A program made the position numbers and the translations under genes. The notes beneath the pieces were generated by a model that worked only from the letters and a program-made list of their open reading frames with translations, was not told the DNA's origin and made no database searches. 32,271 nt of DNA, taken from positions 1 to 32,271 of the forward strand of contig NZ_JAGN01000017.1 of NCBI RefSeq assembly GCF_000526675.1. The letters are read 5' to 3'. Source of the DNA: Atopobacter phocae ATCC BAA-285. Its GTDB lineage: Bacteria > Bacillota > Bacilli > Lactobacillales > Aerococcaceae. Below, piece after piece: positions 1 to 32,271 of the stretch. The number at the start of each line of letters is the position of its first letter. The first letter of the stretch is position 1.

Positions 1-80
1 AAGAAAGTATATCAAGTTTAACCAGTAAGAGAGTATAGAACATTGTACTAGAAACTTTTACACAAGATTATGGACTTGAC
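1..80 (-). mobile_element. End of an IS256-family insertion sequence (partial, runs off the window)
   Basis: Read on the minus strand from 80 downward, the sequence begins GTCAAGTCC and continues through TTGTGTAAAAGT and GTACAATGTT. These words closely resemble the terminal inverted repeat and subterminal region of IS256-type elements as I remember them. The outer border at about 80 sits just after a GGAGG ribosome binding site (about 87-91) that follows dctP, with no start codon at the proper distance. The element therefore seems to have landed at the very start of the next operon gene. The transposase itself would lie outside the window. The family is assigned from memory of end sequences only; no transposase is visible. 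Confidence 0.6.
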
Positions 81-92
81 TTTTCTATCCTC

Positions 93-1115
93 CTATTTAT
101 GCTCATTATTTAATTTTTCAATTTCTTCATAATAAACTAGAGAATTTTTTTCAGCATTTAAGTATTCTTTATGAATTTTTTTTACTTTGTATTGAAAAGC
201 TGGAATGTCTGCTTCTACAAATTTAACACCCATATTTTCACCATCTTCTTTTGCTTTTAAAACAGCTTTTTCCCATTCCCTTAATTCTGTTTTATGCGCT
301 AATTCAGTGGCTTCGTTAAATATTTTTCGTTCACTTGAATTCAAAGAATTTAAAAATCGAGTACTTGCTATTAACATATCAGGTTGTCTTTGATGTTCAT
401 CATAAGTATAAAAATCAACTACTTCTCCATGCTTAACAGTATTCAAAGCTAATTCATTATTCTCTGCTCCATCTATTGTACCTTGTTGTAACGCTGTATA
501 AACTTCTCCGAAAGACATAGGAACCGCTCCTGCACCTAGTGCTTTCATCATCGCTACATTAAGTGGAGAAGGTTGAACTCTTATCTTTTCTCCTTTTAAA
601 TCTTCGGGAGTTGTATAGGGTTTTGACCCATAAAAATTTCTACTTCCCGCATTAAACCAAGTAACAGCTCGAAGTCCTGATTTTTCAGTAGAATTATATA
701 ATCTTTCGCTTAATTTAGAATTCATAAAGTCAAAATAGGCTTTTTCATTTATAAATAAGTAAGGTAAACTAAACAAACCATATGCATTATTAAATGATTC
801 TAAATTTGAAGTGGAACTTATTACATAATCAATTGCTCCTGTTTGAGCTAATTCTAAAGCATTTTTTGTATCTCCAAGTAAACCATTGTCGTAGACAACA
901 ACTTTATACTTATCACCTAAATGTTCATTGATGTGTTCTGCAAATTTTAACATTGCTATATGATCTGGGTGATTAATAGGTTGACCATGTGCAACTCGAA
1001 CTATTTTTTGACTTATTGAAACATTCTGTAATGAGTCTTTATTAGAACAAGCTCCTAAAATAAAAGAACATAAGAATAGTATCAAAAAATTAGTAAAACG
1101 TTTATTATTTTTCAT
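93..1115 (-). CDS. dctP: TRAP transporter substrate-binding lipoprotein, DctP family (probable hexuronate uptake)
   Basis: The protein is the extracytoplasmic solute receptor of a TRAP transporter, which binds an organic acid and delivers it to a DctQ/DctM membrane pair driven by an ion gradient. Residues 1-23 are a lipoprotein signal with lipobox L-G-A-C (Cys23), as expected for a Gram-positive receptor tethered to the membrane. The family hallmark region is at about 171-220: GEKIRVQ contains the conserved substrate-carboxylate arginine (Arg179), followed by the Y-T-A-L-Q-Q-G-T-I-D-G-A-E-N segment. Length (340 aa) is normal. It is the last visible gene of the uxu unit and its start lies 11 bp inside the end of kdgK, with ribosome binding site GAGGGGGA, so translation is probably coupled. 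From context the ligand is probably glucuronate or a related uronate. The membrane subunits are not in the window; an IS256-like end begins 13 bases past the stop codon. Confidence 0.9.
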   Translation of the reverse strand: MKNNKRFTNFLILFLCSFILGACSNKDSLQNVSISQKIVRVAHGQPINHPDHIAMLKFAEHINEHLGDKYKVVVYDNGLLGDTKNALELAQTGAIDYVISSTSNLESFNNAYGLFSLPYLFINEKAYFDFMNSKLSERLYNSTEKSGLRAVTWFNAGSRNFYGSKPYTTPEDLKGEKIRVQPSPLNVAMMKALGAGAVPMSFGEVYTALQQGTIDGAENNELALNTVKHGEVVDFYTYDEHQRQPDMLIASTRFLNSLNSSERKIFNEATELAHKTELREWEKAVLKAKEDGENMGVKFVEADIPAFQYKVKKIHKEYLNAEKNSLVYYEEIEKLNNEHK

Positions 1116-2076
1116 CTATATCCCCCTCTATCCTTAGAAAAACATCCAACTCTTTCTTATTTGGAAGTCCCTCATTGTCACTAGCATTTTGAACTTGTAA
1201 AGAACCAATAGCACAAGCTTGCTTTGTCGAATCCAATAAATTTAATCCTCTCAAAATCCCATCGATAAAACCTACTGCGAATCCGTCACCCGCTCCTACA
1301 GTATCTATCACTTCTTTTGCTTCGTATCCTGCCACAAATGTTCCCGTAAGTAATTTTTCATCTTTAACATACGCTCCTTGTGGACCTAATTTCAAAGCAA
1401 CCGCTTTCACACCTTTGTTTAAATAAAAATCACATATGTCTTCAGGTTTATCTGTTCCGACAAGTATTTTACCTTCTTCAATTCCTGGTAAAATATAATC
1501 TACAAATTGACTGACATGATTAATTGTTTCAATCATTAGCTCTTTACTATCCCATAATGTCAGTCGAATATTAGGATCAAAACTTATATAGCATCCTGCT
1601 TCTTTTGCTTGTTTTATAACGTCAATATACAAAGAACGAACCTTGCTATTAAGAGCTAAAGGTATACCGGTAATATGAAGCCATCCATAATTTTTTACTT
1701 TTAAATTTTTTAAATCAATATCTGATATATTATAAAAAGCACTATTTTGACGATAATAGATGGTATCTGCATCTCCATAAGTTTTTTTACTTTTAAACAT
1801 TACTCCTGTTTGGTGATTTTCTGATTTTGTTATAAGGTGAGTATCTATATTTTCTTTATTTAAATGATCTACTATATAATGTCCAAATGAATCTGAGCCA
1901 ATTTTACTGAAATATGTAACGTTCTGTTCAAGTCTAGATAGACCAATCGCAACATTTAATTCAGCTCCAGCTAATCCTTTCATGAATGATGTTACGTCCT
2001 CTAAATCACCCTCTTCTAATGCTCTAAAAACAACCATAGGCTCCCCAAAAACTAATATATTATTTTTTTTATACAT
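1105..2076 (-). CDS. kdgK: 2-dehydro-3-deoxygluconokinase (KDG kinase, PfkB family)
   Basis: It phosphorylates 2-keto-3-deoxygluconate with ATP to KDPG, the step before aldolase cleavage in hexuronate breakdown. It is a ribokinase/PfkB-fold protein: the N-terminal substrate-binding region has G-L-A-G-A-E-L-N-V-A near residue 35-45, and the C-terminal PfkB signature D-T-V-G-A-G-D-G-F-A lies near residue 260 with the catalytic Asp. Four ATG codons stand in a row directly after the ribosome binding site AGAAAGAGG (2086-2094). The first touches it, so the third (2079) or fourth (2076) is the likely start; I use the fourth. The gene follows uxuB closely and overlaps dctP by 11 bp. The PfkB family includes other sugar kinases, but the setting between uxuB and dctP, with kdgA in the same unit, makes KDG the best substrate. 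Confidence 0.93.
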   Translation of the reverse strand: MYKKNNILVFGEPMVVFRALEEGDLEDVTSFMKGLAGAELNVAIGLSRLEQNVTYFSKIGSDSFGHYIVDHLNKENIDTHLITKSENHQTGVMFKSKKTYGDADTIYYRQNSAFYNISDIDLKNLKVKNYGWLHITGIPLALNSKVRSLYIDVIKQAKEAGCYISFDPNIRLTLWDSKELMIETINHVSQFVDYILPGIEEGKILVGTDKPEDICDFYLNKGVKAVALKLGPQGAYVKDEKLLTGTFVAGYEAKEVIDTVGAGDGFAVGFIDGILRGLNLLDSTKQACAIGSLQVQNASDNEGLPNKKELDVFLRIEGDIDEK

Positions 2077-2108
2077 CATCATCATCCTCTTTCTAATTTA
2101 GGAAAGAT

Positions 2109-2945
2109 TTAGACCCCAGAATATGAACTGAATCCACCATCGATAGGTAAAATCACTCCATTTACAAAGCTAGAAAATTGTTCATCTGCTAGAAAAAAAA
2201 CAGCGCCTACTAATTCATTAGGTTTTCCAAATCGTTCCATTGGCGTATTGTTTAATATTTTTTTAGCTCTATTCGATGGAGTTCCATCTTCATTAAATAA
2301 AAGTTGTTTATTTTGGGAAGTTACTAAAAATCCTGGTGCGATTGCATTACACCGTATTCCAACTTTTGAAAAATAAACAGCCAGCCATTTAGTAAAATTG
2401 CTGATTGCTGATTTTGCACCTGAATAAGCAGGAATTTTGGTTAATGGTGTGAAAGCATTCATACTTGAAATATTAATAATATTAGCTCCCTCTTTACCAA
2501 TCATGTCCTTTGAAAATACTTGAGATGGCAGTAAAGTACCTAAATAATTTAAATTAAAAACAAATTCTATACCTTCTATGTCTAAATCATAAAAAGTTCG
2601 AATATTAGAATTTTCTTCTATATGATATTCATTATCTGTAGTTGCTTTATAATTATTTCCCCCTGCTCCATTAATTAAAATATCAATTGTTCCTAAATCA
2701 TTATTAATTTCTTCTTTTACTTCTTCTAAATTTAGTTTGTCCATAACATCTGTCTTATACGCTTTTGCTATTCCATTATTCATTTTAATTACATCAACAA
2801 AATTATTTGCTGCTTCTAAATTTAAATCTAATAATGCAACTTTAGCTCCCATTTTCGAAAACTCTACAGCTAAATTTCCACATATAACACCTCCTGCTCC
2901 TGTAATTACTATTACCTTATCTTTAAAATTAAATGTCCATTGCAT
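2109..2945 (-). CDS. uxuB: D-mannonate oxidoreductase / fructuronate reductase (SDR type)
   Basis: It reduces D-fructuronate to D-mannonate with NAD(P)H, the second step of glucuronate breakdown. It is a classical short-chain dehydrogenase, not the long-chain UxuB of enterobacteria: nucleotide-binding T-G-A-G-G-V-I-C-G at 15-23, N-G-A-G-G at 92-96, catalytic Ser160/161, Tyr174 and Lys178 (Y-S-G-A-K). Its length of 278 aa matches the Bacillus YjmF-type fructuronate reductases. The start has ribosome binding site AGGGGG eight bases upstream, inside the end of uxuA; only 2 bases separate the two reading frames. Other SDR enzymes such as KduD are similar, but its place between uxuA and kdgK supports fructuronate reductase. 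Confidence 0.9.
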   Translation of the reverse strand: MQWTFNFKDKVIVITGAGGVICGNLAVEFSKMGAKVALLDLNLEAANNFVDVIKMNNGIAKAYKTDVMDKLNLEEVKEEINNDLGTIDILINGAGGNNYKATTDNEYHIEENSNIRTFYDLDIEGIEFVFNLNYLGTLLPSQVFSKDMIGKEGANIINISSMNAFTPLTKIPAYSGAKSAISNFTKWLAVYFSKVGIRCNAIAPGFLVTSQNKQLLFNEDGTPSNRAKKILNNTPMERFGKPNELVGAVFFLADEQFSSFVNGVILPIDGGFSSYSGV

Positions 2946-2947
2946 AA

Positions 2948-4003
2948 TTATTTCCCCCTATTTTTTCTTTTATAACACGCTTCCCACAATCCATGTAAAT
3001 ATGTCGCACCTAATGCTCTATCAAACAATCCATAACCTGGTCGTCCCGTTTCATTCCAAATCATTCTTCCGTGATCTGGTCTAATTGGTCCTTTATAATT
3101 ATAATCACTTAGTAATCTAATTACTTCATACATATCTATCGATCCGTATTCACTAGGGTGCGCACTTTCCTCAAAAGATTTACCTTCTTTTAATAAAATA
3201 TTTCGCGCATGAACAAAATGAATTCTATTTTTATCAAGAGCATATTCAAGTATATCAATAACGTTATTAGATGGATCTGATGCAAATGATCCTACACACA
3301 AAGTCACTCCATTATTTGGACTAGGGCACATATCGAATAATTTTTTTATACTTTTTTTACCCGTTATAATTCTTGGCAATCCAAATATATCGTAAGGTGG
3401 GTCATCTGGGTGAATTGCCATCTTAACATTAGATTCTTCAGCTACGGGAATCACTTTTTCCAAAAAATAATTTAAATTATTCCATAACTCCTCATGAGAT
3501 ACATCTTCATAAGCACTTATAATGTCACTTAATTCTTCTTTCGTATAACTAGAGTCCCATCCTGGTAATTGAAGTTCTCCACTAATTGGATTCATCTTTT
3601 TAGCTACTTGTTCATCAAATATTAAAGCATTTGAGCCATCCGATAATTCAAAAGATAGATTCGTTCGGGTCCAATCAAAAACCGGCATAAAATTGTAACA
3701 TACTGTATTAATTCCTAAACTTCCTAAATTACGTATTGTTTGACAATAATTATCTATTAATTTATCTCTAGTTTTTCGACCAAGTTTAATATCTTCGTGT
3801 ACAGGGACACTTTCAATTACAGAAAGAGATAATCCTTTTTTTTCTATTTCATCTTTTAATACTTTAATCTTTTCTGTAGGCCAAACTTCTCCTACTTGAA
3901 CATCATAGATTGCAGTTACAATCCCTTTCATTCCTGGTATTTGTCTAATCTTATCTAATGTTACCGGATCATCTTTTCCATACCATCTAAATGTCATTTC
4001 CAT
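2948..4003 (-). CDS. uxuA: Mannonate dehydratase
   Basis: It removes water from D-mannonate to give 2-keto-3-deoxygluconate and is a metal-dependent cytoplasmic enzyme with a TIM-barrel fold. Family signatures seen are M-T-F-R-W-Y-G at the N-terminus, H-P-D-D-P-P at 198-203, C-V-G-S at 236-239, H-A-R-N at 265-268 and R-P-D-H-G-R near 308-313, which supply the expected His, Cys and Asp metal ligands. The length of 351 aa is usual. The start is 5 bases after the uxaC stop; the best ribosome binding site (AGGAG at 4017-4021) is 13 bases upstream, slightly far, and a second in-frame ATG lies two codons in. The enzyme connects uxuB's product to kdgK. Confidence 0.96.
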   Translation of the reverse strand: MEMTFRWYGKDDPVTLDKIRQIPGMKGIVTAIYDVQVGEVWPTEKIKVLKDEIEKKGLSLSVIESVPVHEDIKLGRKTRDKLIDNYCQTIRNLGSLGINTVCYNFMPVFDWTRTNLSFELSDGSNALIFDEQVAKKMNPISGELQLPGWDSSYTKEELSDIISAYEDVSHEELWNNLNYFLEKVIPVAEESNVKMAIHPDDPPYDIFGLPRIITGKKSIKKLFDMCPSPNNGVTLCVGSFASDPSNNVIDILEYALDKNRIHFVHARNILLKEGKSFEESAHPSEYGSIDMYEVIRLLSDYNYKGPIRPDHGRMIWNETGRPGYGLFDRALGATYLHGLWEACYKRKNRGK

Positions 4004-4008
4004 TTACA

Positions 4009-5412
4009 TCACTCATCTCCTAAAAAATATCTTTCTGCATTTTCATAACATATTTTTTGCATAAAACGATTTAATAGTTGCTCATCATTTGGAATTTTTC
4101 CCTTTTCAACCCACTCTCCAATTAATGAAGAAAGAATACGTCTAAAATAATCATGCCTTTGATATGATAATAGACTTCTTGAATCAGTTAACATGCCTAT
4201 AAATTCTCCCAAGATACCTTCTTCAGAATAATAAAGCATTTGTTGTCTCATTCCATATTCAGTATCGTTAAACCACCATCCTGCTCCAAACTGAAGTTTT
4301 CCTTTTACATTCTCTTGATTGTCTTGAAAATTTCCTAGAGTATTAGGCAATATTTTGTTAAAAGAAGGATTTAAATTATAAAAAATAATTTTAGGTAATA
4401 TATCATTTTCTAACAAATTATTTAAAAATTTATTTAAATTTTTTGATAAATCAATTTGCTCGCATATTGAATCAAATCCTGAATCTGCTCCTAATAATGA
4501 ATATTTTTTAGAATTATTATTTCTAATTGCTCCAAAATGAATTTGAGATACTAAATTTTCTTCAGTATAAATTTTATGTAAAGTTCTTAATATAGCCGTT
4601 TGCCATCCATTAATTTCTTTTTCAGTTAAAACTTCATTGTTAATAGCCTTTTTTAATACCATATTTATTTGATCTTTATTCATATCTTGATAAACAATTT
4701 TTTCAATACTATGATCAGCAGCACGACACCCCATTTTTTTAAAATAACGTATTCTTTGATCTATTGCTTGAACTAACGAATCATAATCATCAATTGCAAT
4801 ATTAGTTTTTTTAGAAAGTTCTAAAATAAAATTATTGAAATTTTTATGTTCTACAAACAATTCATCCGGTCGAAAAGTCGGCGCAACTATTACCTCATAA
4901 TTTTCTTTAATTAATTTTTCATGATACTGTAAATCATCTAAAGGATGATCTGTAGTACCTATAAATTTAACATTAGCTTTTTTTAATAATTTTCTTGGAC
5001 TGAATTGCTCTTCTACAATTATTCTATTCATTCGATCATAAATACTTTTCCAATTATCTAGTGTTAAATTTTCTCTAATTCCAAATAATTGAAACATTTC
5101 TAAGTGGCTCCAATGATAAAGTGGATGTCCAAAAGCATAAGTCAAAGTTTCAGCCCACTTTTGGAATTTTTCTTCTGCTATTGCATTCCCTGTAATATAT
5201 TTTTCATCTATTCCCGCGTATCTCATTAAACGCCATTTATAATGATCTCCACCTAGCCACAAATCTACGATATTTTTATAATTTTTATCTTCATATATCT
5301 CTTTTGGATTAATATGACAGTGAAAATCAAATATCGGTGTTTTCTTTACTTTTTCATATAGAACTTTTGATTTTTGATTTTCTAACATAAAATCTACATT
5401 CATAAATTCCAT
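4009..5412 (-). CDS. uxaC: Glucuronate isomerase (uronate isomerase)
   Basis: It converts D-glucuronate to D-fructuronate, the entry step of the pathway; the family also isomerises galacturonate to tagaturonate. It belongs to the amidohydrolase superfamily: F-D-F-H-C-H near residues 28-33 supplies the two metal-site histidines, and the length (467 aa) is typical. A longer reading from a TTG at 5421 is possible, but that codon touches the ribosome binding site AAAGGG. The ATG at 5412 is 9 bases from that site and gives the N-terminus M-E-F-M-N-V-D-F usual for the family. The gene lies between kdgA and uxuA. No uxaA or uxaB is present, so only the glucuronate arm of hexuronate catabolism is encoded here. 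Confidence 0.96.
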   Translation of the reverse strand: MEFMNVDFMLENQKSKVLYEKVKKTPIFDFHCHINPKEIYEDKNYKNIVDLWLGGDHYKWRLMRYAGIDEKYITGNAIAEEKFQKWAETLTYAFGHPLYHWSHLEMFQLFGIRENLTLDNWKSIYDRMNRIIVEEQFSPRKLLKKANVKFIGTTDHPLDDLQYHEKLIKENYEVIVAPTFRPDELFVEHKNFNNFILELSKKTNIAIDDYDSLVQAIDQRIRYFKKMGCRAADHSIEKIVYQDMNKDQINMVLKKAINNEVLTEKEINGWQTAILRTLHKIYTEENLVSQIHFGAIRNNNSKKYSLLGADSGFDSICEQIDLSKNLNKFLNNLLENDILPKIIFYNLNPSFNKILPNTLGNFQDNQENVKGKLQFGAGWWFNDTEYGMRQQMLYYSEEGILGEFIGMLTDSRSLLSYQRHDYFRRILSSLIGEWVEKGKIPNDEQLLNRFMQKICYENAERYFLGDE

Positions 5413-5427
5413 TTTTTCCAACCCTTT

Positions 5428-6048
5428 CTATCCTTCTAAAGCATCCATAAATTGTTTAGCATTAATTTTTACACTTTCATAACCTTTTTCATTTATGTCT
5501 TTGGTCAATGCACCTCCTACCCCTACACAAACCGCTCCATTTAGTCTCCAATCTTTTATATTTTCTAAAGTTACTCCTCCACTAGGCATCATTCTGATAT
5601 GCGGACATGGCCCATGTATATCGTTAATATATCTAGGTCCTACAATAGATCCAGGAAAAATTTTTATCATTTTAACATTATGTGAGAATGCATATATAAT
5701 TTCATTAGGAGTTAATGCACCTGGATAATAATCTATTCCATGTTTGTTACACAATCTTAAAATGTCTTTAGAAAAATGTGGGCTTACTATAAATTTTGCT
5801 CCTGCATTTACTGATGTTTTAACTTGTTCTTCGTTCAAAACTGTTCCAGCTCCAATTATTATCCTATTGTCATCACTATATAACTTTGTTAATTCTTCAA
5901 TAGCTAGTTCTGCATTAGGTGTGGTATAAGTAATTTCTATATTTTTTATACCTCCTTTTATTGCATACTTTGCTATATTTACTGCATCTTGCACATTTTT
6001 TCCACGAATCACTGCAAAAATATAGTTTTCTTTTAATTGATTAAACAT
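5428..6048 (-). CDS. kdgA: 2-dehydro-3-deoxyphosphogluconate aldolase (KDPG aldolase)
   Basis: It cleaves KDPG to pyruvate and glyceraldehyde-3-phosphate, the last step of the route. Class I aldolase features: A-V-I-R-G near the N-terminus, catalytic Glu38 in I-E-I-T-Y-T-T, G-A-G-T-V-L, Schiff-base Lys129 in I-K-I-F-P-G, and the phosphate-binding P-S-G-G-V. The arginine that follows the catalytic Glu in the E. coli enzyme (E-V-T-L-R-T) is Thr here, which I believe is common in Gram-positive relatives. The ATG at 6063 is followed by the ribosome binding site GGAGGGG itself, so the true start is the next in-frame ATG at 6048, six bases after that site. It is the first gene of the uxu unit. Confidence 0.94.
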   Translation of the reverse strand: MFNQLKENYIFAVIRGKNVQDAVNIAKYAIKGGIKNIEITYTTPNAELAIEELTKLYSDDNRIIIGAGTVLNEEQVKTSVNAGAKFIVSPHFSKDILRLCNKHGIDYYPGALTPNEIIYAFSHNVKMIKIFPGSIVGPRYINDIHGPCPHIRMMPSGGVTLENIKDWRLNGAVCVGVGGALTKDINEKGYESVKINAKQFMDALEG

Positions 6049-6064
6049 TTTATACCCCTCCATT

Positions 6065-6078
6065 AGAAAGCGCTTAAG
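6065..6078. promoter_or_regulatory. cre-like site (probable CcpA binding) in the uxu leader
   Basis: AGAAAGCGCTTAAG contains the core of the catabolite-response element (consensus TGAAAGCGCTTTCA), matching 10 of 14 positions including all of GAAAGCGCTT. It lies between the transcription start expected from the promoter at 6094-6121 and the kdgA ribosome binding site, where CcpA could block elongation. It overlaps the right arm of the dyad operator by several bases. Confidence 0.5.
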
Positions 6079-6095
6079 TCATCTGATGACTTAAG
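6073..6095. promoter_or_regulatory. Perfect 23-bp dyad, probable operator of the GntR regulator
   Basis: CTTAAGTCATC, a central T, then GATGACTTAAG: two perfect 11-base arms around position 6084. It directly abuts and overlaps the -10 box of the uxu promoter, so bound protein would cover the transcription start. FadR-type GntR proteins bind such short-core dyads, and the adjacent gntR gene is the natural partner. The core CATCTGATG recurs at 6164-6172. Confidence 0.72.
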
Positions 6096-6121
6096 TATAC
6101 CATTTAAACTTAACATTTCAA
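6094..6121 (-). promoter_or_regulatory. Promoter of the kdgA-uxaC-uxuA-uxuB-kdgK-dctP unit
   Basis: On the minus strand TTGAAA (6116-6121) and TATACT (6094-6099) are separated by 16 bases, a good sigma-A type promoter. Its -10 box runs into the 23-bp dyad. Confidence 0.75.
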
Positions 6122-6163
6122 TATTAAGTTAAAAAATGTTTTTTTTGATAAGAACAATATATT

Positions 6164-6172
6164 CATCTGATG
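6164..6172. promoter_or_regulatory. Second copy of the operator core
   Basis: CATCTGATG is identical to the core of the dyad at 6073-6095 and its flanks are partly symmetric. The two centres (6084 and 6168) are 84 bp apart, about eight helical turns, with the promoter between them. Confidence 0.45.
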
Positions 6173-6173
6173 T

Positions 6174-6234
6174 ATTGAAAAAGCAAACAGAATACAAATT
6201 ATCTTTTTTTGGATAATTTATATTCTGTTTGCTT
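6174..6234 (-). terminator. Terminator of the gntR gene
   Basis: A long hairpin pairs AAGCAAACAGAATA and AAATTATC (from 6181) with GATAATTT and TATTCTGTTTGCTT (ending 6234). On the minus strand it is followed by a T-run. It separates the regulator's transcript from the uxu promoter downstream. Confidence 0.8.
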
Positions 6235-6251
6235 CTTTTGAAATTTATTGT

Positions 6252-6926
6252 TTAAAATAATTTTTGTCGATTGAATGTCAAGTGAACAATCATTGCATCA
6301 TTAGCTCTAATAGAATTTCTTTCTTTAATAGCATTTATTAATTCCCTATGGGTAATAATGGTCGATTCTTTACTTTTTTCATCTGTATAATAATCATTAT
6401 ACAATGCTATTGACTGTATCAATACGGGAATTAAATGCTTCATCGCAACATTAGAACTAGCTTCTCCAATTTTTTTATGTAATTCTATGTCTAACTCTAA
6501 ATGTCTAGGATCATTTTCCTCTAAAAAAAATTCAATTTTTTGCACTAAATTTTCCATTTCTTCAATTTGTTTTTTGGTAGCATGAAGCGCAGCCAAACCT
6601 GCCATCCTTGGCTCAATTAAAAATCTTAATTCAAATAAATCTTGTGTTAATTTTAGCGAATTTTTAACGTTAAGAAACCCTAAAGGATCTTCTATTATAC
6701 CATCTTTATTTTTTAAGTATGTTCCTGATCCATGCTTTACTTCTAAAATATTTCTTGATTCTAATAATTTAACTGCCTCTCTAACAGTGCTTCTCCCTAC
6801 ATTCAAAATTTTAGATAGTTGTATTTCATTAGGTAAACGATCACCTGATTGAATATCTTTTTCATTTATATAATTCAATAATTTATCCATAGTTATCTGA
6901 ACCAATGTTTTTGCGTCTTCTATCAT
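6252..6926 (-). CDS. GntR-family transcriptional regulator, FadR subfamily (FCD domain), probable uxu regulator
   Basis: It is a DNA-binding regulator, probably controlling glucuronate use. An N-terminal winged helix (about 10-72) shows the GntR pattern L-P-N-E-I-Q-L-S and G-R-S-T-V-R-E-A-V-K-L-L, ending in H-G-S-G-T-Y. A C-terminal all-helical FCD domain (about 95-224) carries the expected metal/ligand residues Asp146, His150, His193 and His215. This is the architecture of UxuR, ExuR and LldR-type proteins that release DNA on binding a small organic acid. The ribosome binding site GAGGGA is 5 bases from the ATG. The gene is directly upstream of the uxu unit, same strand, with its own terminator, and a CATCTAATA word at about 6990-6998 in its own upstream region resembles the operator core, hinting at self-regulation. 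The effector (fructuronate or mannonate?) is inferred only. Confidence 0.88.
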   Translation of the reverse strand: MIEDAKTLVQITMDKLLNYINEKDIQSGDRLPNEIQLSKILNVGRSTVREAVKLLESRNILEVKHGSGTYLKNKDGIIEDPLGFLNVKNSLKLTQDLFELRFLIEPRMAGLAALHATKKQIEEMENLVQKIEFFLEENDPRHLELDIELHKKIGEASSNVAMKHLIPVLIQSIALYNDYYTDEKSKESTIITHRELINAIKERNSIRANDAMIVHLTFNRQKLF

Positions 6927-7043
6927 TTTTATCCCTCACTAATCTATTCCATATATTCATTTTATATGTTAGCACAATTAATCAAAAATCATCTAATATA
7001 TAAACTTTATCATTTTTAATAAAAACCCTCCAATACAATTTTT

Positions 7044-7067
7044 TGAAAGCGTTTTTTGTGTTATGAT
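7044..7067 (+). promoter_or_regulatory. osmC promoter with cre-like site
   Basis: TGAAAGCGTTTTTT (7044-7057) matches the cre consensus TGAAAGCGTTTTCA at 12 of 14 positions. Just downstream is TGTTATGAT, an extended -10 box (TATGAT at 7062-7067). The site lies where a repressor would cover the promoter, suggesting catabolite control of the osmC-like gene. No clear -35 box is seen. Confidence 0.5.
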
Positions 7068-7096
7068 GTAGATACTATTTAGCGGGAGGGATTTAT

Positions 7097-7537
7097 GTGG
7101 CAAATGTAGAAAGGAAGGCTCGTGTTGTATCAGTTGATGGAATGAAGGTAGTTAGTCATGTACGTGATTTTGAATTTATTATGGATGAACCCGAAAAATT
7201 AGGTGGAACAAATCAGGGAATGAATCCTATTGAAGCAATGCTTTCAGCAGTAGGTGGCTGTAAAATAATTGTTGCTCGAAGTTTTTCAAAATTACACAAT
7301 ATTCATTTAAAGGATATTACAGTTGAAGTTAGTGGAATTCTAGATACAGACGGTTTTCTAGGGAAAAATCCAGAAGCAAAAGTAGGGTTATCAGAATTGA
7401 AATCTATTTATCATATTAAGGCAGATAATACTAAAGAAGAAATTGAGGCATTTGTTGATTTTATTGAAAAAACATGTCCTGTCATTGATACTATTTCACA
7501 TGCTCCTAAATTAAAAGAAGAAATTCATTTAAATTAA
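7097..7537 (+). CDS. OsmC family protein (putative thiol peroxidase)
   Basis: Members of the OsmC/Ohr/YhfA fold reduce organic hydroperoxides using two cysteines. Here Cys55 (A-V-G-G-C-K) and Cys127 (K-T-C-P-V-I) occupy the two conserved positions, and M-N-P-I-E-A-M-L-S precedes the first, as in the YhfA-like branch. The length of 146 aa is typical. The start is GTG at 7097, five bases after GGGAGGGA; the overlapping ATG at 7095 runs into a stop at once. It is a single gene between its own promoter and a bidirectional hairpin. OsmC proteins of this branch are poorly characterised, so the substrate is unknown. Confidence 0.88.
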   Translation: MANVERKARVVSVDGMKVVSHVRDFEFIMDEPEKLGGTNQGMNPIEAMLSAVGGCKIIVARSFSKLHNIHLKDITVEVSGILDTDGFLGKNPEAKVGLSELKSIYHIKADNTKEEIEAFVDFIEKTCPVIDTISHAPKLKEEIHLN

Positions 7538-7560
7538 TAGAATGAAAAAAATTTAATGAA

Positions 7561-7603
7561 AAAACACACGATTAACTTTTAAGCGTTAACCGTGTGCCTT
7601 TTT
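7561..7603. terminator. Bidirectional terminator between osmC and pbuX
   Basis: CACACG-A-TTAAC (7565-7576) pairs with GTTAA-C-CGTGTG (7585-7596). T-rich tracts follow on both strands, so it can end the convergent osmC and xpt-pbuX transcripts. Confidence 0.8.
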
Positions 7604-7666
7604 ATTTTAATATTACCTCAATAGCTTTTAATGTTGTTTCGCTCTATCAGCATTAACTACTCATTA

Positions 7667-8992
7667 TTAAGCAGCTCGTTGATCTTGAATTCCGTTAAAG
7701 AAAGCATTTAATACAACGGCTGTTACAGTTCCTAAAACAATACCACTGCTTGTTAACCAAGAAATAGATGCTGGAAGTTGTGCAAAAGCTTCTGGCACAA
7801 CGGTTACACCTAAGCCAATCCCAACAGAACAAGCCACAATCATAATATTGTTTGGTGAATCTTCTTTAACTTGTCCTAACATCTTAATTCCATATGCTAA
7901 AACACTACCAAACATACATACCATCGCTCCACCTAAAACAGCTGGCGGAATGATAGTTGCGAGTGCACCTATTTTTGGAATCGAGCCACAAAGAATCATT
8001 AAGACGACCATATTGAATAGAACGGCTCTTTTTTTTACTCCTGATAATTGGATAAGACCAACGTTTTGAGAATATGTTGTATAAGGGAAAGTATTCATTA
8101 ATGAGCCTAGCATAACAGCTAATCCCTCTGAAACATAGCCACGTCGTAAATCTTGTTCACCAATTGTCTTACCAGTAATATCTCCTAGCGCATAGTATAC
8201 CCCAGTAGATTCAATAACAGATACTAATGCAACAATCGTCATAGTCAAAATACTAGTCCATTCAAACTCAAAACGAGCTAAATGGAAAGGAACGGGCATT
8301 TGAACCCAACTAGCTTCATATACTGGTGTTAAATCAACTAAACCTAGCATCCCTGCTAATACTGTACCGACTAAAATACCAATTAATATAGAAATTGAAT
8401 GGATAAAACCTTTTGTAAAACGATAAAGAATTAAAATAATTGCAAATGTTACAAATGCAATGCCAAGATGAATTAAATCACCATAATCACTTGAACCTTG
8501 TCCACCAGCCACATAATTTAACGCAACTGGCATAAGCGTTACTCCAATAATAGTCACTACACTACCTGTCACAATAGGTGGAAAGAAACGATTCAATTTA
8601 GCTAAAAATGGTGCTAATAAGAATACGAATAATCCTGAACAGAAAACAGCTCCATACATCACACCTAATCCATGTTCAGATCCTATTTGAATCATCGGTG
8701 ATACTGCTGTGAATGTACAAGCTAATACGACGGGTAGTCCTATTCCTATATATTTTCCTCGATATACTTGTAGAAAAGTAGCGATTCCTGACATTACAAT
8801 ATCTGCTGCTACAAGATAGGTTGTTTGCGCCACTGTCATATTTAACGCGCCTGCTACAATAATAGGTACAATAACTGCACCTGCATACATCGCTAACAAA
8901 TGTTGAATACTTAAAATAATATAACGAGTATCTTTCATTTCGTTCAATTCTTGGCTAAATTTTTCTTTAACACTTGCATTATTAGTATTCAT
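7667..8992 (-). CDS. pbuX: Xanthine permease (NCS2 family)
   Basis: It takes up xanthine by proton symport. It is a polytopic membrane protein of 441 aa with about 12-14 hydrophobic segments. The NCS2 family shows in Q-H-L-L-A-M-Y-A-G near residue 30 and in the V-S-V-I-E-S-T-G-V-Y-Y-A segment plus N-T-F-P-Y-T-T-Y-S-Q-N-V-G, the conserved substrate-site stretch of uracil-xanthine permeases. Its ATG shares a base with the xpt stop codon (TAATG), so the two are translationally coupled, the classic xpt-pbuX salvage pair. The ribosome binding site (GAGGAAGAGGG) lies in the end of xpt. Confidence 0.94.
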   Translation of the reverse strand: MNTNNASVKEKFSQELNEMKDTRYIILSIQHLLAMYAGAVIVPIIVAGALNMTVAQTTYLVAADIVMSGIATFLQVYRGKYIGIGLPVVLACTFTAVSPMIQIGSEHGLGVMYGAVFCSGLFVFLLAPFLAKLNRFFPPIVTGSVVTIIGVTLMPVALNYVAGGQGSSDYGDLIHLGIAFVTFAIILILYRFTKGFIHSISILIGILVGTVLAGMLGLVDLTPVYEASWVQMPVPFHLARFEFEWTSILTMTIVALVSVIESTGVYYALGDITGKTIGEQDLRRGYVSEGLAVMLGSLMNTFPYTTYSQNVGLIQLSGVKKRAVLFNMVVLMILCGSIPKIGALATIIPPAVLGGAMVCMFGSVLAYGIKMLGQVKEDSPNNIMIVACSVGIGLGVTVVPEAFAQLPASISWLTSSGIVLGTVTAVVLNAFFNGIQDQRAA

Positions 8993-9579
8993 TATTCGCC
9001 CTCTTCCTCCATAAATTCAACGCGTCCATTCTCTAATGATTTGATCCGACAAATGGAATAAACATCCACTCCCGCATCTTCTAATTGCTGGCGACCGGGT
9101 TGAAATGACTTTTCAATAATGATTCCCACACCTGCAACCGTTGCTCCAGCTTGTCGAACTAACTCTACTAAACCACGTGCCGCTTCTCCATTCGCAAGAA
9201 AATCATCGATAATTAAAACATGGTCTTCAGCATTTAAATATTTTTTAGAGACCATCACTTCACTCGTCACATCTTTCGTATAACTGTGAACTAACGTTTG
9301 ATACCGGTCATCGCGTGCCATTGTTGAAGGTTGTTGTTTCTTAGCAAAAAGCATTGGCACATTGAAACGATTAGCCACCATAATTGCTGGAGCGATTCCA
9401 CTCGCTTCAATCGTTAAAATTTTAGTAATCGGCTGTCTTTTAAAATAATCAAATAAATCACGTTCTATTTCATTCATAACGTTAGGATCAATTTGATGAT
9501 TCAAAAACGAATCAACTTTTAACACATTATTAGGATAGACTTCACCATCTTTTAAAATGCGTTTTTTTAAATAATTCAC
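8992..9579 (-). CDS. xpt: Xanthine phosphoribosyltransferase
   Basis: It joins xanthine to PRPP to form XMP for purine salvage. The PRPP-binding motif is in I-I-D-D-F-L-A-N-G-E-A-A, and the family-specific L-K-V-D-S-F-L-N-H-Q-I-D-P is near the N-terminus; I-E-A-S-G-I-A-P-A and I-E-K-S-F-Q-P-G-R are also conserved. An ATG exists at 9603, but the ribosome binding site GGAGG (9588-9592) lies inside that extension and is 8 bases from a GTG at 9579. Starting there gives 195 aa, the usual family length. It is first gene of xpt-pbuX, behind a consensus promoter and a PurBox. Confidence 0.95.
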   Translation of the reverse strand: MNYLKKRILKDGEVYPNNVLKVDSFLNHQIDPNVMNEIERDLFDYFKRQPITKILTIEASGIAPAIMVANRFNVPMLFAKKQQPSTMARDDRYQTLVHSYTKDVTSEVMVSKKYLNAEDHVLIIDDFLANGEAARGLVELVRQAGATVAGVGIIIEKSFQPGRQQLEDAGVDVYSICRIKSLENGRVEFMEEEGE

Positions 9580-9649
9580 ACTTACATCCTCCACTTCTTT
9601 CATTCATTATTATTAAACATTTCGTCTGTTACCGCTTCTTAAAAACACT

Positions 9650-9662
9650 AAATACGAACTAT
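9650..9662. promoter_or_regulatory. PurBox (probable PurR operator) in the xpt leader
   Basis: AAATACGAACTAT on the plus strand (ATAGTTCGTATTT on the minus strand) matches the PurBox consensus AWWWCCGAACWWT at 12 of 13 positions. It lies about 20 bases downstream of the -10 box, a position suiting repression by PurR. Confidence 0.65.
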
Positions 9663-9681
9663 TTTTATAAATGTTAACTAA

Positions 9682-9709
9682 ATTATACGCTTATGACACT
9701 TTTTGTCAA
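9682..9709 (-). promoter_or_regulatory. Promoter of xpt-pbuX
   Basis: TTGACA (9704-9709) and TATAAT (9682-9687), both perfect consensus boxes, are separated by 16 bases on the minus strand. Confidence 0.88.
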
Positions 9710-9754
9710 TCATAAATTATAAAAAGATTGATGGATTAAAATAAAAAATTCAAT

Positions 9755-10327
9755 TTATAAAAGAATCCCTTTTTCAGTCACAATATGTTGCACTACTTGG
9801 TCAAAATGATCAGTTGGAATATTAGAAAATAATTGGGTACTATGTGTTAAAGCAATTGTTTGATTTGAAAAATAGGCTATATAACGATCATAGTATCCAC
9901 CGCCATATCCCAAACGGTCGCCATTGTACGAAAAAGCTAGTCCTGGCACAATCATTACATCTATCTCCATTGAAGATAATTCGAATGTTTTCTCAACAAT
10001 GGGCTCTTCTAAATAAAAACTACCCACCTTATTTTTTTCAACTTGTTGATATGAGTCAATCAAGTGAAAAGTCATTGTTTTTTGTTTAGGATTTACTTTT
10101 GGAATAGCTATTTTCTTTCCTTCCTTCCATGCTTGGGCAATTAACTCTCTTGTATCCCACTCTGTCGAAAATGAAAGATACGTGCCAATGACTTGTGCCT
10201 CTTTCCAAATAGATGACTGAATAAGTTGCTGGTGCAATAAATGAGAAACCTGTTGTCGTTCAATTTGATCAAATTGTTTTAAAGATTCTCTAACTTGTTG
10301 ACGCAAAACTTCCTTTTCTTTCTTCAT
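9755..10327 (-). CDS. 5-formyltetrahydrofolate cyclo-ligase
   Basis: It converts 5-formyl-THF with ATP to 5,10-methenyl-THF, returning a storage folate to one-carbon metabolism. The hallmark is the R-L-G-Y-G-G-G-Y-Y-D-R-Y loop at 138-149, preceded by M-I-V-P-G-L-A-F. An N-terminal basic stretch K-K-E-K-E and the G-T-Y-L-S-F-S-T-E-W-D segment also fit the family. Length of 190 aa is normal. It lies upstream of xpt on the same strand, but xpt has its own strong promoter in the gap; no convincing terminator is seen between them. Confidence 0.93.
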   Translation of the reverse strand: MKKEKEVLRQQVRESLKQFDQIERQQVSHLLHQQLIQSSIWKEAQVIGTYLSFSTEWDTRELIAQAWKEGKKIAIPKVNPKQKTMTFHLIDSYQQVEKNKVGSFYLEEPIVEKTFELSSMEIDVMIVPGLAFSYNGDRLGYGGGYYDRYIAYFSNQTIALTHSTQLFSNIPTDHFDQVVQHIVTEKGILL

Positions 10328-10697
10328 TTATACCCCCTAAACTTCTAATAATAGTAAAATTTTTAATTTATATCATACCAATTTCATTGAAAAATTACTA
10401 GTGTGAAATCTGAATAGTCTTCAATTACTTAAATAACTTCTTCCTTTTTATAAATTAGCTCCTATTTAAAGAAATAAATTCATATCCTTTTGCGTCGTCT
10501 TCTTTGCAAACATTTGTTAAGAAGCGTACAATTAAACTAGAATATGCTATATATTCCGTCATTTATTTAGTTTGTATTTGCTATTATCACTTTTATTACC
10601 ATTTACCTCTCTCGTTTTTACTATTTTAACTAAACGCATCGCTTCATCTCATCACTATGTTTACTTTACTCTCGTCAAATTTAAGGAGGAATATACT
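10328..10697 (+). other. Intergenic region with the promoter and long leader of the DUF2177-fakAB-DUF1295 unit
   Basis: About 370 bases between divergent genes. The only clear signal is the promoter at 10504-10532. The leader after it is about 160 bases; I see no known riboswitch or strong hairpin in it. An open frame running into the next gene from a TTG at 10572 has no ribosome binding site and is not treated as coding. Confidence 0.6.
10504..10532 (+). promoter_or_regulatory. Promoter of the three-gene DUF2177 / fatty-acid-kinase-like / DUF1295 unit
   Basis: TTGCAA (10504-10509) and TACAAT (10527-10532) with a 17-base spacer on the plus strand. Confidence 0.7.
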
Positions 10698-11096
10698 ATG
10701 CATTATATTCGTGCATATATCATTACATTTATTGTCTTTTTTGCGATCGATATCGTTTGGCTCGTATTTATCGCTAACAATCTTTACCGAAATAATATCG
10801 GTCATTTAATGGCAGAAAAAACTAATTGGATAGCTGCGATTATTTTTTACTTAATTTTTATTGCTGGTCTCGTATTTTTCGCTATTCATCCTGCAATTGA
10901 AAAGGAAAGTTGGCAATATGCATTACTAGCCGGTGGATTTTTCGGTTTATTATGCTATTCGACATTTGACTTAACCAACTTAGCTACTTTAAAAGATTGG
11001 CCTTTAAATGTGACCTTAATTGATATTACTTGGGGCACATTTATTAATGCGATCACCGCATGGATTAGTTTTTATCTTTTAAATTGGTTCAAATAA
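10698..11096 (+). CDS. Small membrane protein, DUF2177-like
   Basis: It is a protein of 132 aa with four hydrophobic segments (about 5-27, 45-65, 73-93 and 108-128). The first ends in D-I-V-W-L-V-F-I-A and a later segment contains C-Y-S-T-F-D-L-T-N, both patterns I associate with DUF2177, a family without known function. The start is the ATG at 10698, eight bases after a strong AAGGAGG; a longer frame upstream lacks a ribosome binding site. It is the first gene of a unit with a fatty-acid-kinase-like fusion and a DUF1295 protein, so a membrane-lipid role is possible but unproven. Confidence 0.8.
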   Translation: MHYIRAYIITFIVFFAIDIVWLVFIANNLYRNNIGHLMAEKTNWIAAIIFYLIFIAGLVFFAIHPAIEKESWQYALLAGGFFGLLCYSTFDLTNLATLKDWPLNVTLIDITWGTFINAITAWISFYLLNWFK

Positions 11097-11113
11097 TTTT
11101 TAGAGGTGTTTTT

Positions 11114-12913
11114 ATGAAGAAAGAAAATCAATTGACTCATTTAGACGGGCAACAAATTTATCAAGCCTTTCTTTCTGGTGCATATGAAATTATTGATCAT
11201 AGAGAAGTTTTAAATCGCATCAATGTATTCCCCATTGCTGATGGCGACACAGGTAGTAATTTATCTTTTACAATGCAATCAATCATTGATAATGCACAAC
11301 CTAGTTCCTTACCAAAAGAATCCTTACAATCAATCGCAGATGCCGCATTAATGGGAGCAAGAGGAAATTCAGGAATTATCTTTGCTCAGTTAATCAATGG
11401 TATTTATATGGCGATAAATGAAGAATCGACGATTAGTCTGTCGTCATTTATACAAGCCATTCAATCTGCTAAACAATATGCGTATCAAGCTATTTCTCAA
11501 CCAGTAGAAGGGACTATCATTACTGTCATTAGCGATTGGGCAGATGCATTGCTATCGATGGATCCGACATCACTTACTTTTGAAGAACTACTCGAACAAT
11601 CCATCATTGCCGCAACTGTTTCTTTAAATGAGACCACTTCAAAATTGAAAGCATTGCAAGATGCTAATGTTGTTGATTCCGGTGCTCAAGGCTTATTATA
11701 TTTTATCCAAGGGATGCTGTCTTATATAAAAACAGGCCATGTTCACCTACCAGATAACTCAACAAATGATATAAACACTCTTCCATTTCCGGTAAGTGCA
11801 CACGAAGATTTCGATGAAAATTATCGGTATTGTGTTGAAGGGATTTTGCAAGGAACTTCACTGGATAAACAGCAAATTAAATCCGCCATTCAATCATTAG
11901 GAAATTCCTTAATTATTATTGGTCATACTCAAAAAATTCGAATTCACATTCATACCAATCATCCCGAAAAATTATTCGATATACCAAAAACATTCGGTAC
12001 TATTATTTTTCAAAAAGCGGATGATATGAAAAGACAATATGAAAGTATTCATCGCCGGAAACATCCCATTGCATTACTAACTGATTCCATCGCTGACATA
12101 CCTAAGGAATTGATGGATCAATATCAAATTCATTTACTACCATTAAATTTAATTATTGAGCAAACAAATTACTTAGATAAAGTAACCATATCGCCTCAAT
12201 ATTTTTATCAATTAATGGATGAGTTAACGGATTATCCTTCTTCATCACAACCTACTGTGAAAGAAGCTGAGAAAGTTCTAACTGAACTAGCTGAACATTA
12301 TCCATCGATTATTGCAATCACTGTATCTAGTCAGATGAGTGGCACATACGAAACATTAGTTAAAGCAAATAAACAAGGCAAATTGGCACAGCATCAAATT
12401 GAGATTATTGATTCTAAACAAAACTCAGGAGCACAAGGATTAGTTGTTAAAGCTGCTGCTGAAGCAATTGATGCTGGTTATACTTTTGAAGAGGTAGTCA
12501 AACGTGTAAAAGAAAGTATCAAAAAAACGAAAATTTTTGTTAGTGTACCTACTTTAAAGTACATGCTAAAATCCGGACGAATTGGTAAAGCTCAAGCATT
12601 TGCGGCAGATGTCGTTAATTTAAAACCGGTTGTATCCATTGACCAGGACGGTAATGGCATTGTCATTGGAAAAACTTTCAGTATTAATGGTAATACTAAA
12701 AAAATACAAAGCTTGGTCAAAAGTATGATGCAAGAAGGACAAATTAAAGAATATGCCATCGTTCACGCGAATGGTGGGGATAGAGTTCAAGCGTTTGAAA
12801 CATTCTATACTCAATTAATTGGACAAGCACCCGCTTATATTATGGAAATTTCACCGATTGTTGCAATGAGTGCCGGATTAGGTACTGTCGCTATCGCATT
12901 AATTACAGAATAA
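11114..12913 (+). CDS. DhaL (FakA-like) - DegV (FakB-like) fusion protein, possible one-chain fatty acid kinase
   Basis: Two normally separate proteins are joined. Residues 1 to about 200 form a DhaL/FakA kinase domain with the ATP-Mg loop A-D-G-D-T-G-S-N (Asp43, Asp45), G-A-R-G-N-S-G and D-S-G-A-Q-G-L. A FakA-type middle domain follows, with R-I-H-I-H-T-N-H-P at about 276-284, whose paired His residues match those important in FakA. From about 318 to the end is a DegV/FakB domain: L-L-T-D-S-I-A-D-I-P, S-S-Q-P-T, S-S-Q-M-S-G-T-Y-E (405-413) and a late K-S-G-R-I-G-K. In known systems FakB holds a fatty acid while FakA phosphorylates it. The separate FakA C-terminal domain is absent, replaced by DegV. 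The ATG at 11114 has ribosome binding site AGAGGTG. The substrate is inferred from the two families. Confidence 0.9.
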   Translation: MKKENQLTHLDGQQIYQAFLSGAYEIIDHREVLNRINVFPIADGDTGSNLSFTMQSIIDNAQPSSLPKESLQSIADAALMGARGNSGIIFAQLINGIYMAINEESTISLSSFIQAIQSAKQYAYQAISQPVEGTIITVISDWADALLSMDPTSLTFEELLEQSIIAATVSLNETTSKLKALQDANVVDSGAQGLLYFIQGMLSYIKTGHVHLPDNSTNDINTLPFPVSAHEDFDENYRYCVEGILQGTSLDKQQIKSAIQSLGNSLIIIGHTQKIRIHIHTNHPEKLFDIPKTFGTIIFQKADDMKRQYESIHRRKHPIALLTDSIADIPKELMDQYQIHLLPLNLIIEQTNYLDKVTISPQYFYQLMDELTDYPSSSQPTVKEAEKVLTELAEHYPSIIAITVSSQMSGTYETLVKANKQGKLAQHQIEIIDSKQNSGAQGLVVKAAAEAIDAGYTFEEVVKRVKESIKKTKIFVSVPTLKYMLKSGRIGKAQAFAADVVNLKPVVSIDQDGNGIVIGKTFSINGNTKKIQSLVKSMMQEGQIKEYAIVHANGGDRVQAFETFYTQLIGQAPAYIMEISPIVAMSAGLGTVAIALITE

Positions 12914-12923
12914 AGGAGCATTT

Positions 12924-13802
12924 ATGGATAAAAAAAGAATTGTAATCTATTGTTTATTATTTATATCTATCTTATTACTAGCTACATATGGAGGAACTCG
13001 AATTGGTCTTGATGGCCTCCTCGTTTCGTTCTTATTTACATTGCTATATTTCACTGGAATCTTTATTATCGCTACTATTGTCAAAGACAACTCGATTGTC
13101 GACATGGGCTGGGGCCTTGGATTTGTATGTGGGAGTTGGATTACCTTAATGACTACTGCAAAACCGACTTTATTATCTTATATTATTGTTGGGTTTATCT
13201 CGGTTTGGGGAATTCGTTTGTCAGTACGTTTAATTAAACGAAACTGGGGGAAACCTGAAGATTTCCGCTATGCTAATTGGCGAAAAGAATGGGGCGATAA
13301 AGTAGTCATCATTGCATTCTTTAGAGTATTTATGGCACAAGGTTTAATCAACTTTTTAGTTGGTTCAGTTGCTTATTCTATTATTAAATACAACACTTTT
13401 TATACAGGAATGAATCATTCATTTATTGTATATGTTGGATTGGTTATTGCATTCGTTGGCCTCTTTTTTGAAGTAGTTGGTGATGAACAATTAAGACGTC
13501 ACATCGCACGTGGTTCTGGCACACTACTTCAAACTGGATTGTGGTCAATCACACGTCATCCTAATTACTTTGGTGAAATTCTTATATGGATTGGTTTATA
13601 TCTATGTAGTTTAACGTTAGTCTTAACTAACTCCGTTCATTTAATTTACTTTATCGCTTTAGCCATTTCGCCATTACTAATGACCGTTGTTCTCACAAAA
13701 GTATCAATTCCTTTACTCGAAGATCACATGGCTGAATATAACGAGTGGGAAACATACAAACAACGGGTTCCAATGCTTATCCCCATCAAATGGCGCAAAT
13801 AA
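12924..13802 (+). CDS. DUF1295 membrane protein (steroid reductase / ICMT-like fold)
   Basis: It is a 292-aa polytopic membrane protein with about seven hydrophobic segments. Diagnostic motifs are D-M-G-W-G-L-G-F near residue 60, F-R-Y-A-N-W-R near 114-120, and T-R-H-P-N-Y-F-G-E at 210-218. That C-terminal motif is shared with 3-oxo-5-alpha-steroid reductases and isoprenylcysteine/phospholipid methyltransferases, which act on lipid substrates with NADPH or SAM. The exact reaction is unknown. Its ATG follows the fusion gene's stop by 10 bases with ribosome binding site AAAGGAG, and a hairpin terminator ends the unit after it. The link to a fatty-acid-kinase-like gene favours a lipid substrate. 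Confidence 0.88.
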   Translation: MDKKRIVIYCLLFISILLLATYGGTRIGLDGLLVSFLFTLLYFTGIFIIATIVKDNSIVDMGWGLGFVCGSWITLMTTAKPTLLSYIIVGFISVWGIRLSVRLIKRNWGKPEDFRYANWRKEWGDKVVIIAFFRVFMAQGLINFLVGSVAYSIIKYNTFYTGMNHSFIVYVGLVIAFVGLFFEVVGDEQLRRHIARGSGTLLQTGLWSITRHPNYFGEILIWIGLYLCSLTLVLTNSVHLIYFIALAISPLLMTVVLTKVSIPLLEDHMAEYNEWETYKQRVPMLIPIKWRK

Positions 13803-13838
13803 AGCAAAAACATTCTCATTATTTTTATTACACAAAAA

Positions 13839-13884
13839 CATCTCATCTCGATTTAAATCGATTGAGATGTTTTTTTATTTTAGT
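13839..13884. terminator. Terminator after the DUF1295 gene
   Basis: ACATCTCA (13839-13846) pairs with TGAGATGT (13864-13871), with an inner TCGAT/ATCGA stem, followed by a run of T on the plus strand. A shorter T tract on the minus strand could also serve convergent cutC. Confidence 0.82.
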
Positions 13885-13971
13885 CGATAATATATTTAAG
13901 TTAAGACATATTTTTTTAAAAAATAATCGAATATTCACTATTCAGTTAATGAATGTTTCTCCACTTTATTT

Positions 13972-14706
13972 TTATAATAAATCCTTTAAAGAACGAACGC
14001 GATGTTCGCTAACAATTTGAATACGAGCAGTTCCATCAATAGCATACGATACGTTCTCGCCAATCGTTGTTGGATCTTCCCAATAACCTTTACAACTTGA
14101 ATGAACTTGTGTAGCTAAAGGAACATCTTTTAAAAATACCTCAATATTGTCTTCAGTTAGTCCCGCTCCTGGCAAAATTTCAATTTGCCCATTAGTTGAC
14201 TGAATTAATTGATTTAAGTAAGTTCTTCCTTCAAATGCACTAGATTGTCGTCCACTAGTTAGAATTCGATGAACTCCCAACTCAATTAACTGATTCACTA
14301 CTTTTTCTGGTTGTTTGGCGACATCAAATGCTCGATGAAATACGCTCTCTTTCTGATGTTTTTTAATCAAATCAACCATTTGTTGGGCAAACAATTGATC
14401 CAGTTCGCCTGTTTCTGTCAGTGCTCCAAATGCTAACCCATCTGCTCCTGCTTCTAATAGTTTCTCTGCATCATGTAACATCACTTCTTTTTCAATTGTT
14501 TGATAATAAAAACCGCCACCTCGAGGACGTATCATACAAATAATTGGAATTGTCGTTGAGGATTTAGCCCGTTCTAACGTCGCAATTGTCGGTGTAAGAC
14601 CACCTAATGATAGTGCACTATTTAACTCAATTCGATCAGCTCCACCTCGTTCGGCAACCATACAATCTTCAGCACTTCCCGCACAAACTTCCAATACTCT
14701 TTTCAT
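13972..14706 (-). CDS. cutC: CutC family protein
   Basis: CutC is a TIM-barrel protein linked to copper tolerance; its biochemical activity is unsettled. The sequence opens with the family signature L-E-V-C-A-G-S-A-E-D-C, then G-G-A-D-R-I-E-L-N-S-A-L and I-R-P-R-G-G-G-F-Y-Y, all highly conserved. H-R-A-F-D and L-T-S-G-R-Q lie in the second half. Length (244 aa) is normal. The ribosome binding site AAGGAG precedes the ATG. The gene stands alone, convergent to the DUF1295 unit; no copper ATPase or regulator is near, so a copper role is not supported by context. Confidence 0.93.
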   Translation of the reverse strand: MKRVLEVCAGSAEDCMVAERGGADRIELNSALSLGGLTPTIATLERAKSSTTIPIICMIRPRGGGFYYQTIEKEVMLHDAEKLLEAGADGLAFGALTETGELDQLFAQQMVDLIKKHQKESVFHRAFDVAKQPEKVVNQLIELGVHRILTSGRQSSAFEGRTYLNQLIQSTNGQIEILPGAGLTEDNIEVFLKDVPLATQVHSSCKGYWEDPTTIGENVSYAIDGTARIQIVSEHRVRSLKDLL

Positions 14707-14777
14707 TTATTTTCTCCTTTTCTGTCTATTACACCTCTATTTTACTTTATAACACATTTCATTGAGTAAGTGAATTT

Positions 14778-14806
14778 TTGTAATTAAAGTGTAAATATGG
14801 TACGAT
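14778..14806 (+). promoter_or_regulatory. Promoter of the usp-sulP unit
   Basis: TTGTAA (14778-14783), a 17-base spacer and TACGAT (14801-14806), preceded by TGG giving an extended -10 box. Confidence 0.65.
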
Positions 14807-14847
14807 AGAGTAATGCTCATCATAACGTTCCCTTAAGGAGGAAATAA

Positions 14848-15258
14848 ATGAAAAAAATAATTGTTGCATTTGATGGTTCAGAACATGCCATTCATGCACT
14901 AAATGAAGCCAAAAAATTACAAATTGGATTCCCAGAAGCTACTATTACTGTATTAGAGGTTTTCGATATTCATCAATTAAAAGATCAAGACTATGATTTA
15001 TCAAAATCTTACGAGCAACGTCAAACCGAACGATTAGCCATTTTAAATAATCAACTTCGTCCATTATTGGATAACTTTGAAGGAATTGTTTTATTGGGTG
15101 ATCCTGCTGCTCAAATTATTAATCATATTAATACGAATGACTATGACTTACTAGTTATCGGCACACGCGGTTTAAATGCTCTTCAAGAACTCGTATTAGG
15201 CAGTGTCAGCCACAACGTCATTCAGCACATTGCCATACCGACGTTAGTCGTTAAATAG
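14848..15258 (+). CDS. Universal stress protein, UspA family
   Basis: It is a 136-aa single-domain Usp. It opens with a beta strand, I-I-V-A-F-D-G-S-E-H-A, where the Asp contacts adenine in ATP-binding members. It ends with the ATP-binding signature G-T-R-G-L-N-A-L-Q-E-L-V-L-G-S-V-S-H-N-V and I-P-T-L-V-V-K, matching G-2x-G-9x-G-S/T, so it probably binds ATP. The ribosome binding site AAGGAGG is well placed. The sulP transporter begins 13 bases after the stop, so the two are cotranscribed and the Usp may modulate that transporter. What the Usp senses is not evident. Confidence 0.92.
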   Translation: MKKIIVAFDGSEHAIHALNEAKKLQIGFPEATITVLEVFDIHQLKDQDYDLSKSYEQRQTERLAILNNQLRPLLDNFEGIVLLGDPAAQIINHINTNDYDLLVIGTRGLNALQELVLGSVSHNVIQHIAIPTLVVK

Positions 15259-15271
15259 AAAGGAATTATTT

Positions 15272-16654
15272 ATGTTATTTACTTTAAAAAAAGATGAATG
15301 GTTCGGTAATATTAAAAATGATACTTTAAGTGGATTAGTTACTGCCATTGCACTTATTCCAGAAGTGATTGGTTTTGCTATCATTGCTGGTGTTAATCCA
15401 ATTACCGCACTATTCGCATCTGTATCAACAGCAGTTATCACCTCACTTACAAGCGGTCGACCTGCTATGGTATCTGCAGCTGCAGGATCCATGGCACTTA
15501 TTATGGTTTCACTAATCAAGAATTATGGAATTGAATATATGATTGCCGCAACCATTTTAACAGGATTTATTCAAATACTTCTCGGATACTTAGGTATTCA
15601 CCGATTGATGAAATTCATTTCAAAGCCGGTGATGTTAGGATTCGTTAATGCGCTAGCTATCTTAATCTTTCTAGCTCAAGTGCATCAACTGGTCGGTGGT
15701 AATCAAGCTACTTATATCGTCGTTTTTCTCGCTGTATTAGGTATGTTTATTATTCCTAAATTTTTTGCTACTATCCCTCCTGCATTGATTGTTATTGTAT
15801 TAGCTACATTGACTACTATGTTTAGTTCTGTGGAACTGCAAACAGTGGGCGATTTAGGTGATATGTCAGGTACGATTCCAGGATTAACTTTCCCTATCGT
15901 TCCATTTACTATCGAAACATTAGGCATTATTTTACCTGTATCTATCGGTTTATCGATGGTAGGTCTGATAGAATCGTTATTAACACTTCCATTAGTCGAT
16001 GACATGACTGGTTCACAAGGTGATACACAGCGAGAAGTAAAATCACAAGGATTAGCTAATATTGTTACTGGATTTTTTGGTGGTCCAGCAGGTTGTGCTA
16101 TGATTGGTCAATCAGTTATCAATGTTAAATCTGGTGGGCGAAAACGTTTATCTACTTTAGTGGCCGGTTTATCATTGCTTGTACTGATTGTTTTCTTCAA
16201 AGATATTATGATTCAAATCCCTACTGCTGCGCTTATTGGGATTATGATGACTGTTGCTTTTGAAACTTTTGATTGGGAAAGCATTAAATCAATTAAAACA
16301 ACACCACTATCGGATCTTGTTATTATGGTTGTCACTATTAGCATTGTTGTATACACACATAATTTGGCAATTGGTATTTTCAGTGGTATTCTGCTACATA
16401 TGATTATCTTCACTGTGAATGCTTCCCGTTTAGTTATTGAAGAAATGGATGACACCATCCATATTCACGGACTATTATTCTTTGTTTCAGCGAATCAATT
16501 AACTGAACATTTTAAAACAACTGATTGGTCCCACATTCATACAATTAATTTAGATGGCTTAAAAGTTCTGGATGAAGCAGGACAACACGTACTTGAACAA
16601 TTCATTCAAGACATTAAAAAGCAATCTCCATCAATCAACGTAATCCAAAAATAA
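15272..16654 (+). CDS. SulP family anion transporter with short STAS domain
   Basis: It is an anion transporter (sulfate, bicarbonate or similar) of the SulP/SLC26 family. About 10-12 membrane segments cover residues 15-385. The N-terminal D-T-L-S-G-L-V-T-A-I-A-L-I-P-E and later S-A-A-A-G-S-M-A and G-G-P-A-G-C-A-M-I-G-Q-S motifs are typical of the core. The cytosolic STAS domain (about 390-460) is short and has D-E-A-G where many STAS domains carry a phosphorylatable Ser, so phospho-control seems lost. Length of 460 aa is at the short end of the family. It is cotranscribed with the upstream Usp gene. No sulfate-assimilation genes are near, so the anion is uncertain. Confidence 0.9.
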   Translation: MLFTLKKDEWFGNIKNDTLSGLVTAIALIPEVIGFAIIAGVNPITALFASVSTAVITSLTSGRPAMVSAAAGSMALIMVSLIKNYGIEYMIAATILTGFIQILLGYLGIHRLMKFISKPVMLGFVNALAILIFLAQVHQLVGGNQATYIVVFLAVLGMFIIPKFFATIPPALIVIVLATLTTMFSSVELQTVGDLGDMSGTIPGLTFPIVPFTIETLGIILPVSIGLSMVGLIESLLTLPLVDDMTGSQGDTQREVKSQGLANIVTGFFGGPAGCAMIGQSVINVKSGGRKRLSTLVAGLSLLVLIVFFKDIMIQIPTAALIGIMMTVAFETFDWESIKSIKTTPLSDLVIMVVTISIVVYTHNLAIGIFSGILLHMIIFTVNASRLVIEEMDDTIHIHGLLFFVSANQLTEHFKTTDWSHIHTINLDGLKVLDEAGQHVLEQFIQDIKKQSPSINVIQK

Positions 16655-16698
16655 AAGAACATTTAATTATTAAATATAATGAACAAATTAACTATTAT

Positions 16699-16731
16699 AG
16701 CGTAATCGATTTAGTTCGATGCGCTTTTTTT
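16699..16731 (+). terminator. Terminator after sulP
   Basis: AGCG-TA-ATCGA (16699-16709) pairs with TCGAT-GCGCT (16716-16725), followed by a run of T. Confidence 0.7.
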
Positions 16732-16771
16732 ATTGATTAATCTTCAATTTCAAATAAATCTAATACGATAT

Positions 16772-16812
16772 AAAAAAAGAAGATAAAGTCACTCAACAGT
16801 GACTTTATCTTC
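16772..16812 (-). terminator. Terminator after yacL
   Basis: A perfect 15-base stem, GAAGATAAAGTCACT (16779-16793) with its complement (16798-16812), has a four-base loop and a T-run on the minus strand. Confidence 0.88.
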
Positions 16813-16821
16813 TCATCTATT

Positions 16822-17964
16822 TTATTGAATAGAACTACTTTCTTCTGGAATTCGTTTTCTAGCCGGTGCTAATTTAGCAAAAATCATTCGTCCTGCTGCT
16901 GTTTGAAGCGCACTAGTTACTACGACATCAACTGTTTCGTTAATGTGAAGCTGTCCTTCTTCAACTACGATCATTGTTCCGTCTTCTAAGTAAGCTACAC
17001 CTTGTTGTCGTTCTGTTCCATTCTTAACAATCATAACTTTTAACATTTCACCAGGAATAACGACGGGCTTAACTGCATTCGCTAATGCATTAATATTAAA
17101 TACTGGCACATTTTGAAATTCTGCCACCTTATTCAAATTAAAATCGTTCGTCACGACAATACCATCAATCCCTTTTGCCAGTCGGATTAATTTAGTATCG
17201 ACTTCACTAATATCTTCATAATCTCCTTCATAAATTTCCAATTTGATTTGATCATCTTTTTGAAGTTGATTTAAAATATCTAAACCGCGACGTCCTCTAC
17301 TTCTTTTTAACGTATCTGATGAATCAGCGATTAATTGCAATTCATTTAAAACGAATGTTGGAACAACAATTGTACCTTCAATGAAACCTGATTGTAAAAT
17401 ATCATAAATACGGCCATCAATAATTACACTGGTGTCTAAAATTTTATACTGTCTAAAATTGTCTTGTACTTTTCGATCCAGTACAACAGAATCTTCTTGA
17501 ACTACTTCAACTGATTTATTACGACCCATTTGAAATAATTTCTTAAAATCTTCCAAACGAGTGGTCAATGTACGGAATCCTAAGTACCCCAATACAACAA
17601 ATAAAATAGGTGAAACAATTTGCTTCACTAATGGAATCTCAATACTATTAATCCCTATACTAATAAATGTCGCGATGAGTAAACCGATAATAATACCTAC
17701 ACTTCCAAGTAATAGATATAATGGTGATTGTTTACTAATTGCATTTTCTACTCGTCGTACTAATTGAATGATTTGGTTCATCAATAAGAAAGATAAAATA
17801 ATAAAAATAATTGCACCAACCAATATATTGATAAACCAATGATTCATTGGACTATTTGCTAGTTTTAGCCAATTCCACACTTCTGGCATATAGGTAATAC
17901 CTAAACTACTACCTATGACTACAAATATGAATCGAATAATTCGTCGCGTCATATTATTTTGCAT
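16822..17964 (-). CDS. PIN-TRAM domain membrane protein (YacL family)
   Basis: Four hydrophobic segments occupy about residues 8-125. A PIN nuclease-like domain follows, with L-D-T-S-V-I-I-D-G-R-I and acidic residues in V-L-N-E-L and V-T-N-D-F-N, then a C-terminal TRAM domain (about 290-350, a small RNA-binding fold). This is the architecture of YacL, a putative membrane-bound ribonuclease of unknown target. A frame from 18021 is possible, but the ribosome binding site AAAGGAGAGG sits in front of the ATG at 17964, giving 380 aa. A TATAAT box at 18020-18025 could be its own -10. Placement after dut-radA is the usual Firmicutes order; gltX, often next, is absent here. Confidence 0.9.
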   Translation of the reverse strand: MQNNMTRRIIRFIFVVIGSSLGITYMPEVWNWLKLANSPMNHWFINILVGAIIFIILSFLLMNQIIQLVRRVENAISKQSPLYLLLGSVGIIIGLLIATFISIGINSIEIPLVKQIVSPILFVVLGYLGFRTLTTRLEDFKKLFQMGRNKSVEVVQEDSVVLDRKVQDNFRQYKILDTSVIIDGRIYDILQSGFIEGTIVVPTFVLNELQLIADSSDTLKRSRGRRGLDILNQLQKDDQIKLEIYEGDYEDISEVDTKLIRLAKGIDGIVVTNDFNLNKVAEFQNVPVFNINALANAVKPVVIPGEMLKVMIVKNGTERQQGVAYLEDGTMIVVEEGQLHINETVDVVVTSALQTAAGRMIFAKLAPARKRIPEESSSIQ

Positions 17965-18092
17965 GATATCCTCTCCTTTTTCATAAAAATTTATTTGCTG
18001 GACACTCAGAACAGTATCCATTATACCCGATGAAGACGAAAAAAAACGTTTTCTTATAAAATAAATAAAATTTTATACAATAAAATTTTACT

Positions 18093-19460
18093 TTACTTTT
18101 TTGGGAAAGCCTTATTTATTGCTTCTCGGACAGTTCTTACACCAACAATTGTTAAACTACTTTTAGGCAAGCGCTCGACATTATTAGCAGGTACAAAAAT
18201 CCGTTTGAAGCCTAATTTTTCTACTTCACGAATACGTTCTTCAATTCGATTAACACGACGAATTTCTCCTGATAAACCAATCTCGCCGACAAAACAATCT
18301 AGCGCTTGTGTTGGCTCATCATAATAACTTGACACGACACTCATTGCTACAGCTAAATCAATTGCTGGTTCATCTAATCGTAATCCACCCGTTGATTTAA
18401 AATAGGCATCCTGATTTTGTAGTAGCAAACCCGCCCTTTTCTCTAACACTGCCATAATTAACATGGCCCGATTTAAGTTTAAGCCACTCGTTGTTCGACG
18501 TGCATTTCCAAAATTAGTCGGAGTGACGAGCGACTGAACTTCTGCAAGAATGGGGCGTGTCCCCTCTAATGACACCACCACAGCTGATCCAGCTGCATCA
18601 CTAACTCGTTCTTCCAAGAATAATTCTGAAGGATTAGATACTTCACTCAATCCACTTAAAGTCATTTCAAATACACCAATTTCATTAGTCGAACCAAAGC
18701 GATTTTTTACTGATCTCAAAATTCGGAATGATTGAAACTTTTCACCTTCAAAATATAGTACCGTGTCTACCATATGTTCCAACATACGCGGTCCAGCAAT
18801 AGCCCCATCTTTCGTTACATGTCCAACAATGAACGTCGCTATTTGATTCGTTTTTGATAGTCGCATCAAAGTAGCCGTTGTTTCTCTAACATGCGATACA
18901 GAACCTTGCACTCCATTAACATCCGGATGAACCATTGTTTGAATTGAATCTACAATCAGTAAATCAGGTTGTAATTCCTCCGCTACGCGAACAATTAAAC
19001 CAATATCTGTTTCAGCGTAGACAAAAAAATCACCACTAAAATCTTCCATTCGTTCCGCCCGCATTTTAACCTGATTTTCACTTTCTTCTCCAGTCACATA
19101 CAGTACTTTATAACCTGCATGCGTCAATTGCGAAGACAATTGTAATAAAATCGTTGACTTACCTATTCCAGGATCGCCACCAATTAATAGCAATGAACCT
19201 GGTACAATCCCACCACCTAAAACTCGATTCATTTCTGGCATAGCCGTTTTAATTCGTGGAGTAGCAGATAATTGTACATCATTGATTTTGACTGGTTTTC
19301 GCCGTATTGTATCATTTTGACCTAAAGGTGTTGCTTTTTTTGATTCAACAAACTCTTTTAGTGAATCCCATTCACCACAATTCGGACATTTTCCCATCCA
19401 CTTTGGTGATTCATATCCACAGTTATCGCAAACAAAAGTTGTTGATTGTTTTTTTGCCAT
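18093..19460 (-). CDS. radA: DNA repair protein RadA
   Basis: RadA is a RecA-like branch-migration helicase acting in recombinational repair and, in related bacteria, transformation. Domains are in normal order: zinc finger with Cys11, Cys14, Cys25 and Cys28; Walker [10 protein letters not shown] at 95-103; Walker B in L-L-I-V-D-S-I; the RadA-specific K-N-R-F-G at 252-256; and a C-terminal Lon-like domain. Length of 455 aa is standard. It follows dut by 21 bases with ribosome binding site AAAGGGGA, so they form one transcript. Confidence 0.97.
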
Positions 19461-19481
19461 TTCATTCCCCTTTCTTACGAA

Positions 19482-20012
19482 CTAACGTGCAGAAGATCCA
19501 AAACCACCTGTTCGCTCTTGGTGATTCACTTGTTCATTATCTGCTTTTAGAAAAGTTTGGAAAATTCCTTGTCCAATTCTTTCCCCTTTTTTTATTGTAT
19601 AGTCTCGTAAGCCATAATTAATTAATTGAAAGTAAATATGTCCTTCATTCTGTTCATTACCGTAATAGTCACTATCTACAATACCTACGCCATTTGGTAG
19701 AATTAGAAAATGCTTTAAAGGATTACTTGAACGATTCGTAAGTTGCAAATATTCATCTTGTCCCATATACGCTTTAATCCCTGTTGGAACTAACTTAGGT
19801 TTCAAACGTGGAGCTTCTCCATCCATTGTTTGATTCAATAGCCGTGCCATTAATACACGAAAAACTTCTGACCAAAAAGATGGCAAAGTGATATCTTCAG
19901 CCGCCTCAAAATCATAACCCGCTGAATGTTTCGTTTGACGCTGTGGTAAATTAATTTCTTGATCTAAATAAGTAGTAACTACTTCAAAACCTCGTACACG
20001 TTTATTTTCCAT
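19482..20012 (-). CDS. dut: dUTP diphosphatase (trimeric dUTPase)
   Basis: It hydrolyses dUTP to dUMP, keeping uracil out of DNA and supplying thymidylate synthesis. Conserved motifs of the trimeric family are present in order: A-G-Y-D-F-E-A (31-37), N-R-S-S, N-G-V-G-I-V-D-S-D-Y-Y-G-N (third motif with the catalytic Asp), K-G-E-R-I-G-Q and C-terminal R-T-G-G-F-G-S-S that closes over the nucleotide. At 176 aa it is longer than the roughly 150-aa standard, with an insertion around residues 45-80 after motif 1. A TACACT box in TGATACACT (20048-20053) may be an extended -10 for dut-radA. Confidence 0.94.
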   Translation of the reverse strand: MENKRVRGFEVVTTYLDQEINLPQRQTKHSAGYDFEAAEDITLPSFWSEVFRVLMARLLNQTMDGEAPRLKPKLVPTGIKAYMGQDEYLQLTNRSSNPLKHFLILPNGVGIVDSDYYGNEQNEGHIYFQLINYGLRDYTIKKGERIGQGIFQTFLKADNEQVNHQERTGGFGSSAR

Positions 20013-20185
20013 TATTTATTTACACTCCTTTTTATACTCTCGTAATTAGTGTATCACATTCCTTAATTATTCAGACTTGTAACTCCTTGTTTTACACATT
20101 TTTTAAGGTGGGTTACATATTTTGAAATGATTCAGCAATATGACGGATAATTGATTAGATTTTCGTTATTTTGCTCATAGTAAAA

Positions 20186-20206
20186 TGTAATCCTTTTCAT
20201 TATAAT
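20186..20206 (+). promoter_or_regulatory. msmK promoter with imperfect cre
   Basis: TATAAT at 20201-20206 is a consensus -10 box. TGTAATCCTTTTCA directly upstream (20186-20199) fits the cre pattern TGWNANCGNTNWCA except that the central CG is CC. The CG is normally essential, so CcpA binding is doubtful. No clear -35 box is seen. Confidence 0.45.
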
Positions 20207-20234
20207 TATATATAACATGAAAGGGGTTTTTTAA

Positions 20235-21344
20235 ATGGTACAAATTAAATTAGATTCCGTATATAAAATGTATGATCATGCTGAACGTTATTCTGTTTCA
20301 GATTTTAATTTAGATATTCAAGATCGTGAATTTATTGTTTTCGTTGGACCTTCAGGTTGTGGTAAATCAACAACATTACGAATGGTCGCAGGTTTAGAAG
20401 ATATCACAAAAGGTGAACTTAAAATTGGTGACGTTGTAATGAACGACGTAGCACCAAAAGATCGTGACATCGCAATGGTATTCCAAAACTATGCTCTTTA
20501 CCCTCATATGACTGTTTATGACAACATGGCTTTTGGTTTAAAATTAAGAAAATACGATAAAGACGAAATTAAAAAACGTGTTGAAAATGCTGCTGAAATT
20601 CTTGGTCTAGCTGAATTATTAGACCGTAAACCAGCTGCTTTATCTGGTGGACAACGTCAACGTGTGGCGCTAGGTCGTGCAATCGTTCGTGATGCTAAAG
20701 TATTCTTAATGGACGAACCTCTATCTAACTTAGACGCTAAACTTCGTGTAGCGATGCGTGCGGAAATTGCAAAATTACACCGTCGTTTAAAAACAACAAC
20801 TATTTATGTTACACATGACCAAACAGAAGCAATGACAATGGCAGACCGTATCGTTATTATGAACGCAGGGGTTATCCAACAAATTGGTTCTCCTTATGAA
20901 GTTTATAACTCACCAGCTAACGTTTTCGTTGCAAGTTTCATTGGTTCACCAGCAATGAATTTCTTCAACGTAACTTACAAAGATGGTGTCATCAAAGATG
21001 GCGATAAATTAACATTAGTAGTTCCAGAAGGACGTCGTAAAGTATTAGATGCTAAAGGATATGATGGCAAACAATTAATTTTCGGTATTCGTCCAGAAAA
21101 CATCGCAACTGAACCTATCGTTTTAGATGTACATCCAAACCAAAACGTTGAAGCAGAAGTTGTTGTTTCAGAGTTACTTGGTTCAGAAAGTATGCTATAT
21201 AGTAAATTAGGTGAAACTGAATTTGTTGCAAAAGTAGATGCACGTAACATCTATAAACCAGGTGACCAAATTACTCTTGCATTCGATATGAACAAAGCAC
21301 ACTTCTTTGATTCAGAAACAGAAATGGTTATTACAGCTGATTAA
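20235..21344 (+). CDS. msmK: Sugar ABC transporter ATP-binding protein (MsmK/UgpC/MalK type), stand-alone
   Basis: It is an ATPase that powers carbohydrate ABC importers. Walker A G-P-S-G-C-G-K-S-T, Q-loop Q-N-Y-A-L-Y-P-H, signature L-S-G-G-Q-R-Q-R, Walker B V-F-L-M-D-E-P and a C-terminal TOBE/OB regulatory region (from about 235) are all present; length of 369 aa is typical. There are no permease or sugar-binding genes next to it: it has its own promoter and terminator. In streptococci such a lone MsmK energises several separate sugar importers, and the same is likely here. Its codons look more regular than those of its neighbours (for example many GGT, GTT and CGT), which suggests high expression. 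Confidence 0.93.
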   Translation: MVQIKLDSVYKMYDHAERYSVSDFNLDIQDREFIVFVGPSGCGKSTTLRMVAGLEDITKGELKIGDVVMNDVAPKDRDIAMVFQNYALYPHMTVYDNMAFGLKLRKYDKDEIKKRVENAAEILGLAELLDRKPAALSGGQRQRVALGRAIVRDAKVFLMDEPLSNLDAKLRVAMRAEIAKLHRRLKTTTIYVTHDQTEAMTMADRIVIMNAGVIQQIGSPYEVYNSPANVFVASFIGSPAMNFFNVTYKDGVIKDGDKLTLVVPEGRRKVLDAKGYDGKQLIFGIRPENIATEPIVLDVHPNQNVEAEVVVSELLGSESMLYSKLGETEFVAKVDARNIYKPGDQITLAFDMNKAHFFDSETEMVITAD

Positions 21345-21353
21345 ATCTTAAAG

Positions 21354-21378
21354 AAGCACTGAAATTCAGTGCTTTTTT
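21354..21378 (+). terminator. Terminator after msmK
   Basis: AAGCACTGAA pairs with TTCAGTGCTT around a one- to two-base loop, followed by T residues. Confidence 0.88.
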
Positions 21379-21436
21379 ATTATATTCTTCGATTATCCAT
21401 ATAAGCTAAATAAATGTATCGGCTTTCAAGGCGTGA

Positions 21437-21442
21437 TATACT
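21437..21442 (+). promoter_or_regulatory. Extended -10 box upstream of the GST gene
   Basis: TGATATACT has the TGn extension plus TATACT, about 30 bases before the ATG; no good -35 box is seen. Confidence 0.5.
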
Positions 21443-21474
21443 AAACGTACTAAATATTATAGAGGAGGACTTTT

Positions 21475-22089
21475 ATGAAACTATTTTATGCACCCGGTAC
21501 ATGTGCGCTTGCTTGTTGGATTGCCTTTGAGTGGGCTGGAGCAGATGATTACACCGTCGAAAAAGTAGTACTTGGATCTAAAGAGTTATATGAGGTTAAC
21601 CCTTTAGGTATGGTTCCTGCTATAAAATTTGAAAATGACGAAATTTTGACACAGGCAGGTGCCATTTTAAATTTTATCGCACAAAAATATCCTTCACATA
21701 ATCTAGGAGCAGATGAAGATATTATGGATATTTTTAAATTTAATGAAATCATGGATTTCCTTTCAGCTGATTTTCATCCTGCTTTTTGGCCCATGTTTTC
21801 ACCTAATCGTTTTACAACCGAAGATTCTAAAGAAGCTCAAGATGCTGTTGTTGAAGCAGCCTTTAAACGCATTGACATTGCAATGAATCATTTAGATCAT
21901 TTAATTGGTGATACCAATCATGTTTATAAAGACAAACGAACAGTTGCTGATGCCTATGCTTATGTCATGGCACTTTGGTCTAAAATGACACCAAAATCAT
22001 ATACTGAATATCCGAATTTAGCTCGATTTATGGAAAGTATGAAAGAAGATTCTACTGTTCAACAAGTCATTGCAGCTTCTAAACAATAA
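21475..22089 (+). CDS. Glutathione S-transferase family protein, beta-class-like
   Basis: GSTs conjugate or use glutathione for detoxification. The N-terminal thioredoxin-fold domain starts M-K-L-F-Y-A-P-G-T-C with Cys10, the active cysteine of bacterial beta-class GSTs, and has N-P-L-G-M-V-P-A (cis-Pro). The C-terminal helical domain has H-P-A-F-W-P-M-F with His101, the beta-class partner residue. Length of 204 aa is normal. It is preceded by GAGGAGG and followed by a hairpin. GSTs of this class are typical of Proteobacteria and uncommon in Lactobacillales, so transfer is possible. Glutathione would have to be imported or made by a gene outside this window. Confidence 0.88.
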   Translation: MKLFYAPGTCALACWIAFEWAGADDYTVEKVVLGSKELYEVNPLGMVPAIKFENDEILTQAGAILNFIAQKYPSHNLGADEDIMDIFKFNEIMDFLSADFHPAFWPMFSPNRFTTEDSKEAQDAVVEAAFKRIDIAMNHLDHLIGDTNHVYKDKRTVADAYAYVMALWSKMTPKSYTEYPNLARFMESMKEDSTVQQVIAASKQ

Positions 22090-22126
22090 AATCGATTGAT
22101 AATAAATTAACTCATAAATTTTATAA

Positions 22127-22182
22127 TAAAAAAGACGATTATTCACCTTTTATCTTACGGAGAATGTACTCGTCTTTTTTTT
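22127..22182. terminator. Terminator between the GST and acyltransferase genes
   Basis: AAAAAAGACGA (to 22138) pairs with TCGTCTTTTTT (from 22170), with an interrupted inner stem between. T-runs on both strands suit convergent transcription. Confidence 0.65.
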
Positions 22183-22199
22183 ATAGATTATACAATTTG

Positions 22200-23216
22200 T
22201 CATCTCATATTTTTTAAATACACATATTTTTCCCATGGAATATTTAAGTATTTTAAAACACTTAGTAAACTCATCAAAGCTACTACAGTTAATATAAAGA
22301 TAAGCAATCCTTTTTGATCAGCACTCAAAGACCAACTTTGTGTCAGGAAAAAGCCCAGTTCAACGAAAATGGGATGAAAGAAAAAATAAAAACTACTTTT
22401 TTCTTTAAAATAACTCATATTAACAGATCTTAATAAAGGTGTCCGCGTGGCCCAGTTCATCAAAAAAGTTGAAAAAGGGACTAGTGCAACAAAAAAGTTT
22501 TTATCATCACCTTGATTAAAGTAGATAAAAATAGCTTCTAACAAAAACAAACATGATGCCACTAACAATTTAACTGTATAATTTTTGCTAAACATGGAAT
22601 GATGACGATACTTATACAAAATATAGCCCATATAAATAAATATCGGAACGAAAAATATACCATTTCTAGTCGTGAAAAATACTTTTCTATAGGATTGATA
22701 GCCTTCGAACCATTCGAAACGTCGAAAATAGCTCGCATATGTTTCAAGCGTACCCACGATGTACACTAAAAATAGAACGCTACCTACTATGAAGTCGTTG
22801 ACTCGTTTTTTTAATTGAGCGACAATAATATGTCCTGTTATTAAAGCAGGGAAATACCATAAATGATAGCAAAATCCAGTGTACACCAGTCCGACAAACA
22901 GTACTAGCGGAAAAGCCAATAAAGAAAAATTAAATGGACTAATATATAGATAAGCGTATGGTAAATACAAAATTGATAACACCAAATATACTTTAATCAT
23001 CTTTTTTAAGTAATCTCTCAGAGTATAATTTAAACTAGACATTCGCTGATGGATAAAAAATGATGAAGAAACTATAAAAAATGGGACTGCCATTCGACTA
23101 AAAATACTTTTTTGAATATAGTGAAGCGTATTATCCTGAAAAATACGCTGTACATGCAACATAATGACAAGAATAGAAAAAATAAATTGCAATAAACTAA
23201 TCATCGAATAATTCAT
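22200..23216 (-). CDS. Membrane acyltransferase, family 3
   Basis: It is an integral membrane O-acyltransferase-like protein of about 338 aa with about ten hydrophobic segments. The opening Y-S-M-I-S-L-L-Q-F-I-F and the conserved V-I-M-L-H-V-Q-R, with the family His, then R-M-A-V-P-F-F-I-V-S-S match the acyltransferase-3 group, including membrane domains of OatA-type and VanT-type proteins. The acceptor (cell wall sugar, teichoic acid, other) is unknown. The start is unclear: a good AGAGGTGAG lies about 27 bases upstream of the first clean ATG (23216), a GTG at 23246 overlaps that site, and the codons at the right distance are ATA/ATT. No partner genes are near. Confidence 0.82.
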   Translation of the reverse strand: MNYSMISLLQFIFSILVIMLHVQRIFQDNTLHYIQKSIFSRMAVPFFIVSSSFFIHQRMSSLNYTLRDYLKKMIKVYLVLSILYLPYAYLYISPFNFSLLAFPLVLFVGLVYTGFCYHLWYFPALITGHIIVAQLKKRVNDFIVGSVLFLVYIVGTLETYASYFRRFEWFEGYQSYRKVFFTTRNGIFFVPIFIYMGYILYKYRHHSMFSKNYTVKLLVASCLFLLEAIFIYFNQGDDKNFFVALVPFSTFLMNWATRTPLLRSVNMSYFKEKSSFYFFFHPIFVELGFFLTQSWSLSADQKGLLIFILTVVALMSLLSVLKYLNIPWEKYVYLKNMR

Positions 23217-23354
23217 TTGAATTTCTTTTTCTTTAATTATTCTCACCTCTCATTTTAATGACGAAATCATGCATTGTCTCAATCTGTTCCAGTTTGTCAT
23301 TATTATATCATTCACTAAGTAAAATTAAATCTATTGTCTGATAAATTAATGAAA

Positions 23355-23408
23355 TTAAAAAAAGTAAATGCAAAAGTTAATCATTTTTAACTTATTCCAT
23401 TTACTTTA
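23355..23408 (-). terminator. Terminator after the lipoprotein gene
   Basis: AAAGTAAATG (23361-23370) pairs with CATTTACTTT (23398-23407), and inside it AGTTAA with TTAACT. A T-rich tail follows on the minus strand. Confidence 0.72.
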
Positions 23409-23415
23409 GCTCTTG

Positions 23416-24129
23416 CTATTCTTTTTCCGATTGCAACTCCGCTGGCAATTGTCGAATATGTTGACGATTCAATCCCTCATAATAAAAAGATACTTGTCCT
23501 AATAATTGTTTTTGCCCATTGTAACCTTCAAAATGAACTTCATGGATTGTTTGTTCCTTTTCATTAATTACAATATTGATTTTCAACCGATCAACTTCTA
23601 ACATTGATTGATTGACTTGTTTTAAAAACTCATCGATTCGCTCACGTTTCGTTACAAAAACTTCGCCAATTACTTGCCATTTTTCACGCATTAAATCCAT
23701 TTGAGGTAAATAAGTTTCAGCTAACTTAGCAGCCTCTGTATAAGGTAAACTTAGCATATTTTTAGCAACTGTTTGTGTTTCCATCGAATGCATCCAATCA
23801 CCATCTAATGATCGATAGTAAGCATTACGACCATCCGAAATCATTTCAATTTTATTCACGTACTTGCCATTTTTCTTATCAATTCGAACACCTTCGCCAT
23901 GACCGTCCGTCCACGAAGCTCCTTGTGCTATCATTTTTTGAATAACATCTTTTGTTTTAACGTCATAATCTTCTCTACGCACTTCAAAATGATAATTTTC
24001 AACAGTAGTCACTTTCTTTTGAACTTTATCCGTTAATTGCAATACATCTATTTCCGACTGACAGCCGACCAATACACATAGACTTATCAAAAGAACACAT
24101 AGACTCATTATTTGTCGTCTATTTTTCAT
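23416..24129 (-). CDS. Lipoprotein of unknown function
   Basis: It is a 237-aa secreted protein with a lipoprotein signal: basic M-K-N-R-R-Q, a hydrophobic core and lipobox L-V-G-C (Cys23). The rest is hydrophilic, with alternating strand-like segments such as N-Y-H-F-E-V-R-R and L-K-I-N-I-V-I-N-E-K-E, reminiscent of LolA/LppX-like shells; that comparison is by eye only. No catalytic motif is seen. A frame from 24225 is open, but the ribosome binding site AAAGGAG is directly before the ATG at 24129. TGTTAAAAT upstream may be an extended -10. It is separated from pulA by a strong terminator, so it is probably transcribed alone. Confidence 0.82.
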   Translation of the reverse strand: MKNRRQIMSLCVLLISLCVLVGCQSEIDVLQLTDKVQKKVTTVENYHFEVRREDYDVKTKDVIQKMIAQGASWTDGHGEGVRIDKKNGKYVNKIEMISDGRNAYYRSLDGDWMHSMETQTVAKNMLSLPYTEAAKLAETYLPQMDLMREKWQVIGEVFVTKRERIDEFLKQVNQSMLEVDRLKINIVINEKEQTIHEVHFEGYNGQKQLLGQVSFYYEGLNRQHIRQLPAELQSEKE

Positions 24130-24172
24130 TTTATTCTCCTTTAAATTTACTGCTATCATTTTAACATAAAAT

Positions 24173-24205
24173 TCAAAAAAGTTGGTGGCTATCTGCCACC
24201 AACTT
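24173..24205 (-). terminator. Terminator after pulA
   Basis: AAGTTGGTGGC (24179-24189) pairs perfectly with GCCACCAACTT (24195-24205); a T-run follows on the minus strand. Confidence 0.92.
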
Positions 24206-24246
24206 AAAATAAACCTTAATAACAATTATTCATTATTTTATTGTTC

Positions 24247-27200
24247 TTAATGGCTCGATGCAATACGTATAATAACTGCCGACAATGGTGCAATTTTCAA
24301 ACGATTCTCTTCTATTACCATATTTCTAGGCGATTCAATCGGTTCTGTACCGGCTTCATCCCCTGAAACAATAATATCGCCCGATAAGAATGAATGATAT
24401 GAATCTTTTAATGTAAATACTCGTTCATATAGACTCGCATTCACAAAAATACCAAATTGTGTCCCATCAGTTGCTGTAAGACAATAAGCTAGTGCTAAGT
24501 CATCCATTTGAATTTCTGGAATATCCATCAATTCTGCACGCTGATCAATATCTTCTAAGCGATTCATTCTAAACGCATCACTTGAACGGCGTAAGTGAAT
24601 AAGCCCTTTAGTAAATTGCTGTGTAGTCGTAGAAATTGGATGTTTCTCCTCATCTACTGCTTTTGCCCATTCATAACGATTAATAATATCCGTTGAATTG
24701 TATGAATCATCAATAAAATATGGATAATCAATTGGTGCTCCTGTTTCATCGGTAAACACCGCAGATTTATGTGGTATCCTATCATCTGACACAATCTCTT
24801 TATATGCTGGATCTTTAAACTGTTTTGTTCGTCCATATTCTTGTCCTGCATGAATAAATGGTGTACCTTGTGCAGTTAAAATCATTAAGTTACCAATTCT
24901 AATACGTTGATGAATTTCTTCTTGATGCAAAGCTGGATCTTTTTTTATAGATTGCGCAATCACATCGTGTAACGGCAAATTATCGTGCGCCGCAATATAT
25001 TGAATAACATCACCTGGATCATTCGCTCTAAAATTAGATGGACGAGCAATTAAGTTATGATAAATCATTTGAATATTTTTTGCTCCATTTGTTAAGAAAC
25101 ACGGTTGTCCCTCTGTTCCGTAACCTGATTTCAATAAGTTACGAATCTCATCAGAAAATACACCGACTGAATCTGTATATTCCATCCAATCTTGATCAGC
25201 AGCTCGGACGTAAGGTGCATGTTCATCCCCCGCATAACTACGCCATCCTTCTCCAAGCATAATTAAATTCGGATTAATCTTTTTCGCCTCATCAAATGTC
25301 ATTTGAATGGTTTCTGCATCATGATCGCCCATCATATCATAACGGAATCCATCTACTTTAAATTCTTTGACCCAATATGTAATCGAATCGATCATGAACC
25401 GTCTAGTCATTGCATGCGTTGAGCCTAGACGTCCGCCCCCAAAACTTTCTCTTGGTGTACCATCAATATTCATGAAGTGATAATAATGCGGTTCTAAATC
25501 CTCAAATAGGTGAACACGTGCTGTATGATTGTAAACAACATCTAAGATAACACCCATGCCTCGTTCATGAATAGCCGCTATCAATTTTTTGAATGATAAA
25601 ATCCGTTGATTTGGATTACTTGGTTCAGAAGAATACATACCTGAAAGTGCAAAATAACTTTGTGGATCATATCCCCAGTTATAATTGCTGTTTTGACTTT
25701 GATAATGTAATTCACGTATTTGCTGTTTAAATTCGTTGACAATATAATAACTCATCACTGGTAATAACTGAATATGTGTAACACCCAGTTCTTGAATATA
25801 ATCCAGTCGCTCAATAAAAGCATCAAACGTTCCAAACGGATGAGATAATTCAGAGGCAATTTCAGGATCACTCGTGAAATCGCGAACGTGTACTTCATAA
25901 ATGATTGCATCTTCTCTTTTTTCAAATCCTTGAATATTAGCAAAGTCCAATTGTAGTTCTTGACCAATTTCACTCGGATTAACAAAAGCTGCTTTCGCCA
26001 CATATTGATTAGAATCTTTTCCATCCCATTGCGCTAAAGACTTAGCATAAGGGTCTAACGCTAACTTTCTTTGACCTTCATGAACCATAATTAAATGATA
26101 ATAGTAATCTCTTATATCATTTAAGCCTGTAATATCTGGTGAAAGTTCAACTGTCCATACGCCTCGTTCCGTATAATTTAGGGCAATTTCTTTCAAGACA
26201 AGATGTTGATTATGACGATCATAAATAATCACATTAACTTCATCTGCAGATGGCGACCATACTCGAAGTGTTGGATAGGTCGTTTCCCAATCTACACCTA
26301 ATTTACCGTCATAAAAATATCGCTCATCTTTTAATTGCCAACTTAAGCGCAATTTCACTGATTTTTGATCAAAACGAACATACGCATTTGCTGGTAAATT
26401 ACTGAAATCTCCATGTAAAATAATCCGGCGATGTTGTGGTTCAATACTAATATCCTTAATATCGACGTAATGCGGCTCATCACTATAAAATTCCAATAAT
26501 TCTCGTACTTCTTGTCCATCTAATCCGCGTAATGTATTAAACTCTACACGAATCATTTCCTCATTCACTTGTTCTGCAGATACAAGATGTTGCTCACGAA
26601 TATAGTAAGGATTCGTAAAAATAGTACGTGCCTGCTCATTAATGAACAATTGACGATGTGTCGATAAATCGTAATACGATAACACACGACTTATTTCATT
26701 TGTTTCCATATTAACAATTTGTACTTTTATATCATGAGGTGTTTCTTTATCACCAATTGGTAAATTCACATAATGTCCGTACGCTCCAGATTGATTAAAT
26801 GAATATGCTGTAGCTTGTTCAAACGATTCATCATCTGTAGCTATTTTTAATTGCCAATTACTGTATTCATTATCTTGTCGCATGTAATAAATTCTTAAAA
26901 CATTTAAAGGTAAAGTCGGCTGATATAAATATAATCGACCTTCTTGGTCCATCCAGGCTTCGCGCATAGTATCTATACGCAAATTAATCATCGTATCATT
27001 TGTAAAATGCGCACCATTTTGATCATTGATAAGCACACCCATTTCATGGGCATCTTTTTTTAATTTAAAGTCGAATATATAGCCATAATCATCAGTTGGA
27101 GCATTTTTAAATGAATATGCGCCATTTGGCCACTCTTTAGATGGATGCATTACATCGCCCCACACCCATAATCCTTGTTGATTCAAATCACCATGTTCAT

Positions 27201-27273
27201 TTGAAGCAATGTGTAATCGAAAATTTCTTGAATCTTCTTGGCCTAAGAATACATTTTCACTTTGCTCAATCAT
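24247..27273 (-). CDS. pulA: Type I pullulanase (GH13)
   Basis: It hydrolyses alpha-1,6 branches in pullulan, glycogen or starch fragments. At the N-terminus is a CBM41/PUD-like starch-binding segment (about 17-70, G-L-W-V-W-G-D-V and W-P-N-G), a second weaker copy near 125-165, then a CBM48-like domain (about 325-415) and the GH13 barrel. The type I pullulanase signature Y-N-W-G-Y-D-P is at 531-537. Catalytic residues are Asp646 (D-G-F-R-Y-D), Glu675 (L-G-E-G-W) and Asp764 (A-A-H-D-N). There is no signal peptide or cell-wall anchor, so the enzyme is probably cytoplasmic, acting on imported maltodextrin or on glycogen. The ATG has ribosome binding site AGAGGGA. A cre-like site lies upstream. 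Confidence 0.95.
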   Translation of the reverse strand: MIEQSENVFLGQEDSRNFRLHIASNEHGDLNQQGLWVWGDVMHPSKEWPNGAYSFKNAPTDDYGYIFDFKLKKDAHEMGVLINDQNGAHFTNDTMINLRIDTMREAWMDQEGRLYLYQPTLPLNVLRIYYMRQDNEYSNWQLKIATDDESFEQATAYSFNQSGAYGHYVNLPIGDKETPHDIKVQIVNMETNEISRVLSYYDLSTHRQLFINEQARTIFTNPYYIREQHLVSAEQVNEEMIRVEFNTLRGLDGQEVRELLEFYSDEPHYVDIKDISIEPQHRRIILHGDFSNLPANAYVRFDQKSVKLRLSWQLKDERYFYDGKLGVDWETTYPTLRVWSPSADEVNVIIYDRHNQHLVLKEIALNYTERGVWTVELSPDITGLNDIRDYYYHLIMVHEGQRKLALDPYAKSLAQWDGKDSNQYVAKAAFVNPSEIGQELQLDFANIQGFEKREDAIIYEVHVRDFTSDPEIASELSHPFGTFDAFIERLDYIQELGVTHIQLLPVMSYYIVNEFKQQIRELHYQSQNSNYNWGYDPQSYFALSGMYSSEPSNPNQRILSFKKLIAAIHERGMGVILDVVYNHTARVHLFEDLEPHYYHFMNIDGTPRESFGGGRLGSTHAMTRRFMIDSITYWVKEFKVDGFRYDMMGDHDAETIQMTFDEAKKINPNLIMLGEGWRSYAGDEHAPYVRAADQDWMEYTDSVGVFSDEIRNLLKSGYGTEGQPCFLTNGAKNIQMIYHNLIARPSNFRANDPGDVIQYIAAHDNLPLHDVIAQSIKKDPALHQEEIHQRIRIGNLMILTAQGTPFIHAGQEYGRTKQFKDPAYKEIVSDDRIPHKSAVFTDETGAPIDYPYFIDDSYNSTDIINRYEWAKAVDEEKHPISTTTQQFTKGLIHLRRSSDAFRMNRLEDIDQRAELMDIPEIQMDDLALAYCLTATDGTQFGIFVNASLYERVFTLKDSYHSFLSGDIIVSGDEAGTEPIESPRNMVIEENRLKIAPLSAVIIRIASSH

Positions 27274-27339
27274 TTCATCCCTCTTTTCAACAAACTCTCA
27301 CTTAATACTTCTACCAGTTTAACTCTTTAAGAAGATCAA

Positions 27340-27353
27340 TGCAAGCGTTTGCT
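27340..27353. promoter_or_regulatory. cre-like site upstream of pulA
   Basis: TGCAAGCGTTTGCT has the AAGCGTTT core of cre and a near-perfect dyad (GCAAGCGTTTGC). It lies about 70 bases upstream of the pulA start, consistent with CcpA control of starch use. Confidence 0.6.
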
Positions 27354-27361
27354 TTGTTTAA

Positions 27362-28291
27362 CTATATCTCTTTATTTAGTTGGCTAAGAGCTTTAATGTA
27401 AGTAGTTATTATATGTTCCATAATTTCTTTTACTGGTCGAATATCATGAACTAAACCACTAATCTCACCTGCCATCATTGCTCCTGTCTGAGATTCTCCT
27501 TGAACCGCTCTTAGAAGTGAGCCACTTGTTACTTTTTGCCACTCTTCTGGTGAAACACCTTGTTTTTCAGTTTCTAGACAAGTGGACGAAAAATCATTCT
27601 GTAGGACACGTACCGCTCGATTATATAAACGACCCATAACAACTGTATCTTGATCAGTAGCTTCTACAACAGCTTGTTTATACTCTAAAGGAATCGGACA
27701 TTCTTCACTTGCTAAAAAGACTGTACCCAATTGAACTCCTACCGCTCCTAATGCAAACATTGCAGCAACTCCACGACCATCCGCAATTCCTCCTGCTGCA
27801 ATTACAGGTAAATCAACCGCATCGACTACTTGTGGAATTAGTGTAAGAGTAGATGCTGTACCTATATGTCCACCAGATTCTTGACCTTCTACAATTAGTC
27901 CATCCGCACCTAATGTCGCCATTTTTTTGGCATGACGAACACTTGCAATTACAGGAAGAACTTTAATTCCTGCTTCTTTCAATATTGGAATAATTGGCGC
28001 TGGGTTACCCGCCCCAGTTGTTACTACTGCTACCCGTTCATCAACAATAACATCTACTAACTCCTTAATATTAGGCATTTGTAACATCAAGTTCACGCCA
28101 AATGGTTGATTAGTCAAATGTTTAGTTTCTTGAATTGCATCTCTTAATTCCTCGCCAGTTAAGCCTGCAGAAGCCAAAATACCTAATCCACCAGCATTTG
28201 AAACCGCACTGACTAAAGATGGACGCGCAATGTGCGCCATAGCACCTTGGATAATTGGATATTTGATATGGATAAGTTCTGTTAATTTCAT
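27362..28291 (-). CDS. fabK: Enoyl-ACP reductase II (FabK-like) / nitronate monooxygenase family
   Basis: It is a FMN-dependent TIM-barrel enzyme. FabK reduces enoyl-ACP in fatty acid elongation; relatives oxidise nitronates. FabK-like segments are V-T-T-G-A-G-N-P at 90-97, V-E-G-Q-E-S-G-G-H-I-G at about 134-144 (His142), V-I-A-A-G-G-I-A-D-G and G-A-M-M-A-G-E-I-S-G-L-V. These are closer to S. pneumoniae FabK than to classical nitronate monooxygenases, though the family is hard to split by eye. Length of 309 aa is slightly short of usual FabK. It is a lone gene with no other fab genes nearby, which weakens the FabK call; a second role is possible. Confidence 0.78.
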   Translation of the reverse strand: MKLTELIHIKYPIIQGAMAHIARPSLVSAVSNAGGLGILASAGLTGEELRDAIQETKHLTNQPFGVNLMLQMPNIKELVDVIVDERVAVVTTGAGNPAPIIPILKEAGIKVLPVIASVRHAKKMATLGADGLIVEGQESGGHIGTASTLTLIPQVVDAVDLPVIAAGGIADGRGVAAMFALGAVGVQLGTVFLASEECPIPLEYKQAVVEATDQDTVVMGRLYNRAVRVLQNDFSSTCLETEKQGVSPEEWQKVTSGSLLRAVQGESQTGAMMAGEISGLVHDIRPVKEIMEHIITTYIKALSQLNKEI

Positions 28292-28337
28292 TACAATTCC
28301 TTCTTTCTTTTATAGTCTATGTATGCCATTCCATCAT

Positions 28338-28365
28338 AAAAAAAAGAGCAGACAAAGTCTACTCT
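28338..28365 (-). terminator. Terminator after glnA
   Basis: On the minus strand AGAGTAGAC pairs with GTCTGCTCT (one G-T pair, loop TTT), then eight T. Confidence 0.85.
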
Positions 28366-28437
28366 ATGTGACAAATTTCATATAATTTTTGTTTATTTTA
28401 AATTTTATACGCTGCTTTATTACTATATTGACAATCA

Positions 28438-29772
28438 TTAATAGTCTAAATACATTTTTCTTTCCCATTCACTAACATGTAAACGATATTGCTCGCATTC
28501 ATACTTTTTCGCATCAATAAAATTATTATAAATATGTGATCCAATAGCATCTTGAATAAGTGAATCATTCATTAAAGCATATAGTGCATCATCTAAACTA
28601 GCTGGTAGATCAAAAATACCTGCTTCTTCACGTTCTTTATCACTCATTGCGTAAATATTTTGTTCAACAGGGTTTGGTGCAACTAATTCTCGTCGAATAC
28701 CATCCAATCCGGCTTCCAAAATTGCCGCTAAAGCGAGATAAGGATTAGCTGTCGGATCAACACTTCGAACTTCAATACGCGTTGATTTACCTCTTGAAGC
28801 AGGAATACGAATTAATGGTGATCGATTTTGCGTACTCCATGCCATATATACAGGAGCTTCATATCCTGGAACCAGACGCTTATATGAATTTATAGTTGGA
28901 TTACAAATAGCGGTTAATCCTTCTGCATGTTCCAGCACACCTGCTATAAATTGACGACATACTTGGCTTAAACCTAAAGACTCACTTGCACTATAAAATG
29001 CATTAGCATCTTCTTGAAATAATGAAACATTACAATGCATGCCACTTCCTGCTATACCTTGTTCTGGCTTCGCCATGAAAGTCGCATGTAAACCATGTTT
29101 ACGTGCAATCGTTCGAACAATTAACTTAAATGTTTGAATATAGTCACAAGCTTGCACAACATCTGAGTATTCCCAGTCAATTTCGTGTTGTCCTGGTCCA
29201 ACTTCATGATGACTTGCTTCTACTTTAAATCCACACTTCTCCAATTCAAGCGTAATATCTCGTCGACAATTTTCACCTAAATCCGTTGGGGCTAAATCAA
29301 AATACCCACCTTTATCATTTAATTGAGTCGTTGGTTGTCCTTTTTCATCTAATTTGTATAAGAAAAATTCAGGTTCTGGACCTAAGTTAAAATGTGTAAA
29401 TCCAAGTTCTTTCATTTCTTTTACAATTCGTTTTAAATTTGTGCGTGGATCACCTGAAAATGGCAAGCCATCTACTGTATGCACATCACAAATTAAACGT
29501 GCAATTTTTCCACCTGCTGAATCGGTCCATGGGAAAATGAGCCATGTATCTAAATCAGGAAATAAATACATATCACTTTCTTCAATTCGAACGAATCCTT
29601 CAATTGAAGAACCGTCAAACATCATTTTATTATCCAGCGCCTTATCTAATTGACGGATTGGAACTTCCACGTTCTTAATGTGTCCTAAAATATCTGTAAA
29701 CATCAACCGTAAATAATGCACATTTTCACGTTTAGCACTTTTTATTATCTCTTCGCGCGTTATTTTCATCAT
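28438..29772 (-). CDS. glnA: Glutamine synthetase, type I
   Basis: It makes glutamine from glutamate, ammonia and ATP in the main nitrogen-assimilation step. It has the GSI-alpha features of Firmicutes: [12 protein letters not shown] near residue 50-62, with the Arg that mediates feedback inhibition in the Bacillus enzyme; [18 protein letters not shown]; and N-P-Y-L-A-L-A. Length is 444 aa, and the adenylylation region of longer enzymes is absent. The ribosome binding site AAGGA is before a doubled ATG. Unusually, no glnR lies upstream and I found no GlnR operator (TGTNAN7TNACA) in the 400-base upstream region, so its control is unclear. Confidence 0.97.
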
Positions 29773-30197
29773 TCCAGTCCTTCTTTCTATTAGTCTATTT
29801 CAGAACACAACGATTAGTTTTGTAATTTAATCATTAATGAGCTAAAATCATTTTCCAACACTTACACCAATTATTTTTGCAATAACAATTGTTCATTTTA
29901 AAATAGATCATACTATAATTTGTTAATGTACAATGCATTCTTTTTTCGCATAAACTATTTATGACCATTCAGAATTTGCTTGGTGGAAGTAACTTTTGAC
30001 ATCAATACCACACACACTATGTGGTTAGCAACAGGAAACAACCGATTAGATGAATATACCTTTACTTTTTATCGGTTTCTATCTATGATAAGTTTAATGA
30101 GCACAAAATTTTATGTCAATAGTTTTCAGTAAGCTAAAGGTTATCTTTACATTTTCATTAATTCAGCACTATTATGTTTTCAAAAGGAGGAGTCACT
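29773..30197. other. Divergent intergenic region between glnA and the cation transporter
   Basis: About 425 bases. Seen: a plus-strand promoter at 29996-30023; a short inverted repeat CCACA...TGTGG (30008-30024) over its -10 box; a possible leader hairpin AACCGAT...ATCGGTT (about 30040-30077); TAAAG-GTTAT-CTTTA (30135-30149) close to the gene; and, for glnA, a weak candidate TTGTAC...TATGAT around 29920. No riboswitch family was recognised. Confidence 0.5.
29996..30023 (+). promoter_or_regulatory. Candidate promoter of the cation transporter-exoA unit
   Basis: TTGACA (29996-30001), a 16-base spacer and TATGTG (30018-30023). The implied leader is about 170 bases. Confidence 0.5.
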
Positions 30198-31133
30198 TTG
30201 AATGACTCGTATCATCCTGAACCATCCTCTTTTGACCGTTTAAAAACGGCTGAGCGTGGAACTTGGTTGAGCATCTTTAGTTATATTATTTTATCATTAT
30301 TCAAAATTACAACCGGTTATTTTTTTCATTCACGCGCTTTAATAGCAGATGGTTTGAACAACTTAACTGATATTATTTCGAGTGTCACAGTTTTATTGGG
30401 CATTCGTTTCGCGCAAAAACCCATAGATGATGACCATATGTATGGACATTATAAGTACGAAACCATCAGTAGCCTAATAACATCGATTATTATGCTATTC
30501 ATTGGTTTTCAAATTTTCAAAGATTTATTTTCAAATTTTCAAACAACTCCATTACTTCACATCAATTGGTTAACCATTATGGTCCCGATTATCTCTGGTA
30601 TTTGGATGCTCACTATCTACTGGTATAATGATCAATTAGCCACTCGTGTACAATCGAAAGGCTTAAGGGCTGCAGCAAAAGATAATCTTAGTGACGGCTT
30701 AGTCAGCTTTGCGACAGCTTTAGCCTTAATTGGTGTAAAGTTTGGCTTTCCGTGGTTAGATCCACTCATGGGAGGACTCGTCTCTTTAATTATTATACGT
30801 ACATCAATTGAAATCTTCCGTGATGCCGTTTTTGATTTAACTGATGGCTTCCAAGTCCATCAAATTGATGACTATGAACAAACAATTTTTAATCATCCTT
30901 TAGTATCTCATGTTGATTCTGTTAAAGCACGTGTCTATGGCTCACAAGTCTATTTAGATGTGACTATTTCTGTCAATCCTGAATTAACCGTTCGAGAAAG
31001 CCATCAAATTACCGAAGAAATTGAACAAATTCTAGAAAAGAAACATCATATTAGTTTTATCGATATTCACGTCGAACCAGATGATATACCCGATGCTCCT
31101 CAGAAATATACTAAACAATCACAACACTATTAG
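30198..31133 (+). CDS. Cation diffusion facilitator, probable manganese exporter (MntE-like)
   Basis: It is a metal-proton antiporter of the CDF family: six membrane segments and a cytoplasmic C-terminal domain with H-I-S-F-I-D-I-H-V-E-P-D. The metal site in segment 2 is A-D-G-L-N-N-L-T-D, i.e. Asn54-x3-Asp58, and in segment 5 K-D-N-L-S-D, i.e. Asp162-x3-Asp166. Zinc members usually have a His in this site; the Asn/Asp set is typical of manganese (MntE-type) members, so Mn is the best guess. The start is TTG at 30198, seven bases after AAAAGGAGG; an ATG at 30174 lies before that site and is unlikely. The exoA gene follows after 19 bases and may be cotranscribed. Confidence 0.85.
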   Translation: MNDSYHPEPSSFDRLKTAERGTWLSIFSYIILSLFKITTGYFFHSRALIADGLNNLTDIISSVTVLLGIRFAQKPIDDDHMYGHYKYETISSLITSIIMLFIGFQIFKDLFSNFQTTPLLHINWLTIMVPIISGIWMLTIYWYNDQLATRVQSKGLRAAAKDNLSDGLVSFATALALIGVKFGFPWLDPLMGGLVSLIIIRTSIEIFRDAVFDLTDGFQVHQIDDYEQTIFNHPLVSHVDSVKARVYGSQVYLDVTISVNPELTVRESHQITEEIEQILEKKHHISFIDIHVEPDDIPDAPQKYTKQSQHY

Positions 31134-31152
31134 ACAAGAAAGAAGGAACGAT

Positions 31153-31917
31153 ATGTTATTAGTAAGTTGGAATGTCAATGGCTTACGTGCTATTGTGAAA
31201 AAGAATTTTGAAGAAGTATTTAATCAATTTGATGCAGATTTTTTCTCCTTACAAGAAACGAAATTGCAAGAAGGTCAAATTGATTTAAGTTTTGAAGGCT
31301 ATGAATCTTATTGGAATTATGCAGAAAAGAAAGGTTATAGTGGTACCGTCATTTTCACAAAACATACGCCTCAATCGGTCGCTTATGGCATGGGGATTGA
31401 AGCCCATGATAAAGAAGGGCGCTTAATTACTCTAGAATATGAAGACTTCTATTTAGTAAACTGCTATACGCCTAATTCACAAGCGCAACTTAAACGACTA
31501 GACTACCGTATGCAATGGGAAGCCGATTTATTAAACTATTTAAAATTACTCGAAACACAAAAACCTGTCATTTACTGTGGAGATTTAAATGTTGCTCATC
31601 AAGAAATTGATTTAAAAAACCCTAAAAATAATCGGAAAAATGCAGGATTTAGTGACGAAGAAAGAGCGCAAATGACTAATTTATTAAATCATAATTTCCT
31701 AGATACATTCCGCTTTTTCTATCCTGATATGGAAGGCATTTATTCTTGGTGGTCATACCGTTTTAATGCGCGGAAAAACAATGCTGGGTGGCGGATTGAT
31801 TATTTTGTAGTTAGTGAAGCACTTGAGCCACATTTAGTTGATGCAAAAATACATACTGATATTTTAGGAAGCGATCACTGTCCAGTTTCTCTTGAAGTAA
31901 AAAATTTGAACCTTTAA
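31153..31917 (+). CDS. exoA: Exodeoxyribonuclease III
   Basis: It is an AP endonuclease and 3'-5' exonuclease in base-excision repair. It is an endonuclease/exonuclease/phosphatase fold of 254 aa with V-S-W-N-V-N-G-L-R-A, F-F-S-L-Q-E-T-K-L-Q (metal Glu), Y-C-G-D-L-N-V-A-H, S-W-W-S-Y-R-F-N-A-R and the C-terminal G-S-D-H-C-P-V catalytic His. The ATG at 31153 is preceded by AAGAAGGA; a longer in-frame reading into the transporter gene lacks such a site. An IS3-type element begins 37 bases after its stop codon, next to what looks like half of its terminator (AGACTAGTCT). Confidence 0.96.
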   Translation: MLLVSWNVNGLRAIVKKNFEEVFNQFDADFFSLQETKLQEGQIDLSFEGYESYWNYAEKKGYSGTVIFTKHTPQSVAYGMGIEAHDKEGRLITLEYEDFYLVNCYTPNSQAQLKRLDYRMQWEADLLNYLKLLETQKPVIYCGDLNVAHQEIDLKNPKNNRKNAGFSDEERAQMTNLLNHNFLDTFRFFYPDMEGIYSWWSYRFNARKNNAGWRIDYFVVSEALEPHLVDAKIHTDILGSDHCPVSLEVKNLNL

Positions 31918-32000
31918 TGGCAATGATATCCAAAAAAGAGACTAGTCTTTAATGTGAACTGCTCCCTGTCAAGTAGACAGGTAAAAAAATAAATTTTATG

Positions 32001-32033
32001 CACCTATGGTTTTTCATCCATAGGTGTTTTTTT
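32001..32033. terminator. Hairpin terminator inside the IS3-type element
   Basis: CACCTATGG (32001-32009) pairs with CCATAGGTG (32018-32026), followed by seven T on the plus strand. It sits just past the transposase stop, and would block transcription entering from exoA. Confidence 0.8.
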
Positions 32034-32271
32034 ATGCTGGAATAGCTAAACCCATCTTTAATGTGATTCGTTTAGTGTTAAAGAAATGAATATATTGATC
32101 AATATCTTTTGTTAAACTTTCAAATGTATCATATTTATTTAAATAATATAATTCTGATTTGAGCATGCCAAAAAAGTTTTCCATTGGACCATTATCGATA
32201 CATTTTCCTACACGTGACATACTTTGAATGGCTTGGTGATCCTTAATAAATTGAGCGAATGCATGAGAGGT
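32032..32271 (-). CDS. IS3-family transposase (OrfB), C-terminal part only
   Basis: This is the integrase-core transposase of an IS3/IS150-type element. The visible 79 residues start upstream of the ATG at 32220: the frame is open to the window edge (T-S-H-A-F-A-Q-F). S-M-S-R-V-G-K-C-I-D-N-G-P-M-E-N-F-F-G-M-L-K is the classic block holding the last catalytic acidic residue (the Glu of the DDE triad). The frame ends in K-R-I-T-L-K-M-G-L-A-I-P-A, a few residues shorter than the usual L-x-P-x-x-Y-R ending of this family, so the 3' end may be slightly altered. Confidence 0.88.
   Translation of the reverse strand, partial: TSHAFAQFIKDHQAIQSMSRVGKCIDNGPMENFFGMLKSELYYLNKYDTFESLTKDIDQYIHFFNTKRITLKMGLAIPA

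Follow-up and report, generated by a model that had tools for sequence, protein, structure and literature searches.

Among described systems, the FakA/FakB pair of Staphylococcus aureus is the closest to the kinase encoded here. In the available extracts of the two reports used, its FakA middle domain carries a Cys240-His282-His284 triad (PMC9136124), FakB arginine R173 is needed for phosphorylation (PMC9136124, PMC8892158), and His270 of FakB1 is part of a Ser-His-Thr-carboxylate network (PMC8892158). The flanking membrane proteins have been reported in the context of light: DUF2177 is among the ten frequent operon neighbours of heliorhodopsin (PMC11109279), and in Chlamydomonas the DUF2177 and DUF1295 genes are induced by singlet oxygen in a SAK1-dependent manner (PMC4067076), both according to excerpts of these papers. 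For Listeria, a study of the sigma-B regulon mentions lmo0591 among membrane proteins (PMC2248587), and the blue-light response is described as sigma-B-dependent for the most part (PMC6874125); the locus tags lmo0588-0591 occur in six other papers but not in the main text of the latter, and UV reportedly did not induce the photolyase gene lmo0588 (PMC9087598). Finally, the furan fatty-acid pathway comprises UfaM, UfaD and UfaO, as given in part of its description (PMC7380195).

The window, that is, the whole stretch of 32,271 nucleotides of Atopobacter phocae ATCC BAA-285 that was analysed, contains three plus-strand open reading frames in the order DUF2177, kinase/carrier fusion, DUF1295, with intergenic gaps of 17 and 10 bases. 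Their features are as follows:

10504..10532, plus strand: promoter-like match TTGCAA-17-TACAAT, 9/12 consensus positions, putative
10683..10689, plus strand: AAGGAGG, ribosome-binding site for DUF2177, read from the sequence
10698..11096, plus strand: DUF2177 membrane protein of 132 aa with four predicted helices (PF09945)
11114..12913, plus strand: one-chain FakA_N / FakA_L / DegV (FakB-like) fusion of 599 aa, from Pfam and residue alignment
11231..11719, plus strand: DhaL (Dak2) ATP-binding domain, residues 40-202 of the fusion (PF02734, 118.8 bits)
11822..12046, plus strand: FakA middle domain (FakA-like_M), residues 237-311 of the fusion (PF21645, 63.6 bits)
12068..12907, plus strand: DegV/FakB-like domain, residues 319-598 of the fusion, where FakA_C would stand (PF02645, 212 bits)
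12924..13802, plus strand: DUF1295 membrane protein of 292 aa, assigned to the 'long' subfamily by tree (PF06966)
13844..13869, plus strand: intrinsic terminator stem with a T run behind it (about -15.7 kcal/mol)

Open reading frames and Pfam domains confirmed the three genes of the candidate lipid module that an earlier, sequence-only reading had proposed. That reading had also enclosed the trio between one promoter and one terminator. The strong terminator after the DUF1295 gene looks genuine from its stem and T run. The promoter-like match is present as well, but positions 9500-15000 hold 25 such sites where shuffled sequence would give 27.3, so a single promoter is not established by the sequence. 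An Rfam search of the window returned no match above gathering scores.

The fusion shares with S. aureus FakA and FakB the DhaL ATP domain, the Cys-His-His middle domain and the DegV motifs TDS, S/T-x-Q-P, SGT and GR. The DxDTGxN motif of the DhaL domain (residues 43-49) is invariant in 71/71 fusions, and the middle-domain triad, here Cys240-His278-His280, is likewise present in all 71. Two short copies were excluded from the DegV residue count; in the remaining 69 full-length fusions, the carboxylate/phosphate-site residues of FakB are kept throughout (S or T, Ser409 and Arg489, each 69/69). Unlike its S. aureus counterparts, however, the fusion is a single chain in which DegV replaces FakA_C, and it belongs to a three-gene operon, whereas A. 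phocae encodes a normal FakA and two stand-alone DegV/FakB proteins outside the trio. In accordance with Pfam, FakA-like_C is absent from the fusion, the sole PF13684 match of the genome being on contig 1. A further difference is the missing histidine of the FakB network, whose position is occupied by Ser in 56, Gly in 12 and Asn in one of the 69 full-length copies (Ser586 in A. phocae); both separate FakB proteins of this genome retain it. The fusion also scores below the curated cut-offs for FakA (NF038248, 176.1 bits vs 975; TIGR03599, 285.7 vs 396.1) and FakB1 (NF038249, 132.1 bits vs 350), and PHROGs matches to its DegV part and to DUF1295 were to families of unknown function only. The domains and conserved catalytic residues bear out the earlier assignment of a FakA-type kinase fused to a DegV/FakB-type carrier, and comparison of sequences supports a FakA/FakB-like protein that has retained the FakA catalytic residues and most of the FakB ones. 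As for the suggestion that a fatty acid or other lipid is handled, the kinase residues are in its favour, but with the network histidine absent in 69/69 and FakA_C missing, a fatty-acid ligand is not assured.

The DUF1295 protein matches PF06966 with 179.4 bits (cut-off 20.4) and carries, by alignment, the previously noticed RHPNYFGE motif at residues 211-218. The form RHxNYxG(E/D) is common to DUF1295 and the sterol reductase 4quv, which points to the superfamily of sterol C14 reductases, steroid 5-alpha-reductases and ICMT, although DUF1295 scores low within it. Weak profile matches were obtained to steroid 5-alpha-reductase (E 3e-4) and to sterol C14 reductases (E 6e-3 to 1e-2), and ICMT, a methyltransferase, scores similarly (E 2e-3); in Pfam, the protein reached 24.9 bits with Steroid_dh (cut-off 22.6) and 20.2 with PEMT (cut-off 25), both weak. 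The DUF2177 protein reaches 165.8 bits against PF09945 (cut-off 26.9), and a PDB search with its profile, hits being accepted to E 1, found nothing. Structure models of both proteins, computed from two sequences each, are of poor quality: that of DUF2177 shows four long helices, which fits the four-helix protein first described, at a low mean pLDDT of 58.4, and that of DUF1295 (mean pLDDT 44.7) does not resolve the fold.

A gene-neighbourhood survey of 295 genomes of the order, as the sequence-only reading had recommended, revealed the trio to be conserved; the outcome that the reading had named as refuting it, genes separated in other genomes, did not occur. The fusion occurs in 69 genomes (22/75 genera); DUF2177 is found in 67/69 of these vs 3/226 others, and DUF1295 (>100 bits) in 69/69 vs 1/226, ten genomes with matches of ~70 bits or less having been excluded as DUF1295 carriers. 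At the 70 fusion loci, every trio gene found shares the strand of the fusion, and 62 loci hold full trios in two gene orders (55 and 7). A third order was encountered in three genomes (L118, L120 and L121) that belong to further families of the phylum, and a peroxiredoxin gene adjoins the trio in the last two. DegV fusion, DUF2177 and DUF1295 genes are also neighbours on a plasmid-labelled record of Listeria innocua, and a Lactococcus lactis control genome gave matches to DUF2177 and DUF1295. Co-occurrence and adjacency across genomes thus exceed chance; full-length-fusion status, genus codes and sizes were entered by hand into the count scripts. Literature searches agreed with the earlier statement that no pathway with this trio has been described, and they retrieved light-expression data on the trio for no Gram-positive organism.

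What is new here is that light-damage genes tend to accompany the trio. When each genus was represented by a single genome, a PF03441 photolyase was present in 16/22 trio genera vs 5/53 others (P 1e-7) and heliorhodopsin in 8/22 vs 0/53 (P 2e-5); these genomes were picked by us with the photolyase and heliorhodopsin results already known, trio genera being always represented by a trio-bearing genome, PF03441 may overlook further photolyase classes, and the heliorhodopsin counts here and below take in a 37.9-bit fragment with stops (G203). When a genus was scored positive if any of its sampled genomes was, the figures became 17/22 vs 9/53 for photolyase and 8/22 vs 1/53 for heliorhodopsin. Genome-size or family bias was rejected as the source of the excess, which persisted when permutations were confined to families, to size bins or to the two combined, strata that leave habitat and sub-family kinship uncontrolled. 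The association has exceptions: 20/69 trio genomes are without a PF03441 photolyase and 51/69 without heliorhodopsin, six trio genera have photolyase in none of their trio genomes, genus g30 has it solely in genomes without the trio, and genus g33 has heliorhodopsin also in five genomes without the trio. In A. phocae itself, the photolyase gene is on another contig, the genome gave no heliorhodopsin match, and in the window none of the genes around the trio was recognised as a light gene.

The link extends to immediate neighbours. In Facklamia sp., the nearest named relative, a heliorhodopsin gene lies directly upstream and ends 49 bases before the trio; among the trio loci searched for heliorhodopsin, this was the only one to have it within the stretch. 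This arrangement (L002/L076), as well as that of G575 (L122), is like the published heliorhodopsin operons in that DUF2177 stands next to heliorhodopsin, but the part of that report used here names neither the fusion kinase nor DUF1295 (PMC11109279). At the loci of the Listeria-like genus g24, photolyase is directly upstream of the trio in 15/15, broken in one, and at four further loci (L069-L071 and L126) it is found 3-6 kb away.

Similar surroundings recur in RpoE-ChrR islands of Alphaproteobacteria. From 59 plasmid records that match DUF2177, at least six of them Gram-positive, we picked ten alphaproteobacterial loci, one or two per genus; in all ten, the ChrR anti-sigma-E gene was within ~3.4 kb of DUF2177. 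These loci share with the trio a DUF1295 gene in 5/10 and have a photolyase in 3/10, an FAD oxidoreductase in 10/10, DUF1365 in 8/10 and a Cfa-type methylase in 5/10. No fusion kinase is annotated in the stretches shown, and, in contrast to the islands, DUF1365 was found in 0/22 trio genomes (one per genus, A. phocae included). The sequence-only reading had missed this link to photolyase, heliorhodopsin and the ChrR singlet-oxygen islands.

Taken with the photolyase and heliorhodopsin data, the islands make membrane-lipid stress by light or singlet oxygen a better frame for the trio than general lipid uptake. Since the three genes are kept together and accompany light-damage genes, they probably help to mend or rebuild membrane lipids that light or reactive oxygen has damaged. 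Our main reading, to which we assign a probability of roughly 0.48, is that the operon serves photo-oxidative membrane-lipid maintenance, with a one-chain acyl kinase reactivating fatty acids and DUF1295 reducing lipid. The DegV domain of the fusion would hold a fatty acid, probably modified or released, and the DhaL and middle domains would phosphorylate it within the same chain; the resulting acyl-phosphate could then pass through PlsY/PlsX back into phospholipid. DUF1295 would most likely reduce a double bond or an oxidised group of the lipid, using NADPH like the sterol C14 reductases, and DUF2177 may be a small membrane partner of the other two, perhaps presenting the lipid. Expression of the operon, in A. 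phocae and in Gram-positives at large, would be under the control of light or reactive oxygen. A more specific version is offered tentatively, as a possibility on the doubtful side: a widespread mobile Gram-positive operon in which DUF1295 reduces the photo-oxidised chain, the kinase recognises the modified fatty acid through its altered carboxylate pocket and turns it into acyl-phosphate again fit for use, and DUF2177 presents it.

The fusion could instead be a further Fak paralogue through which fatty acids from outside or from turnover enter phospholipid, with DUF2177 and DUF1295 aiding uptake or saturating the chain and the light link arising as a by-product of habitat. Its Fak domain make-up and residues agree with such general scavenging, as do the normal FakA and two DegV/FakB genes of A. 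phocae, from which Fak chemistry is probably in use, and the association tests, made without habitat control. That same normal set, however, could suffice for scavenging, which moreover does not explain why photolyase and heliorhodopsin stay in excess when families and genome sizes are stratified, nor the alphaproteobacterial ChrR islands, where DUF2177 is often joined by DUF1295 with no fusion annotated in the stretches shown; we regard it as a serious but minor possibility. If, on the other hand, the fusion were a sensor or regulator, whose DegV domain binds a lipid signal, delivers no phosphorylatable carboxylate and tunes the two membrane enzymes, the replacement of the network histidine in every full-length copy and the loss of the FakA_C docking domain would be accounted for. 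The ATP-site residues and Cys-His-His triad, invariant in 71/71, and the phosphorylation arginine, kept in 69/69, would be superfluous for a pure sensor, which makes this unlikely.

The altered carboxylate site, together with the DUF1295 profile matches to steroid 5-alpha-reductase, ICMT and sterol C14 reductases, would also suit a module for isoprenoid, sterol-like or other non-fatty-acid lipids, with DUF1295 as a reductase or methyltransferase and another carboxylate as the substrate of the kinase. Yet the A. phocae genome has no squalene/phytoene synthase match and trio genera show no excess of this family, so that we hold this explanation to be quite improbable. The alphaproteobacterial islands, in which DUF2177 keeps company with DUF1365 (the UfaO family), FAD oxidoreductase and Cfa-type methylase at the frequencies given above, led us to consider a Gram-positive version of the furan fatty-acid pathway, with DUF1295 and DUF2177 as accessories and the fusion recycling the product. 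UfaM is a Cfa-type methylase, but the A. phocae genome has no CMAS match; Cfa above 200 bits is present in 3/22 trio genera vs 21/53 others, with no deviation within families. With DUF1365 missing from all 22 trio genomes as well, the furan pathway was rejected for this organism on its UfaM and UfaO steps and is hardly credible for the trio in general.

Photo-oxidative lipid maintenance would give a testable joint role to two widespread families, DUF2177 and DUF1295, and to an unstudied kinase fusion, connect the activation of fatty acids with stress from light and singlet oxygen, and provide the heliorhodopsin field with a concrete set of lipid-enzyme partners. In the more specific version, the operon would have its counterpart in the singlet-oxygen islands of Alphaproteobacteria. 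If the main reading is true, non-phototrophic Gram-positives would own a dedicated response to photo-oxidised membranes, with relevance to light-based disinfection and food preservation.

Genes for carotenoids, which are a further defence against singlet oxygen, follow a different pattern, and this counts against the main reading. The genes crtM/crtN are near the trio at two loci (L069 and L070), but across genera squalene/phytoene synthases show no enrichment (2/22 trio genera vs 15/53 others; low-side P 0.03 in the within-family permutation), and therefore no positive carotenoid link is claimed. In these counts, SQS_PSY was accepted only above ~190 bits and Cfa only above ~200 bits, which excludes weaker matches, for example one of 88.6 bits in G065. 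As the carotenoid synthase tends to be missing where the trio occurs, the trio is possibly an alternative to carotenoids.

The three-gene arrangement proposed by the sequence-only reading was borne out. The locus in the window comprises:

10683–10689, + strand: AAGGAGG, 5' of the DUF2177 gene
10698–11096, + strand: DUF2177 gene
11114–12913, + strand: fusion gene, starting 17 bases after DUF2177
12924–13802, + strand: DUF1295 gene, starting 10 bases after the fusion
13844–13869, + strand: terminator, a 10-pair stem followed by a T run, closing the unit

The terminator which that reading had placed at the unit's end looks genuine; for its single promoter, a match exists at 10504–10532 but is indistinguishable from chance. 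Promoter-like sites showed no excess in 9500–15000 (25 found, 27.3 expected). The trio is flanked on the opposite strand by a 5-formyltetrahydrofolate cyclo-ligase gene upstream and a CutC gene downstream. Further upstream (7097–7537) lies what we take to be an OsmC-like gene, and in the opened loci L046 and L048 ORFs resembling it were seen at distances of ~1.7 and 3.7 kb.

The trio behaves as one inherited unit. Fusion, DUF2177 and DUF1295 queries were each run against a common set of 295 genomes of the order. A complete or almost complete fusion occurred in 69 genomes from 22 genera; DUF2177 was found in 67 of these 69 versus 3 of the 226 others (one weak match, two broken or relic), and DUF1295 above 100 bits in 69/69 versus 1/226. 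The one DUF1295 carrier outside the 69, G218, has a fusion broken into pieces and a DUF2177 that is interrupted (L151), and G026 has DUF2177 fragments only (L152); the unit therefore decays together. Gene order was DUF2177-fusion-DUF1295 at 55 of 70 fusion loci, DUF1295-fusion-DUF2177 at seven and partial at eight, with every trio gene found there on the strand of the fusion. As 15 of the 69 trio genomes belong to one genus, g24, the 69 do not amount to as many independent events; g24 is called Listeria-like because it includes a DUF1295 that is the same as in the Listeria record. DUF2177 was rare across the wider phylum sample (8 of 348 genomes, including that of A. phocae), and in three of the seven other genomes the trio is arranged in a third way, fusion-DUF1295-DUF2177 (L118, L120, L121). 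Acetoanaerobium noterae (Clostridia) has the gene order of the window. Two records listed as plasmids, NZ_LR134402.1 (L106; Listeria, 569 kb) and NZ_CP154629.1 (L150; Acetoanaerobium, 2.6 Mb), look like chromosomes or chromosome pieces. G265 (L078) is the only trio carrier among many sampled g21 genomes, its fusion being 58% identical to that of the window, and the trio is missing from G122, the only other member of the window's genus that was sampled; this patchy spread suggests transfer and loss.

The A. phocae genome (1.67 Mb, 82 contigs, 97.5% complete) encodes one normal FakA and two separate DegV/FakB genes besides the fusion, which is therefore an additional copy. In the named genome collection, a scan sensitive to close relatives only returned a single fusion relative, from Facklamia sp. 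7083-14-GEN3 (63% identity). Pfam assigns the protein three domains:

residues 40–202: Dak2
residues 237–311: FakA-like_M
residues 319–598: DegV

The NCBIfam YloV, FakA and FakB1 models all matched the fusion, each under its own cut-off. Pfam found no FakA_C, whose place, relative to S. aureus FakA, is occupied by the DegV domain; according to excerpts of PMC9136124, FakA_C is the third domain of S. aureus FakA, binds FakB and is a structural relative of it. The DxDTGxN motif did not vary among 71 fusions, of which the order survey supplied 70 (the window's among them) and a Listeria record one; Cys240, His278 and His280, which correspond to Cys240-His282-His284 of FakA, were likewise invariant. 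FakB positions were counted in the 69 full-length fusions, with numbering that we take to be that of the 4x9x chain, consistent with the alignment: Thr61 is Ser or Thr, Ser93 is Ser and Arg170 is Arg in all 69, and His266 is Ser in 56, Gly in 12, Asn in one and His in none. The same residues are Thr62, Ser95, Arg173 and His270 in FakB1 (PMC8892158, in part). Because the kinase motifs are invariant and the FakB His is replaced throughout, the kinase side looks active and the carboxylate-holding pocket is uniformly altered.

All 24 scanned DUF1295 members matched DUF1295 and Steroid_dh, and 23 matched PEMT and ICMT (E up to 1). Against the PDB, the 24-member profile reached steroid 5-alpha-reductases at E 3e-4, ICMT at 2e-3 and sterol C14 reductases at 6e-3 to 1e-2. 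RHPNY is invariant across the 24, and sterol reductase 4quv has RHMNYFGD at that position, a motif that would favour a reductase. The trio slot holds two kinds, short (~257 aa) and long (~292 aa, as in the window); in a 67-row tree the long kind sits on a long branch as a single clade (support 100/100), and the short rows do not resolve as one clade. Seven of the 70 fusion loci showed no DUF1295 adjoining the fusion at the score used, and all seven genomes encode one elsewhere (partial in G203). At L091 (G010), a short-type relic lies between the fusion and DUF2177 (5561–5689) with another DUF1295 elsewhere in the genome, so that one subfamily was likely replaced by the other. Given this relic and the unlinked copies, the enzyme at this slot can be exchanged or moved, and DUF1295 was never lost within this sample.

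Association with light-damage genes was compared with one genome per genus (75 genera, 22 trio and 53 other). Photolyase (PF03441) was present in 16/22 trio genera versus 5/53 others, and heliorhodopsin in 8/22 (one, G203, a fragment with stops) versus 0/53. When a genus counted as positive if any sampled genome was, the figures were 17/22 versus 9/53 and 8/22 versus 1/53; over all 295 genomes they were 49/69 versus 29/226 and 18/69 versus 6/226. Both excesses remain when genomes are permuted within families, within size bins, or within the two combined. Neither Cfa (3/22 versus 21/53 genera) nor squalene/phytoene synthase (2/22 versus 15/53) was enriched with the trio, which may tend weakly toward genera lacking the synthase, possibly as an alternative to carotenoids. 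The light-gene link is not strict: no trio genome of g3, g7, g10, g30, g42 or g45 has photolyase, and g3, g30 and g45 lack heliorhodopsin too. Within g30, opposite to the general trend, photolyase is confined to genomes without the trio, its three trio genomes all lacking it.

Ten alphaproteobacterial DUF2177 loci were hand-picked out of 59 matching plasmid records, whose gene tables are incomplete. All ten have a ChrR-family anti-sigma-E factor within ~3.4 kb of DUF2177 and an FAD-dependent oxidoreductase; DUF1365 occurs at eight, DUF1295 and a Cfa-type gene at five each, and an alpha/beta hydrolase and photolyase at three each in the stretch shown. Excerpts of published work report that in Chlamydomonas DUF2177, DUF1295, DUF1365 and two Cfa genes need SAK1 for singlet-oxygen induction (PMC4067076), the only paper naming DUF2177 and DUF1295 together in our open-access search, and that DUF2177 is among ten frequent neighbours in heliorhodopsin operons (PMC11109279). 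From gene order, we infer that lmo0589–lmo0591 is the Listeria trio. Excerpts identify the Listeria photolyase as lmo0588, with no UV induction reported (PMC9087598), count lmo0591 among the predicted membrane proteins of a study on the sigma-B regulon (PMC2248587) and assign it to operon LMRG_00271-LMRG_00273 (PMC6737072). The visible-light response of Listeria is mostly sigma-B-dependent in PMC6874125, as excerpted, and lmo0588–0591 are unnamed in its main text. The accessible portions of the open-access literature yielded no description of the trio or of a one-chain FakA-FakB fusion; an excerpt of PMC12288450 says only that multidomain proteins may include DegV as one of their domains. The individual families are already known, and seemingly no earlier work describes the conserved trio or its link to light.

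We put at slightly under even odds (about 0.48) that the operon handles membrane acyl chains damaged by light or reactive oxygen. Unsaturated chains would be harmed, the lipid reduced by DUF1295, and a released fatty acid bound by the DegV domain of the fusion and phosphorylated in cis by its kinase domains; the acyl-phosphate would return to phospholipid synthesis, with DUF2177 presumably assisting at the membrane. Confidence is slightly lowered by the trio genera without photolyase. The leading alternative is plain scavenging of fatty acids, in which habitat would drive the light link. The absence of a CMAS match in the A. phocae genome, and of DUF1365 in the 22 trio genomes searched, one per genus, largely rules out a furan fatty-acid pathway here.

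Individual loci place light or oxidative-stress genes near the trio or near DUF2177. In Facklamia sp., 49 bases separate the end of the heliorhodopsin gene (PF18761, 335.9 bits) from a DUF2177 gene that follows it on the same strand; in G575 heliorhodopsin is divergent from DUF2177, with neither fusion nor DUF1295 within the 9.8 kb seen. Photolyase lies immediately upstream of the trio at the 15 g24 loci (broken in G148) and 3–6 kb away at L069, L070, L071 and L126, the first two also having carotenoid genes nearby. A peroxiredoxin gene follows the trio at L120 and L121, and a superoxide dismutase gene lies 2.5 kb upstream at L081. At L118, a gene with B12-binding domains (9059–9712) comes immediately after the trio; CarH/LitR-type light sensors are formed from similar domains. 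None of these genes was recognised adjoining the trio in the window, and the photolyase of A. phocae sits on contig 7. Just downstream of the trio at L046, on the opposite strand, are a DUF3159 gene and a small DUF1475-like membrane gene (8307–9309), and ORFs alike by eye to this pair occur at L043, L037 and L048.
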